Below are positions 1-64,000 of a stretch of DNA of 64,000 nucleotides, in pieces. The position numbers and the translations under genes are program-made. How positions within the stretch are numbered: position 1 is the stretch's first letter; each line of letters begins with the position of its first letter. Where the stretch lies: assembly GCF_000758685.1 (NCBI RefSeq), contig NZ_CP009286.1, positions 464,501 through 528,500 on the forward strand. Direction: 5' to 3'. The notes under the pieces are model-generated. The model made no database searches. It saw only the letters and a list, made by a program, of their open reading frames with translations, and was not told the DNA's origin. Source of the stretch: Paenibacillus stellifer. Lineage in GTDB: Bacteria; Bacillota; Bacilli; Paenibacillales; Paenibacillaceae.

Positions 1-72
1 CAGCTGCCACAGTGCGAGGAACAGAATGACCGTCAGCAGCGGCGGCCAGATTTTATTCCAAAGGGAATTCAC
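1..72 (-). CDS. ABC transporter permease, N-terminal fragment
   Basis: Only the first 24 codons lie in the window. A GTG start overlaps the TGA stop of the upstream thiamine-binding protein gene in a GTGA arrangement, which is typical of translational coupling. The visible peptide is a short polar stretch followed by a hydrophobic segment (PPLLTVILFLALWQL), as expected for the first membrane helix of a BPD-type permease. By position behind an HMP-type binding protein and a TPP riboswitch it should be the ThiX-like membrane subunit of the thiamine-precursor importer. That assignment is inferred from context; the fragment is too short for homology on its own. Confidence 0.7.
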   Translation of the reverse strand, partial: MNSLWNKIWPPLLTVILFLALWQL

Positions 73-362
73 GGACGATATTTCTCCGTCAGTCCGTCCA
101 TGCTGATTCCGCCCGGATAATGGGCGATTTTGATTTGGGAGATGACGCTCGGGCAGCCGGCTTCAATCAGTGCTTCCTGCATCTCCTTCACGATCTCCAG
201 CAGTTCCGGCAGCTCGCCTTCCATTGTCGTCTCCAGCGCGTTCACCTGATGCTTCACGCCGGAGCGCTGAATGACCTCAATCGCTGTGTCCACATAGGGG
301 ATCGAATCTTCGCCTCCCGGCGTCTTCGGAATGACCTGAATGCTCAGCAGTGTGCTTGCCAT
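69..362 (-). CDS. MTH1187/YkoF-type thiamine-binding protein
   Basis: A 97-residue protein of the MTH1187 (DUF77) family, small ferredoxin-like-fold proteins that bind thiamine or its precursors in the cytoplasm. The family pattern is visible: an N-terminal strand (LLSIQVIPKTPG), a helix with the paired YVDTAIEVI segment, then the central ALETTMEGELPELLEIV block. The ATG is preceded by AAAGGAAGAG. It sits between the periplasmic-type binding protein gene and the permease gene of the same minus-strand operon, downstream of a TPP riboswitch, so it probably assists thiamine or HMP salvage. A paralogue lies at 51666-51974. The exact ligand cannot be told from sequence. Confidence 0.85.
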   Translation of the reverse strand: MASTLLSIQVIPKTPGGEDSIPYVDTAIEVIQRSGVKHQVNALETTMEGELPELLEIVKEMQEALIEAGCPSVISQIKIAHYPGGISMDGLTEKYRP

Positions 363-409
363 AATTATCTCTTCCTTTCGGTTGTATGGAATCTAAGCAA
401 AGGGCGGTC

Positions 410-1477
410 TTACTGTCCGTCCGGCAAAAAATCGTTCGTGAACGCCTTGGAAGATTCAAGCGGCTGATCGAGCAGCTTCAGCCCGTACATCCAGTCCGCG
501 TAATTCTTCCATACCTCGGCCTTCTGCTCGCCCCAGCGGGAAGCGTCGTCCTTGTATTTCGGACTGAGCCATTTCTGGCTCGCCTGCACGAGATCGGCAT
601 CCAGATCCGGCACCGCCTTGATCAGGATGTCCGCGGCTTCCTTCGGATGGTCGATCGCGTACTGATAGCCCTTCGACGTCGCTTTCAGGAAAGCCTTCAC
701 CACTTCGGGGTGATCGGCGATTTCCTTCTCGCTGGTCGTCAGCACCGGCGTATAGTAATCGAGCTGCGGCGCATAGTCTTTCAGGTACAGCATATCGAGC
801 GGCTCGTTCCGGAGCTCGGCCTGAATGCCTGTCCATCCGTAGAAAATCCAGGCGAAGTCAATGTCGCGTTTGACGGCCGTGAAATAATCGGCTTCCCCGA
901 TCGTAACCTGCTTGACCTTCTTCACGTCTCCGCCTTCGGGGTCCATGATGGCCTTCATCGCGGCTTCTTCTACCGGCGAGCCCCAGCCGCCGTAGGTTTT
1001 GCCCTCGAAGTCCTTGGGCGACTTGATGTTCCGGTCCTTGGGAGCCGCGAAGCCGGAGGTATTATGCTGGATGATGGCGGCGATGGAGACGAGCGGCACG
1101 CCTTGAATGCGGGCCAGCGTCAGGCTGTCCTGGGCGCCGACGCCGAAGGCGGCTTCTCCGGATGCGACCATCGTGTCCGAACCGGCCTCGCCCGGCTGTA
1201 CGATCTCGACATCCAGGCCTTCCTCCTGGTAATATCCGAGCTCCTTGGCCACGTACAGTCCGGTATGATTCGTATTCGGCGTCCAGTCGAGCGCGACCTT
1301 CACCTTGGCGCTTACGGCTGGCGAAGCGGCCGCCGATGCTGCGGAACTGGCAGAAGGCGAGGTCTGACCTTCTCCGGCTTTGTCAGTGCCTCCTGCGTTA
1401 TTCCCTGCTCCGCAGCCCGATACGGCAAGTACGAGCAGGCCGGCCAGAGCCGGTCTTAACCATTTGTTGATCCCCAT
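410..1477 (-). CDS. Thiamine-precursor (HMP) ABC transporter substrate-binding lipoprotein, ThiY/NMT1 family
   Basis: Secreted lipoprotein of 355 residues. The ATG at 1477 has a good AAAGGAGAG site; a longer open frame upstream runs into the riboswitch and is rejected. The signal peptide ends in the lipobox VSGC (Cys about 22), followed by an Ala/Ser-rich tether. The mature part starts with ALDWTPNTNHTGLYVA, the signature of NMT1/THI5-like proteins that bind hydroxymethylpyrimidine species. It would capture thiamine-pyrimidine precursors at the membrane surface for the permease at the window edge. Control by the TPP riboswitch at 1652-1741 supports this role. No ATPase gene is in view; it probably lies beyond the window edge. 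Confidence 0.9.
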   Translation of the reverse strand: MGINKWLRPALAGLLVLAVSGCGAGNNAGGTDKAGEGQTSPSASSAASAAASPAVSAKVKVALDWTPNTNHTGLYVAKELGYYQEEGLDVEIVQPGEAGSDTMVASGEAAFGVGAQDSLTLARIQGVPLVSIAAIIQHNTSGFAAPKDRNIKSPKDFEGKTYGGWGSPVEEAAMKAIMDPEGGDVKKVKQVTIGEADYFTAVKRDIDFAWIFYGWTGIQAELRNEPLDMLYLKDYAPQLDYYTPVLTTSEKEIADHPEVVKAFLKATSKGYQYAIDHPKEAADILIKAVPDLDADLVQASQKWLSPKYKDDASRWGEQKAEVWKNYADWMYGLKLLDQPLESSKAFTNDFLPDGQ

Positions 1478-1567
1478 CACAGTGCTTCTCTCCTTTATAT
1501 CTGTCTTGGGACCGTTAATCGCGGTCCCGAAAGCTTTCAAGCAGACGGTTCTCCCCCCCGAAACGAC

Positions 1568-1597
1568 AAAAAAGCGTCCCTGGATACGGCGGGACGC
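1568..1597 (-). terminator. Intrinsic terminator of the TPP riboswitch
   Basis: On the minus strand GCGTCCC (1591-1597) pairs with GGGACGC (1574-1580) around a 10-base loop and is followed by six T residues. It lies between the riboswitch aptamer and the lipoprotein gene, where a TPP-stabilised attenuator is expected. A second, shorter hairpin (1508-1528) without a T-run lies nearer the ribosome binding site. Confidence 0.85.
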
Positions 1598-1651
1598 GGC
1601 TGAGCGCATGAGGTGCGGCTGCCTTGGCAAGGCGGGCTGCACGGCGATGTC

Positions 1652-1741
1652 ATTCCTACGCTGGCATTATCCAGATCAGGTATAAGGGTCAGTATCTTTG
1701 CGGGATACACTCTCAGCCGGCCGTTATTCCAGCACCCCTGG
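1652..1741 (-). promoter_or_regulatory. TPP riboswitch (THI element)
   Basis: Read on the minus strand, the canonical THI-box blocks occur in order: GGGGTGC, CTGAGA, ACCCTT, then ACCTGATCTGGATAATGCC and GCGTAGGA. This is the conserved thiamine pyrophosphate aptamer. It precedes the terminator at 1568-1597 and the ThiY-like operon, so high TPP should stop transcription of the uptake genes. Confidence 0.97.
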
Positions 1742-1782
1742 TTCATATGAAGTTCCGGGCATTTCTTCTGCTGCTTACGGGT

Positions 1783-1812
1783 ATTATAGACACAGGACTC
1801 GGGAATTGTCCA
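1783..1812 (-). promoter_or_regulatory. Sigma-A promoter of the thiamine uptake operon
   Basis: Minus-strand TGGACA (1807-1812) and a perfect TATAAT (1783-1788) are separated by 18 bases. The predicted start lies about 35 bases upstream of the TPP aptamer, the right distance for a riboswitch leader. Confidence 0.7.
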
Positions 1813-2077
1813 GTGGGCGGGGACCCGGTCAAGGCCTTATAACGGGCGGAATTTTCCGGAAACAGGCTGTTGTTCTGCATGTCCCGGCGGCCTCCCGCCT
1901 GCTGCCTGCGCTTTCTGCCCGGCACTGGAATTGGGCGGTCCAACCGCGACGCGGGCCATAAGGAACGGCGTCAGGCGAAATCTGGCGGCGTCTCCGTCCG
2001 CTCCGCTTTCGCCCGGGATGATTTCTGCGGCGGTTCTTGGACAGCTGGCGAAACCCCGATCTCCCTGCTCTAGCCCG

Positions 2078-3517
2078 CTACTCGAACTTTCTGCGGCGCA
2101 GACGGGATCTGATGCTGCCCCAGAGCTCGCGGATCGTCAGGATGGCGCTGACCGTGATGCCGCTGAAGGTCAGGAACAGCGCCAGATACTCGAAGGGAGA
2201 GTAGCCGCTCATTTTGCTCCAGTCGATGCTGCCCTTCAGGTCGTCGATGACCTGGTTCATGCCGTATATGCCGCTGACGACCGTGAAGACGGTCAGAATC
2301 ATGAGCAGATTGTCCCGGCGCTTGGCCTGAAACTTCTCCTGATACTGAAACAGGTCCGCCAGCGTCTGCTTCACTTCCTCGAACAGCTCGTCGTTGCCGT
2401 ATACTTTTCGAAGCTGGTAGAAGATTTCGCGCCCCTGTGTCTGTGAAATAAGCTCCATGAAATAGAACTTGGCCGAGAACTTGTTAATGTAATAGATGAG
2501 ATCCTGAATTTCTTCATTGTCGCGCTCGATGCGCAGCCTCGAATGGACATTGGCCAGCTTGAGCAGAACGATTTTATGAAAAAGGCTGAGCAGCAGACCG
2601 TAATAATATTCCCCGTACATCTGGTTCGCCAGCTTGAGAGAGATTTCGGGACCGGACCGGCTGAGACAGCAGAAGGTCTGCTCGTTCGTCATATAGTAGG
2701 TGTCCGGCCCCCAGCGGCTGTAGCGGTGGTCCCGGCAGTAATCCTCGATATATTCTGCGCTGCTCGCGCTTGTATACGGGCTGCCGTCCTGCGTCATGCC
2801 GTCCAGCTGCGAAGCCCGGTAACAGGTCTGCGGATCAATCTCCGCACCTTCTTCCAATCCATAGAAAGCCTGCACCATCATCCGCTCATCCACGAAGAAT
2901 GGCAGCGTCTCGAAGTAAGCGCCGTCCAGATCGGACTGGTCAAGAAAATCCTCAAGCCCCTTCACCAAATTCCGGAACACGAAATCCTCCATCTGTTCGA
3001 ATGACTTGTCTTCGCAGACGATGCGGCAGGCGGCGTCTGCTTCCGTCACATTTTCCAGGGAACGGAAACGATCGGCGAATTCAAGGACATGTTTAAGAGG
3101 AATCCGGTCTCCCTCAATTCGGGTGCGCACCGTGACAAAACCAAGCTGAAACGGGCAGATGAACACATCGGTCGACAGCACCTGAAAGGGGATGCAGCAC
3201 TGGGTCAGATCCATCGTGCATTCAAGCCCATTCACCCGGGAAAAGCGGCGAAAGGTGTCATGGTCCTGTCCTTTTCTCGGAAACAGTACATGTGCGGCAA
3301 ACGGCATGTAAGAACGCTCCATGTGCTCATGCGATACGCAGTAGCCGTCCCCGTAATATTCATGCTGCAGTTCTTTGCGATCCAGGAAAAAGGGGGTGAA
3401 GCCGTCCCGGCCCAATCTTTCCGCAAGCCTCGGCCCCAGTCCCTTAGTGATCGAGAAAGGGAAAATAAACTGCAATAGCGCAGTATGCAAGATGGGTTCG
3501 CCACTCTGCTGGTTCAT
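2078..3517 (-). CDS. Distant CorA-like membrane protein
   Basis: A 479-residue protein started at the ATG at 3517, which has GGGAGG at good spacing; an ATG ten codons upstream lacks a site. The first about 400 residues are soluble, with a charged helical region before the membrane part (YQEKFQAKRRDNLL). The C-terminus has two hydrophobic helices, the first ending in GIYGMN at about 416-421. The YGMN sequence before a short loop and a last helix is the hallmark of CorA-type Mg2+ channels, and the basic tail SRLRRRKFE also fits. The N-terminal domain does not look like classical CorA, so the transported ion is unknown. It is monocistronic. Confidence 0.6.
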   Translation of the reverse strand: MNQQSGEPILHTALLQFIFPFSITKGLGPRLAERLGRDGFTPFFLDRKELQHEYYGDGYCVSHEHMERSYMPFAAHVLFPRKGQDHDTFRRFSRVNGLECTMDLTQCCIPFQVLSTDVFICPFQLGFVTVRTRIEGDRIPLKHVLEFADRFRSLENVTEADAACRIVCEDKSFEQMEDFVFRNLVKGLEDFLDQSDLDGAYFETLPFFVDERMMVQAFYGLEEGAEIDPQTCYRASQLDGMTQDGSPYTSASSAEYIEDYCRDHRYSRWGPDTYYMTNEQTFCCLSRSGPEISLKLANQMYGEYYYGLLLSLFHKIVLLKLANVHSRLRIERDNEEIQDLIYYINKFSAKFYFMELISQTQGREIFYQLRKVYGNDELFEEVKQTLADLFQYQEKFQAKRRDNLLMILTVFTVVSGIYGMNQVIDDLKGSIDWSKMSGYSPFEYLALFLTFSGITVSAILTIRELWGSIRSRLRRRKFE

Positions 3518-3707
3518 AACATTCCTCCCGGCTACAACGTTAATCATTCTGAATCTCCTAAGTGTACCTTACCCTTTCAGGAGCTGCAAAAAAACGGGAA
3601 TAGCTCTCTCCCCGGATTCATTCTTCCCCGAGCGGGTACATTAACAAGTATCGGAAGTCCTCGCCTATAAGCGATGGGTTTGGCACAGAAAGGAGACGGG
3701 ACACAAG

Positions 3708-4148
3708 ATGGATAAGAAAGAGCTGGAGCAGCACATTATGCAGGCGCTTGATGACAATAAGTTTGGTTCCTTTGCTACGATTGAAGCCGGCAACAAGCCG
3801 AAGGTGCGTTATATGGCTATTTTTCATGACGGCCTGAAGATTATGCTGGCGACCGACCGCAAGACGCATAAGGTGGAAGAGCTTCAGAATAATCCGAATG
3901 TCTACCTGCTGCTCGGCTTTGAAGCCGGAGGCACGAAGGACGTTGTCGGGATTGAGGCCCGGGCTTCCGTCACCAAGGACGAATCGCTTCGCGGCAAGGT
4001 GTGGAGCAAGGATCTGGAGCGCTGGTTCAGCGGACCGGATGATCCTGATTATGTGATCCTGGAGCTTGCTCCGACACGGATCGAGTATACCGGCAAGAAC
4101 GCCCAGCATGAGGTATGGGAGAAGGAGACGGCTTCAGCTATCAAATAA
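3708..4148 (+). CDS. Pyridoxamine 5'-phosphate oxidase-fold protein, general stress protein 26-like
   Basis: A 146-residue split-barrel flavin-binding protein. It shows the family order: an N-terminal helix, FGSFATIEAGNKPKVRYM, the strand LKIMLATDRKTHKVEELQNNPNV, and a C-terminal strand with DYVILELAPTRIEYT. Proteins of this group (B. subtilis YdaG/GS26-like) are cytosolic FMN or F420 binders induced by general stress; substrates are rarely known. An AAAGGAGACGG site precedes the ATG. The gene stands alone and ends at a strong terminator at 4201-4235. Confidence 0.85.
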   Translation: MDKKELEQHIMQALDDNKFGSFATIEAGNKPKVRYMAIFHDGLKIMLATDRKTHKVEELQNNPNVYLLLGFEAGGTKDVVGIEARASVTKDESLRGKVWSKDLERWFSGPDDPDYVILELAPTRIEYTGKNAQHEVWEKETASAIK

Positions 4149-4200
4149 ACTCGGAGCCTATATACAGGAGGAGCGGCAGCCAAGGAGCGCTTCGTTAGAT

Positions 4201-4235
4201 CAGGTCAGCCAGAAACTTCTGGTTGGCCTGTTTTT
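4201..4235 (+). terminator. Intrinsic terminator after the stress protein gene
   Basis: CAGGTCAGCCAGAA and CTGGTTGGCCTG form an imperfect hairpin followed by TTTTT. It closes the gene ending at 4148. Confidence 0.8.
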
Positions 4236-4360
4236 GCATGTACTTTTTTGTTATCCGGAGTCTTTCGCAAAAGACCTGGACTAGCTGCGGCAGGCAGCGG
4301 CTCAAGTCCCGGTTGGCAGGGTTGTTTTTCCATACGTTTCCTGATTCCCCGGGGAAAAGC

Positions 4361-4369
4361 TGGTATAAT
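4361..4369 (+). promoter_or_regulatory. Extended -10 promoter of the EAL gene
   Basis: TGGTATAAT is a perfect extended -10 element; the start would fall about 35 bases before the ATG at 4412. No good -35 hexamer is seen, which extended -10 promoters can lack. Confidence 0.5.
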
Positions 4370-4411
4370 AACGGCATTATCGGTATTATACAGTTCCCAA
4401 GGAGGACACCT

Positions 4412-5440
4412 ATGCATTGCAGCGACTGTTATCCCGCCACCCCGATGGAGGATGAGGGAATGATGAAAGTCAGGCCGGTTATGCCCTGCCTTGAGAACGC
4501 CATGCAGGGTGCCGGATTTCATTGCGACATCATGAACGGCAGCGAGTATGTAATCCCGTACCGGTCCCGCGACCAAATTCTGTCCATCGTCGATCTGCTG
4601 GAGGAAAGGGAGAACGCGGAGTCTATCACGGTATGTCTGAAAGGGAAGCACCGGCATGAACCGGCGGAACGATGGGTATCTCTTTCCCAGCTGCGGGTTC
4701 GCATCGTCAACCATGCCCTGATCAATGTTATCATCAACAAGGAGTTCTGCAGCTATATGCAGCCGATCGTGAATTCAGCCGAGCATATCGTCGGGTTCGA
4801 ATTTCTGCTTCGTCCCATTCCGGGCGGCCCCTGCTTCCAGCCTCACACGCTGTTTGAAGTGGCGAGAGGGAGCGGCTATCATTCCGTTCTGGACCGGGCG
4901 GCGCTTGTGTCCGCCATCGAATCCAGCCGGATACTTCCGGACGGGATGAAGAGGTTTATCAATTTTCTGCCATCAACCATTAATAATCCCAAATACTGTC
5001 TTGCCCATTCGTTCGATGCGATTCAGCGCAGCGGCCTGCGGCCGGAGGACTTCGTATTCGAAGTCGTCGAGACGGAGATGATCCGCGACATCGGGCATCT
5101 GAGCGCAATCTTCTCGGAGTACCGGCAGCATGGCGTTCATGTGGCTCTTGACGACGTCGGTTCCGGCTTCGCCACCCTGGAGGTGATGGAGCGGCTGCGC
5201 CCGGATTACGTCAAAATTGACCGCGATTTAATCAGTCTATGCGACAAGGAACGCAGCAAGCAGGAGTCGATCCGCGAGATCGTGGAGAAGTCCTTACGCT
5301 TCGGCGGCCAGGTGCTGGCGGAAGGTATCGAGCGGCGCGAGGAATTCGAATTCTGCCGGGGCCTTGGCATCGGGCTGGCGCAGGGCTATTTCTTCGGCCG
5401 TCCGATGCCGGAGCCTCCGCCGCGGTTTATGGCGATCTAG
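4412..5440 (+). CDS. EAL-domain protein (cyclic-di-GMP phosphodiesterase or binder)
   Basis: A 342-residue cytosolic protein. The ATG at 4412 has an AAGGAGGAC site; frames opening earlier run through the preceding terminator. Residues 1 to about 110 form a Cys-containing N-terminal region with no recognised domain. The EAL domain follows: the signature motif reads EFL (about 130-132), then FEVVE (216-220), DDVGSG (247-252), KIDR (268-271), AEGIE (303-307) and QGYFFGRPMP. The metal and catalytic acids (E130, D247, D248, E304) and K268 are kept, so activity on c-di-GMP is plausible, although loop 6 is DDVGSG instead of DDFGTG. No GGDEF domain is present. Confidence 0.85.
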   Translation: MHCSDCYPATPMEDEGMMKVRPVMPCLENAMQGAGFHCDIMNGSEYVIPYRSRDQILSIVDLLEERENAESITVCLKGKHRHEPAERWVSLSQLRVRIVNHALINVIINKEFCSYMQPIVNSAEHIVGFEFLLRPIPGGPCFQPHTLFEVARGSGYHSVLDRAALVSAIESSRILPDGMKRFINFLPSTINNPKYCLAHSFDAIQRSGLRPEDFVFEVVETEMIRDIGHLSAIFSEYRQHGVHVALDDVGSGFATLEVMERLRPDYVKIDRDLISLCDKERSKQESIREIVEKSLRFGGQVLAEGIERREEFEFCRGLGIGLAQGYFFGRPMPEPPPRFMAI

Positions 5441-5464
5441 TCTGTTGATAAGGGGAGTTATGTT

Positions 5465-6136
5465 ATGGCCATATTGCTGTACGTGGAGGATGATTGGCAG
5501 ATTGCCGGCCCTGTCTGCCGCGATCTGGAGGAACGCGGCTATACGGTCCGCTGGCTGCGAAGCGGCGAGAATGCCGCTTCCGAAGCGGAGGGCTGCCAAT
5601 TGGCTGTATTGGACGTTATGCTTCCGGGGCTGGACGGATTTACAGTCGGGCAGCGCCTGAAAAAAGCCTATCCCGGCATGCCGGTCCTGATGCTGTCGGC
5701 GAGAACCTCGATTGACGACAAGCTTCAGGGTCTGGAGTTTGCGGATGATTATTTGACCAAGCCCTTCCATCCGGATGAATTGGCGGCCCGAATCGGGGTG
5801 CTGCTGAGACGGTCGGGACAGACGGCCTCAGCTCCACTGGTGCTGAAGCATCTTACCGTCTATGAGGACGAGAACCGGGTTGTACATACGGACAGCGGAG
5901 AGGAGATTCCGCTTACCGGCAAGCAGTTCCACATCTTTTTTTATTTGCTCCGCCATTTGGGCCAGATTCTGACCAAGGAACAGATCTACGAAGCGGTATG
6001 GAACGAGCCTTATCTGGAAGGCGACAAGACGCTGATGGTCCATATCCGGTATTTGCGCGAGAAGCTGGAGCGAGACCCGGCGGCGCCGGAAATTATCGAG
6101 ACGATCCGCGGCATCGGATACAGGATCAAGCCATGA
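5465..6136 (+). CDS. OmpR/PhoB-family response regulator
   Basis: A 223-residue regulator: receiver domain (1 to about 115) with acidic pocket E8-D9-D10, phospho-acceptor D50 in VLDVMLPGLDG, S78 and K99 (LTKPF), then a winged-helix DNA-binding domain (about 125-222) ending in the usual IETIRGIGYRIKP. The ATG has an AGGGGAG site. Its stop overlaps the start of the kinase gene (ATGA), so the pair is translated together. Direct ATTTAAAC repeats at the end of the kinase gene, just before the ABC transporter genes, are a likely binding site. Context points to control of antibiotic-peptide resistance. Confidence 0.95.
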   Translation: MAILLYVEDDWQIAGPVCRDLEERGYTVRWLRSGENAASEAEGCQLAVLDVMLPGLDGFTVGQRLKKAYPGMPVLMLSARTSIDDKLQGLEFADDYLTKPFHPDELAARIGVLLRRSGQTASAPLVLKHLTVYEDENRVVHTDSGEEIPLTGKQFHIFFYLLRHLGQILTKEQIYEAVWNEPYLEGDKTLMVHIRYLREKLERDPAAPEIIETIRGIGYRIKP

Positions 6137-7599
6137 AGAGGGCTCGGAACGGCAGAGGGCTGCCGGCCTTCCGGCGCTCGCTGCTGTCGAAGTACATGCT
6201 GATCGTAGCGGCCGCTGTTCTGTTCCTTCCTGTCGTGTTCGGGCTTGTCGTGGCCACTTATTCCCTGTCCGACATTTTGGAGGAAAGGCGTCTGGCAGAA
6301 GAGACCTCCGGGGAGCTTGAGGTATATGCCGGGACGGCGAAGCTGGAGAAGATGTGGCATACCGAAGCCCGGGAGCTTGCCGACAAGTCTTCGGATCTGA
6401 TCACCGCCCGTCTGAGGCAGCTCGGCGGGCTGTATCCGTATGCCTTTCTGTTCTGGGCAGACGGAGCTGGAGTTACCCGGCTCTCGCTTCAGCCGGAGAA
6501 GCGGCTTGCCGGGAGCGGGGACGGCGATAGCGGAGCTTACCAGATTCCTGATTCCTGGGATGCGGCCTCGGCGATTGCCTTCATGAAACGGAGCGTAAGC
6601 CGTGATCCGCTGACGATCGTCGCCTTCATCGGAGATGACGAAGCCCGGGGTGAGGGCTTTATGGTCATGGCCGTGCCGCTGGAGGTTCTCCGGAAAAATA
6701 CCAATCCCCCTTCCAACACCCGGTATGTTGTGGTGCTGGCGCTGCTGTTTATTGTCTTCGCCTTAGTCTCGTGGCTGTTCTTTGCCCGCATCCGCAGACG
6801 TCTGCTCCGGCTGCAGACGGCGATGACCGTGGAGGGCGGCGGCTTGCCGGCGGTTGTCCCTGTGGACAAGCCGGATGAAATCGGGCTGCTTGAAGATGCC
6901 TTTAATGCCATGGTGAAGGAGCTGCAAATCAGCCAGGCCCGGGAAAAGGAGGAGGAGGAGCTCCGCAAGCGGCTGATCGCCGGGTTGTCCCACGATCTGC
7001 GGACGCCGCTTACCGTCATCCGAAGCCATCTGTTCGAGGTAGGCAAGGAGACGCTGACTCTGCAGGGCAGACAATCCATCGATTTGATGGACCGCCGGAT
7101 CGCTGACTTAAGCGGACTCATCGACAATTTGCTGGAGTACAATCTGCTGGCGAGCGGCCGGATCAAGCTGGCGCTCTCGGATAAGGATGTGCTGCGTCTG
7201 CTGCGCGAAAGCGCGGCATCCTGGTATCCGGTATGGACCCGGGAAGGGATGGAGGCCGAGATACGGCTTGAAGGAGGGCCGCTGATCTGGAGAATCGACG
7301 AATCCTGGTTCCGGCGGGTGCTGGATAATCTCTATCAGAACATTATGCGGCATGCCGGAACAGGGAGCTATGTCGGAATCTTCGCGGAAGAGCGCGGCGG
7401 TGTCCGGGCTATTGTGATCCGCGACCGGGGCCCCGGACTTGGAGAGTATTCACCGGCCGGCGGGGCCGGCATCGGCCTCGCTATCGTCGATATGCTTTTG
7501 TCCGGAATGGGGCTTGTCCGGGAGACGGAGACCGGTCCCGCAGGGACGGCCGTCTATATTTTGCCGATGCCTTCTCCCCGGGATTTAAACGAAATTTAA
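6133..7599 (+). CDS. Sensor histidine kinase
   Basis: A 488-residue membrane kinase whose ATG overlaps the regulator stop by four bases; longer upstream frames overlap the regulator and are rejected. Two membrane helices (about 20-45 and 198-218) enclose an extracytoplasmic sensor domain of about 150 residues. Then follow a HAMP-like linker, the phospho-acceptor box SHDLRTPLTVI, N box NLYQNIMRHA, the G1 motif RDRGPGLG and the G2 motif GAGIGLAI. It should phosphorylate the regulator encoded just upstream. The long sensor domain differs from BceS kinases, which nearly lack one, and is more like lantibiotic- or bacitracin-sensing LanK/BcrS types. The ligand is unknown. Confidence 0.93.
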   Translation: MKRARNGRGLPAFRRSLLSKYMLIVAAAVLFLPVVFGLVVATYSLSDILEERRLAEETSGELEVYAGTAKLEKMWHTEARELADKSSDLITARLRQLGGLYPYAFLFWADGAGVTRLSLQPEKRLAGSGDGDSGAYQIPDSWDAASAIAFMKRSVSRDPLTIVAFIGDDEARGEGFMVMAVPLEVLRKNTNPPSNTRYVVVLALLFIVFALVSWLFFARIRRRLLRLQTAMTVEGGGLPAVVPVDKPDEIGLLEDAFNAMVKELQISQAREKEEEELRKRLIAGLSHDLRTPLTVIRSHLFEVGKETLTLQGRQSIDLMDRRIADLSGLIDNLLEYNLLASGRIKLALSDKDVLRLLRESAASWYPVWTREGMEAEIRLEGGPLIWRIDESWFRRVLDNLYQNIMRHAGTGSYVGIFAEERGGVRAIVIRDRGPGLGEYSPAGGAGIGLAIVDMLLSGMGLVRETETGPAGTAVYILPMPSPRDLNEI

Positions 7600-7601
7600 A
7601 C
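7583..7601 (+). promoter_or_regulatory. Direct repeats, candidate response-regulator site
   Basis: ATTTAAAC occurs twice with an 11-base period (7583-7590 and 7594-7601), overlapping the kinase stop codon, and a degenerate ATTTAACC follows at 7617. One-turn direct repeats are the usual binding sites of OmpR-family regulators. They precede the ABC genes by about 60 bases. Confidence 0.45.
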
Positions 7602-7659
7602 TTCGAACCGCCGCTCATTTAACCTCGGAGAGGTACGCTTGATCCGAGGTGAAACGGCA

Positions 7660-8571
7660 ATGGAAACCATTATACAAACGACTGAGCTGGTGAAGGCATA
7701 CCGCGGCAGGCTCGCCGTCGACCATTTGAATTTGAGCATCGGAAAGGGAGAAATCTATGGGTTTCTCGGCCCGAACGGGGCGGGGAAGACAACGACGATC
7801 CGGATGCTGCTCGGGCTGATTGCACCGACGGAGGGACATATTGAGATCTTCGGCCGGGATTTGCGGAAAGAGCGGCTGGACATTCTGCGGAGGGTGGGCT
7901 CGCTGGTCGAGTCGCCTTCCTACTACGGCCATTTGACGGCGGAGCAAAATCTGGAGGCGATCCGCCGCATTCTCGGGACGCCGAAGCGGCGGATCGCGGA
8001 GGTGCTGGATATCGTCTCCCTGAAGGGCGAGGAGAACCGGCCGGTCAAAGGCTTCTCGCTTGGCATGAAGCAGCGGCTCGGGATCGCTTCCGCGCTGCTG
8101 AACGATCCCGAACTGCTCATTCTGGACGAGCCGACGAACGGGCTTGACCCGTCCGGCATTCAGGAGATACGAAGCCTGATCCAGTCGCTGCCCCAGCGCT
8201 ACGGCATGACTGTGCTGGTGTCAAGCCATCTGCTGAGCGAAATCGAACAGATGGCCGGAACGGTCGGGATTATCTCTCAGGGCAGTATGATTTGCCAGGA
8301 CACGATCGAGGGGCTTCGCAAGCGCTCCGCCGGTGAAATCCGGCTTCGCGTATCGGAGCCGGAGGAGGCACTGGAGGAAGCGCTGCGCCGCGGCTGGACC
8401 GGTACGCGCAGCGACAGCGAGCTGCGTCTCGCGGAACTGGATGACGGGAAAGTGGCCCTGTTGGTCAAGGCGCTAGTAGAGCGGGGACATGCTGTATACA
8501 GGGTGGAGGAATGGCGCCGCTCCTTGGAGGATTTCTTCCTTCAGATTACCGAAGGGAAGGGAACACGATGA
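7660..8571 (+). CDS. ABC transporter ATP-binding protein, BcrA/LanF type
   Basis: A 303-residue ATPase. Walker A is GPNGAGKT (about 38), the Q-loop is followed by SPSYYGHLTAEQNL, the signature is FSLGMKQRLG, Walker B LLILDEP and the H-loop SSHLL. The C-terminal about 85 residues are the extension typical of drug and bacteriocin exporters. I start at the ATG at 7660, which has GAGGTGA; a TTG seven codons earlier is possible. The stop overlaps the first permease start. With the two ABC-2-type permeases it forms an exporter like BcrAB or LanFEG that removes peptide antibiotics from the membrane; the substrate is inferred. Confidence 0.92.
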   Translation: METIIQTTELVKAYRGRLAVDHLNLSIGKGEIYGFLGPNGAGKTTTIRMLLGLIAPTEGHIEIFGRDLRKERLDILRRVGSLVESPSYYGHLTAEQNLEAIRRILGTPKRRIAEVLDIVSLKGEENRPVKGFSLGMKQRLGIASALLNDPELLILDEPTNGLDPSGIQEIRSLIQSLPQRYGMTVLVSSHLLSEIEQMAGTVGIISQGSMICQDTIEGLRKRSAGEIRLRVSEPEEALEEALRRGWTGTRSDSELRLAELDDGKVALLVKALVERGHAVYRVEEWRRSLEDFFLQITEGKGTR

Positions 8572-9281
8572 TGCGGGTGATCGCCTCCGACTGGCTGAAG
8601 ATCAGGGGAAGGGGCGTCTGGCTCCTTGCGCTGCTCGGTCCACTAGGGGTTATGGCTATCCAGGCGCTGAACTTCGGCCTCCGGCTTGATTATATGAAGT
8701 CCATTTATGCCGGACATCTGTGGGAAGGACTGCTGGAACAGACCATGCAGTTCGTGCCGATGACGCTGCTTCTGGGAAGCACGCTGATCTGCTCGCTGAT
8801 CGCGGGGATTGAGCATCAGACCGGCGCATGGAAGCAGCTGCTTGCGCTGCCGGTATCCCGCATCTCGGTATTCGTCTCCAAGCTGCTGCTGGCTCTGCTG
8901 CTGCTGTCGGTATCCTGCCTGCTGCTTCCCGTCTTTCTGGCGGCGCTCGGACTTCTCCTCGGGTTTCCGGCTGTGGAGCTTCCGGTTATCGATCTGCTGC
9001 GGACCGGATTTCCTTCCTTCGCGGCCGCCCTGCCTTTCACGGCACTGCAGCTGTGGCTCTCTCTGGTTTCGCGGAACCAGTCGCTTGCCGTATCGGTCGG
9101 CGTCATCACGGCCATTATGTCGCCTTTCCTGACGTCGCTCCCGGAATGGGTGCCGACCAACTGGGTCTATTACGCCTGGAGCGGGCCGGGAAGGCCAGGA
9201 TTTGCCGGAGCGGGCATCGCGCTTGGCCTGCTTCTGCTGATCCCGGGAGCCGTGCATTTCGGCCGGAAGGATGTGAGCTGA
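8568..9281 (+). CDS. ABC-2 type permease, LanE/BcrB-like (first)
   Basis: A 237-residue protein with about six membrane helices. It begins MMRVIASDWLKIRGRGVW, the amphipathic DWLK-R start usual in this permease class, and has GIEHQTGAWKQLLALPVSR after helix 2, a conserved cytosolic motif. The start overlaps the ATPase stop by four bases and has AAGGGAAGG upstream; the second ATG at 8571 is an alternative. It is one of two dissimilar permeases in the cassette, as in lantibiotic-immunity LanFEG systems. Confidence 0.87.
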   Translation: MMRVIASDWLKIRGRGVWLLALLGPLGVMAIQALNFGLRLDYMKSIYAGHLWEGLLEQTMQFVPMTLLLGSTLICSLIAGIEHQTGAWKQLLALPVSRISVFVSKLLLALLLLSVSCLLLPVFLAALGLLLGFPAVELPVIDLLRTGFPSFAAALPFTALQLWLSLVSRNQSLAVSVGVITAIMSPFLTSLPEWVPTNWVYYAWSGPGRPGFAGAGIALGLLLLIPGAVHFGRKDVS

Positions 9282-9282
9282 T

Positions 9283-10023
9283 ATGTCGAACAGCTATTTG
9301 AGAATGCTGTCGGCCGAGCGGCTCAAGCTGTCGGGCTCCCGGCTGTGGCTGCTTGCGGCGGCGAGTCCCGCCGTGGCAGTGCCCATCGGCCTGACGTCCT
9401 CCACGCCGGAGGGCGGGAAGCCCGATTGGAGCACGCTTCTGTCGTCGATGTCGCTGCTGCATGCGCTCCTGTTCCTTCCGGTGCTGTCCGGTCTGTACGC
9501 GGCGGTGCTGTGCCGTCATGAGCATGCGGACGGCGGCTGGAAGGCACTGCTGGCCCTTCCGGTGCCGCGTTCCTCCGTGTACCTGGGCAAATTTACAATG
9601 GCCGCCCTGCTGCTTGCGGCTACCCAGGTTCTGTTCGCTGCCGCCGAGGTTCTGACAGGCAAGGGAATGGGGCTTGAAGCTCCCATTCCCTGGTCCATTC
9701 TGCTTGGCAGTGCCGCCGCCGGCTGGCTGGCCTGTCTGCCGCTAGCCGCGCTGCAGCTCGCTGTCTCCCAGGCCTGGAGCAGCTTCGCCGCTCCGCTGGC
9801 CCTTACTGTCAGCCTGACGCTGCCGGGCATTCTGATCGTCAGCTCGGCGGCCTATGCGCCCTATTATCCGTGGGTTCAGCCCGCCCTTGCCATGCTTCCG
9901 CATGGGGGAGCGGCTTACAGGGCGCTCAATCTGCCGCTTCAAAGCCTGCTCGCGGTCGTGCCGGGCAGTCTGGTACTCTTTTTGGCTGCCGGCCTGCTGC
10001 TCTTTCGGCGTAAGGCGGTATAG
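9283..10023 (+). CDS. ABC-2 type permease, LanG-like (second)
   Basis: A 246-residue protein with about six membrane helices, starting one base after the stop of the first permease. It repeats the family pattern (MLSAERLKLSGSRLW at the start and CRHEHADGGWKALLALPVPR after helix 2), so it is a diverged paralogue of the preceding gene. The two would form the heterodimeric channel driven by the ATPase at 7660-8571. No lantibiotic precursor or modification gene is nearby, so the system is more likely resistance or sensing than self-immunity. Confidence 0.87.
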   Translation: MSNSYLRMLSAERLKLSGSRLWLLAAASPAVAVPIGLTSSTPEGGKPDWSTLLSSMSLLHALLFLPVLSGLYAAVLCRHEHADGGWKALLALPVPRSSVYLGKFTMAALLLAATQVLFAAAEVLTGKGMGLEAPIPWSILLGSAAAGWLACLPLAALQLAVSQAWSSFAAPLALTVSLTLPGILIVSSAAYAPYYPWVQPALAMLPHGGAAYRALNLPLQSLLAVVPGSLVLFLAAGLLLFRRKAV

Positions 10024-10051
10024 TCCGGCGTGATCTGCACTCCGACTCCGA

Positions 10052-10081
10052 TGGACAGCGGCCCTGTTTTTTTCTTATAAT
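10052..10081 (+). promoter_or_regulatory. Promoter of the ArsR/SmtB gene
   Basis: TGGACA (10052-10057) and TATAAT (10076-10081) are 18 bases apart, 39 bases before the ATG. Unlike the ATPase promoter at 12010, no ATATGA-type palindrome accompanies it. Confidence 0.6.
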
Positions 10082-10120
10082 ATCAGCAGGGAAGAAATCG
10101 GGCCTTAAGGAGGGAAACAG

Positions 10121-10486
10121 ATGAAACCGGCAGCAATTGAGGAATGCGACAACACCTGCAGCGGCTCAGAGATTTTACTCGATGATATCCGTTCGGCAAT
10201 GCCGGAGAGATCGACAACCGACAAGATGGCAGAGCTGTTCAAGGCGCTTGGCGATCCGACCCGGGTTCGGATGATTTACGCCCTGTCCCGCCAGGAGCTA
10301 TGTGTGCACGACCTGTCGGCCATCCTGGATATGGGCCAGTCGGCGGTGTCCCATCAGCTTCGCTACCTGCGGAATTTGCGGATCGTGAAGCGGCGCAAGG
10401 AAGGCAAGACGGTATTCTACTCGCTTAGCGACGCGCATGTCGAGCAGATCGTGCTGCAGACGTTTGAGCATATCCGGCATGAATAG
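10121..10486 (+). CDS. ArsR/SmtB-family metal-sensing repressor
   Basis: A 121-residue winged-helix repressor. Two classical metal sites can be read. The alpha-3N site is an N-terminal Cys pair in EECDNTC plus ELCVHDLS at the start of helix 3, as in CadC and ZiaR. The alpha-5 site in the last helix is D-x-H, ten residues, then H-x-x-H (DAHVEQIVLQTFEHIRHE), matching the zinc ligands of CzrA/SmtB. The recognition helix contains GQSAVSHQLRYLR. It probably senses Zn, Cd or Pb and is the best candidate to bind the palindrome before the P1B-ATPase 1.6 kb away. AAGGAGGG precedes the ATG. Confidence 0.92.
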   Translation: MKPAAIEECDNTCSGSEILLDDIRSAMPERSTTDKMAELFKALGDPTRVRMIYALSRQELCVHDLSAILDMGQSAVSHQLRYLRNLRIVKRRKEGKTVFYSLSDAHVEQIVLQTFEHIRHE

Positions 10487-10531
10487 GCATGGGCAGCGGC
10501 GGCATCGCCGCAATTCATAACGAATACATCA

Positions 10532-10564
10532 AAGGCGGAAGACCCTGAGGGTCCCCGCCTTTTT
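10532..10564 (+). terminator. Intrinsic terminator after the ArsR gene
   Basis: AGGCGGAAGACC and GGGTCCCCGCCT form a stem with a CTGA loop, followed by TTTTT. Confidence 0.85.
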
Positions 10565-10606
10565 AAGTGAGCTTTTTTATGTATGAGCTGAAGTTGCAGA
10601 TGAGCT

Positions 10607-11392
10607 TTATTGGATGCTGTTGATTCCTTGACCCGCGGCTCCGGGAAGCGGAGTTCTTCTCAGGCTGAGCGCCAGCCAGACGCAGTATGCTGCGAGCAGA
10701 GCGAGAATTGCCAGGTCAATGCCCAGATAGGCGTCGCTGTTGTCGTTGCCGACGTACTGGATGAAGTTGTGAAGAAAGTGAAAAAGAATGAGCGGGAGAA
10801 TATTGCGGTTCCGGATCATGAGCAGCGCCAGCGCGCCTCCGAGGAGCAGGGCATAGACGATTTGAAGAACAGTCTGGAAGGCATCCTGCCCGGAAAGGAC
10901 GCTCAGCACATGGGTAACACCGAAGAGCACGGAAGAGGTAATGACAGCCGTACGGACGCTCTTGGGGCGGAGAATGTTCACGATGAGGCCGCGGTAAATG
11001 CTCTCTTCCACAAAGCCTACCAGCAGCGTGAAGCCGAGGTAGAACAGCACTTCGGAAGCCTCAATCTGACGGAAGCCCTTCAGGGCGATAATGACAAGCA
11101 CCGCAAGCAGCGGGAGGTAGTAGCCCCAGTCTCCCTTTGGAATCGACGACAGGGAGCGGAAGCCGTAGAAGCCCCATTTGCGCTTCAGGGTGTAGTAGAT
11201 AGCCAGAACGGCCGCAATCGGGATGTAGGAGATCAGGATGGGAGCGGAGACGCTCAGCTCTTTAATAGTCGCGTAGGCTCCCGCCATGAAGACTGCGATG
11301 AACAGCAGCGCTTCGATCAGAACGACGGCCAGCACAGGGCGCTTCTCAGTGAACGATTTAGCGGATGATTTTTTATTTGTCTGGGTTGACAT
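10607..11392 (-). CDS. CPBP-family intramembrane metalloprotease
   Basis: A 261-residue protein with about eight membrane helices. The CPBP (Abi/Rce1-like) motifs are present: EESIYRG (motif 1, EExxxR), FGVTHVL (motif 2) and HFLHNF (motif 3). Such glutamyl intramembrane proteases cleave prenylated or other membrane peptides and some give bacteriocin self-immunity. Its start overlaps the end of the PadR gene by 20 bases, so the two form an operon and the regulator probably controls the protease. The substrate is unknown. Confidence 0.88.
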   Translation of the reverse strand: MSTQTNKKSSAKSFTEKRPVLAVVLIEALLFIAVFMAGAYATIKELSVSAPILISYIPIAAVLAIYYTLKRKWGFYGFRSLSSIPKGDWGYYLPLLAVLVIIALKGFRQIEASEVLFYLGFTLLVGFVEESIYRGLIVNILRPKSVRTAVITSSVLFGVTHVLSVLSGQDAFQTVLQIVYALLLGGALALLMIRNRNILPLILFHFLHNFIQYVGNDNSDAYLGIDLAILALLAAYCVWLALSLRRTPLPGAAGQGINSIQ

Positions 11393-11915
11393 GGTTTAGA
11401 CTCTTCCTCTCCATAATGTTTTGAATCCATTCTCGCTGCATCTTCGCATGCATCAGGCCGTAATCCAGCACTGACACGCGGTAATAATAATCCTCGGGAC
11501 GTTCGATTCCCGCCAGCTCGCTCTCCACGACGGAACGGACCGCATCCAGCTCCCGGACCTCGCGTTCGGCGGCATGACGGTATCCCTGAAGATGCTCCAT
11601 CCGAATCCCCTCCTCCAGATAATCGAAAAAGAATACCCGGATCAGCAGCTCCCGCCGGGAGTTCTGCGGCTCTGCCAGCCACTGCATAAATGCCTCTCTG
11701 CCTTCCGGCAGCAGCGCATACAGCTTGCGGTTCTTGCTGTCGGCGGTTTCCTTCATCGACACATGTCCCTTGTCCGCCAGCCGCTTCAGTGCGGGGTAGA
11801 GACTTCCATAGCTTGCATTGTAAAAATGGCCCACGGTGCTGTCGATCGTCTTCTTCAGGTCATAGCCGCTCATTTCGCCTTCCATCAGCATGCCGAGCAG
11901 TACAAATTCAAGCAA
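11373..11915 (-). CDS. PadR-family transcriptional regulator
   Basis: About 180 residues with an N-terminal winged helix (EFVLLGMLMEGEMSGYDLKKTID, then FYNASYGSLYPALKRLADKGHV) and a C-terminal helical dimerisation domain (Vir_C). GAGGTG lies six bases before the TTG at 11915; a GTG at 11924 lies inside that site and a TTG at 11921 touches it, so 11915 is preferred. PadR proteins usually repress their own operon and are released by phenolics or antibiotics. The downstream overlapping gene is the CPBP protease. Confidence 0.88.
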   Translation of the reverse strand: MLEFVLLGMLMEGEMSGYDLKKTIDSTVGHFYNASYGSLYPALKRLADKGHVSMKETADSKNRKLYALLPEGREAFMQWLAEPQNSRRELLIRVFFFDYLEEGIRMEHLQGYRHAAEREVRELDAVRSVVESELAGIERPEDYYYRVSVLDYGLMHAKMQREWIQNIMERKSLNHVNPDK

Positions 11916-12009
11916 TTTCAACACCTCAATGTATCGTTTAGATATATCTATTTGATACGTTAATTATACCCGGCTTCCAGATTTCGTCAACACTTTTTTT
12001 TGGAACGGA

Positions 12010-12074
12010 TTGACACTGAAAAAGGATGGGGCATATAATGTCGGTAAGAACATATGAACAGTTGCTCATATGTT
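12010..12074 (+). promoter_or_regulatory. Consensus promoter with 12-2-12 ArsR/SmtB operator
   Basis: TTGACA (12010-12015) and TATAAT (12034-12039) are both perfect, 18 bases apart. Directly downstream, AACATATGAACA (12049-12060) and TGCTCATATGTT (12063-12074) form an inverted repeat with a two-base centre and one mismatch per arm. This is the classical 12-2-12 operator of CzrA/CadC/SmtB repressors, placed over the transcription start, so bound repressor would block initiation. Confidence 0.88.
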
Positions 12075-12106
12075 AATCGTAAGCTTTACGAAAGGGGCTG
12101 GAGGCG

Positions 12107-14461
12107 TTGAGCACGATAGAGCCGACAGAGAAACGGCAATGGATACTCGAAGGTTTGGACTGCGCGAACTGCGCGATGAAAATTGAGAATCGGGTAAAAA
12201 AGATGGAGGGCGTCGCCTCCTGTTCCGTCAATTTCGCAACGAAGACATTGACCGTGGAGACGGACAGCCGCTTTCCGGGAGAGGAGCAGGTGCGGAAGAC
12301 GGTCGTTTCCCTGGAGCCGCATGTGAAGGTTCTGGAGAAAAGATCGTCCGGAGCGGTGCGGACTCCCCGGAATGTGAAAGTCCGGACGGACGGAGCGGAG
12401 CTGCGTTCTCTCCGTCCCGTTCATGCCCATGATTCTGCGGCTGCTGCCGATGCTCCGGCTCACAGCCATGCTCATGAGCAAGGGCAACCGCATTCGCATG
12501 GTCATGAGCATTCACATGGGCATTCGCATGAGCACGGGGAGGCCCACGCTCATGGTAATGAAGCCCGCGCGGCATCGGGAGAGGGACATGCCCACAGCCA
12601 TGGAGAAGGCGGCACGCGGAAGACGGTGCTGCGAATTGCGGCCGGCGCCCTGCTTGCCGCAGCCGGTTATCTGGTTCCTTCCGGCGGCTACCTGGAGCTG
12701 GGGCTGTTCCTTCTGGCCTATCTCGCGGCCGGAGGCAGCGTAGTCTGGCAGGCCGTCCGGAATTTGTTCCGCGGCGAGGTGTTCGACGAGAACTTTCTGA
12801 TGGCTCTGGCGACAGTGGGCGCCTTCGCAATCGGCCAATACCCGGAAGGTGTCGCCGTCATGCTGTTCTATCAGGTCGGCGAGCTGTTCCAGGACCTTGC
12901 CGTGAACCGTTCCCGGCGCTCCATCACGGCGCTGATGGATATCCGGCCGGAGACGGCCAGAGTGCGCTTCGCTGACGGAGGAACGCAGATCATGTCTCCT
13001 GAGCAGGTGGAGATCGGGGATATTATCGTGGTGCAGCCCGGCGAGAAGGTTCCGCTGGACGGTACGGTAATTGAAGGCAGCGCCATGATGGATACCTCGG
13101 CGCTGACAGGTGAGTCGGTGCCGCGCTCGGCGGAGAAGGGAACCGCCGTGCTCAGCGGATTCATCAACAAGAACGGCGTCGTCGCCATCGAGGTTACCCA
13201 AATATTCGAGCAGTCCGCCGTCTCCAAAATTCTGGAGCTTGTCGAGAATGCTTCGAACAACAAAGCCAAGACCGAGAACTTCATCACCCGGTTCGCCCGT
13301 GCTTACACCCCGGTAGTGGTCATTGCGGCTGCGCTGCTGGCCGTAGTGCCGCCGCTCGTCATCAGCGGAGCGACCTTCTCCGACTGGATTTACCGGGCGC
13401 TGGTCTTCCTTGTCATCTCTTGTCCTTGCGCGCTTGTCGTCTCCATCCCGCTCGGCTTCTTCGGCGGCATCGGCGCGGCTTCCCGCAGCGGCATTCTGGT
13501 CAAGGGAAGCAATTACCTGGAGGCGCTGAACGATGTAAAGACCGTCGTGTTCGACAAGACGGGGACGCTGACCAAGGGGCAGTTCAAAGTAACGGAAATC
13601 AATCCGGCGGAAGGCACGAAGAAGGAAGAGCTGCTGCGGCTCGCCGCTTATGCCGAGAGCCATTCGGGCCACCCGATCGCCGAGTCGATTCTGGCGGCTT
13701 ACGGGGATGAAATTTCGGCAGGCGCCGTGACGGATTACGAGGAGATTTCGGGCCACGGCATCCGGGCCGCCATCGAAGGGCGGACGGTGCTGGCGGGGAA
13801 CGCGCGGCTTATGAAGCGCGAGGGAATTGCCTTCCGCGAGCCGAAGGCAGCCGGAACCGTCGTCCATCTCGCCGAAGACGGCCGGTATGCTGGCAGCATC
13901 GTGATCGCCGACGAGGTGAAGGATGATGCGGCCCGCGCCATCGCCTCTCTCCGTGATGCCGGCATAACGAAGACGGTCATGCTGACCGGTGACGCGGCGG
14001 CCGTCGCGGAGGAAGTCGGAAAGCGTCTTGGCGTCGACGAGGTTCATGCCGAGCTTCTGCCGCAGCACAAGGTAGAGAGAATCGAACGGCTGGAAGCGGA
14101 GACGCGGGGAACGGGCAAAATCGCCTTCGTCGGCGACGGCATCAATGACACACCGGTGCTGGCCCGGGCAGATGTGGGGATCGCGATGGGCGGTCTCGGC
14201 TCGGATGCGGCTATCGAAGCGGCCGACATTGTAATTATGACCGACGAACCATCCAAGATCGGAACGGCCATCGGCATCGCGCGGCGGACAAGAGCCATTG
14301 TCTGGCAAAATATCGTGCTGGCGCTCGGGGTCAAGGGAGCGTTTCTGCTACTCGGAGCTTTCGGCATTGCCACCATGTGGGAGGCAGTCTTCTCGGATGT
14401 GGGCGTTACCGTACTCGCCGTTCTCAACAGCATGAGAGCGCTGCGGCGTGTCGAAGTCTGA
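12107..14461 (+). CDS. Zn/Cd/Pb-exporting P1B-type ATPase
   Basis: A 784-residue heavy-metal pump. It has an N-terminal HMA domain with GLDCANC (about 17-23), then a His-rich linker of about 70 residues (many HSHGHEH-type units, about 105-165), membrane helices with the CPC motif in SCPCALVVS, the phosphorylation site DKTGT, HP motif SHSGHP and hinge GDGIND. CPC with these helices fits the P1B-2 (ZntA/CadA) class rather than a copper pump. It starts at a TTG with AAAGGGG upstream. The promoter carries an ArsR operator, so expression should rise with Zn, Cd or Pb. The His-rich linker may bind or buffer zinc. Confidence 0.93.
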   Translation: MSTIEPTEKRQWILEGLDCANCAMKIENRVKKMEGVASCSVNFATKTLTVETDSRFPGEEQVRKTVVSLEPHVKVLEKRSSGAVRTPRNVKVRTDGAELRSLRPVHAHDSAAAADAPAHSHAHEQGQPHSHGHEHSHGHSHEHGEAHAHGNEARAASGEGHAHSHGEGGTRKTVLRIAAGALLAAAGYLVPSGGYLELGLFLLAYLAAGGSVVWQAVRNLFRGEVFDENFLMALATVGAFAIGQYPEGVAVMLFYQVGELFQDLAVNRSRRSITALMDIRPETARVRFADGGTQIMSPEQVEIGDIIVVQPGEKVPLDGTVIEGSAMMDTSALTGESVPRSAEKGTAVLSGFINKNGVVAIEVTQIFEQSAVSKILELVENASNNKAKTENFITRFARAYTPVVVIAAALLAVVPPLVISGATFSDWIYRALVFLVISCPCALVVSIPLGFFGGIGAASRSGILVKGSNYLEALNDVKTVVFDKTGTLTKGQFKVTEINPAEGTKKEELLRLAAYAESHSGHPIAESILAAYGDEISAGAVTDYEEISGHGIRAAIEGRTVLAGNARLMKREGIAFREPKAAGTVVHLAEDGRYAGSIVIADEVKDDAARAIASLRDAGITKTVMLTGDAAAVAEEVGKRLGVDEVHAELLPQHKVERIERLEAETRGTGKIAFVGDGINDTPVLARADVGIAMGGLGSDAAIEAADIVIMTDEPSKIGTAIGIARRTRAIVWQNIVLALGVKGAFLLLGAFGIATMWEAVFSDVGVTVLAVLNSMRALRRVEV

Positions 14462-14556
14462 TACTAAAGTCCTGAAATCATTTCCTTTTATCTAATAATA
14501 TTGTCGAATCTTTCCGATATAAGTATTTGGAAATATTTATACTCGGAGGGAAAGCT

Positions 14557-16554
14557 ATGAAATCAATCTCATTCAGGGGCCGGCCGATGTCGATTCGTGC
14601 AAAATGGTCCCTGGCCCAGCTTGCGGTGGCCATCGTGCCCCTGCTGGGAGTAACCATCTTTCTCATCAGCTATTTCGGAGGAGTCACGCGGGAGGAGAAC
14701 CAGGAGCAGGCAAGACAGATTCTGCAATCCAACAGCATGAGAATCAAGGAATGGCTGGATGCCAAGACATCGGCGGTTCAGGAACTCGCCGCGAAGCATA
14801 AGGAGCTGGACTTGAGCCAGCCGAAGACGGTATTCCCGGTCCTGCAGGCACTGGAAGACAGCGACAAGCAGACCGAGGGCTACAGCGTTATCGGCCGCGA
14901 CGGGCAGCTGCTCAACGCTCTGGGATTGACGGCTGACATGAGCAAATCGGCGTATTTTACCCAGGCGAAAGCGCAGCTGGTCCCGGCGGTTAATGAAATG
15001 TCCTATCTGGACGCGGTGAAGAAATATATTATTCCGGTCATCGTGCCGCTTACGGATTCCAGCAAGCAGTTCGCGGGCGGCATTGCTTTCTCGGTGACGC
15101 CGGAAGTGCTGACCGCAATGAGCAAGAGCATTCAGCTGGAGAAGTCCGGCTATGCTTCCGTCGTCTCGGGAGAGGGGCAGTATTACGCTTATCCCGATGA
15201 GAAGCGGATCGGCAAGAAGATGGCGGATTTCGCATCATCGTCGGATGTCAAAGCGGCGGTAAAGAATATTCTCGGCAAAGAGAACGGCTCCGAAACGTAC
15301 CGTGAGAACGGAAAGAAGGTTATTACATACTTTGAGAAGATCCCGGGCACCGACTGGCGGCTTCTTCTTACCGTTCCGGAGGCGGAGATCTACAACAGCG
15401 TGAACAAGGCGCAGCTCCTTACGCTGTTGATCGTACTGGTTGCGGTTATTATCATTGGAGCTGCCGCGCTCTTCCTTACCCGGCTTGCAACGAAGCCGAT
15501 TCTGGCAGTATCGCGTTCCGTCACCCGGCTGGCGGACGGGCATCTGGATGAACGGGTGGAGGTAGCTTCCCAGGATGAAATCGGGCGTCTGTGCGCGGGT
15601 ATCAACGACATGGCGCAGTCGCTCTCGGAAATCGTGGGCAATATCAAGAGCACGGCATCCGAAGTCTCGTTCTCTTCCAGTACGCTGCTGGAGGCGGTTC
15701 AATATTCTTCGGACAGTCTGGGGCAGGTAGCTTCGGATATTCAGGAGACGGCGGCGGGAATGGAGAGCCAGTTCGTCGGCGTCGAGCAGTCCGCCAGAGC
15801 CACGGAGGAAATGGCGGTGGGCGTGCAGCGGATCGCCGAATCTTCTTCCACGGTGTCCGAGGGTGCCGACGGAGTGGCGGAGGAAGTCGAGAAGGGCTAT
15901 GTTGTCATTCATTCCGCGCTCAAGCAAATGGATGCTATCGGCTTATCGGCTCGCCAGACAGCCGATATGATCGAACGCCTTACCCGGCATTCGTCGGAGA
16001 TCGGCGAAATCGTCCATGTGATTTCGGATATTGCCAGCCAGACATCGCTGCTGTCTCTGAACGCATCCATCGAAGCCGCCCGGGCCGGCGAGCATGGCCG
16101 CGGCTTCGGGGTAGTTGCCGAGGAGGTCAAGAAGTTGGCTGAGCAGACCGGCCAATCCGTTGCCAGTATTTCGGATCTCATACGCGAGGTGCAGGAGACG
16201 ACAGCAACGGCGGCCGCTTCCATGACCGGAAATATGGGAGAAATCGAGGCGGGCATCGCCCAAATGCGGGATGCCGGAGAGTCGTTCGACCATATCCGGG
16301 CCTCCATCCGGGAAGTATCGCTTCAGATGCAGGATGTATCGGCAACGACGGAGCAGATTTCGGCGGGCACCGAGGAGATCAACGCATCGATGGCGGAGAT
16401 GTACAATTCCATCGGCAAGTCGATGAAGAAATCCCGGCAGGTCGTTCAGTCCTCGCAGGAACAGGTGGCGCTGATGGCGGAGATGGCGATCTCCGTTCAG
16501 CAGATGAACGGTTTGATGAGCGAACTGGAGAAGCAAATCCAGCGTTTTGCGTAA
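14557..16554 (+). CDS. Methyl-accepting chemotaxis protein with dCache sensor
   Basis: A 665-residue chemoreceptor started at the ATG at 14557 (CGGAGGG site). Order: a basic N-terminus, a first membrane helix (about 20-42), an extracellular dCache-type domain (to about 285), a second helix (about 288-312), HAMP (about 315-365), and a long cytoplasmic coiled coil with the conserved hairpin tip around [20 protein letters not shown]. It signals to CheA through CheW; the ligand is unknown. It is monocistronic and ends at the terminator at 16593-16639. Confidence 0.94.
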
Positions 16555-16592
16555 TAGACCGGTTATACCGGCGGCATAACAAAGATAATAAA

Positions 16593-16639
16593 GGGGCGAT
16601 CCCGGCCATGATATGGCCTGCGGGATCGCCCCATTTTTT
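16593..16639 (+). terminator. Strong intrinsic terminator after the chemoreceptor gene
   Basis: GGGGCGATCCC and GGGATCGCCCC flank an inner GCCAT/ATGGC stem, followed by TTTTTT. Confidence 0.88.
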
Positions 16640-16735
16640 GTCCCGGGATGTTCCTGATGTCCCGGGATGTTCTCGGATGTTCCGGTATGTTCTCGGATGT
16701 CCCGGTATGTCTCGGATGTTCCGGGATGCTCCGGG
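16639..16735. repeat. Tandem repeat, about 20-bp unit, five degenerate copies
   Basis: Units of 19-20 bases of the form TGTYCCGGKATGTTCTCGGA follow each other directly: starts at about 16639, 16658, 16678, 16698 and 16717. The array begins at the T-run of the chemoreceptor terminator and lies downstream of the convergent LDH-like gene. It is noncoding in all frames examined. Confidence 0.8.
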
Positions 16736-16826
16736 TAAATGCCGGGAGGCCGAAGCCTGCCCCGGAAATCGCTTGCGATAGATGCAGGCGGCGGAACCGG
16801 AACTTGAATCCGTCAGCGGATCGCCC

Positions 16827-17786
16827 TTAAGCCCCGGCAGGCTTCAAGCTATCGATTCCGGCGCGGATTATATTGCACGAGGAGAGGAACTTGGCGTTCT
16901 CCTCTTCGTTGAGATTCAGTTCAAGCAGCTCCTGGATGCCCTCGCCGGCAATGATGGCGGGCGCGCCGATGCAGATGCCGCTCTGGCCGTATTCCCCGTC
17001 CAGGATGGCGGAGACCGCGATGATCTTGTGCTCGTCGTTCAGAATGGAACGGGTAATATAGGCAAGCGCGCTGCCGATTCCGAAATGGGTAGAGCCCTTG
17101 CGGGTGAAGATCTCCCAGCCGGCATCCTTCGTCTTGCGGGCGATATCGTTCAAATCCAGATGCTTGAAGCGTTCGCGGTGCTGCTCCAGAATATGCAGAA
17201 TCGGCTTGCCGCCGATGGTTACATGCGACCAGGCGACAAACTGCGATTCGCCGTGTTCTCCCATAGCATAACCGTTGACGCTGCGGGGATCGATCGAGAA
17301 CACTTCCGAGAGCAGCGTCTTCAGCCGTGATGAGTCGATTGAGGTTCCCGTTCCGATTACCCGGTGGCGGGGAAGCCCCGATATTTGCCATACGAGATAA
17401 GTTACAATATCAACCGGGTTCGCAGCAATCACAAAGATCCCGTCGAAGCCGCTTGCCATGATTGGTTCAACAATGCTGCGGGTAATGACCGCCGCTTCAT
17501 CCAGTACATCAAGCCGGGTCTGGCCCGCCTTCGGGTTCGCTCCCGCCGTCAAAATCACAATGTCCATACTGCCGCAGTCGCTTGCAGTTCCGGCGTAGAC
17601 TTTGGTGCGCGTTCCCATGAAATCCGCGCAGTGCGACAGATCGAGCGCTTGGGCCATCGCCCGGTCGTAAGTGCGGTCGACCATCATAATTTCATCGCAG
17701 ATGGATTGATTGACCATGGAATAGGCGCAGCTGGAGCCGACCATCCCGGAGCCGACGATCGCCACTTTTCTTGATTTGCTTTTCAT
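16827..17786 (-). CDS. L-lactate dehydrogenase-like 2-hydroxyacid dehydrogenase
   Basis: A 319-residue NAD-dependent enzyme of the LDH/MDH family. The Rossmann start is [12 protein letters not shown], the acidic NAD-binding residue is in MMVD, NPVD follows strand 5, the catalytic His is in GEHGESQF, and the substrate Arg lies in TSIDSSRLK. In the mobile specificity loop, where LDHs have ANQKPGETR, this protein has ANPKAGQTR: the usual Gln-102 is Pro, while Arg-109 remains. The true substrate may therefore be a bulkier 2-oxo acid (L-HicDH-like) rather than pyruvate. Monocistronic. Confidence 0.85.
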
Positions 17787-17953
17787 AAGCCCATCCTCGC
17801 TTTTCTCTTGAATGCATCATTTCTTCAGGTCCGAAAGTCCGGTCTGTGCTTATAGTTTACCTTATTCGCAGTTAAGTTACCTGACATGGGTGAAAAAAGG
17901 TACATGTCTCCGGCGCGTTTCGTGAAAGTTAAGAGGCGGGTATAAGCGCCAAA

Positions 17954-17988
17954 AGACCCGGCAGGCGCTGTTCATGCCTGCCGGGTCT
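17954..17988 (-). terminator. Possible terminator hairpin
   Basis: A perfect AGACCCGGCAGGC / GCCTGCCGGGTCT stem, followed on the minus strand only by TTTT. The T-run is weak. Confidence 0.5.
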
Positions 17989-18395
17989 GCCGCATTAGCG
18001 GATCTATAGACTACTTGACTTGGATGATGTTTCCCACCGGCCACGGAATCCGCTTACAGTTGCAGACAGGCATAACCTTAGAGCAGCAGCCTTCCGGCTT
18101 CGGCGTCCGCGCTCAGGCAGGCGCATTCATCTTTTATGTAAGCGGTTTCCGTCGACACAGTTCACATTATATGGCAATCAGGTAACTGACAATACCCGGT
18201 AAATCACGCTAAAAAAACCTAAACAATTAGGACTCGGTACAGAAATAATAAGGAAAAATCCCATCCAAATTTGACAATTATCCCTATGGAATTAGACATT
18301 TTACCCCATGCAGATCATAGCGCTGGAACGGGCATCTTAACGAGTCGAATGGGAAGGAACAACCGATAGTACGGGGAGGGAGCGGCCGATAGTAT

Positions 18396-18439
18396 AAAAA
18401 AGACGGCAGTTCCTGACCGTGAGGTGAGGAACCGCCGTC
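18396..18439 (-). terminator. Terminator of the CcdC-like gene
   Basis: On the minus strand GACGGCGGTTCCT pairs with AGGAACTGCCGTC (one bulge), followed by six T residues. Confidence 0.8.
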
Positions 18440-18505
18440 CTTGGCGAAGATCGACTGCATGAGTGAAGGCAGCCTGTATGGTGAGGCCTTCCGGCCCGGC
18501 GGCAC

Positions 18506-19012
18506 TCATGGAGTCTGCCGGGGAAGAGCCGTGTCTGACGGGACCATCGTGCGGTAGGTTCTGTACATGAACACCCGCCAATGCACGATCATTCCGAACG
18601 CCAGAATAAAGAACAGGCCGCCCGATTGCGGAATCGAGATATACCGGTCGATAAATTCATGCAGAAGGGTGCGGACCAGCAGCAGACCGAGCAGCACCAG
18701 CGCGAAGCTCTTGGAGCGCTTGGCGTAGATGAGCCCTTCTTTCTGATGAAAGCTAGTCGTTCGGATCAGAGGATATGCGAAGATAAACCAGCCTGCCAGA
18801 AACGCAATCAATGCCCACCAAAGGGGAACCCGGACCTCGGGGACGATGAACATCATGAACCCGGTTGACATGCCCAGAGGGGGAATAATGATTTTTCGGA
18901 TAGTTACGGGGCGGTCGCTTGCCTTTAATCGGATGAAGATCACCATCAGCGCCATGAACAGAGCGCCAAGGGTTGAACCGATATGCAGATACGACGGGTT
19001 GATGCTGCCCAT
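18506..19012 (-). CDS. CcdC-like membrane protein (DUF1453)
   Basis: A 168-residue protein with five hydrophobic helices. It resembles Bacillus CcdC: the conserved run IIIPPLGMSTGFMMFIVP near residue 45, a YAKRSKSF motif after helix 3, and FILAFGMIVHWRVFM at the end. CcdC is linked by gene context to cytochrome c maturation in other Bacilli but is not essential for it. Here no ccdA or other heme gene is adjacent. AGAGGA lies about ten bases before the ATG. Confidence 0.75.
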   Translation of the reverse strand: MGSINPSYLHIGSTLGALFMALMVIFIRLKASDRPVTIRKIIIPPLGMSTGFMMFIVPEVRVPLWWALIAFLAGWFIFAYPLIRTTSFHQKEGLIYAKRSKSFALVLLGLLLVRTLLHEFIDRYISIPQSGGLFFILAFGMIVHWRVFMYRTYRTMVPSDTALPRQTP

Positions 19013-19137
19013 GACTCACGGTCCTCTCTTATATGGAAGTGAAAGTGTGTGCGTAGCTTCCATTATATCAGAAAAGCTTTCCAGCGCCCAAATACCCGCC
19101 CGTGCGGTTGTCCGGGGGAGAAGCGTTTGGATATAGG

Positions 19138-19168
19138 GCAAAAACCGCAGGCTTCTGCCTGCGGTTTA
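19138..19168 (-). terminator. Terminator after the GlsB-type gene
   Basis: AAACCGCAGGC and GCCTGCGGTTT form a perfect stem; the minus strand continues with T residues. Confidence 0.8.
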
Positions 19169-19210
19169 GAGGGCATGATTTTATTTTTCAAAATCGAAGT
19201 GGTACATTGG

Positions 19211-19468
19211 TTAAGAACGGGTTCGTCCGCCCATGGAACGCATCACAAGGCTGACGATTGCAATCAGAACGATCGCGCCGATCAGGGATGGGAGAACATA
19301 GAAGTCGCTGACGCGCGGCCCCCAATCACCGAGAAAACCGCCCAGCCAAGAACCAAGGATACCGGCGATGATGTTGCCGATGATACCTCCCGGAATATCT
19401 CTGCCCATGATGAGACCAGCCAGCCAACCAATAATTCCGCCAACTATCAGCATCCATATGAAACTCAT
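19211..19468 (-). CDS. GlsB/YeaQ/YmgE-family small stress membrane protein
   Basis: An 85-residue, very hydrophobic protein with three helices and the family's Gly-rich pattern: IVGGIIGWLAGLIMGRD, then IIGNIIAGILGSWLGGFLG. Members are stress-induced inner-membrane proteins (transglycosylase-associated in older naming) without a proven reaction. AAAGGAG precedes the ATG at good spacing. It stands alone. Confidence 0.9.
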   Translation of the reverse strand: MSFIWMLIVGGIIGWLAGLIMGRDIPGGIIGNIIAGILGSWLGGFLGDWGPRVSDFYVLPSLIGAIVLIAIVSLVMRSMGGRTRS

Positions 19469-19728
19469 GTTGCTTCAGCTCCTTTTGGTTTATTGTCTTG
19501 GATGCTAACTATTAACCTCAAGCAAAAGGTTTAAATCAGGTCCAATTTTTCCCAAAAAAAGAGGAAGTACATGCATGCCGGAGGCTCAAAATGGAGGATG
19601 CTTTGGTTTTGGCAGGAGCAGGGCAAAGTTCTCGTATAGCCGCGTTTCCCCCCTACTTGCAAGGGTAATAAAGAAGAAGAGGGCGGAAGCCCGCCCGTAC
19701 ATAAGATAACCTGAGGAGGAGCTCTGTC

Positions 19729-20781
19729 ATGAAGCATCCAGATGAAATTCTGTTCTATGTCGGAACCTACGGTCCCGCCGATCAGCCGTCCATCCATCTG
19801 TGCGCCTTGAACATAAAGGATGGAGAGATGAGAAGAATCGGTGGAACCGCCGGGATCGGGAATCCGTCGTACATAACCCTGGACAGCCGGCAGCAAGTGC
19901 TGTATGCCGTCAGCGAGAAGGGGAGCGGTGAAGCCGCGGCTTTTTCGGTGGACGCCGAAACCATGGAGCTTGCTCCGCTGGGCAGCCGGGCAACCGAAGG
20001 GGCAGATCCCTGCTATGTGTCGGTCAGCCAAGATGGCAAGCATGTGCTCGTCTCCAATTATTCCGGCGGCAATATCAACGCGTATCCGGTCAATCCGGAT
20101 GGTTCGCTTGGTGAGATGACCTCTAACGTCAGACATCAGGGAGCCGGAGTCCGCCCGGACCGTCAGGAGGGACCGCATCCCCATTCCATTAACCCGGAAC
20201 CGGGCAGCGAGTGGATAATGGTATGCGATCTTGGGCTGGACCGGATTATGCTGTACCGGCTGGAAGCCGGGAAGCTTGTCCTTCAGCGCGAAGTGTCTCT
20301 GCCGGAAGGAGCGGGACCGAGGCATCTGGCGTTCCATCCGGACGGAAAGCGGGTGTATTGCATCAACGAGCTGAACAACACGGTCACGGTCTTCACTTAT
20401 GACGCGGTGGCCGGTACTCTGAAAGCTCTGCAGCATGTGCCGACGCTTCCCGAGCATTATGTGCCCGGCAGCGACGATACGGCGGCTGATATCCATGTCT
20501 CTCCCTGCGGCCGCTTTCTATATGCTTCAAACCGCGGGTATGACAGCGTCGCGCTGTTCCATATCGACAGTGAGACCGGCCTGCTGACTGCTGCCGATTG
20601 GCAGATCACCGGCGGACGGACGCCGCGCAACTTCGCGATCTGCCAAGGCTGGCTGCTGGCCGCCAATCAGGGCAGTGACAACATCACCTCCTTCCGGATC
20701 GATGCCGAGAGCGGGCGTCTGATCCCGACGGGCAATGAACTCGGCATCTCTTCGCCGGTCTGCATCGCTCCGGTGAATTAG
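19729..20781 (+). CDS. Lactonase-family beta-propeller protein (YkgB / Pgl-like)
   Basis: A 350-residue cytosolic seven-bladed propeller of the 3-carboxymuconate-cyclase/6-phosphogluconolactonase group. The family blocks are visible: FYVGTYG at the start, NPSYITLD, VLVSNYSGGNINAYPV, then PHPHSINPEPG, GPRHLAFHPDGKRVYCINELNNTV, RFLYASNRGYDS and GRTPRNFAI. The likely reaction is hydrolysis of 6-phosphogluconolactone or a related lactone, but many members have other substrates. GAGGAGG lies ten bases before the ATG. The ComQ-like gene follows 136 bases downstream on the same strand. Confidence 0.85.
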   Translation: MKHPDEILFYVGTYGPADQPSIHLCALNIKDGEMRRIGGTAGIGNPSYITLDSRQQVLYAVSEKGSGEAAAFSVDAETMELAPLGSRATEGADPCYVSVSQDGKHVLVSNYSGGNINAYPVNPDGSLGEMTSNVRHQGAGVRPDRQEGPHPHSINPEPGSEWIMVCDLGLDRIMLYRLEAGKLVLQREVSLPEGAGPRHLAFHPDGKRVYCINELNNTVTVFTYDAVAGTLKALQHVPTLPEHYVPGSDDTAADIHVSPCGRFLYASNRGYDSVALFHIDSETGLLTAADWQITGGRTPRNFAICQGWLLAANQGSDNITSFRIDAESGRLIPTGNELGISSPVCIAPVN

Positions 20782-20917
20782 TGAACGGGACGCTCTGAAG
20801 AACGTATAAAAAAAATGAGCAAGCCCGCTGTCGTTTTGAAGGAATTGGTAAATAAAGATCGAATATCTAGCAATGACAGGATGGAAACGACAGAAGAAGC
20901 TCAAAAGCGAGGGCAGA

Positions 20918-21832
20918 ATGGAGCATTTTGCAGAATCCGTAGGCAGGGAAATCAGGGAAGCCGTACGGGATTATTTCCAAGTGCCGTCTTTGCAAGGTCC
21001 GGCGCTTGCCTGTGCGGAAGAGAAACTGAGAGGAGGGATGCCCTGCGGCAAGCTGACCGTGTTGCATTATCATGCTTTCGGTGGAAGCGACCCGGCTGTG
21101 TACCGGGCGGCGGCGGCGGTTGAACTGATGATTCTCGGTGCTGATATTATCGACGATCTGCAGGATCGGGACGATCAGGACTCGGCTTGGAATAGAATCC
21201 GTCCCGAAGTGGCGCTTAATATCGCCGTGGGGATGACGATTCTGTCCCAGCAGCTCCTGCTTACCGGCAGCTTCCCGCTCGAAAGGGTCCACCTGGCCGT
21301 TCAGTTCATGAACGCAAGAACCCTGGCGGCCCTGAATGGGCAAACGACCGATCTTCTGAACGAAATCCGGGACGAAGAGGATTATTTGGCCATGATACGG
21401 GAGAAGTCGGCCGGATTTGTCGTGGCGGCTTGCATGATCGGTACGGTGCTGGCAACGGGAGAGGTCAAGGAAGAGGTAGCCGAATATGCCGAGGAACTGG
21501 GCATGGCCGAGCAGATCAAGAATGATGCCAACGATTTGCTGAACCGGCAAAAAGGCGACCTGTTAAGCCGCAAGCGGACGCTGTCCACCCTGTTCTTGCT
21601 GCAGTATTTGCCGGAGAACAGCCGCTGGATCGCAGACTATTTTGACGGAATGCTGGAGCCGGAAGAAATGATTGGCCGCATGGATGAGTTTGAACGGGTA
21701 TTGGAGGAGACAGGGGCTTATCTGTATACCTCGGTCATGATCCGAACCCGGAGCTACCGTTTTGTGGAACTGGTTAACAAGCTGGACATTGACGCTTACT
21801 GGAAAAACCGTATTCTCGCTCTGGCCGAATAG
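20918..21832 (+). CDS. ComQ-like isoprenyl transferase (polyprenyl synthetase fold)
   Basis: A 304-residue all-helical protein, the length of ComQ and shorter than typical housekeeping prenyl synthases. The first Asp-rich motif reads DIIDDLQDRDD (residues about 74-84). The second is the degenerate KNDANDLLNRQKGDLLSRKRTL typical of ComQ, not the DDxxD of chain-elongating synthases. I start at the ATG at 20918 (GCGAGGG four bases upstream); an ATG 15 codons earlier lacks a site. ComQ attaches an isoprenyl group to a Trp of the ComX pheromone and helps its export. The next gene, 34 bases downstream, encodes a ComX-like peptide, which strongly supports the call. Confidence 0.83.
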   Translation: MEHFAESVGREIREAVRDYFQVPSLQGPALACAEEKLRGGMPCGKLTVLHYHAFGGSDPAVYRAAAAVELMILGADIIDDLQDRDDQDSAWNRIRPEVALNIAVGMTILSQQLLLTGSFPLERVHLAVQFMNARTLAALNGQTTDLLNEIRDEEDYLAMIREKSAGFVVAACMIGTVLATGEVKEEVAEYAEELGMAEQIKNDANDLLNRQKGDLLSRKRTLSTLFLLQYLPENSRWIADYFDGMLEPEEMIGRMDEFERVLEETGAYLYTSVMIRTRSYRFVELVNKLDIDAYWKNRILALAE

Positions 21833-21866
21833 ACCGGGCGCAACTAATCGATTGGGGGAATTTATC

Positions 21867-22073
21867 ATGTTAAAAGAACTGATCCATAGCTTAATGAAGG
21901 ATTCTGCCGCAGCCCATCGTGTTAAGAACGGCCAGTTGGAGATTGCCGGAATCAGTGAAATCGAACGGAGAGCGCTGACCGATGCGCTCGCAGCCGACCG
22001 CGGAGTCATGAAGGCTGAAGAACTGGGAGTCTGGAACTCCGTTGCAGAATCGTCTGCCATCAAAGCGCTGTAA
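21867..22073 (+). CDS. ComX-like pheromone precursor
   Basis: A 68-residue peptide with a good GGGGGA site seven bases before the ATG. Its first 30 residues fit the ComX leader pattern (hydrophobic start LKELIHSLMKDS, then VKNGQLEIAGIS, compare the LMKNPxVLxKLENGEASLIGI type of Bacillus ComX). The C-terminal half has a single Trp at position 56 (ELGVWNSVA), the expected prenylation site. Trp lies 12 residues from the end, further than in Bacillus ComX. It directly follows the ComQ-like gene; no ComP kinase or ComA regulator follows. A terminator lies 25 bases after the stop. The alternative is an unrelated small protein. Confidence 0.65.
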   Translation: MLKELIHSLMKDSAAAHRVKNGQLEIAGISEIERRALTDALAADRGVMKAEELGVWNSVAESSAIKAL

Positions 22074-22098
22074 TTCATCTTTCATATAAAAGAAGCCG

Positions 22099-22136
22099 AA
22101 CAGCCCTGACCCGGAATGTCCCGGATCAGGGCTGTT
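22099..22136. terminator. Bidirectional terminator between comX-like and hydrolase genes
   Basis: AACAGCCCTGA and TCAGGGCTGTT form the outer stem with an inner CCGG/CCGG pair. It serves both convergent genes; the minus-strand side is followed by T-rich sequence. Confidence 0.75.
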
Positions 22137-22143
22137 CATGCTT

Positions 22144-24447
22144 CTAAAGGACGCTGAATGGCGTTGATCCCTGGCTGCCGTAAAAGCCGATATCATCAAG
22201 CATAACGGCATCGCCCTTCTGCCCCAGGTAGAACGTGACGGATTTCAGATGTGCCGGGTCGAAGGCGGCGTTCTTCTGCCGGAAGAGCGCGACCGGAATC
22301 CGGTAGGTTTGAAACACGGCTTCGGTGGAGTTGGCGAATTTGCCGCCTGCGACCTGCTTCTCCAGCCATGCGGTGCGAGTAAACCGGGTTTGGGGGAGAG
22401 GCAGCGGCGTCATGACCGACGACAGTGACACCCGGGAGGCGGCGCCGGCGGTATCGGTAAGCTCAACATCAATTTCCGGAGCGCCGGAGTCAGACGTTCC
22501 CTGCAAATTGGACATGGAGAAGGATAAGCCTTCCGCTCCCGACAGCACCTGATCCATAACAGGCCCCGATTGAAGCGAAAGACGGTAATATCCCTCCGAT
22601 TTGAAATCCGGGTCCGTGACCTCCAGCCGAACACCGTAGGTGTCTTTGCTTCCGCCCTCCCGGTTCTTGACGGTCTCCTCACTAAGGCGAAGCCCGGCGT
22701 AAGCTGCCGAGGCCCCAAGGCTGGCCGTACCGGAATCCCGGTCTTCGTCAAAGCCGGCAATCAAGGCCAGCGTGCCGTCCTCGTAGCGGTTGAAATAGGA
22801 CGTCCCGGCGGGAAGCCATGCCAGTCCGCTGCGGTAATCCTGAAATAGTCCGGCATAGGCTCGGTTGCCGTGCAGCGATGTCTCCAGGAAGGCGGAGACA
22901 TATACCTTGGCGATCCGCCGCTGCTCTTCGCCTTCCATAATATCGCTCCGGTTTAGAAACAGGCCGGCGGGCGGTGACAGATCATACAGGCCCCAACTGG
23001 TATTGAACTGGCTGTGGTTCGCCCCGCCGATATACAGCGACGACTTGAAAGCGGAGCTGCCTTGCAAGTAGAAGGTCCGGATATATTGCCGGTCACCATC
23101 GAAATTATGGACGTCTCCGTCATGGGCACCCTGCAGCGTCAAATAGCTGATATCTTGCAGCTCGGCCTTCTCTCCGTCCACCGTCTGGTCGGTCGGGGCC
23201 AGAGCGGCTATGGCCGAGATCCGGTAACGCTCCGATGAGAGCAGCACGGGATCGGCACTAAACCAGCGCCCGGCATCGGCTGCCATAGCCGCAGCCTGGC
23301 CGCCCCGGCTGTGCCCGATCAGAGCGGTCCGGGAATAATCAATCTTGCCGAAGAACGGATTGCCCGGCGTATCGCTATACTCCGCAAGCTGCTCCAGATG
23401 CTTCAGGATGATCCAGGCCCGGAGCTTGTAGTCATTGTCCGGAATGTCCGACCAGGCGGAATAATTCAGGAAATTCTCGTCCAGCGATACGGCAATGAAG
23501 CCGCGGCTTGCCAGAAGCTCTCCGAGATAGGCGTACCCGGTGTCGGAGAAATCCTCCATGCTGTGATTGCCGTGGACGATGAGCACAAGAGGAAATGGCC
23601 CTTCGCCTTCCGGCATCCAGACTCTTCCGTTCAGCGGCAGCGCATCCGGGCCGAACCCCCAGAACCAGGTGCGCAGCCGCGTCCATCCGCTCGTGTAGGA
23701 AGAGGCGTCAGCCGGCTCCGAGATCAGCTCTGCCTGCGCGCCAAATTCGGGCCGGTGCCGGTCGGACCCGCTGCCATAGGTGAAACTGCGGTAAGCGTAC
23801 GCTCCGGGCAATCCGGGGTTGGGCGCCGTCAGCGGGGCCACGGTGCCGGCGGCTGCGATGCCGCCCGCATCGTCTCTGTCATCCGCGCCGGATTCCGCAG
23901 GGAAACCGGCCTGAAAGGCCGGCCCTCCGGGAATCAGGAGGAGGGCGCCGGCAAGCGCGGCCAGGAGCGCCAGGCCCGGCAGCCGCCGTCCTATGCGGAT
24001 GAGGCCGCAGGCCCAGCCGCCGATTGCGGCTGCAGCCCCTGCGGCGGCTGCGGCTGCGCAGGCGGCGGGGAGCGCGATATCCGAGCTGAGCAGGATAACG
24101 AGAACGGCGCCGGCGCTGGCCAGCACGCAGGCGGTGAACAGGCGGGGAAGCCGCAGGCCCAGCAGCGACAGAAGCGCGGCGGCGGGATAGCCGGCGGCCG
24201 CCAGCAGGGTCGCGGCCGCCGCAGCCGCGAGCATCAGGTCGAAGGGCCTGCCGAAGCCTGTCGGCACGCCGAGGAGAACGGCGGTGAACGCGGCGAAGCC
24301 GATCAGCCAGGGGCCCAGCAGGGCTCCCCGCCATAAGGGCGTATCATAGTGCGCCGTGTCCCGGAGCCGGTGCGCCAGCCATTGTGCTGCGCGTCTGTGC
24401 CGCCGCCTCTTCGGCGGCGAAGGCGGCAGCCTGAGTTCTATATTCAT
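22144..24447 (-). CDS. Large membrane-anchored alpha/beta hydrolase
   Basis: A 767-residue protein. Residues 1-30 are basic, 40 to about 185 contain about five Ala/Leu-rich membrane helices, then a linker leads to an alpha/beta hydrolase domain (about 265-545): oxyanion strand LVLIVHGNHS, nucleophile elbow GHSRGGQAAA, acid after IAALAPTDQ, and His in GGANHSQFN. A C-terminal beta-rich domain of about 200 residues follows (FSMSNLQGTSDSG, then FYLGQKGDAVMLDDIGFYG), perhaps a galactose-binding-like module. This combination is found in Paenibacillaceae proteins of unknown function; an extracellular esterase or lipase role is inferred. GGAAGAG precedes the ATG. Confidence 0.75.
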   Translation of the reverse strand: MNIELRLPPSPPKRRRHRRAAQWLAHRLRDTAHYDTPLWRGALLGPWLIGFAAFTAVLLGVPTGFGRPFDLMLAAAAAATLLAAAGYPAAALLSLLGLRLPRLFTACVLASAGAVLVILLSSDIALPAACAAAAAAGAAAAIGGWACGLIRIGRRLPGLALLAALAGALLLIPGGPAFQAGFPAESGADDRDDAGGIAAAGTVAPLTAPNPGLPGAYAYRSFTYGSGSDRHRPEFGAQAELISEPADASSYTSGWTRLRTWFWGFGPDALPLNGRVWMPEGEGPFPLVLIVHGNHSMEDFSDTGYAYLGELLASRGFIAVSLDENFLNYSAWSDIPDNDYKLRAWIILKHLEQLAEYSDTPGNPFFGKIDYSRTALIGHSRGGQAAAMAADAGRWFSADPVLLSSERYRISAIAALAPTDQTVDGEKAELQDISYLTLQGAHDGDVHNFDGDRQYIRTFYLQGSSAFKSSLYIGGANHSQFNTSWGLYDLSPPAGLFLNRSDIMEGEEQRRIAKVYVSAFLETSLHGNRAYAGLFQDYRSGLAWLPAGTSYFNRYEDGTLALIAGFDEDRDSGTASLGASAAYAGLRLSEETVKNREGGSKDTYGVRLEVTDPDFKSEGYYRLSLQSGPVMDQVLSGAEGLSFSMSNLQGTSDSGAPEIDVELTDTAGAASRVSLSSVMTPLPLPQTRFTRTAWLEKQVAGGKFANSTEAVFQTYRIPVALFRQKNAAFDPAHLKSVTFYLGQKGDAVMLDDIGFYGSQGSTPFSVL

Positions 24448-24578
24448 GAGTCTCTCTTCCCCCGGTTGGTGTAGGACAAATATCCCCGTATCTAAGATGT
24501 GTCAGCATTTTGCATCATTCGAATATCGAATTATTCTATTCACGTCCCGCGCCCGGATCAAGCATGTGTTTCGCGCGG

Positions 24579-24980
24579 CTAACGGCCTTGGAAGAGGTCA
24601 TCTCCCGGCGCTCCGCGTCCCGATTCCAGCCGGGCGAGCTTGTTCCGGAGCATCCGGGAGAGCAGCCCTTGAACCTGCTCCAGCTCGGCCTGCTTCCTGC
24701 CGATTTCCGAGATCTTCTCCTGCAGGAGATCTATAGTCCTAGGCAGAGACAGCCCGTAAGCATCATTCTCCCGGATCAGTTCCCTAAGTTCCGCCAGCGT
24801 AAATCCCGCCGACTGGATTCTCCTGATTGTCAGAAGATGCTCTGCGGCTTCTTCCGTATATTCGCGGTAGTTGTTCGCTTCCCGCCGGACATGGCGCTCA
24901 TCCAGCAGTCCTTCCTTCTCGTAATAACGGATGGCCGGCGCGCTGAGACCGGTTATGCGGGCCAATGTCTGAATTTTCAC
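24579..24980 (-). CDS. MerR-family transcriptional regulator
   Basis: A 133-residue regulator: winged helix (IQTLARITGLSAPAIRYYEKEGLL, then NNYREYTEE), the conserved RIQSAGFTLAELREL turn, and a dimerising coiled coil. It starts at a GTG with AAGGAG. There are no C-terminal Cys residues, so it is not a classical metal sensor. A 20-base-spacer promoter with a palindromic centre lies immediately upstream facing the other way (25007-25038), the kind of site MerR activators untwist. It probably activates the divergent transcript that leads to the patatin gene. Confidence 0.9.
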   Translation of the reverse strand: MKIQTLARITGLSAPAIRYYEKEGLLDERHVRREANNYREYTEEAAEHLLTIRRIQSAGFTLAELRELIRENDAYGLSLPRTIDLLQEKISEIGRKQAELEQVQGLLSRMLRNKLARLESGRGAPGDDLFQGR

Positions 24981-25006
24981 CGTATTCTCCTTATACAGAA
25001 AAGGGT

Positions 25007-25038
25007 TTGACCTTCAAGTATACTTAATAGTTTATACT
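25007..25038 (+). promoter_or_regulatory. MerR-type promoter with 20-base spacer
   Basis: TTGACC (25007-25012) and TATACT (25033-25038) are 20 bases apart, too long for normal sigma-A use and diagnostic of MerR control. The spacer contains the perfect palindrome AAGTATACTT (25016-25025). It reads rightward, away from the MerR gene. Confidence 0.72.
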
Positions 25039-25138
25039 CTAACCGCAGCCCAGGCTGGTGACAAGAGCTTGGGGAGCAGTTAACATTTGCCTCTTCCCGG
25101 CTCAGAGGATTTCGCTTGGACAACATAAACGCGGCGCA

Positions 25139-25350
25139 CGACGCTCGATGTAAGACGCTTGATGTAAGACGCTTGATGTAAGACGCTTGATGTAAGACGC
25201 TTGATGTAAGACGCTCAATGTACGATGTGCGATGCACGACGCTTAATGTACGATGTACAATATGCGATGCACCATGCTCGATGTACCATGCTCGATGTAC
25301 CATGCTCGATGTACCATGCTCGATGTACCATGCCCGATCCACGATGCGCG
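25139..25350. repeat. Heptamer-based tandem repeat field (14-bp units)
   Basis: Five copies of GACGCTTGATGTAA-type 14-mers are followed by a degenerate stretch of 7-mers like CGATGTA and CGATGCA, then about four copies of CCATGCTCGATGTA. All can be derived from a 7-base unit. The field lies between the MerR-type promoter and the patatin gene, so it would be in that gene's untranslated leader. Confidence 0.9.
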
Positions 25351-25408
25351 GCCGTCCGAGCGGCAGCCGGGGCTGACATTCACATTCATAATAAGGAGCT
25401 GAAGAAAT

Positions 25409-26266
25409 ATGCGTGATTTCATACAGCCGAAGGCCGGGACGCGTGCAGTGGTCTTGGGCGGCGGCGGGGTGACGGGAATGGCCTGGGAGATCGGCGTGAT
25501 GCTGGGCCTGTCCGAGGCCGAGGTTGATCTCGGGAAGGCAGATGCGATATTCGGAACATCGGCGGGCTCTTTTGCCGGAGCCGCGCTGGCTTCCGGCAGC
25601 AATCTGCTGGAGCTGTTCGCCGCCCAGTCGGAACCGGCAGAAGCGGAAATTCCGGCATCCGCCGGGGCTAAGGTCCGGGAGAGCTGGCGGAACGCTTTTA
25701 TCACGGGAGGAAGCGATCCGGAGAAGGTCGGACTTGCCTTTGGAGAACTGGCCAAGCGGTTCCCTGCTCCAGTGCCTCCCGAGCTTCGCCGCAGGGCGGT
25801 ACAGGCCCGGCTGAAAGCGGAGGAATGGCCGGAGAAGCTCCGGGTAACCGCCATTGAGGCGGATACCGGAGAGCTTCATGTCCTCGGCAAGGAATCGGGC
25901 CTGTCCCTGATTGATGCGGTAAGCGCAAGCGGCGCAGTTCCGGGAATATGGCCGATTGTGCATGCTGACGGCAGGGCATGGATTGACGGAGGCATGGTCT
26001 CTCCGGCCAATGCGCGCCTGGCGCAAGGATATGAGCGAATCGTGATTCTCGCTCCGATGCCCGGCGGATACGGCTTGATCCCGGGGGCGGCTGAGGAAGC
26101 GGCGGCCATGGAGCGGGCTTCGAAGGTGAGCCTGATCGTTCCGGATGCGAATAGCGCCAAAGCGATCGGTCCGAATCCGTACGATCCAAGCCGAAGAGGT
26201 CCGGCTGCGATTGCCGGGAGAGAGCAGGGCAGTGGGCTTGCCGAAGCCGTGCGGCGGATGTGGTAA
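25409..26266 (+). CDS. Patatin-like phospholipase
   Basis: A 285-residue patatin-fold hydrolase. The oxyanion motif is GGGGVTGMAWEIGVM (about 17-31), the nucleophile elbow GTSAGSFAGA, and the catalytic Asp lies in WIDGGMVSPANA (DGG). These define a Ser-Asp dyad lipid acyl hydrolase (RssA/YlbK-like), probably cytosolic or membrane-associated. AAGGAG lies about ten bases before the ATG. The gene is downstream of a MerR-type promoter and a long tandem-repeat leader. The substrate is unknown. Confidence 0.9.
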   Translation: MRDFIQPKAGTRAVVLGGGGVTGMAWEIGVMLGLSEAEVDLGKADAIFGTSAGSFAGAALASGSNLLELFAAQSEPAEAEIPASAGAKVRESWRNAFITGGSDPEKVGLAFGELAKRFPAPVPPELRRRAVQARLKAEEWPEKLRVTAIEADTGELHVLGKESGLSLIDAVSASGAVPGIWPIVHADGRAWIDGGMVSPANARLAQGYERIVILAPMPGGYGLIPGAAEEAAAMERASKVSLIVPDANSAKAIGPNPYDPSRRGPAAIAGREQGSGLAEAVRRMW

Positions 26267-26316
26267 GAAGCTGTCCGCTTCGATTGGCGCAAGCCTATTT
26301 TTTTGCAAATAAAAGG

Positions 26317-26370
26317 TTGACAACAAGGGGGAGCGACAGTATTATAAGTCCATAACCCACTATTTGGGTA
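26317..26370 (+). promoter_or_regulatory. Promoter of the sulfate operon with downstream inverted repeat
   Basis: TTGACA (26317-26322) and TATTAT (26340-26345) have a 17-base spacer. ACCCA-CTATT-TGGGT (26356-26370) forms an inverted repeat just after the predicted start, then GGAATAATAAAT follows. It could be an operator; a CymR-type cysteine-metabolism site is possible but the match is not convincing by eye. Confidence 0.65.
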
Positions 26371-26398
26371 GGAATAATAAATATTGTTCTTACCGTAC

Positions 26399-26479
26399 CG
26401 ACGGAGGAACCCATGTTAAGGACGTACAGCGGCTTTTGTAGCCTCCTTGCGCGCCTACGGGGTTCCTCTGTCTTTTTTT
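26399..26479 (+). promoter_or_regulatory. Terminator-type leader (possible attenuator) before sbp
   Basis: GACGGAGGAACCC (26399-26411) and GGGTTCCTCTGTC (26460-26472) pair, with a 48-base interior, and are followed by seven T residues. An ATG at 26413 sits five bases after GGAGG, so a leader peptide with a Cys codon near the start ([12 protein letters not shown]) could be translated through the hairpin. It lies between the promoter and sbp. No known riboswitch or T-box consensus is recognised. Confidence 0.6.
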
Positions 26480-26535
26480 GCAACCAAAACGGGGATGTCA
26501 GGGAAGAAAACCTAAAAAATGGGGGAGTGTTGAAG

Positions 26536-27657
26536 ATGAAAAAAGGATGGAGAAAAGGATTGCTGACGGGAGTCGCGCTGCTGCTTACGACGGGGCTTGC
26601 GGCTTGCGGCGGAAACAATTCAGAGAACGGCGCATCGGCATCGGCCAAGGCTTCCGCGGGTGCGGCCAGCGCGGCTCCTGCGGCATCGGCGGCGGCGTCG
26701 ACAGCTCCGGTCTCGAAGGATCCGGTAGAGCTGCTGAACGTATCCTATGACCCAACGCGCGAACTGTACGAAAGCTACAACAAAGCCTTCTCGGCTTATT
26801 GGGAGAAAGAACACGGACAAAAAGTAACGATCAAGCAGTCGCATGGCGGTTCCGGCAAGCAGAGCCGTTCCGTTCAGGACGGACTGGAAGCCGACGTAGT
26901 GACGCTGGCGCTGGGATATGATATCGACGCCCTGGAGAAGGCCGGACTGATCAACTCGGGCTGGCAGAGCAAATACGATCACAACAGTTCGCCTTACACC
27001 TCGACCATCGTGTTCCTGGTCCGCAAGGGAAATCCGAAAGGCATCAAGGACTGGTCGGATCTGCTGAAGGATGATGTGCAGGTCATTACGCCGAATCCGA
27101 AGACCTCGGGCGGAGCCCGCTGGAACTTCCTGGCGGCATGGGGCTACGCGCTGGATCATAACAACAATGACGAAGCTAAAGCCCAGGAATTCGTCAAGAA
27201 CCTGTATACGCATGTGCCTGTGCTGGACAGCGGAGCTCGCGGATCGACTACAACCTTCGTGGAACGGGGGCTTGGAGACGTGCTGATCGCCTGGGAGAAC
27301 GAAGCTTATCTCTCGGTGAACGAGCTTGGCAAGGATAAGTTTGATATCGTCTATCCGTCGGAGAGCATTTTGGCGGAGCCGCCGGTAGCCGTCGTCGATA
27401 AGGTGGTCGACAAGAAGGGCACACGCGAGGTCGCGGAAGCTTATCTGAAATACCTGTACAGCGAAGAAGGCCAGAAAATCGCGGCCGAGAACTACTACCG
27501 TCCGACGCTGGACAGCGTAAAGGAAGAATACAAATCCAAGTTCCCGGAAATCAAGCTGTTCACGCTGGCTGACAAATTCGGAACCTGGAAGGAAACGCAG
27601 GAGAAGTTCTTTAACGACGGCGGTGTCTTCGACAAGATCTACGTTCCCGGCAAGTAA
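26536..27657 (+). CDS. sbp: Sulfate/thiosulfate-binding lipoprotein
   Basis: A 373-residue ABC substrate-binding protein. The signal peptide ends in LAAC (Cys about 20), followed by a Ser/Ala-rich tether. Family blocks: [35 protein letters not shown] (oxyanion-binding helix dipole), [12 protein letters not shown], and [14 protein letters not shown]. These are diagnostic of Sbp/CysP. An ATG 41 codons upstream is in frame, but that stretch contains the leader terminator; I choose the ATG at 26536, which directly precedes the KK-type signal peptide. It delivers sulfate to the CysT/CysW channel encoded next. Confidence 0.93.
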
Positions 27658-27755
27658 GACGCAGGGACAATTGGTTGAGGACAAGATCGCGGGCGGTATG
27701 GGAAGCTGATCGGCCGACGGTTGCCGAAGGCGCAAGGAAAGGATGAACGAATGCC

Positions 27756-28592
27756 ATGAATGTCACTGCCAAAACGGTCCGGCGCGGCACGCTGCCGGGA
27801 TTCGGACTCACGATGGGCTATACGGTTCTGTATTTGAGTCTCGTTGTACTGATCCCACTGGCGGCGCTGCTGTTCAATTCCACGGGACTGACGCTGTCGA
27901 AGCTATGGGACGTGGCGACAGACCCCCGGGTGCTGGCCTCTTACCGGGTCAGCCTATCGACGGCTGCCGCCGCGGCCCTGGCCGACGGAGTGCTGGGCCT
28001 GCTCCTGGCCTGGGTGCTGGCGCGCTACCGCTTCCCGGGCAAGCGGATCTTCGACGCCCTGATCGACCTGCCGTTCGCGCTGCCGACGGCGGTCGCGGGC
28101 GTGTCGCTGACGGCGCTCTATTCCGCCAACGGCTGGATCGGCTCGAGGCTTGAGCCGCTAGGCCTCAAGATTGCTTATACGCCGCTTGGCATTACACTGG
28201 CATTGATGTTCATCGGCATTCCGTTCGTCGTGCGCACCGTTCAGCCCGTGCTGGAGGACATGGAGAGAGACACGGAGGAGGCAGCGGCCACGCTCGGTGC
28301 GGGACGCTGGCGGATCTTCCGCAAGGTGATCCTGCCGGAGCTGATTCCGCCGCTGCTCACCGGATTCGCGCTGGCCTTCGCCAGAGGAATCGGCGAATAC
28401 GGCTCCGTCGTGTTCATCTCGGGAAATATGCCGATGCGCACGGAAATTGCGCCGCTGCTCATTATGTCGAAGCTGGAGCAGTACGATTACGCCGGAGCGA
28501 CGGCGGTAGCGATGCTTCTGCTGCTGATTTCCTTCTTGATGATTCTGGTCATTAATCTGCTGCAGCGCTGGGCGCATAACCGTTCAAGATGA
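27756..28592 (+). CDS. cysT: Sulfate ABC transporter permease CysT
   Basis: A 278-residue permease with six membrane helices and the EAA loop ([28 protein letters not shown]) that contacts the ATPase. Similarity over the whole length to CysT/CysU is clear ([49 protein letters not shown]). Spacing from AAGGAAAGGA to the ATG is long, so initiation may be weak. It lies 98 bases after sbp and 19 before cysW. Confidence 0.93.
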
Positions 28593-28611
28593 CAGGGGAG
28601 GAGGAATAATC

Positions 28612-29472
28612 ATGGCAGGAACTGTACCGCTTCGCGCTTCGCGGGGCGAAGCCCGCGTCTCTTCCGCTGCAAGCGAATCGTCGGCGGTGAAATGGCTGCT
28701 GATCGGGGCGGCGGGACTGGTGCTGATCTGGCTGATCGTGCTGCCGCTCATTCTGGTGCTCACCGAAGCGCTGAAGCAGGGCTGGGACGTATACTGGGCC
28801 GCTCTGAAAGATCCGGACGCAGCCTCCGCCTTGAAGATGACGCTGCTAGTCGCCGGCATTACGGTGCCGCTGAACACGGTATTCGGCGTGGTGGCGGCCT
28901 GGGCGGTCACCAAATTCAAATTTCGCGGCAAGGGACTGCTTATCACGCTGATCGACCTTCCCTTTGCCGTATCGCCGGTCATCGGCGGCCTGATCTTTGT
29001 TCTCGTCTTCGGCGCCCACGGCTGGTTCGGTCCATGGCTTGCCGCTCATGACATTAAGATCGTATTCGCACTGCCGGGCATTGTGCTGGCCACGCTGTTT
29101 GTGACGTTTCCATTCGTAGCCCGGGAATTGATTCCTCTGATGGAGGACCAGGGAACGCAGGAGGAGGAAGCGGCGCTGACGCTGGGAGCCAGAGGCTGGC
29201 AAATATTCTTCCGCGTAACGCTGCCGAATATCAAATGGGGCCTCCTGTACGGCATTATTCTGTGCAACGCCCGGGCCATGGGCGAATTCGGCGCCGTTTC
29301 GGTCGTCTCGGGCCATATCCGGGGAGAGACGAACACGCTGCCGCTGCATGTTGAAATTCTGTACAACGAGTACCAGTTCTCGGCCTCTTTTGCCGTCGCT
29401 TCTCTGCTGCTGTTGCTGGCGCTGGTGACGATGCTGATCAAAAGCTGGCTGGAGCGGAAAAATCTCAAGTAA
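28612..29472 (+). CDS. cysW: Sulfate ABC transporter permease CysW
   Basis: A 286-residue permease pairing with CysT. It has an N-terminal extension of about 20 residues, six helices, EAA loop [24 protein letters not shown], and the CysW-typical [41 protein letters not shown] precedes the ATG. The operon ends here: no cysA ATPase gene follows, so the motor must be encoded elsewhere or shared. Confidence 0.93.
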
Positions 29473-29486
29473 GAGCCTACTGCATA

Positions 29487-29577
29487 ATTCCATGGAGCGG
29501 TTTCAAACCGTCAATGGCAATATAGAGATTAGAATGGCTGTATCTGTCTCTATATTGCACCATGGAATCTTTATTTT
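29487..29577 (+). other. Nested hairpins after cysW (branched RNA structure or terminator)
   Basis: ATTCCATGG (29487-29495) pairs with CCATGGAAT (29560-29568). Inside lie two separate hairpins: CGGTTT-C-AAACCG (29499-29511) and the perfect 12-base pair GCAATATAGAGA / TCTCTATATTGC (29517-29558). Together they form a three-way junction followed by CTTTATTTTT. It probably ends the cys operon, but is more elaborate than a simple terminator. Confidence 0.6.
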
Positions 29578-29618
29578 TCGAATCATGCAAAATGCTGGTG
29601 AGCAAGTATACTTTGATA

Positions 29619-29647
29619 TTGACAGAAAAAAGGCATCGTGCTAACTT
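29619..29647 (+). promoter_or_regulatory. Promoter of the yezD-like gene
   Basis: TTGACA (29619-29624), a 17-base spacer and TAACTT (29642-29647). AGTATAC occurs on both sides (about 29606 and 29657), which could be an operator. Confidence 0.5.
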
Positions 29648-29732
29648 AAATCATAGTATACAACTTGGAAATCAAGGTTTTACGGTGACGGAAATCATAT
29701 CCGCTGTGTTAAGAAAGAGGGAGGCTTAAAGC

Positions 29733-29948
29733 ATGGCTAAACCGCTGAAGGTAGACGGGATTTGGCTCGAGAGAATTGCGGGGCTGTTGGACGACATGGA
29801 ATTCGGTTCTCTGCACATCGTAGTCCATGAGGGTCAGATTGTGCAGATGGAACGTACGGAGCGTAAGCGGTTCGAGAATACCCCTGCTAGGCACAGCGGG
29901 GATGCCGGAGGACGGCGTCAAGACGCTCGCGCCGCTGGAAGAGGATAG
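29733..29948 (+). CDS. YezD-family (DUF2292) small protein, C-terminus possibly frameshifted
   Basis: A 71-residue protein whose first about 48 residues match the DUF2292 pattern (LERIAGLLDDMEFGSLHIVVHEGQIVQMERTERKRF). Family members are small and often lie beside sulfur-assimilation genes, as here behind sbp-cysT-cysW. The last about 23 residues are Arg/Gly-rich with rare-looking codons. From about 29880 the other frame reads more naturally (IPLLGTAGMPEDGVKTLAPL, then acidic residues and a stop at about 29953), suggesting a single-base indel or read error. Function is unknown. Confidence 0.75.
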   Translation: MAKPLKVDGIWLERIAGLLDDMEFGSLHIVVHEGQIVQMERTERKRFENTPARHSGDAGGRRQDARAAGRG

Positions 29949-30064
29949 CTAGCGTAACGGATTCATTTCTGCAATCATACCCTTACTCATAACCTGCTCG
30001 TAATCCTATCTATGGTATTTATATACCGGACGCAGAAGACCGTCATGCATGCCGTCTCGAAAGA

Positions 30065-30103
30065 AGCGGCCCATTCCGAAACTTTCGGAAGGGCCGCTTT
30101 TTT
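30065..30103. terminator. Bidirectional terminator
   Basis: AGCGGCCC/GGGCCGCT with inner TTCCGAAA/TTTCGGAA and TTTTTT on the plus side; the minus side also ends in T-rich sequence. It serves yezD and the convergent membrane protein gene. Confidence 0.85.
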
Positions 30104-30126
30104 CGTTGCAGCCGGAATCCGGCCGT

Positions 30127-30435
30127 TTAATAACGGGGCGTCCGGCGCGACCCGGACAAACCTTCGATAAGCAGGACGAGCGCGGTGATTCCGTGCATGA
30201 TCCAGCCGACAATCGGAATGAAAGCGATAATCGAGGTGATGACGCCGAGGACGTTGCCGGCAACCCGACCGCGCTCATTGTACAGAACGGCGATGGCAAC
30301 GGCATGCAGCAGAAAGGCGACTCCGAGCGGAATCCAGGCATTGGCGACCACAAAGGCGCCGCCGATGATCGGGAGAGCCAAAAAGGCCTCGTAAGCAAAA
30401 GTCCCCCATTTAAACAATTTCCCCAGTGATGACAT
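30127..30435 (-). CDS. Small conserved membrane protein
   Basis: A 102-residue protein with three or four hydrophobic segments (FLALPIIGGAFVVANAW, VAFLLHAVAIAVLY, VLGVITSIIAFIPIVGWIMHGITALVLLI) and a basic C-terminal tail. I start at the ATG at 30435 (GGAAGG upstream) instead of an ATG 13 codons earlier. The helix spacing resembles small envelope proteins common in Bacilli, but I do not recognise a named family. Confidence 0.75.
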   Translation of the reverse strand: MSSLGKLFKWGTFAYEAFLALPIIGGAFVVANAWIPLGVAFLLHAVAIAVLYNERGRVAGNVLGVITSIIAFIPIVGWIMHGITALVLLIEGLSGSRRTPRY

Positions 30436-30613
30436 CGTTTCACAACCTTCCTTTTTCTGGTGCCTGCAGGGCACTGTTGTATACTATTCCATAGAAACCG
30501 CCGTGGAACAAGGGCATTGGCGGGTTCGCACCGCAGCGTCCCCTTATTCATCCGTTTGGCGAAATGGGTAATATTTTCGTGTGAATACTACTTCGGTCTT
30601 GAGGGGGCGCACT

Positions 30614-31336
30614 ATGGACTATGGTTTAATTACGCTTAAACTGGCGACCGGTTTCATCGGACTGTGGATCTTGACGCGGCTGCTCGGTAAGAAGGAAATA
30701 TCCCAGCTGACGCCTTTTGACTTCGTATCATCCCTGATGCTGAGCGAGATTGTGGGCAATACCGTGTACCAGAAGGATGTGAAATATCTTCATCTGCTCT
30801 ACGGGCTGCTGCTCTGGGGCTTTTTGTCCTATTTATTTGAAAAAATCACCCAGCATGCCAAACGGTTCCGCTCTCCTCTTGAAGGCGCCAGCTCGATTCT
30901 GATCTGTGACGGCAAAATTGATATGAAGGAGATGAAACGCAACCGGATCGACTTCGGCCAGCTTCGGATGATGCTGCGGCAGAAGGATATTTTCGCAGTG
31001 GAAGAAGTCGCTTATGCTATATTTGAAAAGAACGGATCGCTCAGCGTGCTGAAGAAGCCGGAATTTGAGGTTCCCGCCAAGGGAGAGCTCGGCATGGAGC
31101 GGGAAGAGGCAGGCTTCGTCTATTCGCTTGTGGAAGAAGGCGATATTCTGGAGGACAACCTCCGGAAGATCGGCAGGGACCGGGTCTGGCTCGAAAGCGG
31201 CCTGCGGGATGGAGGCTACCGCGACGTGAAGGCGCTGAATTATGTGGAGTGGAGCAGGAAGGACGGCTTCTTTGTGCTCGAAAGCTGGGAGAGCGGGGGG
31301 CGGCAGAAGTTGGGAAGCGACGCGACGGGCGATTAA
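30614..31336 (+). CDS. DUF421 (YetF/YrbG-type) membrane protein
   Basis: A 240-residue protein: three N-terminal membrane helices (to about 80) and a cytosolic DUF421 domain. Typical blocks are LGKKEISQLTPFDFVSSLMLSEIVGN, LICDGKIDMKEMKRNRI and the duplicated YAIFEKNGSLSVLKKPE. Bacillus relatives are spore- or stress-associated membrane proteins of unknown action. GAGGGGG precedes the ATG at 30614; a start 11 codons earlier has no site. Confidence 0.88.
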   Translation: MDYGLITLKLATGFIGLWILTRLLGKKEISQLTPFDFVSSLMLSEIVGNTVYQKDVKYLHLLYGLLLWGFLSYLFEKITQHAKRFRSPLEGASSILICDGKIDMKEMKRNRIDFGQLRMMLRQKDIFAVEEVAYAIFEKNGSLSVLKKPEFEVPAKGELGMEREEAGFVYSLVEEGDILEDNLRKIGRDRVWLESGLRDGGYRDVKALNYVEWSRKDGFFVLESWESGGRQKLGSDATGD

Positions 31337-31391
31337 GACTGGTGATTATGCAGGAACCTTGCGGTTCTGTCCGCCATGCCGCCATGTATTC

Positions 31392-31455
31392 GATAAGTCA
31401 TGTATTAGATAGATCATGGACTGGATAAATCATTAACTGGATAAATTAGGATAAT
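31392..31455. repeat. Tandem repeat, 16-bp unit, four copies
   Basis: GATAAGTCATGTATTA, GATAGATCATGGACTG, GATAAATCATTAACTG and GATAAATTAGGATAAT follow without gaps. The array ends about 60 bases before the oxidoreductase gene; the last unit contains a GATAAT that could serve as -10. Confidence 0.75.
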
Positions 31456-31515
31456 AGAGCTGGGGTTACCCGGCTCAGCGAGATATCGAAATCGATAGAA
31501 AGCGGGGATTCTCAT

Positions 31516-32148
31516 ATGAAAATCGTACTGTTCGGCGCATCCGGCACTATCGGCCGCGCCATTCTGGCGGAAGCACTGAAGCGGAAGCATGAAGTTACGG
31601 CGGCGGTCCGCCGCCCCGAATCGCTGGACGTTCAGCATAACGGTCTATTGACGCTGCCAGCCGATCTGCTGAGACCTGAGGAAGTAGCCTCGGCTGCGTC
31701 CGGACATGAGGCGGCGATCAGCGCCTATGGTCCGGCGTTCGGAGCGGAAGGGGAGCTGCTGGAGGTTGCCCGCTCGCTGACGGAGGGGCTGAAGAAAGCC
31801 GGAGTCTCCAGGCTCATCGTAGTCGGAGGAGCGGGCAGCCTGAAGAACGACGACGGCGAGCGGCTGATGGATGCGGAGGATTTCCCGGAGGAAATCCGTC
31901 CTCTGGCCGCGGCTCATGCCGACGCCTACGAGATTTACGCCAAGTCGGGACTGGAGTATACGTATGCCAGTCCGGCGGCGTTTATCTCGCCGGGGCGGCG
32001 GACGGGACAATTCCGCATCGGCCTTGACCGGCTTGTCGTAGATGAGAACGGCCGAAGCGAAATCAGCACGGAGGACTATGCGGCGGCCATTATCGACGAG
32101 GTGGAGGAGGGCAACTTTATCGGGGCCCGCTTCACGGTGGGTTATTGA
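31516..32148 (+). CDS. NAD(P)-binding oxidoreductase (atypical SDR, YwnB-like)
   Basis: A 210-residue Rossmann protein: FGASGTIGRAI at the start (GxxGxxG variant), RLIVVGGAGSL in the middle, then YTYASPAAFISPG. This matches NAD(P)H-binding atypical short-chain dehydrogenases such as YwnB, which lack a full YxxxK catalytic pair and have unknown substrates. The AAAGCGGGG site is 10 bases before the ATG. Confidence 0.87.
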   Translation: MKIVLFGASGTIGRAILAEALKRKHEVTAAVRRPESLDVQHNGLLTLPADLLRPEEVASAASGHEAAISAYGPAFGAEGELLEVARSLTEGLKKAGVSRLIVVGGAGSLKNDDGERLMDAEDFPEEIRPLAAAHADAYEIYAKSGLEYTYASPAAFISPGRRTGQFRIGLDRLVVDENGRSEISTEDYAAAIIDEVEEGNFIGARFTVGY

Positions 32149-32278
32149 TTCGCACCGGCTTCGGGATACCGTTAATGGGCTGAACCTTTCAGGGAGTCAA
32201 CTATTATCAACGTTAACCGGGCCGGCAGCAGAAGATTCTGCAGATGGTCAAGAACAGGCGAGAGGAAGGGACAAGGTC

Positions 32279-34087
32279 ATGCATGTGGTAACAGCGGAGG
32301 AGATGCGGCGTCTGGACCGCATCACGATCGAGCGGCTGGGCATCCCGGCGGTCGCTCTGATGGAGAACGCCGGACGCGCAATCGCGGAGGAAGTCATCGG
32401 GCTGTGCCGCAGGCGGCGGGGCGGCTTGTCCGGGGGGATGCGCGCCGTCCAGAGCGGCGGAATGACCGGGAATGAACCGGGAGCTGCGTTCCCGGCGGCG
32501 GGAACCGGTCAGGCTGACGTTCACGGATACGGACGGACAGGCGTATGGCCCGCCGGAGGAGCAGCGATTTCCGGTTCGGGAGAACGACCGGGGAGCGCAC
32601 GCTGGAGCGGAGCCTGTGATGGATGGGCGGCAGGAGCCGGTGGATTCCCGCCGCAGCTATCCATCAGCGGGGATGCCGCGCTGACGCTGGAGCATGCCGG
32701 AGGCGAGCGCTGGCTCGTGCTCGTCGGCAAGGGCAACAACGGCGGCGACGGACTGGTCGCCGCCCGGTATCTCAGCGAGGCGGGCATCGCCGTCTCGCTG
32801 CTGTACGCGGTCCCGCCGGAGTCGCTGACCGGCGAGGCCGCCCTGCAGCGCGACGCCGCTGCGGCCATGGGACTGCCCGCCGCCGTGTACGGCGACGGCT
32901 TGTCCGGCATGGCCGGGTACACCGGCATCGTGGACGCGCTGCTCGGCACGGGCTCCGCGGGTGCGCCGCGCGGAGCCTACGCGGAGCTGATCTCGGCCGC
33001 CAATGACAGCGGCCTGTCGATCGTCTCCGCGGATATCCCGAGCGGGCTGAACGCCGACACGGGAGAGACGCATGATCCCTGCATCCGGGCGGCGCTCACC
33101 GTCTGTCTGGCCTTTCTGAAGCAGGGGCTGCTTCAGTATCCGGGAGCCGGAGCGGCGGGTGAAATCATCGTCCGCTCGATCGGCATACCCGCCATGCTGG
33201 CACGCGGGGAGGGGCTCTCCGCCTTCTGGCTCTCGCCTTCCGTGCTGGAAGGCGAGCTGGGCGTCGACGTGAGCCGCCGCCGGGAGCCGGACGGGCATAA
33301 GGGAACCTACGGCCATGTGCTGGTCGCCGCCGGAAGCCTGCCCATGAGCGGAGCCGGTCTGATATCGGCCCGGGCGACCCTTCGGGCGGGCTGCGGGCTG
33401 ACGACCTGGGCGGCGCCGGGCCGGCTGCTGCCGCTTCTCGTCGGCGCCGCGCCCGAGCTGATGCTGGCTGACGCCGGGGGAGAGGCGGACGGCACCTGGA
33501 ATGCCGCATCGGCCGGAGAAGTGGTCCGGCTCGCGGCGAAGCGCGACGTGCTGGCTGTCGGTCCCGGCATCGGCCGTTTTGAAGGAGACAAGGAATGGCT
33601 TAAGAGAATTTGGGAGGAGACGGATTGTCCGCTGGTGGTGGACGCCGATGGTCTCAATATTTTGTCGGAGTGTCCATACGGCAGCTGGAAGAAGCGTCCG
33701 GCTCCTGTTATTCTGACTCCCCATCCCGGCGAGATGGCCCGGCTGGCGGGAATGAAGAACGCCGAGGTCCAGCGGGACCGGATCGGCCTTGCGCGTGCGT
33801 ACGCCCGGGAGCATGGCGTTACATTGGTGCTGAAGGGAGCGCACACCGTCATCGCCGGTCCGGAAGGGCGAATCTTTATCAATACGACCGGTCACCCCGG
33901 GATGGCCACCGGCGGCGCGGGCGACGGCCTGACCGGCATCATCGCCGGTCTGCTCGCCCAGGGGCTGAGCGGCCTTCAGGCTGCGGCCTTCGGTGTCTAT
34001 CTGCATGGCCGGGCGGGCGAACGGGCGGCGCTAATGCGCGGCGATCCATCGGCTGTCACGGCCACCGACATTGTCGAAGCCCTTTGA
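32279..34087 (+). CDS. nnr: Bifunctional NAD(P)H-hydrate epimerase / ADP-dependent dehydratase (Nnr)
   Basis: A 602-residue repair enzyme for damaged NAD(P)H. The N-terminal epimerase domain (YjeF_N/NnrE) has VTAEEMRRLDRITIE, LMENAGRAIAEEV, VGKGNNGGDGLVAARYL and SADIPSGLNADTGE. The C-terminal kinase-like dehydratase (NnrD) has GHKGTYGHVLVAAGS, GPGIGR, VVDADGLNIL, LTPHPGEMARL, LKGAHTVIAGP and TGHPGMATGGAGDGLTGIIAGLLAQG. It is about 80-100 residues longer than usual because of a Gly-rich stretch (about 45-135) inserted before the phosphate loop of the epimerase domain. AGAGGAAGGG precedes the ATG. Confidence 0.92.
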   Translation: MHVVTAEEMRRLDRITIERLGIPAVALMENAGRAIAEEVIGLCRRRRGGLSGGMRAVQSGGMTGNEPGAAFPAAGTGQADVHGYGRTGVWPAGGAAISGSGERPGSARWSGACDGWAAGAGGFPPQLSISGDAALTLEHAGGERWLVLVGKGNNGGDGLVAARYLSEAGIAVSLLYAVPPESLTGEAALQRDAAAAMGLPAAVYGDGLSGMAGYTGIVDALLGTGSAGAPRGAYAELISAANDSGLSIVSADIPSGLNADTGETHDPCIRAALTVCLAFLKQGLLQYPGAGAAGEIIVRSIGIPAMLARGEGLSAFWLSPSVLEGELGVDVSRRREPDGHKGTYGHVLVAAGSLPMSGAGLISARATLRAGCGLTTWAAPGRLLPLLVGAAPELMLADAGGEADGTWNAASAGEVVRLAAKRDVLAVGPGIGRFEGDKEWLKRIWEETDCPLVVDADGLNILSECPYGSWKKRPAPVILTPHPGEMARLAGMKNAEVQRDRIGLARAYAREHGVTLVLKGAHTVIAGPEGRIFINTTGHPGMATGGAGDGLTGIIAGLLAQGLSGLQAAAFGVYLHGRAGERAALMRGDPSAVTATDIVEAL

Positions 34088-34118
34088 GCGGGCGGAGGCA
34101 GGAATTTCAGGCTGCGTT

Positions 34119-34583
34119 CTAGAACAGAAGCAGGACCAACAGCGGAACGAACAGGGCGAACACGGGCAGCAGGCCGGGGATTCGTTCTCCGGCGAGCTGG
34201 GCCGCGCGGAACAGCAGCAGCACGCCAATTCCGAACAGGGCTGCGGCTACCCAGCCTCTTCCCTGATCATGGGCGAGCCAGAGTCCCGCAGCGAATCCGG
34301 CGATCGCGTAGACCGCCGCAACCGCGCCGGCGGGCTGCGCTTGGGACTGCCGCAGGGCGTCCAGCAGCCGCAGCATCCCGTCCGCCAGCAGGGAGACGGT
34401 AAGCGCGTAGGCGTATACATTATAGGCCGGCGTGGCAAGCCAGCCAGTGACGGGACGTGCGGCAGCCAGGCTGAGCAGGGCCAGCACTGTGAAGACGAGG
34501 CCGGAAGCGGCCAGCTTGGTCAGAGCGTACATGCCCGCCTTCAGGCGGACGGATGGAACATTGTCGTTCGTGATGGATTTCAT
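34119..34583 (-). CDS. Integral membrane protein of unknown function
   Basis: A 154-residue protein with four or five Ala/Leu/Val-rich helices (FTVLALLSLAAA, AYALTVSLLADGMLRLLDAL, GAVAAVYAIAGFAAGLWLA, WVAAALFGIGVLLLFRAA, LPVFALFVPLLVLLLF). GGGGTG precedes the ATG. No named family is recognised. Confidence 0.7.
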   Translation of the reverse strand: MKSITNDNVPSVRLKAGMYALTKLAASGLVFTVLALLSLAAARPVTGWLATPAYNVYAYALTVSLLADGMLRLLDALRQSQAQPAGAVAAVYAIAGFAAGLWLAHDQGRGWVAAALFGIGVLLLFRAAQLAGERIPGLLPVFALFVPLLVLLLF

Positions 34584-34593
34584 GGGAACACCC

Positions 34594-34704
34594 CTTAATT
34601 GATACTATTACTCCTCCGTTGACATGGATGCGGGCGCCCGTGACATAGCTGGGATCCTGGCATGCGGGATAGAGGCAAGCATCCTCCGGTTCACAGGGCT
34701 TGGC
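34594..34704 (-). pseudogene. Remnant of a short-chain dehydrogenase C-terminus
   Basis: One frame reads KPCEPEDACLYPACQDPSYV then TGARIHVNGGVIVSI. This parallels the usual SDR ending (G-P-EPEDVA..FLASD..SYVTG..I.VNGG). Nothing upstream continues the enzyme, and the frame runs on without a stop into the membrane protein gene. I read it as a decayed fragment of about 37 codons. Confidence 0.55.
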
Positions 34705-35096
34705 CCCCTGTCCGTTACCGCTGTCATTCGCCGGTGGCCAGCGCTGCCTTGCTTATCAGCTTGCCGCTGTCCCTAAACCCTTAGGTATTCGCGCACTGGT
34801 AAAGGTCATCAGCGGTTCGGGAACGGGCTGGCGGTCCTGCTGCCCCGGAGAAAATGTGACAGACTGCTGATGGCACACCTTTTTTTGATCAAAAAATAAG
34901 GGTTTATGAGCTTGGCGCTTTAAATTGGCCTTATATACTTCCCGGCAAACCCTCGTCGTCTGCAAGACGCCGCCAGGCGATTATCCTGGGCAATACGGGT
35001 TAGGCGGGATTCATGGGCAATCCTCCTGTAAGGGGGAGTTGGATGCTATATGACTATGCATTCGCCCGGTAAGGGGTGATTGGACTTGGAAAATGT
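34705..35096. other. Intergenic region without recognised gene
   Basis: About 390 bases. Several short imperfect inverted repeats are present (for example TTTTTTTGATCAAAAAATAA near 34880) but no convincing coding frame, RNA motif or promoter. Confidence 0.5.
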
Positions 35097-35105
35097 GGGG
35101 GGGGG
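35097..35105 (+). repeat. G9 homopolymer at the GNAT start
   Basis: Nine consecutive G residues end four bases before the ATG at 35110. They may serve as the ribosome binding site or, if translation starts at the TTGs at 35080 or 35086, lie inside the coding frame. Confidence 0.9.
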
Positions 35106-35109
35106 ACGA

Positions 35110-35628
35110 ATGATGGACATGGTGATACGCAGGGCGCTGCAGAGCGACGCGGCGGCGATAGCGGAGCTGATCGGTCAGCTGAACGGCAGGCAGCCGACGG
35201 TGCGCGATGTGGAGCTTCGTCTCGATTTTATCGAGATGAGCCCGATCGAGGAGCTGTTCGTATGCGAGAAGGCGCAAAAGCCGGAAATTAGGGAAGCGGA
35301 GTCTTCAGGGACCGGAGACAATACCGACACCCCCGATGACACGAAAGGGCCGCTGCTGCTCGGCTGCATGGGATTTCGGCTGCGTGAGAACATCGAAGAC
35401 CTGACGCGATACGGTGAAGTCTCAATGCTGGTGACGAACCAGGCTTACCGGAGGCAGGGCGTAGGCCGGAAGCTGATGGAATTTGCGGAGCGCATGGCGG
35501 AGGAGCGGGGCTGCATCGGCACCTGGCTCGTCAGCGGAACCTCCAGAGAGGAAGCGCACCGTTTTTACCGTGAAATGGGATATGAAATCACCGGATACCG
35601 TTTCGTCAAACGGGGGACAGCGAAATAA
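35110..35628 (+). CDS. GNAT-family N-acetyltransferase
   Basis: About 172 residues with the acetyl-CoA loop YRRQGVGRKLMEFAERMAEERG (motif A) and the C-terminal ARxFYxxxGYE block (AHRFYREMGYEITGYRF). A polar loop of about 25 residues (ESSGTGDNTDTPDD) separates strands 3 and 4. The start is uncertain: ATG 35110 follows the G9 tract, ATG 35113 and 35119 are close, and TTG 35080/35086 have AAGGGG. The substrate is unknown. Confidence 0.87.
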   Translation: MMDMVIRRALQSDAAAIAELIGQLNGRQPTVRDVELRLDFIEMSPIEELFVCEKAQKPEIREAESSGTGDNTDTPDDTKGPLLLGCMGFRLRENIEDLTRYGEVSMLVTNQAYRRQGVGRKLMEFAERMAEERGCIGTWLVSGTSREEAHRFYREMGYEITGYRFVKRGTAK

Positions 35629-35719
35629 AGGAACACGGTACTTCCAGATATCGAACTCATACGGAATAACTAAGAAGCGGATGATTGTGACTGTGCGCCG
35701 CATAAATGGAGGAGAAATG

Positions 35720-36139
35720 ATGTTTTACAGAGAGATGACAGGGGACGATTACGAAGCGGCTTACGGTCTGTGGGCGGGCACCGAAGGAATGGGACTCAGC
35801 AAGGCGGACTCGCGCGATGAAATTTTACGGTTTCTGGACCGCAACCCGGGTTTAAGCCAGATCTGCGTAACGGAAGAGGGAGAGCTTGCCGGTACGGCGC
35901 TGTGCGGGCATGACGGACGCAGAGGATTCCTGTACCATGTGGCGGTAAACGGGAAATACCGGGGGAAAGGCATCGGAAAAGGCATGGTGACGCGCTGTCT
36001 GCAAGGTCTCCAGGCGGCGGGAATCGCCAAATGCCATATTATCGTCATTGAGGACAACGCCGTAGGCAGGCGTTTCTGGGAATTTGCGGGCTGGGAGCTC
36101 CGGAACGGACTGGTGCTGTACTCAAGCAGCACGGTATAA
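35720..36139 (+). CDS. GNAT-family N-acetyltransferase
   Basis: A 139-residue acetyltransferase: FYREMTGDDYEAAYGLW, LAGTALCGHDGRRGFLYHVAV, the acetyl-CoA loop KYRGKGIGKGMVTRCLQGLQ, and IEDNAVGRRFWEFAGWE. GGAGGAG precedes two tandem ATGs (35717 and 35720); the second gives better spacing. It resembles YpeA-like small GNATs. It lies about 90 bases after the other GNAT gene, so the two may be co-transcribed. Confidence 0.88.
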   Translation: MFYREMTGDDYEAAYGLWAGTEGMGLSKADSRDEILRFLDRNPGLSQICVTEEGELAGTALCGHDGRRGFLYHVAVNGKYRGKGIGKGMVTRCLQGLQAAGIAKCHIIVIEDNAVGRRFWEFAGWELRNGLVLYSSSTV

Positions 36140-36182
36140 GCAAGGCTTTCACGCTGGAAAAGGGGGCGGATGGGCCTTGGTG

Positions 36183-36279
36183 GCAACCTGGATGGCGGAT
36201 GGCGATCTGTGCCTGGGTCGCAACCTGGATGGCCGATGGCGATCTGTGCCTGGGTCGCAACCTGGATGGCGGATGGGGA
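36183..36279. repeat. Tandem repeat, 37-bp unit, 2.6 copies
   Basis: The unit starts GCAACCTGGATGGC and ends GTGCCTGGGTC; copies begin at 36183, 36220 and 36257 and are nearly identical. It lies just after a GNAT gene. Confidence 0.88.
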
Positions 36280-36422
36280 ACGGAGCGGCTGAACTCATGC
36301 GGCCCGGCAGTGCGGGCTGCGGCTGGGGCTGCTCTAACTCTAATGCTGTACGCTTGGGCGGAAGAGTAGCCGCGTAATTGGGGATTATACGTGAATGGAG
36401 CAGCTGTGAGGTCAGATAGAGT

Positions 36423-36510
36423 AGAACGGCTGGAGTGTGGACAGTTGGAGTGAGAACGGCTGAAATGAGGACAGCTAGAGTGAGAACTGCTGGAGTGAGA
36501 TAAGCTGTGG
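36423..36510. repeat. Tandem repeat, 15-bp unit, five copies
   Basis: Units such as AGAACGGCTGGAGTG, TGGACAGTTGGAGTG and AGGACAGCTAGAGTG run from 36423 to 36497, plus a partial copy. The gap 36140-36682 otherwise holds only the 37-bp array and the leader of the serine dehydratase genes. Confidence 0.82.
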
Positions 36511-36682
36511 CTGGCACTCCATCACAATCTGATTCGACAAATTTCACGCATGGGCCTGTGCGGGAGTATAATGAAAGAGCCGCCCTACGGGAAGCGCAGC
36601 TTCCTATTGCCGGCGGCAGTCAGCGGCTGCATTCCGGTGCTGAGGCCCGGGGCGCCTTAACAGAAAGCGGGGCTTAACAATA

Positions 36683-37414
36683 ATGCGGTTTAAAGATGTA
36701 TTCTCCATTATCGGGCCGGCGATGGTAGGACCCTCCAGCTCCCATACGGCGGGAGCGGCCCGGATCGGGCGGGCGGCGCGTCAGCTTCTCGGAGAGATGC
36801 CGCAGAAGGCGGAAGTCATCTTCTACGGATCGTTCGCGGCTACTTATCAGGGCCACGGCACGGACCGTGCGATCGCGGGCGGGCTGCTGGATTTCGCGAC
36901 GGACGATCTGCGCCTGCCTGATTCCATTGAACTGGCGGAAGCGGCCGGGATGGATTTGTCGTTCCGGCAGGGGGCGGGCTTGTTCCCCCATCCCAATACG
37001 GTGCGGCTGGAGCTGGCCGGGGAGAGCGGCGGACTGTCGCTTACCGGAATCTCCATCGGCGGGGGAAATATTGAGATCGTTGAAATCGACGGCTTCAGCG
37101 TCAAGCTGTCGGGCATGTATCCCACCGTCCTTATTCATCACATGGATTATTTGGGCGTACTGGCGGGCGTGACCGACACGATGCGCAGGGGCCGGGTCAA
37201 TATCGGGCATATGTCGCTGGACCGCAAGAACCGCAGCGGCGCGGCTCTGACCGTGCTGGAGTTGGATGAGCGGCTGGCGCCGGAGCTGGCAGCCGAGCTG
37301 ATGGCGCTGCCTGCGGTCCAATCGGTCAAGCTGATCCATCTGGAAGAGGGAGAGAAGAAGCCTGCGGAATCGGCGGGAGTTGAAGGCATGAAGGAAGAGA
37401 AAGGGAAGGAATAA
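36683..37414 (+). CDS. sdaAB: L-serine dehydratase, iron-sulfur-dependent, beta subunit
   Basis: A 243-residue subunit: an N-terminal serine dehydratase beta domain (VFSIIGPAMVGPSSSHTAGAARIGR, FYGSFAATYQGHGTDRAI) and a C-terminal ACT domain (YLGVLAGVTDTMRRGRVNIGHMSLDR, ALTVLELDERL) that may sense serine. With the alpha subunit it converts L-serine to pyruvate and ammonia. The alpha gene follows after five bases. Confidence 0.96.
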   Translation: MRFKDVFSIIGPAMVGPSSSHTAGAARIGRAARQLLGEMPQKAEVIFYGSFAATYQGHGTDRAIAGGLLDFATDDLRLPDSIELAEAAGMDLSFRQGAGLFPHPNTVRLELAGESGGLSLTGISIGGGNIEIVEIDGFSVKLSGMYPTVLIHHMDYLGVLAGVTDTMRRGRVNIGHMSLDRKNRSGAALTVLELDERLAPELAAELMALPAVQSVKLIHLEEGEKKPAESAGVEGMKEEKGKE

Positions 37415-37419
37415 CAGTC

Positions 37420-38319
37420 ATGAATTTTCATACGTTAAGCCAGCTTGCGGCGCTGGCGGCAGAGCGGAATACAGAAATCGGGGCACTGATGCTGGAAGAG
37501 CAGAGTGCGGAATCGGGACGTCCCGCAGACGCCGAATTCGCCAAAATGAAGGAATATTACGGCGTCATGAAGGAAGCCGTGCAGCGCGGCATGACGGAGA
37601 ACACGACCTCGCGCAGCGGGCTGACCGGGCTGGACGCCCAGCGTGTGGGCGCCTACAATGCCTCGGGCGAATCCTGCCTCGGCGGTCCATCCGGCCAGGC
37701 GATGGCCTACGCGCTGGCGGTCTCCGAGGTCAACGCTTCGATGGGACGCATTATCGCCACGCCGACGGCCGGCTCATGCGGCATTATTCCCGGCGTATTC
37801 TTGAGCTGCCAGGAGCGGTTCGGCTGGGACGATGACAAGATGACTTACGGCCTGTTCGCGGCCGGAGCCATCGGTTATGTCATCGCCAACAACTCCTTTG
37901 TCTCAGGAGCGGAGGGGGGCTGCCAGGCTGAGGTCGGCTCGGCGATCGGGATGGCGGCCGGAGCGCTGACCGAGCTGCGCGGCGGTACTCCCGCCCAGGC
38001 TGTGCATGCGGTGGGACTGGCGCTGAAGAATACGCTCGGACTCATCTGCGATCCTGTTGGCGGACTAGTTGAAATTCCCTGCATCGTCCGGAACGGCTTC
38101 GGGGCCGTGACGGCGCTGGCGGCCGCGGACATGGCACTGGCCGGCGTGCGCAGCGTCATTCCGTCCGACGAGGTGATCAAGGTCATGCTGGAGGTCGGTT
38201 CTTCGATGCCCGAGAAGCACCGCGAGACCGCCGGCGGCGGACTTGCCCAGACACCGACAGGACGCAAGATTATGGAGGATTTGCGGGGAAGCCGCCGCGA
38301 AGAGAAGCTGGAGTCCTGA
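37420..38319 (+). CDS. sdaAA: L-serine dehydratase, iron-sulfur-dependent, alpha subunit
   Basis: A 299-residue catalytic subunit with SRSGLTGLDAQR, ESCLGGPSGQAMAYALAVSEVNASMGRIIATPTAGSCGIIPG, GCQAEVGSAIGMAAGAL and LGLICDPVGGLVEIPC. The Cys residues in these blocks (SCG, GCQAE, LICDP) are candidate ligands of the labile [4Fe-4S] cluster. It is translated right behind sdaAB. No terminator is obvious after the stop. Confidence 0.96.
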   Translation: MNFHTLSQLAALAAERNTEIGALMLEEQSAESGRPADAEFAKMKEYYGVMKEAVQRGMTENTTSRSGLTGLDAQRVGAYNASGESCLGGPSGQAMAYALAVSEVNASMGRIIATPTAGSCGIIPGVFLSCQERFGWDDDKMTYGLFAAGAIGYVIANNSFVSGAEGGCQAEVGSAIGMAAGALTELRGGTPAQAVHAVGLALKNTLGLICDPVGGLVEIPCIVRNGFGAVTALAAADMALAGVRSVIPSDEVIKVMLEVGSSMPEKHRETAGGGLAQTPTGRKIMEDLRGSRREEKLES

Positions 38320-38542
38320 GCGGAACGGATAACGGGTGCTCAGCGTCCCGGCTGGAGCCCTGATTCACAGACAGATGCTTAGATGCTTAAGCTTAGCGAA
38401 CTCGATCTCTGCTGTGGAAGAGAGCGGATTAGCGGGAGTGCGGCCAGGCCCAGACAATCCCGCTGTAACTAGGCTCCAGGCTAACGGCGGAAAGCCATTA
38501 ACGCGTTCACAGCCTTCATTGATGCAATAACATTAATAGCCT

Positions 38543-38845
38543 TTACAGCAGCTTGAATCGGCGGAGCTGCTCCCACTGCCCCTCGCGCTTCAGAATCTCC
38601 GGCTGCTTCTCGCCGATCAGATCGAAATGCGGAAAGGGCGAGCGGTTGTGGATATAGCGGGGAGGCAATCCGTTGTCTCTGCACCAGGCTGCGAGGCGCT
38701 CCAGGTCGCTGCAGCCGACTTTGGTCACTGTTGTAATTCCGGGGAATCGCGGGTCCAGCCAGTAATGGGTCAGAAAGGCGATTTCCCCGCTTAGGACCGC
38801 TTGTTTCCAGCGGTTCAGTTCTTCTTTTTTTACACCAAAAGCCAT
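38543..38845 (-). CDS. Conserved Firmicute hypothetical protein (YneQ-like)
   Basis: A 100-residue soluble protein: MAFGVKKEELNRWKQAVLSG, IAFLTHYWLDPRFPGITTVTKVGCSDLERL, then FPHFDLIGEKQPEIL. The same blocks are found in short proteins across Bacilli (YneQ type), which suggests a conserved but unknown role. His, Asp and Cys residues in the conserved blocks could bind metal. An AAGGATGAGAAGG site precedes the ATG. It is divergent from ywbE. Confidence 0.8.
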   Translation of the reverse strand: MAFGVKKEELNRWKQAVLSGEIAFLTHYWLDPRFPGITTVTKVGCSDLERLAAWCRDNGLPPRYIHNRSPFPHFDLIGEKQPEILKREGQWEQLRRFKLL

Positions 38846-38898
38846 GGCCTTCTCATCCTTTATTCGCTAAGATGTACATCCGGGAAGGAGGGGAATTC

Positions 38899-39099
38899 AT
38901 GAACGGACAGAACCGGGCGGACATTCGTCCCGGCCTTGAAGTGGACATCGTGCTGAAGCAGGACCAGCCTACCGGCAAGCTGACCCGGGGCACGGTCAAG
39001 GATATTTTGACGAACTCGCCCCGTCATCCCCATGGGATTAAAGTGAGGCTGACGAGCGGTCAGGTTGGCCGGGTCAAGCATATTATAAGCTCGTCCTGA
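38899..39099 (+). CDS. ywbE: YwbE-family protein
   Basis: A 66-residue protein matching YwbE over its full length: RPGLEVDIVLKQDQPTGKLTRG, VKDILTNSPRHPHGIKVRL, GQVGRVKHI. Its small all-beta pattern (KOW/SH3-like) is widespread in Firmicutes; function unknown. AAGGAGGGG precedes the ATG at 38899; a start nine codons earlier overlaps that site. Confidence 0.92.
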   Translation: MNGQNRADIRPGLEVDIVLKQDQPTGKLTRGTVKDILTNSPRHPHGIKVRLTSGQVGRVKHIISSS

Positions 39100-39197
39100 T
39101 CCAAGGGCAGCTACCCGCCATATGCGGCAGCGCCCCATTCATAAGCCCTGCCCCTTTCGCGGAACGCGGCTTAATGGATGGGGTGTTTGGGCTGCCG

Positions 39198-40250
39198 CTA
39201 TTTTCCCATAAATTCATCGACCAGCTGGTCGGCTTTGGCCTGATTGCACAGGTTGCAGGCGCATACGCAGTTCAGCGGTGTTGTATGGCCGCCTTTGGCC
39301 CGGGGCAGCAGATGGTCGATTGTATCGCCGTACTGTCTGCAGAAGTGGCACGTATACCGGTCCCGTGTCAGGATAAACTTGCGGAAGTCCTTGTTGCTGT
39401 ACAGCCGGCGGATCGTCCGCCGGCCGACGACGATGGCGGCCTGCTCGCGGACGAGCGTAACGGCAAGCTCCAGGTCAATCTCCTGGTGCCATCGCCGCCC
39501 CTTGTCGCTGTGGCCGCGCATCAGAATCATGCCCTGCTTCGAGGGCATGAGCGCCGAGACGTCGTCTTGCGCAGGCTTCGGGCCGCGCGGGCGCTGAAGC
39601 GGCTGAGCCGGCTCCGTCTTCGGCAGCGTCTTCGGCGCGGCCTCGGCTGCGGAAGCATGCAGCTTCCGCTCGGCGGCTGCCTTCCGGCGGGAACGTCTGC
39701 GTTTCCGCCGGACCGGCGCGGCTGGAGCCTGCGGCTGGGCGGAGTCCGGCGGGCCAGCGCTCTCCAGCTCGGGCGCCGAAGGAGCCGCGCCGCTGCCGGG
39801 CACGCCCTCGGACGCGGCCGCAGCCCGTTTCCGCGGGCCGCGTCTCCGCTTGCGGCGGGGAGCGCCGCCCCCGCCCGCTTCCGCCGGGAGCCCGGGCGAT
39901 GCGGGCTCCCGCTCCGGGGAGCCGCCCGGCACGGCGACTCCTGGTTCCTGCGCCGGAGTCCCGGGCGCAGACAGCATGGCCTCGCCGGGCTTCGCGGCGA
40001 GCGCCTTCTGCCGGCGGGCTGCCGCCGGCTTGGGGACCGGCGCAGCCTGGGACAGCTGCGCTGCCGCTGCCGGGACGCTCTTGTCAGGCGTCCCGGCTTC
40101 GCGGTGCTTCCGGCATTCCCGGCAAGCGCCGCGGCGGGAGTCGCCTTTGGAACGCCGGCCGGTTCTTTTGCGGAACTCCGAGAGCGGTTTGTCCTGAAGG
40201 CAGTAGGCGCATCGTTTCGTTGCGGATTGATCTATGGACATTATAGGCAT
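39198..40250 (-). CDS. HNH endonuclease with N-terminal zinc finger and long disordered linker
   Basis: A 350-residue protein. An N-terminal treble-clef-like finger (CAYCLQDKPLSEF, then GACRECR, about 14-48) is followed by about 190 residues rich in Ala, Pro, Arg and Lys (KRRRGPRKR, RRKRRRSRRK) that should be disordered and DNA-binding. The last about 100 residues contain the HNH core: YTCHFCRQYG-DTIDHLLPRAKGG, then NCVCACNLCNQAKADQ. HNH relatives of this type occur as stand-alone chromosomal genes in many Paenibacilli. No adjacent methylase, toxin or mobile element is present. The ATG lacks a clear binding site. Confidence 0.85.
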   Translation of the reverse strand: MPIMSIDQSATKRCAYCLQDKPLSEFRKRTGRRSKGDSRRGACRECRKHREAGTPDKSVPAAAAQLSQAAPVPKPAAARRQKALAAKPGEAMLSAPGTPAQEPGVAVPGGSPEREPASPGLPAEAGGGGAPRRKRRRGPRKRAAAASEGVPGSGAAPSAPELESAGPPDSAQPQAPAAPVRRKRRRSRRKAAAERKLHASAAEAAPKTLPKTEPAQPLQRPRGPKPAQDDVSALMPSKQGMILMRGHSDKGRRWHQEIDLELAVTLVREQAAIVVGRRTIRRLYSNKDFRKFILTRDRYTCHFCRQYGDTIDHLLPRAKGGHTTPLNCVCACNLCNQAKADQLVDEFMGK

Positions 40251-40483
40251 CGTTCAGAGCGGCGGCTTGGCCGCGCCCGGTCACCTCGTTTTTTTCGTAA
40301 AATGAAATCCAGCTTCATCCAGTATAACGCAAAGTGCGGATAATCACACCGATTTGCCTTTACTTTTCGAAATGTAATCAAGGTCTCTGAGGAACGGGCC
40401 GGAGTCCGGTATAATGGAAGCAGAACCGATGACCGCTCGCATAGGGGCGCCCATTTCAAGAGCGAAAGCGAGGATACGATCAA

Positions 40484-41053
40484 ATGAACGAGAAGGCAAG
40501 GGCAGGCGGAGACAGGGCCAACTCTTTCCGCACAAGCGGAAAAAGACCGAAGGCTGTGACGTTTTTGTATGTGCTGCTTGTATTTCTGGGAGTAGGGGCC
40601 ATAGCCGGAGGGGTGGGGCTCATTACTGACCCGTCCGGGGGACAGCTGGGCATGCCGGTGGATGAGATGCTGAAGCGGTCACCCTTTGACGACTTTCTGA
40701 TCCCCGGCATTCTGCTGCTCGTTGTATTCGGTCTGCTGCCGCTTCTGGTGGTGTACGGGCTTGTCCGCAGACCTCAGTGGTCTTGGGCGGATGCAATTAA
40801 TCCTTTCAAAGAGCTGCATGCCACCTGGACGCTGGCCTTGTATGTCGGCTTCGGACAGATTATCTGGATTATGGTGGAGACGTATATTATGGACGCCGTG
40901 GCGGTGATCCATGTCCTGTATATGACGATCGGTCTGCTGATTCAGATCGCCGCGCTTCTTCCGTCGTGTCAGCGGTACTTCCGGGTGCCGCCGGATGTCG
41001 ATATCTCGGATTCGGCTGGCGGGATAACAGGGCCGCGCTCGGCCTCCAGATAG
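40484..41053 (+). CDS. Membrane protein of unknown function
   Basis: A 189-residue protein with four helices (TFLYVLLVFLGVGAIAGGVGLI, IPGILLLVVFGLLPLLVVYGL, TLALYVGFGQIIWIMVETYIM, VIHVLYMTIGLLIQIAALL) and a hydrophilic N-terminus. The helix pattern resembles small conserved proteins of actinobacteria and Bacilli, but no function is assigned. A TATAAT at 40410-40415 precedes it. Confidence 0.75.
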   Translation: MNEKARAGGDRANSFRTSGKRPKAVTFLYVLLVFLGVGAIAGGVGLITDPSGGQLGMPVDEMLKRSPFDDFLIPGILLLVVFGLLPLLVVYGLVRRPQWSWADAINPFKELHATWTLALYVGFGQIIWIMVETYIMDAVAVIHVLYMTIGLLIQIAALLPSCQRYFRVPPDVDISDSAGGITGPRSASR

Positions 41054-41212
41054 GCGCATTACTGAAGCCGTTGTCCGGCAGAGCCGGAGTCCTGGAATCA
41101 GTCTAAAGGACCGCCCGGTCGGTCTGCGGCTTATGCCGATTGACAGATAGATTGATTGAAAAGTTAGCTGAGAGGGCAACCGGGATCTTATACATCGATT
41201 GGAGTGTGAACC

Positions 41213-42016
41213 ATGAACGAAATCTCGGGAACCTTGATTACCGTATCGACTTTGGCGGAGGATTTCCGCACGCTCGGCGTTCGGGAGGGAATGACGGTGC
41301 TGCTGCATTCATCTTTTAAATCGCTTGGAGAATGGGTGGCGGGCGGTCCCACCGCTGTCATCCTGGCCCTGGAGGAGGCGCTGGGGGAAGAGGGAACGCT
41401 GGTTATGCCTACGCATTCAACCGACCTCACCGATCCGTCAGGCTGGAGCAACCCGCCCGTTCCGGAAGCGTGGTGGGAGACGATCCGGGCGGAAATGCCG
41501 CCTTATGATCCGGATTTGACGATGCCCCGCGCGATGGGCGTCATCCCGGAGTGCTTCCGCAAGCAGTCAGGCGTGAAGCGCAGCGCCCATCCGCTGTATT
41601 CCTTCGCGGCTCGGGGCAAGTATGCCGAGGCGGTTACCGCCGGCCATGAGCTGGCTTACGGCCTGGGCGAGCATTCGCCGCTCGGACGACTGTACGAGCT
41701 GGATGCTATGGTGCTGCTGCTCGGCGTTGGCCACGGCAATAACACCTCCATGCATCTGTCCGAGCATCGCGCTGCTTATTCCGGCCGGAGAGAAATAACA
41801 GCCGGCGCGCCGGTCTCCGAAGACGGAATCCGCCGCTGGGCGCTCTTCCCGGATCTGGAGTGGAATTCGGACGACTTTCCCGGGATCGGCGAGGACTATG
41901 AGCGCGAGACCGGTGGGGTGAAGCACGGCAGCGTCGCCGCGGCGCCCGCCCGGCTGATGTCCCAACGGGGAATCGTGGACTATGCTGTCCGCTGGATGGA
42001 ACGATATCGGAGCTAG
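41213..42016 (+). CDS. AAC(3)-family N-acetyltransferase (YokD-like)
   Basis: A 267-residue acetyl-CoA-dependent enzyme: HSSFKSLGEWVAGGPTAVI, GTLVMPTHSTDLTDPSGW, MPRAMGVIPECFRK, RSAHPLYSFAARG, SPLGRLYELDAMVLLLGVGHGNNTSMHLSEHRA. These are the motifs of aminoglycoside 3-N-acetyltransferases. Chromosomal relatives such as YokD or FrbF often do not act on aminoglycosides, so resistance should not be assumed. GGAG precedes the ATG by ten bases. Confidence 0.88.
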   Translation: MNEISGTLITVSTLAEDFRTLGVREGMTVLLHSSFKSLGEWVAGGPTAVILALEEALGEEGTLVMPTHSTDLTDPSGWSNPPVPEAWWETIRAEMPPYDPDLTMPRAMGVIPECFRKQSGVKRSAHPLYSFAARGKYAEAVTAGHELAYGLGEHSPLGRLYELDAMVLLLGVGHGNNTSMHLSEHRAAYSGRREITAGAPVSEDGIRRWALFPDLEWNSDDFPGIGEDYERETGGVKHGSVAAAPARLMSQRGIVDYAVRWMERYRS

Positions 42017-42173
42017 CGATTTAATGATTTAGAAAGGGCGAGCCCGGCAGCTGCGTCAATCGTGATCGTTGAACCTGCGATTTAAATGAGCCGAGGTACT
42101 AGTTCCAATTCACCGTGAAAAGGCAGACTCCCCCGCTGGCTGCGCATATTCAAATCGCGCATACTCAAATAAA

Positions 42174-42213
42174 GAAAGCCCGTATCTCATGAAATGCCGA
42201 GATACGGGCTTTC
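42174..42213. terminator. Terminator shared by serS and the acetyltransferase gene
   Basis: GAAAGCCCGTATCTC and GAGATACGGGCTTTC form a perfect 15-base stem. The minus strand continues CTTTATTT, serving serS. Confidence 0.8.
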
Positions 42214-42240
42214 AAGCTTAAGCCGAATGCTTCACAGCCA

Positions 42241-43539
42241 TCACGCCTCCGCAGCCGGAGCCGGAGCCGAAAGAAGCTCACGGCCGTCCAGGTATTTCCG
42301 CAGCGCCTGCGGAATGTAGATCGAGCCGTCCTCCCGCTGATGGTTCTCCAGCAGCGGGATCAGGAGGCGCGGCGTCGCGGCCGCCGTGTTATTGAGCGTA
42401 TGGCAGTAGCGCAGCTTGCCGTCCGGTCCCTGGTAGCGGATGTTCGAGCGCCGCGCCTGGAAATCCAGCAGGTTCGACGCCGAATGCGTCTCGCCGTACG
42501 CGCCTCTTCCCGGCATCCAGGTCTCGATGTCGTACTGCTTGTGCGTCTTCAGCGACATATCGCCGGTGCAGACCGCCACGACCCGGTAGGGAAGCTCCAG
42601 CAGCTGCAGAATATGCTCGGCATTGCCCAGAATCTCCTGAAGCATCGCCTCCGACACTTGCGGGTCGCCCTCGCAGAGCACGACCTGCTCGATCTTCGAG
42701 AACTGATGGACGCGGTATAGTCCGCGCACATCCCGTCCGGCCGAGCCGACCTCGCGCCGGAAGCAGACCGACAGTCCCCCGAGCCGCACCGGCTCGGTCA
42801 CGTCGATCACCTCATCGCTGTACAGCGAGACGAGCGGCACCTCCGAGGTGCCCGCCAGCCAGCGGTTCTCCCCGGCCAGCTCATACGTCTGATCCATGCC
42901 GCCGGGGAAGAAGCCGGTCCGCTCCAGCGTCTCCGGCCGCACGATCGACGGAACGTCCATGACCGTGAAGCCCCGCTCCGTCAGCACATCAATCGCCAGC
43001 CGCTGAACGGCGAGGTGGAGGTACAGCCCGTCTCCCTTCAGCGTGTAGCTGCGGGCGCCGCCTGCTTTGACGCCCCGGGGAATGTCGATCATGCCGTGCA
43101 GTTCCCCAAGCTCCACATGATCCCGGACCGCAAAATCAAACACCGTCGGCTCCCCGCACCGGCGCAGCTCCATATTGTCCTTGTCGCTTGCTCCGATGGG
43201 CGTATCCGCCGATACGGGGTTCGGCGCCAGCAGCAGCAGTTCTTTTACCCGCGACTCGGCTTCCGCCAACCCCGTCTCTGTCTCCGCCAGTCTGCCGCCA
43301 ATGGCCCGCACCTGCGCTTTGAACTCCTCAGCCTCCGCCCGGTTCCCGTGCCGCAACTGCGATTCCACTTCCCGGGTCAGCGCATTGCGCTGCGCTCTAA
43401 GATCCTCCGTCTCACGGAGCAGCCGCCGGCGTTTATCATCTTTCTCCAGCAGTTCCTCCAGGGGGAAATCCACTCTTTTCCGCTCCGCTGTCACTCTTAC
43501 CAATTCCTGATTGTTCCGGATAAACCCCATGTCCAGCAT
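42241..43539 (-). CDS. serS: Seryl-tRNA synthetase
   Basis: A 432-residue class II synthetase. The N-terminal coiled-coil arm (about 25-105) contacts the tRNA-Ser long arm; motif 2 reads VCFRREVGSAGRDVRGLYRVHQFSKIEQV and motif 3 HTLNNTAAATPRLLIPLLENHQ. It charges tRNA-Ser and tRNA-Sec type substrates with serine. The ATG at 43539 has AAAGGAG; a longer frame into the leader is rejected. The gene is preceded by a T-box leader, so uncharged tRNA-Ser should induce it. Confidence 0.97.
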   Translation of the reverse strand: MLDMGFIRNNQELVRVTAERKRVDFPLEELLEKDDKRRRLLRETEDLRAQRNALTREVESQLRHGNRAEAEEFKAQVRAIGGRLAETETGLAEAESRVKELLLLAPNPVSADTPIGASDKDNMELRRCGEPTVFDFAVRDHVELGELHGMIDIPRGVKAGGARSYTLKGDGLYLHLAVQRLAIDVLTERGFTVMDVPSIVRPETLERTGFFPGGMDQTYELAGENRWLAGTSEVPLVSLYSDEVIDVTEPVRLGGLSVCFRREVGSAGRDVRGLYRVHQFSKIEQVVLCEGDPQVSEAMLQEILGNAEHILQLLELPYRVVAVCTGDMSLKTHKQYDIETWMPGRGAYGETHSASNLLDFQARRSNIRYQGPDGKLRYCHTLNNTAAATPRLLIPLLENHQREDGSIYIPQALRKYLDGRELLSAPAPAAEA

Positions 43540-43570
43540 AACCGCTCGCTCCTTTTTGTTAAAAAAATGC

Positions 43571-43793
43571 AAAAAACGCCCTCATCCATGGGACGAGGAG
43601 CTTCAGCTCGCGGTGCCACCCAGGTTGACCGAATCATCCGCTTCTTAACTTGCAAGCGCCGTTTCGATCCTCTTTGGTCTTCGCGGTAACGGGCGAAACC
43701 CGGTTAACTTAGAGAGCGGATCAACTGCCGCCCTGGTCGAGAACGCCTCGCGGTTGGATGCCGGTCATGGGCCTAATCGGGATGTGATGTTGC
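43571..43793 (-). promoter_or_regulatory. T-box leader of serS
   Basis: The minus-strand T-box sequence GGGTGGCACCGCG lies at 43609-43621 and is followed by a terminator: CCTCGTCC/GGATGAGG stem and TTTTTT (43571-43598). About 170 bases of upstream sequence can form stem I and the intervening helices. The promoter at 43799-43827 fits a leader of this length. Specificity for serine is inferred from the downstream gene. Confidence 0.93.
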
Positions 43794-43798
43794 CGTTT

Positions 43799-43827
43799 AG
43801 TATAACGCGAAGAGGGCGGCAAGGCAA
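43799..43827 (-). promoter_or_regulatory. Promoter of the serS T-box transcript
   Basis: Minus-strand TTGCCT (43822-43827) and TATACT (43799-43804) with a 17-base spacer. Confidence 0.65.
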
Positions 43828-43920
43828 GGGGTCTTCGTTGACAGGGAAGAAAGCCTTTGTTAGGATTTATTTAAAATTTGATTTGAAAGAAATGGATGTC
43901 AGAGAAGAAGAGGTGGGAAC

Positions 43921-44469
43921 ATGCCCAAGGTTGTGCTTATTAACGGAACCCCGTCCCTCGTGTCGCGGATCAATGCGGTGATCGAATACGCGAAGAACGC
44001 GCTTGCCGGCAAAGGTTTTGAAGTCGACGTCATCAACGTGGCGGAGCTTCCGCCGGAGGATCTGATTCATACGAAGTTCGAAAGCGAGTCTATTGTGAAG
44101 GCGAACGGCCTCGTGGCCGAAGCGGATGCGCTGATCGTGGTCAGCCCTGTCTACAAAGCCTCCTATACCGGGGTGCTGAAGACGTTCCTCGACCTGATTC
44201 CCCAGAAAGGGCTTGCCGGCAAAATCGTGCTCCCCCTCTTCATGGGCGGCAGCCTTGCGCATCTGCTCACGATCGATTATGCGCTGAAGCCGGTACTGTC
44301 CGTGCTGGGCGCCCGCCATATTCTCGGCGGCGTGTACGCCGTCGATTCGCAGGTGGTGCGGACCGACCAGGGGACGGTCGAAATCGCGGAGGAACTGAAG
44401 CTGCGTCTGGATAATGCGCTCAGCGAATTTGCAGAGGAGACCGAGCTTAAGGCGGCGCGGAAGAAGTGA
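43921..44469 (+). CDS. NADPH-dependent FMN reductase, SsuE-like
   Basis: A 182-residue flavodoxin-fold oxidoreductase: VVLINGTPSLVSRINAVIEYA (flavin phosphate loop), ADALIVVSPVYKASYTGVLKTFLDLIPQKGLAGKIVLPLFMGGS, then RHILGGVYAVDSQVV. These are typical of SsuE/MsuE, which supply reduced FMN to two-component alkanesulfonate monooxygenases. No monooxygenase gene is adjacent, so the partner is unknown. GAGGTGGG precedes the ATG. Confidence 0.9.
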   Translation: MPKVVLINGTPSLVSRINAVIEYAKNALAGKGFEVDVINVAELPPEDLIHTKFESESIVKANGLVAEADALIVVSPVYKASYTGVLKTFLDLIPQKGLAGKIVLPLFMGGSLAHLLTIDYALKPVLSVLGARHILGGVYAVDSQVVRTDQGTVEIAEELKLRLDNALSEFAEETELKAARKK

Positions 44470-44530
44470 GCATGCGTGATAAGCATTGAACCTGCAACTG
44501 GTGATAAGCAATGAACCGCAGGCTATCACA

Positions 44531-44577
44531 AAAACGGATGCACTCCCTGCAAAAGGGCGCATCCGTTTTGTTTTTTT
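44531..44577. terminator. Bidirectional terminator
   Basis: AAAACGGATGC and GCATCCGTTTT with inner CCCT/AGGG; the plus side has TTTTTTT, the minus side TTTT. It serves the FMN reductase gene and nrdB. Confidence 0.85.
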
Positions 44578-44619
44578 CGAATATTACGGGTATTACGGTT
44601 TGTCTTATCTTATCTCGTC

Positions 44620-45651
44620 TTACAGATCGTCAAAGCCGTTGTCGTCGCCAACCTTGCCGTAATTGCGGGATTTGGCCTCGAAGAAGTCGGTCTTCGTCGC
44701 GTTCAGCGCCTCGTCGGAAAATGGCTTGATCCACGGCATGCAGTTGACGTCCACACCCTGGTACGCCTTGTCGAGCCCCATCAGGGTCAGGCGCTTGTTG
44801 GCGATGAATTTGATGTAGTCGGAAAGCTCGCCGAGATCGATGCCGCGCACGTTTTCCAGCGTATAATAGGCCCAGTTCGTCTCAAGCTCTACCGCGCGGT
44901 CAATCGTCTGGTACACATAGTCCATGTTCTCTTTCGTATCGAGCTCCGGGAAGTCCTTGAGCAGCTGCTTGAACACTTCGGCGAAGAAATAGCAGTGCTG
45001 GTTCTCGTCGCGCTGGATGTAAGAGATCATCTGGCTGGTCGCCATCATCTTCTGGTCGCGGGCCAGGTTGTAGAAGAAGGCGAACGTGCTGTAGAAGAAA
45101 ATCCCTTCCAGAATCAGGTCAGCCACCAGCGCCTGGAAAAAGCTCTGCCGCGACGGATTGTCGCGGAACTCCTGGTAAATCTCCGAAATAAACTGGTTGC
45201 GCTCCAGCAGAACCGGATCATGCTTCCAGTATTCGAAGATTTCCTTCTGCTCCTGTTCGGACACGATGGAGGAGAGGACGTAGGAGTAGGACTGGTTGTG
45301 CACGACCTCCTGCTGCCCGATGATCGCGGAGATGGCTTCCAGCGAGGAGTCGGTAAAATACCGCTTCACATCACCCACGAACATGGTCTGCATGGAATCC
45401 AGCACGGCGAGCAGGGAGATGTTGATCTTGAACACGCGCTGTTCCTCGGCCTCCAGCAGCGGGAACTGCTGGGCATCCTTGGACATCGGGATTTCGTCCG
45501 CGATCCAGTGGTTCAGGAGCAGTACTTTGTAGAGTTTATACATATGCGGCATCCGGATGTCGTTCCAGTTCAGGATGCCGGAGCATTCGCCTTCGATGAT
45601 GCGGGTCGATTGGTTGGGCGCTTCGGTGTTGAATATTTTTTGCAGCTGCAT
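44620..45651 (-). CDS. nrdB: Class Ia ribonucleotide reductase beta subunit
   Basis: A 343-residue radical-generating subunit. Candidate diiron ligands and radical site: D in LLAVLDSMQ, E..H in IGQQEVVHNQSYSY (Tyr at the radical position), E in LILEGIFFYS, E..H in RDENQHCYFF. It assembles a diferric or dimanganese Tyr radical for the NrdA subunit. AAGGAG precedes the ATG. It is the last gene of the RNR group, 157 bases after nrdA. Confidence 0.95.
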   Translation of the reverse strand: MQLQKIFNTEAPNQSTRIIEGECSGILNWNDIRMPHMYKLYKVLLLNHWIADEIPMSKDAQQFPLLEAEEQRVFKINISLLAVLDSMQTMFVGDVKRYFTDSSLEAISAIIGQQEVVHNQSYSYVLSSIVSEQEQKEIFEYWKHDPVLLERNQFISEIYQEFRDNPSRQSFFQALVADLILEGIFFYSTFAFFYNLARDQKMMATSQMISYIQRDENQHCYFFAEVFKQLLKDFPELDTKENMDYVYQTIDRAVELETNWAYYTLENVRGIDLGELSDYIKFIANKRLTLMGLDKAYQGVDVNCMPWIKPFSDEALNATKTDFFEAKSRNYGKVGDDNGFDDL

Positions 45652-45725
45652 GATGGTTCACTCCTTGGTTATTTCTTCTTATCCAACTTTCTGCGGAGCG
45701 AGATGTTGCTCCGTCAGATTTCAGA

Positions 45726-45787
45726 GTTGAAACCCAGGCGCGGAGGGGAAGCTCAAGCATTCCCTGGAGCCGCACGCTTGTTTCAAC
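45726..45787. repeat. Long imperfect hairpin between nrdA and nrdB
   Basis: GTTGAAAC (45726-45733) pairs with GTTTCAAC (45780-45787), with inner GCGGAGGG-like and TCCC/GGAGCCGC pairing. A smaller CGGAGC/GCTCCG hairpin lies beside it. No T-run, so it may be an mRNA processing or stability element. Confidence 0.55.
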
Positions 45788-45808
45788 ATTCAGCTTCATA
45801 GAAGCAAC

Positions 45809-48142
45809 TCAGCTCGCGCAGGATTCGCACTCTTCAATGGTAAGCGCGCGGCTGCGCACGTAATAGGTCGATTTCAGGCCGCCCTTCCAGGCGTTCAGGT
45901 GCAGGTCCAGGAAGTCGGTCGCCTTGATGTCCGGTCGCACGTACAGGTTGAAGCTCTGTCCCTGGTCGACATGGCGCTGGCGGGCCGAAGCCATGCGTAT
46001 GGACCAGTTCTGGTCGATCAGGAACGCCGTCTTGTAGTACCAGATCGTCTTCTCGGACAGGTCCGGGGCCGGGTTCGCGATTTTGTAGGTCGTCTTCTCC
46101 TCGTAGGAAAGCAGATCGTACAGCGGGTCGATGCTGGCTGTCGAGCCGGCAATAATCGATGTTGAGCCGTTCGGCGCAATCGCGAACATCCAGGCGTTGC
46201 GGACGCCGTCACGCGCAACTTCTTCCTTCAGCTCGCGCCACTGTGCAGTCGTGACGTATTTGCCCTCGCGCTCGCCGCTCGTATAGCCGCGATGGTCGAA
46301 GTAGGCGCCTGTCTCCCAGTCGGAGCCGGCGAACTTCGGATAACGGCCTTTCTCGCGGGCCAGCTCCATGCTGGAGCGAACGAGCAGGTAGTTGATCTTC
46401 TCATAGAGATGATCATTGTATTCCACGGCCTCTTCGGACTCCCAGCGGATGCCTTCAAGCGCCAGCAGATGATGCAGGCCGAAGGTGCCGAGGCCTACGG
46501 CACGGTACTGGCTGTTCGTGTACTGCGCCTGCAGCACTTCGATATTGTTGATGTCGATCACATTGTCCAGCATGCGCACCTGAATCGGAATGAGGCGTTC
46601 CAGCACACCGGCCGGAACCGCGCGGGCAAGATGGATCGAGTTCAGGTTGCAGACGACGAAGTCGCCCGGGATTTTGGAGATGACGATCCGGGTCTGGCCG
46701 TCCTTGGTTACGAGTTCTTCCTGCTCCACCACGGTAGCGGACTGGTTCTGCATAATTTCCGTGCACAGGTTGGAGGAGAAGACCATGCCCTTGTGGCGGT
46801 TCGGGTTCGACCGGTTCACCGTGTCGCGGTAGAACATGTACGGCGTTCCCGTCTCCAGCTGCGATTTCATGATCCGTTTCATAATATCGATAGCCGGAAC
46901 GGTAATGCGGGACAGCTCCGGATGAGCGGAGGCCTCGGCGTACTTCTCGCGGAAAGCTCCGTTTCCGAACTCTTCGTCATAGAAATCCTCCAGACCGAGC
47001 GCGCGGCCGTTCTCGTCCTTCCAGCCCATGACCTTCTTGACTTCATGCGGGCAGAACAGGTTCCATTGACTGCGCGCCTCGACAGCTTCCATGAACAGGT
47101 CGGGCAGGCAGACGCCGTGGAAGACGTCATGGGCGCGCATGCGCTCGTCGCCATTGTTCAGCTTGAGGTCAAGGAAGGCGAGAATATCTTTATGGAAGAC
47201 GTCCAGGTATACGGCAATCGCGCCTTTGCGGGTGCCGAGCTGGTCGACGCTGACGGCGGTATTGTTCAGCTGGCGAATCCAGGGGATGACGCCGGAGCTG
47301 GTGTTCTTGTGGCCGCGGATATCCGAGCCGCGTGCCCGCACCTTGCCGAGGTAGACACCGATGCCGCCGCCCATTTTGCTGAGACGGGCCACATCAGTAT
47401 TGGAATCGAAGATGCCTTCCAGGGAGTCGTCAACCGTGTCGATGAAGCAGCTGGAGAGCTGGCCGGCGACCTTTTTGCCCGCGTTGGACATGGTCGGAGT
47501 GGCGGCAGTCATATAAATGTTGCTCATCGCCCAGTAGGCTTCCTTCGCGAGCTCCAGCCGCTTCTCGGCCGGTTCCTGATGCATGAGGTACATGGCGATG
47601 ACCATATAGCGCTCCTGCGGCAGTTCCATGACGCGCCCTTCGAAGTCGCGGGCCAGGTAGCGGTCGGAGAGAGTAAGAAGGCCGATATAGTCGAACAGCA
47701 GATCACGGGAAGGATCGATGCAGGATGCCAGCTCGTCGATCTGCTCCTTGGTATAGGCGGTCAGCAGTTCCTCGCGGTACACGCCTTTGGAGACGAGAGC
47801 CTCGATCAGCGGATACAGTGCGCCGTAGGGCTCATCCGGGTAAGCCTTGTAGCGGCGGTTCACCGCGGCTTTTTTGTACAGGGAGGTCAGCAGGGAGCGG
47901 GCGGCGGCGAACTTCCAGTTCGGCTCTTCCTTCGAGACCAGCTCTAGCGCGCTCATCGTGAATGCACTGCTGATTTCCTCACCGCTGACTTCGTCGCGGC
48001 GGAGCTTGGCGTTCACGCCGCGCAGCAGCGTGTCCTTATTCAGACCCTCCAGGTCTTTCAAAATCCGGTCGGCGTATACGGACAGACGCATTTCATCAAA
48101 AGCAAGCTGACGGTTGTCGGGTTTCACTACGAGTTGAGGCAT
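45809..48142 (-). CDS. nrdA: Class Ia ribonucleotide reductase alpha subunit
   Basis: A 777-residue catalytic subunit that reduces ribonucleotides to deoxyribonucleotides. Visible sites: the redox Cys in LSSCFIDTVDDSLEG, NLCTEI (Cys radical plus Glu), the substrate loop APNGSTSIIAGST and the C-terminal CESC pair that regenerates the active disulfide. An N-terminal helical domain precedes the barrel; a full ATP-cone is not obvious. It is followed by nrdB, and lies 230 bases after nrdG on the same strand with no clear promoter between, so it may be read from the nrdD promoter. Confidence 0.95.
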   Translation of the reverse strand: MPQLVVKPDNRQLAFDEMRLSVYADRILKDLEGLNKDTLLRGVNAKLRRDEVSGEEISSAFTMSALELVSKEEPNWKFAAARSLLTSLYKKAAVNRRYKAYPDEPYGALYPLIEALVSKGVYREELLTAYTKEQIDELASCIDPSRDLLFDYIGLLTLSDRYLARDFEGRVMELPQERYMVIAMYLMHQEPAEKRLELAKEAYWAMSNIYMTAATPTMSNAGKKVAGQLSSCFIDTVDDSLEGIFDSNTDVARLSKMGGGIGVYLGKVRARGSDIRGHKNTSSGVIPWIRQLNNTAVSVDQLGTRKGAIAVYLDVFHKDILAFLDLKLNNGDERMRAHDVFHGVCLPDLFMEAVEARSQWNLFCPHEVKKVMGWKDENGRALGLEDFYDEEFGNGAFREKYAEASAHPELSRITVPAIDIMKRIMKSQLETGTPYMFYRDTVNRSNPNRHKGMVFSSNLCTEIMQNQSATVVEQEELVTKDGQTRIVISKIPGDFVVCNLNSIHLARAVPAGVLERLIPIQVRMLDNVIDINNIEVLQAQYTNSQYRAVGLGTFGLHHLLALEGIRWESEEAVEYNDHLYEKINYLLVRSSMELAREKGRYPKFAGSDWETGAYFDHRGYTSGEREGKYVTTAQWRELKEEVARDGVRNAWMFAIAPNGSTSIIAGSTASIDPLYDLLSYEEKTTYKIANPAPDLSEKTIWYYKTAFLIDQNWSIRMASARQRHVDQGQSFNLYVRPDIKATDFLDLHLNAWKGGLKSTYYVRSRALTIEECESCAS

Positions 48143-48197
48143 ATCGATCGCTTCCTTTCAAGTTTTCAATATCAAAAATTAAGGTATCGGGTCTGAA

Positions 48198-48332
48198 AAG
48201 AACTTGAGAACATGGTTCTGTGCCTCCGGAAAGGCCGGTTGCCCGGCTGCTTTCATATCGGCAAGTTTGTTAAGTTCTCAAGTTCTTAAGCTCAGCATAT
48301 CAGCTTGTATGGAGCGCGGAGGGCGCTCCATA
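48198..48332. repeat. Inverted repeats between nrdG and nrdA
   Basis: AAGAACTTGAGAAC (48198-48211) and GTTCTCAAGTTCTT (48274-48287) are perfect inverted copies 62 bases apart. Next to them TATGGAGCGC / GCGCTCCATA (48308-48332) forms a tight hairpin without a T-run. They could attenuate or process the transcript between the class III and class Ia genes. Confidence 0.65.
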
Positions 48333-48372
48333 ACCGGATAGAGTCCGGCAGGGTTTCATGAGCTATTTCATG

Positions 48373-48891
48373 CTATTTCCATACGGCGGGCGCCCACAGT
48401 ACGGGCTCCGCCTTTCCGAGACTGGCCTGCACGTCGATAATCCGCTGGTTCGAGCTTCCTCTATAGCGGAGCGTGGTGTCCTTGAGGGCTTCGACGAACC
48501 GCCCGTCGATCACGACCTGGCAGAGCGACAGCAGTTCGAACTCCGGCGAGCCGGGCGATGCCGTCAGCTCTTCGTAAGTGTAGCCGGTGTAGATCCACAC
48601 CGGGTAATCCGGCAGAACGGCGCGCAGCTCGCGGATGAAATCAGACACTTCGGCAGCTGAGAAAAAGGGATCTCCGCCCGCCAGCGTCAGCCCGTCGAGC
48701 AGCGGATTTGCGGCGATCTCCGTGATGATCTCCGCCTGCCGCTCCCTGGTAAAAGGCTCGCCGTACGTGAAGTTCCACGTTTCGGGATTGAAGCAGCCGG
48801 GGCAGCGGTGGCGGCAGCCGCTGATGAAGAGAACGGCCCGGATGCCGTCGCCTTCATTGATTGATTCCGGGTAGTAGCCGCATAGATTCAC
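48373..48891 (-). CDS. nrdG: Anaerobic ribonucleotide reductase activating protein
   Basis: A 172-residue radical-SAM enzyme with the cluster motif CRHRCPGCF (CxxxCxxC, about 26-34) and GLTLAGGDPFF. It uses S-adenosylmethionine to generate the glycyl radical on NrdD. The GTG start overlaps the nrdD stop (GTGA), showing coupling. Confidence 0.95.
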   Translation of the reverse strand: MNLCGYYPESINEGDGIRAVLFISGCRHRCPGCFNPETWNFTYGEPFTRERQAEIITEIAANPLLDGLTLAGGDPFFSAAEVSDFIRELRAVLPDYPVWIYTGYTYEELTASPGSPEFELLSLCQVVIDGRFVEALKDTTLRYRGSSNQRIIDVQASLGKAEPVLWAPAVWK

Positions 48892-50873
48892 AGATGCTTC
48901 ACCCGGTCCCGGACCTCGGCCTGCTTGGCCGCGTTGAATCGGGTCTGGTAATCGCCGGTGAGGTAGCCCGTCACGCGGCGGAGGCGGCGCATATGCACTT
49001 CTTCCTCATGCGCTCCGCAGGAAGGGCAGTTCGTGCCGATCACGCCCTCGTAGCCGCAGCCCGAGCAGCGGTCTACGGGATGGTTGATGCTGAAATAGCT
49101 GATGTCCTGATCCAGCGCGTAGCGGATGATTTTGACAAAAGCCGCCGGATTGCTTCGCGCGTTCCCGTCCAGCTCTACATAGGAGATGGCACCGGCGTTG
49201 CAAAGATCATGGAATGCCGCCTCCAGCTTGATCTTGTTCGCCGCTCCCGTCTGGTAGTAGACCGGTACATGGAACGAGTTCGTGTAGTACTCGCGGTCCG
49301 TTACGCCCGCGATCGCGCCGTGCTCACGGCGGTCGATCTTGGTGAACTTGCCGGACAGCCCCTCCGCCGGGGTGGCGAACAGGGTGATGTTGAGGTCCAG
49401 CTCTTCACTCTTGCGGTCGCAGAACTCGCGCATATGCCGGATGATTTCAAATCCCTTGGCATATACGTCGGCATCTTCGGCATGATGTCTGCCGTACATG
49501 GCCTTCATGCACTCCGCGAGGCCGATGAAGCCGATGGACAGGCTGCCATGTTTCAGCAGATCGCCGACGGAATCGTCCGGCGCCAGATGCTCGCCGCCTT
49601 CCCACACGCCTTCGCGCATCATGAAGTCCGAGGCCTTCGCCTTCTGCTTGACTTGAATGTGGAACCGGTGAAGCAGGCCCTCCAGCGCGATTTCCATATA
49701 ATGATCGAGATCGGTGTAGAAGCCCTGCTCGTCCGCCGCAAGCCGGCGGCCCGTCGCGATGCCGTGACGGATGCCGAGCCGCACCAGATTCAGCGTGTTG
49801 AAGGACAGATTGCCTTTGCCGGAGCAGCGGTTGCGCCCGAAGCGGTCGCCGAGCACCCGGGTGCGGCAGCCCATCGTGGCAAATTCGGTATCCGGGTCTG
49901 CCGGATCGTAATACATGAGATTCAGCGGAGCATCCAGGTTCGCGAAGTTCGGATACAGCCGCCGGGCCGAGCATTCCGCAGCTTTCAGGAACAGCTCGTA
50001 GTTCGGATCGCCGGGCTGCTGGTTGACGCCTTTTTTACATTTAAAAATCTGGATCGGGAACACCGGCGTCTCGCCGCTGCCGAGCCCGTTCATCGTTGCC
50101 GTCAGCAGGGAATCGATTACCAGCTGTCCTTCCGGCGTCGTGCAGGTGCCGTAGTTGATGCTCGTGAACGGAATCTGGCCGCCTGCCCGGGAGGACATCG
50201 TATTGAGATTATGTATGAGGCTCTCGGCAGCCTGCAGCGTCTCGGCCTGCGTCTCTTTCATGGCGAAGCGGTAGACTTTCGGATAGCGTTCCTGAAGGTC
50301 GGTCCGGCTCATGGTGATTTCACCGAGCTCTGCACTATCTGCCGCTTCTTCAAAATAGTTCAGCCCCTTGCGGAACAGCTTGGCGAAGGACTTGGCGACA
50401 TAAGGTGCGAGATCATGGTCGAGCTTGCTTCCCGACACCCCGCCGTACTGCGCGTTCTGTTGGGATTGAAAAATAATCGCCGTCAGCGCCATCGCCGTCA
50501 TGATGGAATTCGGCGGGCGGACACTGCCGTTGCCCGTATTGAAGCCTTCGCGCAGCAGCTTGTCGAACGGGATGAAAATGCAGTTGGTCGTGCCGATGAC
50601 GTATTGATCCAGATCATGGACGTACACGACATTTTCCTTGATCGCTTTGACGAGATGAGGGGGCATCGTGAAGCTGCGGGCGTACCATTTCGAGTACTCG
50701 CTGCCGAATTTGCTCATTTTGCCGGAGAAGCTTTCTCCGTTCAGGTTGGCATTCTCCCGCAGCAGGTCCATATCCCGGCTGTCGATGATATCGCGCCCCA
50801 GTCCGATAACTTCCTCCAAAAGCTCTTCGTTCACGCTTTGCCCGTCAGTCTGCCATTTCTCCAGCAGCGTCAT
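48888..50873 (-). CDS. nrdD: Anaerobic (class III) ribonucleoside-triphosphate reductase
   Basis: A 661-residue glycyl-radical enzyme. Visible sites: SSRAGGQIPFTSINYG, the active-site Cys region ATMGCRTRVLGDRFG-NRCSGKGN, a zinc Cys4 site (CSGCGYEG, NCPSCG) and the glycyl radical RVTGYL near the C-terminus. It lacks the about 90-residue N-terminal ATP-cone, as in some Bacillus NrdDs, so allosteric activity control may be absent. The ATG at 50873 has GGAGAG; the much longer open frame upstream covers the cobalamin riboswitch and is not real. Confidence 0.95.
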   Translation of the reverse strand: MTLLEKWQTDGQSVNEELLEEVIGLGRDIIDSRDMDLLRENANLNGESFSGKMSKFGSEYSKWYARSFTMPPHLVKAIKENVVYVHDLDQYVIGTTNCIFIPFDKLLREGFNTGNGSVRPPNSIMTAMALTAIIFQSQQNAQYGGVSGSKLDHDLAPYVAKSFAKLFRKGLNYFEEAADSAELGEITMSRTDLQERYPKVYRFAMKETQAETLQAAESLIHNLNTMSSRAGGQIPFTSINYGTCTTPEGQLVIDSLLTATMNGLGSGETPVFPIQIFKCKKGVNQQPGDPNYELFLKAAECSARRLYPNFANLDAPLNLMYYDPADPDTEFATMGCRTRVLGDRFGRNRCSGKGNLSFNTLNLVRLGIRHGIATGRRLAADEQGFYTDLDHYMEIALEGLLHRFHIQVKQKAKASDFMMREGVWEGGEHLAPDDSVGDLLKHGSLSIGFIGLAECMKAMYGRHHAEDADVYAKGFEIIRHMREFCDRKSEELDLNITLFATPAEGLSGKFTKIDRREHGAIAGVTDREYYTNSFHVPVYYQTGAANKIKLEAAFHDLCNAGAISYVELDGNARSNPAAFVKIIRYALDQDISYFSINHPVDRCSGCGYEGVIGTNCPSCGAHEEEVHMRRLRRVTGYLTGDYQTRFNAAKQAEVRDRVKHL

Positions 50874-50924
50874 GATGCAGCTCTCCTCTCCATAATGTCC
50901 AGCGATTCTATCCTTGAGTATGTA

Positions 50925-50969
50925 AAAATATAAAAGGCATTCTCCGCGCAGGAAACCGCAGAAAATGCC
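50925..50969 (-). terminator. Terminator of the cobalamin riboswitch
   Basis: On the minus strand GGCATTTTCTGCG pairs with CGCGGAGAATGCC and is followed by TTTTATATTTTT. It lies between the aptamer and nrdD. Confidence 0.85.
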
Positions 50970-51065
50970 ACTATGTCGATTGGACCGCCCAAGGCAGGGC
51001 GCACCCTCAAGAAGGCGCATAGCGGACACCTCTCCTGTTCCTCGCAGGACTTCAATTGGCGTCAC

Positions 51066-51282
51066 TAGATGCAGGCAGGTCTCCTGGCTTCCGTTCCATC
51101 TTCCGGCGCCTTCCCAAAGGCCCGAATGGCGGCTTTCAGTGGCATGTGCCGGAAGATGCCGTCTTCGTTCTCTAGCGCGTTTGAAGAGGACGGACATCCG
51201 GTTACAGTGGCGGGACCGCAGCGGTTTCGCACCGCTTTCCCTTTTAAGCCCGGGCTTCCATTTTGGAGCTCGGACACCCGAA
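51066..51282 (-). promoter_or_regulatory. Cobalamin riboswitch
   Basis: Minus-strand blocks in order: AAAAGGGAAAGCGGTGCG, GCGGTCCCGCCACTGT, and the B12 box GCCAGGAGACCTGCC (51068-51084 region). These are the conserved parts of the adenosylcobalamin aptamer. With the terminator at 50925-50969 it should switch off nrdD-nrdG (and perhaps nrdAB) when B12 is plentiful. Confidence 0.97.
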
Positions 51283-51284
51283 TC

Positions 51285-51332
51285 TACTATATTTTGTTGT
51301 TGCTTATTAAAAATAACCCAATATATTGTATC
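51285..51332 (-). promoter_or_regulatory. Tandem NrdR boxes over the nrdD promoter
   Basis: CTATATTTTG (51287-51296) and CAATATATTG (51319-51328) match the CWATATATWG core of NrdR boxes and start 32 bases apart, the usual three-turn spacing. The first overlaps a minus-strand TATAGT (51286-51291) that would start transcription at the beginning of the riboswitch. NrdR represses RNR genes when dATP is high. Confidence 0.72.
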
Positions 51333-51361
51333 TGTAAACATATTTTTTGTGAACTTAATAT

Positions 51362-51433
51362 CCACAGCATCATCCACAACAGACCTTGGGAAATCCACAT
51401 CTCGTCCACAAACCATCCACAGATTTATCCCCA
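51362..51433 (+). promoter_or_regulatory. Array of DnaA-box-like TCCACA motifs
   Basis: ATATCCACA, TCATCCACA, AAATCCACA, TCGTCCACA, CCATCCACA and TTATCCCCA all point the same way; their CCACA parts start at 51362, 51374, 51395, 51406, 51417 and 51429, close to multiples of one helical turn. The DnaA consensus is TTATCCACA. The array lies directly upstream of the NrdR boxes of nrdD and before the plus-strand gene at 51666. Confidence 0.55.
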
Positions 51434-51665
51434 GATTGGGTAGATATGGGGAAAACTCCGGGAATGCAGTGGCCGTTTCGCCTATTGATTTTGGCACAAT
51501 CTAGCGTAGACCGGGATACAAAATGCAGATTTTTGGGAGAGAAAAATAGGCCTCTGGAGCTTGCGGATTTGTGGCTCTTGCGTTCAATTGCTACAATGGA
51601 AGAAGAGCCGCGAGAAGCGGATATTCGCGTCAAATCCCGGCAGGGGAAATAAAGGAGGTATATCG

Positions 51666-51974
51666 ATGGCAATCGCTGAAATTACCGTCATTCCGATCGG
51701 AACGGGCAGCACGAGCCTCAGCAGCTATGTCGCCGACATGCAGCGCGCGCTGGAGAGCGTGGAGGGTATCACCTATGAGCTGACTTCAATGGGCACGATT
51801 ATCGAGGGCCCGATTTCCCGCATCTTCGCAGCGGTGGAGGTGCTGCATGAGTCGCCGTTTAACGGCGGAGCGCAGCGCGTGTCCACGTCGCTCAAGATCG
51901 ACGACCGCCGCGACAAGGCGGGCAGCAGCCGGCAGAAGCTGGAGTCCGTGGAACGGAAGCTGCAGGGCGAGTAG
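51666..51974 (+). CDS. MTH1187-family thiamine-binding protein (YqgV-like)
   Basis: A 102-residue cytosolic protein: IAEITVIPIGTGSTSLSSYVADMQRALE, YELTSMGTIIEGPISRIFAAVEVLHESPF. This is the DUF77/MTH1187 pattern, here of the YqgV branch with the TGSTSLS segment that binds ligand. AAAGGAGGT precedes the ATG. It is a diverged paralogue of the protein at 69-362, but without transport genes or a TPP riboswitch, so its role may differ. Confidence 0.87.
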   Translation: MAIAEITVIPIGTGSTSLSSYVADMQRALESVEGITYELTSMGTIIEGPISRIFAAVEVLHESPFNGGAQRVSTSLKIDDRRDKAGSSRQKLESVERKLQGE

Positions 51975-52091
51975 AGGCGGCGGGCTATGTCCGCTGACTT
52001 AGATGGGGCCGCCGTTTCCCTGCACAGCCATCAGGTGTAGGGCAGGGGAGCGGCGGACTCGGTTGAGCAGAACAGTTGCTATAAAAAACAG

Positions 52092-52119
52092 TTGCTTTTC
52101 TCGTCAGAAGCGGTATAAT
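52092..52119 (+). promoter_or_regulatory. Promoter of the tRNA-Thr gene
   Basis: TTGCTT (52092-52097) and TATAAT (52114-52119) with a 16-base spacer, about 30 bases before the tRNA. AACAGTTGCT occurs twice upstream. Confidence 0.65.
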
Positions 52120-52150
52120 AGTTTCTGTTGTGACGCAAATTAAATGTTAT

Positions 52151-52222
52151 GCTGGTGTAGCTCAGGGGTAGAGCAACGCACTCGTAATGCGTAGGCCGGG
52201 GGTTCAATTCCCTTCACCAGCA
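52151..52222 (+). tRNA. tRNA-Thr (anticodon CGT)
   Basis: A complete cloverleaf of 72 bases: acceptor GCTGGTG/CACCAGC, D stem GCTC/GAGC, anticodon stem ACGCA/TGCGT with loop CTCGTAA (anticodon CGT), T arm GGGGG-TTCAATT-CCCTT with two G-U pairs, discriminator A. CCA is not encoded. It reads ACG codons. It has its own promoter and a terminator at 52241-52279. Confidence 0.95.
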
Positions 52223-52240
52223 TCCCAAGAAAGTCAATAA

Positions 52241-52279
52241 CGGCGCGGGTTTCCGAGATTTCGGAAACCGCGCCGTTTT
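52241..52279 (+). terminator. Terminator of the tRNA-Thr gene
   Basis: CGGCGCGG-TTTCCGA and TCGGAAA-CGCGCCG form a long stem followed by TTTTGTTG. Confidence 0.88.
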
Positions 52280-52355
52280 GTTGTAAATCTCCCGACTTCT
52301 TAGGCCAATCATTAATATTTCTTTGGGCTATTTTGGAGGGATAATAATTAAATGG

Positions 52356-52502
52356 ATGTTCGGAAACATGATTTCAGAAGCGCTTAATACGTTATTTGGC
52401 ACAACTCGATTTTCACCAGACCATATTCCAATCTTGGCGGCATTACTAGCTTGGGTCGGTTCTTTTCTGAGAGCTAATCAAAAAAACCAGAAAGCGGAAT
52501 AG
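52356..52502 (+). CDS. Possible small membrane peptide
   Basis: A 48-residue frame: MFGNMISEALNTLFG, one hydrophobic helix (IPILAALLAWVGSFL) and a polar tail NQKNQKAE. GGAGGG lies 15 bases upstream, too far for efficient initiation. It is in the AT-rich DNA after the tRNA and resembles small phage- or toxin-type membrane peptides, but no family is recognised. Confidence 0.35.
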   Translation: MFGNMISEALNTLFGTTRFSPDHIPILAALLAWVGSFLRANQKNQKAE

Positions 52503-52614
52503 AGGGGATATCTTTCTCTCATCTGTTGAGCTAAGTCATCAAAACGGGATTGTAGCAATGTAGTGGAAGTAGAACGGAGAGTATAAGGCAGAAACATAGT
52601 GTGAATTGCGAGTG

Positions 52615-52650
52615 AACAAACCGGGGTATCAGCCTCCGGTTTGTTTTTAT
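52615..52650 (+). terminator. Hairpin terminator before the DUF262 fragment
   Basis: AACAAACCGG and CCGGTTTGTT form a perfect 10-base stem with TTTAT after it. It lies 20 bases before the next ATG. Confidence 0.7.
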
Positions 52651-52669
52651 ATTCGGGGAGGAAACTCTA

Positions 52670-53122
52670 ATGAAAATGAAAAGAGCAAGTATCCAACGGA
52701 CAACAAAAAGCCTTTTGAACATGCGGGAGCGGAATCGGTTTGATCTTCCATTTCATCGCAACTCCGTATGGAAAAATGATCGGCGTTCCTTTCTGGTCGA
52801 ATCCATGATTCAGGATTGGTACATTCCGAACATTTTGGTATGGGACAATGGAGATGATAACGTTTGGGTCATTGATGGCCGGCAGCGCTGGGAATCTACG
52901 TTTCTCTTTCAGGATGGTCTTTACAAGCTCAGTAGCGGTACGGCAGATTTCAATTGTAAGAAACTGGCTGGCAGGAAATGCTCGGGGTTATTCTGTAACA
53001 CACAGTTCGAGTTCCTGACTTATAACTTCACCGTCACTGAATTCCGGGATTGCACGTTTGAACAAGTCGAAGAACTGTTTTACCAGGTGAACCAATCCGT
53101 GCCGCTCGCATCGACTGATTAA
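52670..53122 (+). pseudogene. Truncated DUF262 (GmrS/ParB-like) protein
   Basis: A 150-residue frame matching only the N-terminal part of DUF262 proteins: RASIQRTTKSLLNMR, WKNDRRSFLVESMIQDWYIPNIL, VIDGRQRWESTFLF (the DGQQR-type nuclease motif) and VEELFYQVNQSVPL. Full members continue for 200 to 500 residues with an HNH or DUF1524 domain and act in phage defence or type IV restriction. Here the frame stops just after NQSVPLAS and no continuation is visible. GGGGAGG precedes the ATG, so a short protein may still be made. Confidence 0.7.
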
Positions 53123-53221
53123 AGTGTGATTTTCTGAACCTTTTGTTAGAATTCAATATGATCTTTGGGCTTAACAAACGCAATACAAAAAGCAGTAGTA
53201 TTAACAATATTGAAACTGCCC

Positions 53222-53515
53222 TCATGGTAATTTGAGGGCAGTTTCAATATTATTTAAATCCATCTGAAGCTGATCCTTAACAAGCCAAGGCTGGTACCAT
53301 TTACATTCTATCAGATAAGTTGAGATTCGCTCATACAGATCGATATTTTGCTCCAATTGCTGTTCGAGTGTTCTTCTGATCTCCGGAGTGATCGCTTCTG
53401 TAATGGCAATTGCATAGCTGCGTACACCATTCTTTGCGGACAAGAGTAAATCGGATGCAATGACTTGATCGGTTAACGTATTTAGCCCGGTTAAATATTC
53501 AATGATAGGGTTCAT
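53222..53515 (-). CDS. CotF-family spore coat protein
   Basis: A 97-residue helical protein: LTDQVIASDLLLSAKNGVRSYAIAITEAITPEIRRTLEQQLEQNIDLYERIS, then LIECKWYQPW and QLQMDL. This is the CotF domain of spore coat proteins. Its start overlaps the end of the partner gene 53499-53720. It is made late in sporulation by analogy; no promoter is recognised. Confidence 0.88.
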   Translation of the reverse strand: MNPIIEYLTGLNTLTDQVIASDLLLSAKNGVRSYAIAITEAITPEIRRTLEQQLEQNIDLYERISTYLIECKWYQPWLVKDQLQMDLNNIETALKLP

Positions 53516-53720
53516 AAGTGAATTCCTGCTCCTTGGCTTTTTTTATAATACTGCCTAACTCTTGCAATTGGCTGGCAGATATTTCTGCATCCAATTGCAT
53601 CAACGACTTTAACTGGGGATCTGACACAAGCATTTGCATTGTTTTGGCTTTGGTTAGGCAGATGGTTTTGAATGCTGTGATCTCATGAACATCCAACACC
53701 TCATGGAATGCGTAACTCAT
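53499..53720 (-). CDS. Small helical coat-associated protein (CotF partner)
   Basis: A 73-residue protein: FHEVLDVHEITAFKTICLTKAKTMQMLVSDPQLKSLMQLDAEIS. The ITAFKTxCLTKAK block and the VSDPQLKxLM block recur in the protein at 55277-55528, which is also placed directly before a CotF gene. I infer a dedicated partner of CotF proteins in the spore coat. Confidence 0.75.
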   Translation of the reverse strand: MSYAFHEVLDVHEITAFKTICLTKAKTMQMLVSDPQLKSLMQLDAEISASQLQELGSIIKKAKEQEFTYEPYH

Positions 53721-53741
53721 TAATCCAATTCCTCCAGTTCT

Positions 53742-54878
53742 TTAGGGTTTCAAAATAACTTTAATGCAGTTCTCCGTTTTCGTGTCAAATACTTGATATC
53801 CATGCTTGGCTTCGCTTAGTGGCAATACATGCGTAACAATATCCCCTGGATCAACTTTCCCGCTAGATACCAACTCGTACATGTAGGGCATATAATGAAT
53901 AACCGGAGCTTGTCCGGAACGGATGTTAATGTTGCGCTGCATAATATCACCTAGTGGAAACCCATTGTACCTGCCGCCATAAACGCCTGTTAGCTGGATA
54001 GTACCCCCTTTGCGAACGGACTGCGATGCAAGGATAACTGCGCCTAGCGCTCCTCCTTGTAACCTCATGCCACTCGTGAGAAACTCGAGGTCGCTCATCT
54101 TGCCGTCCATCCCAACGCAATCTATGACAACATCTGCTCCGCCTTGAGTCATTTCATTTAAAAACCCGCCAACATTGGATTCCTGTCCAACATTCACAAC
54201 CTCGACGTGATTAGTTCTTTTGGCATGCTGCAAACGGTAGTCGACGTAATCGACCGCAATAACCCGCTTGGCGCCCTTCAACCAGCAAAATTTTTGTGCA
54301 AGCAACCCAACTGGGCCGCATCCTAGAACAATAACCGTATCGCCGTTCTTAACTCCAGCGTTATCAACGCTCCAGAACGCAGTCGTCATTACATCGGCGA
54401 TAAGAATAAGTTTTTCTTCGGCAACTTCACAGCTTTCTGGAACTTTGAAATGAGTGAAATTTGCAAAAGGTACCCGTAAATATTCAGCCTGTCCGCCAGG
54501 ATAGCCGCCGGTATTTCCAGAATAGCCGAAATACCCGCCCATTTCGCCATTGTCATTGGAATGATCACACTGGCTTTCCAACTGATGTCGGCAGTAAAAG
54601 CATTCTCCGCAGGCAATGGTGAATGGAATGATGACACGATCGCCTTTTTTTAACTTGGTGACGCCTGGGCCAACTTCCTCCACAATGCCCATTGGCTCGT
54701 GCCCGATAACATCATTCTCGTGCAGATTGGGAATCATTCCATGAATCAGATGCAGATCGGAGCCGCAAATGGCGGTGCTGGTCAGCTTCACGATCATATC
54801 GTCAGGCTTCTCGATTCTGGGGTAGGGGACGTCCTTGACAGCGATGTTTTTAACGCCTTGGTATGTTACGGCTTTCAT
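53742..54878 (-). CDS. Zinc-dependent alcohol dehydrogenase (formaldehyde-dehydrogenase-like)
   Basis: A 378-residue medium-chain dehydrogenase. Catalytic zinc ligands: C in [12 protein letters not shown] in [12 protein letters not shown] and D/C partners; structural zinc Cys cluster in [19 protein letters not shown]-binding [14 protein letters not shown]. The long insert with [19 protein letters not shown] sequence places it near glutathione-independent formaldehyde dehydrogenases. I start at the ATG at 54878 (MKAVTYQG). It lies between two CotF pairs and its start overlaps the upstream CotF gene by 29 bases. Confidence 0.9.
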
Positions 54879-55266
54879 GTTCGAGTTCACTCGCTTTCGA
54901 AGATTCATCTGGCGCTTGATCAAACATTCCTTTTCTTGAAGTATCGGCCGGGAAAAGTTTCATTTTTCCAATAAGGGTTATATTGTTTGCTGAAAGTTGG
55001 TCTAATTTGTACTGTTCACCGAGTTCATAAGGATGGAACCACTTTTTTTCGATCATCAGTGCCGTAATTTCCTGGTGGAGGGCAATCGCTTGGGTCAGCA
55101 TTTTTTTTAGCAGTTCACGAACTTCGGGTGATGCTGTCTCGGTTAGAGCAAACGCAATATTGCGCACGCCCTGCTTCGCACGGGACAGGAAGTCAGTTGC
55201 AAAAGTGGCATCAGCCATTTCAGGCATATAAAGCGCATTTATCGGGTCCAAATGATCGTGATTCAT
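54850..55266 (-). CDS. CotF-family spore coat protein
   Basis: A 138-residue protein with a CotF domain ([48 protein letters not shown], then [15 protein letters not shown]) and an extra polar tail of about 35 residues. It is preceded ten bases upstream by its small partner gene. The tail overlaps the start of the dehydrogenase gene. Confidence 0.88.
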
Positions 55267-55276
55267 CGTCGTCTCC

Positions 55277-55528
55277 TTAGTTTAGGATGGGGGTTGGACG
55301 GTTTTCCGGTACTTCTTTTCGGAATGGGGCTTGCGCGTAGACCGCCTGTAAATCGGAAATCCCTTCAATGCATTGCTGTACATCTTTCTCCATAAGTGCC
55401 CGCAAGTCTTGATCAAATACAAGTCCTTGTATTAACTTGGATTTGGCGAGACAGAGCGTTTTGAAGTTGAGCAGTTCATGAATCTCTAGCGACTCGTGTG
55501 CGGCCAATAATTTCTTATCCAAATACAT
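55277..55528 (-). CDS. Small helical coat-associated protein (CotF partner)
   Basis: An 83-residue protein: [41 protein letters not shown]. It is a paralogue of the 53499-53720 product (shared FKTxCLxKxK and LxxLM blocks). GGAGGG lies five bases before the ATG. It begins a four- or five-gene minus-strand cluster of coat genes and the dehydrogenase. Confidence 0.75.
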
Positions 55529-55716
55529 GTCCCTCCGTTGATGTATTTCTGAATTTTCTCTATAATGCCCTGAATTTGTCGCTTTATGTTTAACACGGGA
55601 GAAAAAGAGCTCTACGATACACGTCGAGTGGCTTAAATAATACTCTTTAACCGAGCTGATGCCCGATTTATAGAAAATGGTCGGTAATGTTAACTGTTAA
55701 CGAAATAATTGAGAGT

Positions 55717-56811
55717 TTAGGTATGCCTTTTTCTTCTACGTATATGCATTACTATCAGAAGTAGGGCAGGTAGTCCGATTTGGAACAATGGCCACCAGTA
55801 CTTGACCGCAATTTCTCTGCCTACCTTAATAAATTCTGTATAAGTGGGAAAGAGAAATGCGAGAGAGTATATGACACCTCCGACTAGAACAGTAGCCTTT
55901 TTATGGCTGATTCCCGTTATTCTTGTAGTTCCGACTACTGCCCCGTTAGAGAAAATGGCTAGCTTGGTTCCCAGGCTTAAGAACATCAACAATGTAAATA
56001 TTGGATCAATTCGCTCAAATACGTTTGTCAGCTTAATCAACTGGACGATTTGAAGCAGAGGGAGAGCGCTGTTCGTCGCCAAAACAGGTCCAAGTACCAA
56101 AATGTTGATCTGATTTATAATAACTATAAATATTGAGCTCGCACAGTATGCTTTTATGACTTTAGGTATCATTCGTGGTCTAGCAGCTGTTAACGGGTAG
56201 AACACCAGAAACACAACCACTTGTCCAAAGGGAAAAGAGAGAATATCGGGTATCGCCGACTTTATGACCGGCCTCCATCCATACTCAAGCACAGGCAACA
56301 TAAGAGGGAAGTGAACTAGGCCTGTTAGCATAACCATGATCACGATAATAGTGTACCCTACTGCTACAAAAGGGAGTAATACAAGGCAAATCAGGAAAAG
56401 TACTTCTGTTCCGTACCGAACTGAGTTGCTAACAACCAGAATAACAATCAACATCACTGACCACAGCGGAGTGCCCGGCAGCAGTATTGTTATCGTCACT
56501 TCCCCTATATCCCGCAGGTTCCTCGATGCTTCAAGTGCAAAGTAGCCGACAAAGGTTAGATTAATTAAGTTTCCTATATATTTTCCAATATAGTGGCGGT
56601 ATAACTGAAACAAATCCAATCCAGGGTCTATCCGGTGTATGGCCAAATGCATTAACAGCAGAAGAAAACCGGCTAAGGCCCCGATCAGCATAGCCAACCA
56701 TGCATCCTGCTTCGCTTCTCCACCAATCAGGAATAAGCTTGTACTTCCCACTTCGAATAATGCGAGTGCGATTGCCAATTCGGAAACACGAGCATGGGAT
56801 TTGTTTGACAC
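55717..56811 (-). CDS. Spore germination receptor subunit B (GerAB/KB-type permease)
   Basis: A 364-residue membrane protein with ten helices of the spore-germination (GerAB/ArcD/ProY) branch of the APC superfamily: ELAIALALFEVGSTSLFLIG at the start, then DAWLAMLIGALAGFLLLLMHL. GTG start with GAGAGGAG. It is the third gene of an A-C-B operon, like gerK; the B subunit binds the germinant in the spore inner membrane. Confidence 0.93.
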   Translation of the reverse strand: MSNKSHARVSELAIALALFEVGSTSLFLIGGEAKQDAWLAMLIGALAGFLLLLMHLAIHRIDPGLDLFQLYRHYIGKYIGNLINLTFVGYFALEASRNLRDIGEVTITILLPGTPLWSVMLIVILVVSNSVRYGTEVLFLICLVLLPFVAVGYTIIVIMVMLTGLVHFPLMLPVLEYGWRPVIKSAIPDILSFPFGQVVVFLVFYPLTAARPRMIPKVIKAYCASSIFIVIINQINILVLGPVLATNSALPLLQIVQLIKLTNVFERIDPIFTLLMFLSLGTKLAIFSNGAVVGTTRITGISHKKATVLVGGVIYSLAFLFPTYTEFIKVGREIAVKYWWPLFQIGLPALLLIVMHIRRRKRHT

Positions 56812-56843
56812 ACCACTCGCTCCTCTCAGCTTGGTAATTGCGA

Positions 56844-58076
56844 CTATTCCAAGGTCTTATTCATCATTTGCCTGAACGAGTTAAGGAACAGCCGGGTCCT
56901 AACGACCTTGACTTTGACATCCGCTTTCATGTCCATCCGAGCCAGTTCCTCATCCCAATTCGGTTTGAGTTTGTGCCACTCCTTTGGGTTACGCACATGA
57001 ATCTTGTTGCCAATTCCCAGAATATCGACTTTCATCGCTTTGGCGGATGCCCAAGCCATCTCCATCTGCCTTAAAATCACTTGTTCAATTTGCTGTTTGA
57101 GTTTATCAATGCCAGACGTATCGGTCAGATCCTCCTCGGAGGTGGTTTCGATAAGCTCTCCGCTGACCTCGGCTTTTACCTTTATGGTATAATGTAGCAG
57201 GCCTTTAACGGGGGTGACTTTAACTTTGGCGTTACAGATTCTTACCGCCGACTGGTTCTCTTCACCGAGAGAATCGGGATCTGGAAAAGAGAGGGTCGTG
57301 CCTTTTACGCGATTGGTCAGCCAAGACATCCCCAAACTTTCCTCTAAATTCATTTTCCCGACACTGCGATCTCCTTTAAAGATCACCAGTCCTGTCAGTC
57401 TCAGCTTGGCACTCTGTGCAGTCTTCGACATAACCTCCGAGGATTCCAGCTCTTTAGGGTCCTCTCCGGAAACGCTAATTTCAGGGATGACGCCTGTTCG
57501 GGATTCCGAGGTTATTCCCAGAGCAAGTTCGAATACAGTGGTCGCCGGGTAGAAAGACACAAGAAACTTCTCCTTCTCAACAACTTCTGAAATGGCTCGT
57601 CCAGGCAACTTCTCAGGAGGAATATTCTTTGTCAGGATATCTCGAGCTTGGCCCTGGGACGCCAATACATGTACCGTCTCCCGGGAGTTCGGGTTGCGGA
57701 AATACGAGTCAAGGAGAGGGGTGATGCCATCCTCTGCGGTTTCTTTGCTTATAATTAATATATTGTTATGGGCGAAATATATCTTTCGGGGTTCCTCCAC
57801 AGCACTCATAGAGATTGCCTCCTGGACAGTTTTACCCCTTGATGAGAAGACACGGACCCCTGCTTGGGAGGATGCTCCCACTGATCCGCCCCCGGACGCG
57901 GATGAACTGGTTGACGCTACACTAACCTGATAAGTGACCGAATAATCTCCTTTCTTTCCATCAATCCCCGTACCTGTGGCGATGCTCAACTCATTCAATT
58001 CGGTTGCCCTGCCGCATCCGGTTGTTGCCAGCAGCACTACGATAACAATGATGATGCGTCTGAGGTTCCTCTTCAT
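56844..58076 (-). CDS. Spore germination receptor subunit C (Ger(x)C lipoprotein)
   Basis: A 410-residue lipoprotein: signal peptide with TTGC lipobox (Cys about 21), ATELNELSIATGTGIDG at the mature start (the ExxxLxxxxxxGID pattern of GerC), and a C-terminal half ending in RQMEMAWASAKAMKVDILGIGNKIH. It sits on the outer face of the spore inner membrane. It starts three bases after the A-subunit stop. Confidence 0.94.
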   Translation of the reverse strand: MKRNLRRIIIVIVVLLATTGCGRATELNELSIATGTGIDGKKGDYSVTYQVSVASTSSSASGGGSVGASSQAGVRVFSSRGKTVQEAISMSAVEEPRKIYFAHNNILIISKETAEDGITPLLDSYFRNPNSRETVHVLASQGQARDILTKNIPPEKLPGRAISEVVEKEKFLVSFYPATTVFELALGITSESRTGVIPEISVSGEDPKELESSEVMSKTAQSAKLRLTGLVIFKGDRSVGKMNLEESLGMSWLTNRVKGTTLSFPDPDSLGEENQSAVRICNAKVKVTPVKGLLHYTIKVKAEVSGELIETTSEEDLTDTSGIDKLKQQIEQVILRQMEMAWASAKAMKVDILGIGNKIHVRNPKEWHKLKPNWDEELARMDMKADVKVKVVRTRLFLNSFRQMMNKTLE

Positions 58077-58079
58077 GGT

Positions 58080-59729
58080 CTACTGCTCCCTATCCTGCTG
58101 TTTTTGTTCGAAAGGCGACACAACGGTTTCATCGGAGCTTGTAGGGTATTGATTGGGTGCCTGTCTGTATTTGTTAGATCCCGATTTCCGATTCGGTCTG
58201 GTCTTCATTGCCCACCAGGGCACCCGAAGAAGCAGGTCTTTCATATTGGATTTGAAGTAGGGAGCGTACGGCATCAAATAATTGATGCCGTACGATCGCA
58301 GTGAAACGAGATGGGAGAGCAATGAAATGAGGCCCGCCAGAATGCCGAACAGCCCGAACGTGCCGGCAAGGACCATCAGGGCGAAACGGATGAGCCGGAC
58401 GGCTGAAGCCATATTTATCGACGGAATGACAAAGTTGGCGATAGCTGTGAAGGATACGACAATTACCATCGCTCCCGATACCAAGCCGGCCTGCACGGCA
58501 GCTTGCCCCAAAACCAGGGCGCCGACAATCGAAATGGCGGGTCCGATGACCCGCGGCATTCGGACGCCCGCCTCGCGAATGACTTCAAAAATCAGTTCCA
58601 TCGCCAAAGCTTCATACAAAGCCGGGAGAGGGGCTCCTTCCCGCTGTCCTGCTAAGGTAATCAGAAGCGTGGTAGGGATCATTTCCTGCTGAAAGGTTGT
58701 GACGGCAATATACAGCGAGGGAAGCAGCAGCGCAGCGAAAAAAGACATGAGTCGTATAATGCGCAGAAATGTCGATATGTCATAACGCTGATAGTAGTCT
58801 TCGCTAGACTGAAAAAAGTTGAAGAAGGTTACCGGGGCGATCAGCACAAACGGAGTTCCGTCAACCAATATGCAGACCATGCCTTCCAGCAGGTTCCCGG
58901 CTACCGTATCGGGGCGTTCTGTGTTCAACATAGTCGGGAAAGGCGTAAGCGCGGCGTCCTGGATCATTTCTTCGATATATCCACTTTCGAGAATGCTGTC
59001 CGTATCGATCGCCTTCAGGCGAGCATTGACTTCGTAAACAACCTCGGGTCTTACAATGCCGTCCAGATAAGCGACGACTACTCGGGTCTGTGTATACGTT
59101 CCGATAATATGCTGCTCAAACTTGAGGGCAGGTGTCCGCAGCTTGTGCCTGAGGAGGGCAAGGTTGGTGGAGATTTCTTCGGTGAAGCCTTCTTTTGGCC
59201 CGCGAACGACGGTTTGGGAAGTCGGTTCTTCCACCGAGCGGCGAACCCCGCCGGAAATGGCGACACCAAGAATACAATTATCGTCTTTCAATAAGATTAG
59301 CGCACCTCCGGCAAGAATAGTCCGGAATGCAGCCTCTTCCGTATACAGCAACTGGACGTTGCCCATTGGAATTTTCGACCTTAAGTCGGAAGCAGCAATG
59401 TTAACATTGGCGCTCAGGACCGTTATTATAGCGTCCATAAGTCCTGGGAGCAGAGTACTATCAGTTAAGCCCTCGATATAGCAGATGGCGGTCGGCAGAG
59501 CTTGCCCGTTATTACCCTTTAATTCGTTGAGCACAAAATCCGGGCTTGTCCCAAACGCTGACTTCAAGGTCAAGATTTTACCATCCAGCGAGGTAGACAA
59601 TGGTACGCCTACCGACTCCAATTGATTTTTATTGGACGGTTCCTTACGACTCTTCACGGTCTCATTATTCTGGGTATTTCGTGCAGGCTTGAATACTTGT
59701 TGTAACCATGCAAAGAACAAAGTCCGCAC
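58080..59729 (-). CDS. Spore germination receptor subunit A (GerA/GerKA type)
   Basis: A 549-residue protein. A cytosolic N-terminal domain (about 60-295; CYIEGLTDSTLLPGLMDAII and VVAYLDGIVRPEV) is followed by four or five membrane helices with TFLRIIRLMSFFAALLLPSLYIAVTTFQQEMIPTTLL and GREGAPLPALYEALAMELIFEVIREAGVRMPRVIGPAISIVGALVLGQAAVQAGLVS, both GerA hallmarks. The start is a GTG at 59729 (GAGGAA) or a TTG three codons later. First gene of the receptor operon. Confidence 0.94.
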   Translation of the reverse strand: MRTLFFAWLQQVFKPARNTQNNETVKSRKEPSNKNQLESVGVPLSTSLDGKILTLKSAFGTSPDFVLNELKGNNGQALPTAICYIEGLTDSTLLPGLMDAIITVLSANVNIAASDLRSKIPMGNVQLLYTEEAAFRTILAGGALILLKDDNCILGVAISGGVRRSVEEPTSQTVVRGPKEGFTEEISTNLALLRHKLRTPALKFEQHIIGTYTQTRVVVAYLDGIVRPEVVYEVNARLKAIDTDSILESGYIEEMIQDAALTPFPTMLNTERPDTVAGNLLEGMVCILVDGTPFVLIAPVTFFNFFQSSEDYYQRYDISTFLRIIRLMSFFAALLLPSLYIAVTTFQQEMIPTTLLITLAGQREGAPLPALYEALAMELIFEVIREAGVRMPRVIGPAISIVGALVLGQAAVQAGLVSGAMVIVVSFTAIANFVIPSINMASAVRLIRFALMVLAGTFGLFGILAGLISLLSHLVSLRSYGINYLMPYAPYFKSNMKDLLLRVPWWAMKTRPNRKSGSNKYRQAPNQYPTSSDETVVSPFEQKQQDREQ

Positions 59730-59892
59730 CTCTTTCCTCGAATATCCAGTAATTTTTGCGTTTACGATAAAAGTTATGTATTTTTCCTAAATCAAAATTA
59801 ATTGTGAAAATTTTCATAAATAACGTATTCCTGCGAGGGGGACTCTAGAATCTGAGAGATCTCAAACTCCAACCGGGACGAGGACAGAATTC

Positions 59893-60842
59893 ATGAAGCC
59901 AACGACCAGCAAAAATGAAAAAGATAAAAAACTGAAATGGTGGTAACTAAGCTTATTAGGAATAGCAGGGGCAGTAAGTTCACACCGCAGGTTCCGCTTG
60001 GCTATAGGGCGCTGCTGCCGTCAGGAGGCATCGGATTGTGGAATGCATTGATTTTTGCTTTTTATGCCTACGGCGGCATTGAGGTTCTGGGGATTATGTC
60101 TTACAGACTACGGAAACCTGAGGAAGCTCCAAAAGCGGGGAGGGTAATGCTGCTGGGACTGGCAGCGGTGTATGTCCTGTCCATCGGACTAGCGGTCATC
60201 ATGGTGCCGTTCAATGCTTTTAATTCGAAGGAAAGCCCTTTTGTTCTCGCACTCTCCAGCAAGTATCTGACTTTTGTGCCGCATTTGTTTAACGGGGTAC
60301 TGATTATTGCCGGTTTCTCTACCATGACAGCGTCCCTATATGCCATTACTTCGATGATGATCACTCTTGCTCAGGAAGGTGATGCACCCAAGGCATTTTC
60401 AAAGAAGTGGAAGAACAAATATCCATTCTATGCACTATGTTTGATAGCTTGCGGGTTAGCGGGAACCATTACGATGTCTTTATTGCTGCCGGAAAAGGTG
60501 TATGAATATATTACCACGGCTGCCGGATTGATGATCCTCTATAACTGGTCTTTTATATTGCTCTCATCCGGCAGGCTGTTTCAGCCTAGTTTACTAGGTC
60601 GAGTGAAGCGCTGGACTGGCCTGGTGCTAGTTGCTGCTGCTGTGGCTGGTACACTGTTTCATCCGCTCAGCCGTCCAGGATTCTTCATCAGTCTGCTTAT
60701 TGTCTTCGTCATCGCACTTAGTGACTGGATCATAGAGCGGGTTCGTAAAAAGAAGAACACTAACGATCAGGAATACCCTACCCCACAAGGCAGCGCAGAG
60801 TTTCGGATCAAAGGCATCAGGATGAGGAAGAACAAAGTTTAA
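59893..60842 (+). pseudogene. Decayed amino-acid permease (APC family)
   Basis: The ATG at 59893 opens an APC-type N-terminus (DKKLKWW-stop-LSLLGIAGAV), where TAA replaces the usual Gln codon. After GAV the sequence jumps, in another frame, to the middle of the permease (VPLGYRALLPSGGIGLWN onward). The rest is intact: AFYAYGGIEVLGIM and seven helices to the basic end. So there is a nonsense codon, a frame change and a deletion of about 150 codons. The 3' frame from 59937 could at most give a truncated 301-residue protein. Confidence 0.8.
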
Positions 60843-61471
60843 TGGAGGAAGAGCAGTCGTGCAGCCTGTACGCCAAAATATAAACCAAAGCCGATAAGCG
60901 ACAGCCCTGACAGAATGGAAATCGTCATTAATACTTTCACGGTCAACAATTTACGGAAAAGGCTGGAGGTGGCAGCCATAGATACATCCCAGAGCAGAAT
61001 TCCGAATATTATTGCACCACTGTAGATAAGTAACTGCTGCATCGGATATTCACTAGCTGCCTTGGCTAATACAGACCCGTAAATACCCAGCCAAAACAGG
61101 ATGGAGAGGGGATTAAACAATGACATTAGAAATCCTGACAGATAAGACTTGGACAGAGAGGTATCGTTTCCCCTAAGCTCAGTTACTGAAATATCTCCTG
61201 CATTTTTAATGCTTTCCACACCTGAATAGACCAGAACGAAGAAACCGAATAGCCAAAGAAAGGCTTTAACAAACGGGGGTTCCAGAAGATAAATAAGGCC
61301 AAAATAGACAAGGAGCATATAAATAATATCCGCGCATACTGCCCCCAAACCAACAGTCCAGGCATGCAGGAACCCTTCACGGAGCCCCTTGTCCAGTTGT
61401 GCTGCATTAATGGGGCCAATTGGTGCTGAAAGGGATAACCCCAGAACAATATAACCTATCAATATATTAAT
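60839..61471 (-). CDS. LysE-family amino-acid exporter
   Basis: About 210 residues and six helices: VLGLSLSAPIGPINAAQLDKGLREGF (the LysE/RhtB signature), GAVCADIIYMLLVYFG, LFNPLSILFWLGIYGSV. Start codon: TTG at 61462 is 14 bases from the G10 tract that must serve as binding site; an in-frame ATT at 61471, five bases after it, would give the usual N-terminus INILIGYIVLG. I list the ATT start as more likely. It converges on the permease pseudogene with a four-base overlap. Confidence 0.85.
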   Translation of the reverse strand: MNILIGYIVLGLSLSAPIGPINAAQLDKGLREGFLHAWTVGLGAVCADIIYMLLVYFGLIYLLEPPFVKAFLWLFGFFVLVYSGVESIKNAGDISVTELRGNDTSLSKSYLSGFLMSLFNPLSILFWLGIYGSVLAKAASEYPMQQLLIYSGAIIFGILLWDVSMAATSSLFRKLLTVKVLMTISILSGLSLIGFGLYFGVQAARLLFLH

Positions 61472-61476
61472 GATGT

Positions 61477-61486
61477 CCCCCCCCCC
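61477..61486 (-). repeat. G10 homopolymer as ribosome binding site of the LysE gene
   Basis: Ten consecutive G on the minus strand, ending five bases before the ATT start. Confidence 0.88.
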
Positions 61487-61535
61487 TTTATGTAAATTAG
61501 CTTATTCTGATAAAGGGATTTGTAGGACAACCAAA

Positions 61536-61576
61536 AAGAAGAAGACCCGAGAATAATGATTGCGGGTCTTCTTCTT
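61536..61576 (-). terminator. Terminator of the DUF3231 gene
   Basis: AAGAAGAAGACCCG and CGGGTCTTCTTCTT form a 14-base stem; the minus strand continues TTTTT. Confidence 0.88.
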
Positions 61577-61592
61577 AAGAGATAAGAACGAT

Positions 61593-62114
61593 TTACGCAT
61601 TAATGGGCTCAGGTCTTTTATCCAGAAGCGGCGGGGGAATTAACCAGCCCTTTTTCTTGTTTAAATGCAGAATTTTAAGACCAATGGCTGCTCTGGTAAG
61701 GTGATACTTGGCAAATAAGGCCCCGACATCTTCCCTAATCGATTGTCCCATAGCCTGGCTGCATGCAACCAGACCCACAGCATTATCAGCAGCAAGTTTG
61801 GCAGCTATTTCTTGATCTGTGAAGCGTGCCCCTACAGGAATATCCTCAAGCTTCGCCTCGGGGCGATTCGGCAATACCGGTGCAGATGCAATACCTTGTT
61901 CTCCCAGCAGTGCGTCACACTCACTGATTTCGAGCTCCGCTTGATCAATCATAGTTCCTAATACTTTTTTGAGATCAGTGTCGCCGGCATGATTCAAATA
62001 AGCGCGGTAACACGATAGGGCTCCCTTGGCTATCATCGATGCTTCCCAGACACTAAAGATTTCTCCATAATGCATCGGTTCTTCTTTGGGATTGCCACCT
62101 AAAATCCCTGTCAT
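61593..62114 (-). CDS. DUF3231-family protein
   Basis: A 173-residue soluble helical protein corresponding to one DUF3231 repeat: EIFSVWEASMIAKGALSCYRAYLNHAGDTDLKKVL, LLGEQGIASAPVLPNRPEA, FTDQEIAAKLAADNAVGLVACSQAMGQSIREDVGALF. Members have ferritin-like or coat-like four-helix folds and are common in spore formers; function unknown. Many are double-length, this one is single. AAAGGAGGG precedes the ATG. Confidence 0.85.
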   Translation of the reverse strand: MTGILGGNPKEEPMHYGEIFSVWEASMIAKGALSCYRAYLNHAGDTDLKKVLGTMIDQAELEISECDALLGEQGIASAPVLPNRPEAKLEDIPVGARFTDQEIAAKLAADNAVGLVACSQAMGQSIREDVGALFAKYHLTRAAIGLKILHLNKKKGWLIPPPLLDKRPEPINA

Positions 62115-62295
62115 TAAATAAGCCCTCCTTTAAAGTTAATTTTGAACAAGAATTAGCATGTCCATTAAGAAGGCGGATATTGCATTGGTTTTACATCATT
62201 ATGAAATCAATTTTTGGCATGGTTACACTTAGGGATAAAAGGTGACGGATTTTCTTATGATAAATGAATGTTGTTAAGAGTATTGGAGGAATCAA

Positions 62296-62589
62296 ATGTT
62301 CATCAATATCATAATGGGATGGTTATTTCCTTGGATGATTGCTTTCGCATTCAATGAAATTGGGTACCATATGAAATGGTGGAGTGTAACTCCTACTGAA
62401 GCAGGAATAATTTCATTTATTCCATATAATCTGGGGATATTTCCGGTTATTAGTTGTTTGTTGATTTACGTACGAAAGAAAGTTTCATTAAATCCGATGT
62501 TTCTTATCTTTATATTTAGCATCATAAAAACATTGATGGAGTCATGGTGCATAAATCCAACCTTATTAACCAACAATAAGCGAATGTGA
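62296..62589 (+). CDS. Small membrane protein, possibly truncated CBO0543-like
   Basis: A 97-residue protein with three helices (IIMGWLFPWMIAFAFNEIG, FIPYNLGIFPVISCLLIYV, PMFLIFIFSIIKTLMESWCI). The early part resembles CBO0543-type membrane proteins of Clostridia and Bacilli, which are usually longer, so the C-terminus may be lost. TTGGAGGAATC precedes the ATG. Low GC like its neighbours. Confidence 0.6.
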   Translation: MFINIIMGWLFPWMIAFAFNEIGYHMKWWSVTPTEAGIISFIPYNLGIFPVISCLLIYVRKKVSLNPMFLIFIFSIIKTLMESWCINPTLLTNNKRM

Positions 62590-62611
62590 ATATAAAAAAG
62601 GTGGTTCTTCC

Positions 62612-63838
62612 ATGAAAGGTACAAAGGGCGCTTTAATTGCTCTTGCTTCCATCCCACTAATCATGACACTTGGAAATTCCATGCTGTTGCCTGTTCTGCC
62701 GCAGATCTCTAAAGAACTTGGCATCAATGCTTTTCAAGTCAGTATGATAATCACGGTTTATGGTCTTATAGCCATCTTAATGATTCCAATTGCCGGATAT
62801 TTATCCGACCGCTTTGGACGAAAAATTGTTATTTTACCCAGTCTTATTCTTGCTGCCTTGGGCGGAGCAGTTTGTGTTGCAGCAGCCTGGTTTTTAACCG
62901 GAGAAAATGCATATTGGGTCATACTAGGGGGACGTTTTCTTCAGGGGATTGGAGCCGCAGGCGCATTCCCGATCGTACTTCCTTTCGTTGGAGATTTGTT
63001 TAAGGATGAGAAACAGGTTAGCAAAGGATTGGGAATCATTGAGACCGCCAATACCTTTGGTAAAGTGTTAAGTCCCATCCTGGGAGCATATCTGGGTACA
63101 TTGTTGTGGTATGCTCCCTTTATTGCGATTCCAGTCCTTTGCTTAATTTCCTTTATGCTAGTTATGTTCTTCGTTAAAAAACCAAAAACAGGGGAACAGT
63201 CGGAAAAAAAGAGCATTGGGCAATTTTTAACCGAAATAAAAGAAATCTTGCACGAGAAGGGCCACTGGCTGTATGCGATATTTACGATTGGCGGAATATG
63301 TATGTTTGCAACTTTCGGAGTGTTGTTCTATTTATCCGAGATACTTGAAGCGAAGTATAACCTCCATGGAGCCACAAAGGGTTTTGTGTTGGCAATCCCG
63401 CTTGCGCTCTTGTGTCTGGCTTCTTACGGGAGCGGAAAAATTATTGGCAAAAACAAGCCACTAATGAAATGGCTGGGGTTCGGTGGAATTGCTGTTCTTA
63501 CGGCAGCGATGCTCATTACTGGTTTTAGTAACAATATTTATTTTATAGTAGGATTCTTATCCTTAAGCGGCATTGGTATTGGAGCGGCATTGCCTTGTAT
63601 GGATGCGTTAATCACGGAGGGGCTTGAAAAAGACAATCGGGGAACAATCACTTCCCTATTTAGCAGTATGAGGTTTATTGGAGTTGCATTGGGGCCGGCG
63701 ATCGTTTCGCTCCTGATGAACCGTGGACATTGGGTTTTATTCGGCACAATGGCAGGGGTAGGTGTAATCGGTGTACTGCTGTCCTTATTCGCGGTAACTC
63801 CCAGCAAGGGGAAGACAATCAGAAGAAAAGTAACCTAA
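62612..63838 (+). CDS. MFS multidrug-type exporter
   Basis: A 408-residue transporter with 12 helices. Motif A is GYLSDRFGRKIVI between helices 2 and 3, motif B region LGGRFLQGIGAAG in helix 4, and motif C ETANTFGKVLSPILGAYLG in helix 5, which marks a drug:H+ antiporter (DHA1, Bmr/BCR-like). GGTGGTT-type weak site before the ATG. It follows the small membrane protein gene by 22 bases. The substrate is unknown. Confidence 0.9.
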   Translation: MKGTKGALIALASIPLIMTLGNSMLLPVLPQISKELGINAFQVSMIITVYGLIAILMIPIAGYLSDRFGRKIVILPSLILAALGGAVCVAAAWFLTGENAYWVILGGRFLQGIGAAGAFPIVLPFVGDLFKDEKQVSKGLGIIETANTFGKVLSPILGAYLGTLLWYAPFIAIPVLCLISFMLVMFFVKKPKTGEQSEKKSIGQFLTEIKEILHEKGHWLYAIFTIGGICMFATFGVLFYLSEILEAKYNLHGATKGFVLAIPLALLCLASYGSGKIIGKNKPLMKWLGFGGIAVLTAAMLITGFSNNIYFIVGFLSLSGIGIGAALPCMDALITEGLEKDNRGTITSLFSSMRFIGVALGPAIVSLLMNRGHWVLFGTMAGVGVIGVLLSLFAVTPSKGKTIRRKVT

Positions 63839-64000
63839 GAGTGAAAAAAGAAAGTTTAATCCGCCGGCGTGTGCGCTAATTCTATAATTTGAGAGGTATG
63901 ATCCGTGTAGGTCGAAACACTCCAATTAAATGATACTTTTGGAAAGGTTCTGGACGATAAAAACGGTTAAACACCCGAATTATTGAGTCATGCTCACTTA
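63839..64000. other. Terminal intergenic sequence
   Basis: No complete gene or clear regulatory site is seen in the last 162 bases. Confidence 0.5.

Follow-up and report, generated by a model that had tools for sequence, protein, structure and literature searches.

A conserved comQX pair without neighbouring comP and comA genes in Paenibacillus

The stretch of 64,000 nucleotides analyzed here, referred to as the window (G000:C1:464501-528500), comes from a Paenibacillus genome of 5.66 Mb assembled as one contig. On its plus strand lie a comQ gene (20918–21832) and, 34 nt further on, a comX gene (21867–22073). The comQ product, a predicted Trp prenyltransferase of 304 residues, matches PF00348 with 61 bits (cut-off 27) and is 94% identical to ComQ of P. 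sinensis HN-1. A ribosome-binding site for comX, GGGGGAA (21854–21860, plus strand), was read in the sequence and is conserved in an alignment of the nine loci of this type described below. The comX gene encodes a 68-residue precursor with a single Trp, residue 56 (22032–22034), followed by a C-terminal extension of 12 residues. PF05952 recognizes residues 1–43 of the precursor with 31.3 bits (cut-off 25), so that the extension is outside the matched part; no NCBIfam model matched it at an E value of 1 or better. Residues 53–59, LGVWNSV (22023–22043, plus strand), are proposed to form part of the mature peptide. The sequence and the two Pfam searches bear out the first-pass annotation in its pairing of a ComQ-like enzyme with a ComX-like small peptide, its coordinates, and its 34-nt gap.

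The pair is flanked upstream by a gene for a lactonase-family protein (19729–20781, plus strand; PF10282, 369 bits) and downstream, on the minus strand, by a gene for a hydrolase-like protein of 767 residues (22144–24447; PF07224, 27.2 bits with a cut-off of 26). The comX and hydrolase genes converge on a strong hairpin (22091–22145, assigned to neither strand; −39.3 kcal/mol, z −8.2), probably a shared terminator. The terminator that the earlier annotation had placed immediately after comX is present as a hairpin, which on the plus strand lacks a long T run on its 3′ side. By eye, inverted repeats between the lactonase and hydrolase genes were also found in relatives that have no comQX there, and the terminator may therefore predate the insertion of the pair.

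Recognition of a ComQ relies, according to PMC5331326, on an intact first Asp-rich motif together with an NDxxx or GDxxx pseudo-SARM, and PMC13290415 adds a Gln just upstream of the pseudo-SARM. The first motif of the window protein, DDLQDRDD, is intact, and its second, QIKNDAND, has NDxxx with the upstream Gln and not DDxxD. The pattern Q(I/M)(K/R)ND is found in all 37 ComQs longer than 280 residues, and QxxDD in three housekeeping synthases of the window genome. In a tree built with 13 of these 37 ComQs, none of them from Bacillus, the ComQs were split with support of 100/99 from the other PF00348 proteins in the window genome, which number three. The first-pass annotation had named clustering with housekeeping synthases as a refuting outcome; the tree did not give it, and the reading as a housekeeping prenyl synthase is rejected. 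A second, divergent ComQ-like protein in the same tree sits on a very long branch and its placement is unsure.

To put the pair in context, ComX loci were collected with PF05952, which found 105 in 103 of 394 genomes of a Paenibacillaceae sample. ComP adjoins ComX at 96 of the 105 loci and is absent at nine, a linkage count that covers Paenibacillaceae and not Bacillus. The numbers of loci are lower bounds, because the same search was positive in none of 14 control genomes, among them B. subtilis, where comX is expected. The genus sample contributed 39 loci in 37 of 100 genomes, the window genome included, and the surroundings of all 39 were inspected. Nine, namely the window and loci in G046, G013, G024, G033, G107, G108, G119, and G130, have neither ComP nor ComA in the inspected stretch; these are called orphans here. 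The remaining 30 have ComP and ComA downstream, as fragments only in G038. Outside the genus, ComP adjoins ComX at 66 of 66 loci, nine of which lie in stretches that ended before ComA. An independent search with ComQ was positive in 36 of 100 genomes, the identical genus set except for G038, where ComQ is a fragment. The orphans also form a sequence class: a profile of their positions 1–65 matches the nine alone (127–141 bits), the next best hit reaching 63 bits over the leader. In all nine the small frame lies beside comQ with its Trp at residue 56, which answers the earlier call for a check of gene order and Trp conservation and does not bear out the second refuting outcome named there, a small frame not conserved beside comQ-like genes in relatives. 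We take G046 to be P. sinensis HN-1, G108 to be P. durus, and G130 to be Paenibacillus sp. URB8-2. A P. forsythiae peptide is identical to the ComX of G024, and NCBI annotates peptides of this type as competence pheromone ComX. No earlier report of orphan comQX in Paenibacillus was recognized among the matches listed, which consisted of titles and abstract beginnings, with subscription journals mostly outside.

The first-pass annotation had stated that neither ComP nor ComA accompanies the pair, and indeed there is no comP or comA within 10 kb of the window comX. Genome-wide, ComP and ComA orthologues were undetected in eight of the nine orphan genomes (one of them, G024, is a 900-contig draft that is 91% complete); the same search found them in the positive controls G012 and G029 and in G046, which has a complete comQXPA on another contig. 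No second ComX was found in the window genome, where PF05952 matches only once, and the genome holds only weak kinase and regulator matches, the best pair (G000:C1:1277955-1279276) being 33% and 43% identical to ComP and ComA.

All nine orphan pairs are located between the same lactonase gene and opposing hydrolase gene. In 74 genomes of the genus the hydrolase is present and the orphan pair is absent; 16 of these were inspected, and in every one the lactonase faces the hydrolase with no ComQ match between them. The gap between the lactonase and hydrolase matches at this site is 98–418 bp in 15 of them and 1.8 kb in one. With one shared site, free of comQX in 16 of 16 relatives, it appears that comQX arrived there by itself, and no mobile carrier is visible at the insertion site. 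A tree of the ComQs from the 39 genus loci, of which 37 were used (the 115-residue piece at L028 and the 274-residue protein at L074 were dropped), places the nine orphans in one clade with support of 100/100. With midpoint rooting this clade is nested among ComQs of comQXPA loci (92/92, a value below the tool's star). Loss of comP and comA is the simpler direction, because 96 of the 105 ComX loci keep ComP. We read the orphan comQX as a sender cassette of single origin, and would suppose that comQX alone moved from a complete comQXPA locus to the new site.

Several loci in the same survey depart from the usual arrangement in other ways. The L028 locus (G038:C1:6761800-6781700) is a degraded com locus with fragments of comQ, comP, and comA and an insertion-sequence-like ORF inside comP, and at L074 (G116:C67), also degraded, comQ is matched in two pieces. 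Four loci of genus g31 (L137, L146, L148, and L164) have comX, comP, and comA in order, and the roughly 1.3 kb covered upstream gave no match to ComQ. The place of comQ is taken at the g31 loci by an ORF longer than 320 codons, which had no Pfam match in L137, the one tested; possibly the g31 ComX is modified by another enzyme.

Is the orphan pair still in use? Between the window and P. sinensis, dN/dS of comQ is 0.12, and comX has dN 0.033 and dS 0.214. When the orphan loci are compared with one another (36 pairs), dN/dS of comQ ranges from 0.09 to 0.28. Judged by these substitution rates, comQ and comX are under purifying selection. Complete loci show equal purifying selection, so the ratios support maintenance of the pair and not a special role. 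The view that the pair is a decaying, functionless relic of comQXPA draws on the disappearance of ComP and ComA and on the existence of a broken comQXPA in G038. It is hard to credit when both frames are intact in nine of nine orphans, the comQ ratios are this low, and the start, the gap, and an upstream element are all conserved, and we consider it very improbable.

The upstream element resembles a sigma-H promoter, by a consensus with 11-nt spacing that we presume to be that of sigma-H. In the window it spans 20838–20864 on the plus strand and consists of GAAGGAATT (20838–20846), 11 nt, and ATCGAAT (20858–20864). All nine orphan loci have a sigma-H-like element, located −79 to −83 from comQ, and the clearest conserved blocks upstream of comQ in the nine are GAAGGA...TGG and CGAATA. 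The window agrees at 13 of 13 positions, a score reached by none of 200 randomized sequences, and the other eight at 11–13; the weakest match, in G024, is equaled by 21.5% of randomized sequences. The case for a putative promoter is therefore one of recurrence at one place and not of individual scores. The element also scores 13/13 in six of the 29 complete loci scanned (G012, G018, G053, G054, G056, and G132), and so it probably came with comQ.

What sets the orphan peptides apart is the region around and after the Trp. Of the 30 other genus loci, 15 likewise have their Trp at position 56, more than at any other position, so what distinguishes the orphans from canonical ComX is 9 or 12 extra residues after it: 12 residues follow in the window and nine in seven relatives, against 1–3 at the other 96 loci (30 in the genus and 66 outside). 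For B. subtilis ComX, PMC4008528 places the Trp 5 to 10 residues from the C-terminus, and the 12 residues of the window peptide lie outside that range. The first-pass annotation was correct about these 12 residues; its view that the arrangement is unlike Bacillus ComX holds less well, since the Trp of B. subtilis subsp. natto ComX is described as 20th from the end, farnesylated internally, with the part after it removed (PMC5331326). Prenylation of Trp56 is still not assured, because the ComQ of RO-E-2 reportedly required the Trp at position 2–4 from the C-terminal end in vitro (same source) and the related enzyme PalQ tolerated no residue after it (PMC13290415).

Within this region L53, G54, W56, and V59 are invariant in the nine orphans, with A or V, D or N, and S or T between them, giving the core LG[AV]W[DN][ST]V. 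The invariant residues recur in P0001 and P0002, the latter a metagenome relative that keeps LGVWNSV and differs at the far end. For the seven residues before the Trp, agreement among pairs with ComQ identity of 0.60–0.65 is 0.61 in orphans (11 pairs) and 0.31 in complete loci (40 pairs), and with ComQ identity of 0.65–0.70 it is 0.52 (three pairs) and 0.28 (39 pairs). The gap shrinks at higher ComQ identity (orphan versus complete, 0.57/0.47, 0.68/0.60, and 0.92/0.89). This conservation is only suggestive, because in most bins the orphan leader too is more conserved than the complete-locus leader, and few lineages supply the orphan pairs.

The same seven residues bear on whether the peptide is aimed at other species, activating or jamming the ComP of neighbours that have comQXPA while the producer itself is deaf. 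Producers that lost the receptor and kept the sender and its promoter would fit such a role, as would the frequency of comQXPA in the genus (30 of 39 loci). The orphan residues, however, hardly resemble those of 28 complete-locus ComX peptides: agreement in mixed pairs is 0.00–0.05 by bin, compared with 0.14–0.31 for canonical pairs over the same range of ComQ identity. Mimicry of known pherotypes is weakened by this near-zero similarity, G046 possesses both systems, and we regard a target in other species as unlikely.

A prenylated ribosomal peptide with a role other than signaling, for example a membrane- or surface-active one, was also considered. PalQ, a related Trp prenyltransferase, modifies a Paenibacillus RiPP (PMC10853753), and antimicrobial peptides prenylated by PalQ are described as gaining activity (PMC13290415); no receptor gene accompanies the orphan pair. 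Against this, the precursor is a PF05952 ComX, and no transporter, immunity, or protease gene adjoins the pair, whose lactonase and hydrolase neighbours are the same at the site free of comQX. Such a product seems to us improbable.

If the peptide is a signal, what receives it? One candidate is a diverged ComP-like kinase such as that of the weak pair at G000:C1:1277955-1279276. This locus (L077, G000:C1:1271000-1286000, positions 6242–8289) contains a HisKA_3 kinase of 467 residues and a ComA-like regulator beside NRPS/PKS-like genes, with no ComX or ComQ match nearby. The two proteins score 119 bits to ComP and 169 bits to ComA, and their domains were confirmed. But the kinase is short, without a long sensor region, and among the remaining orphan genomes seven have no comparable match, the eighth, G046, having true ComP and ComA. 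For a divergent ComP in G013, the other eight genomes gave kinase-domain matches only, apart from a weak match to the true ComP of G046. A rewired ComP common to all nine was rejected, as no kinase with a ComP-like score or sensor region was found, and a diverged kinase of this type as the receptor appears a very slim prospect. The G013 protein belongs to a divergent com-like locus of its own (L078, G013:C4:24000-40000, positions 10911–6771, minus strand) whose genes run X-Q-P-A, next to PKS/NRPS-like and MFS genes. It comprises a 60-codon ORF ending in NAEMWV, seen by eye and not reported by PF05952, a ComQ-like protein with DDCMD and QISNDARD, a 785-residue HisKA_3 kinase, and a LuxR-type regulator.

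The explanation that we favor, with a probability of roughly 0.55, is that comQX without comP and comA is a stand-alone sender, whose extended ComX is prenylated, trimmed, and read by a receptor other than ComP; since no receptor gene lies beside the pair, the peptide likely acts via another one. In this scheme sigma-H would switch comQX on at the end of growth, and ComQ would attach a geranyl or farnesyl group to Trp56. Proteases would then trim both ends, with loss of the extension, for which natto ComX is the reported precedent, and the released product would be a peptide around LG[AV]W[DN][ST]V, sensed in the producer or its kin by a receptor that is not a recognizable ComP. The first-pass annotation had spoken of a diverged or rewired prenyl-peptide signal; the conserved orphan pair is in keeping with that, and the receptor was not found in the genome searches. 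We put forward more tentatively the larger proposal that in the P. durus group the ComX signal was freed from ComP, the cassette having moved and gained its extension, with a core fixed across species, and is sensed by receptors of a new class that recognize Trp-prenylated peptides. P. durus is described as a nitrogen fixer, and the pair could conceivably play a part in communities of soil or roots, although this is speculative.

In ComQXPA, a textbook case, pheromone and receptor change together. In the orphan comQX the sender has been kept, moved, and conserved, and the receptor is gone. The orphan pairs share protein families, gene order, and ComQ motifs with the ComQXPA systems of Bacillus and other Bacillota (census in PMC4008528), among whose ComQs they nest. 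They differ in having no adjacent comP or comA (nor any detected elsewhere in eight of nine genomes, 43% being the best ComA identity in the window genome), in their new chromosomal site, in a comQ–comX gap of 34 nt (eight loci, the window included) or 36 nt (one locus) and not the 119–230 nt of the 30 other genus loci, in the 9 or 12 residues after the Trp, and in a core conserved across species. Natto ComX is alike in its internal Trp with a C-terminal extension, which is removed, but it belongs to a complete comQXPA, and its Trp is 20th from the end compared with 10th or 13th in the orphans (PMC5331326). PalPXQ of Paenibacillus alvei (PMC10853753) likewise combines a Trp prenyltransferase of the isoprenoid synthase superfamily with its own precursor peptide; PalX, however, has an NHLP leader and ends in Trp, and the kinase PalP is linked to it, whereas the orphan pair has a ComX leader, an internal Trp, and no linked kinase. 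If our reading is true, two questions can be tested: are there ComX receptors besides ComP, and how does ComQ deal with a Trp that is internal to a longer precursor? P. sinensis (G046), which carries, besides the orphan comQX, a complete comQXPA whose ComQ belongs to another subgroup (L026/L024 and L029), offers a natural comparison within one cell.
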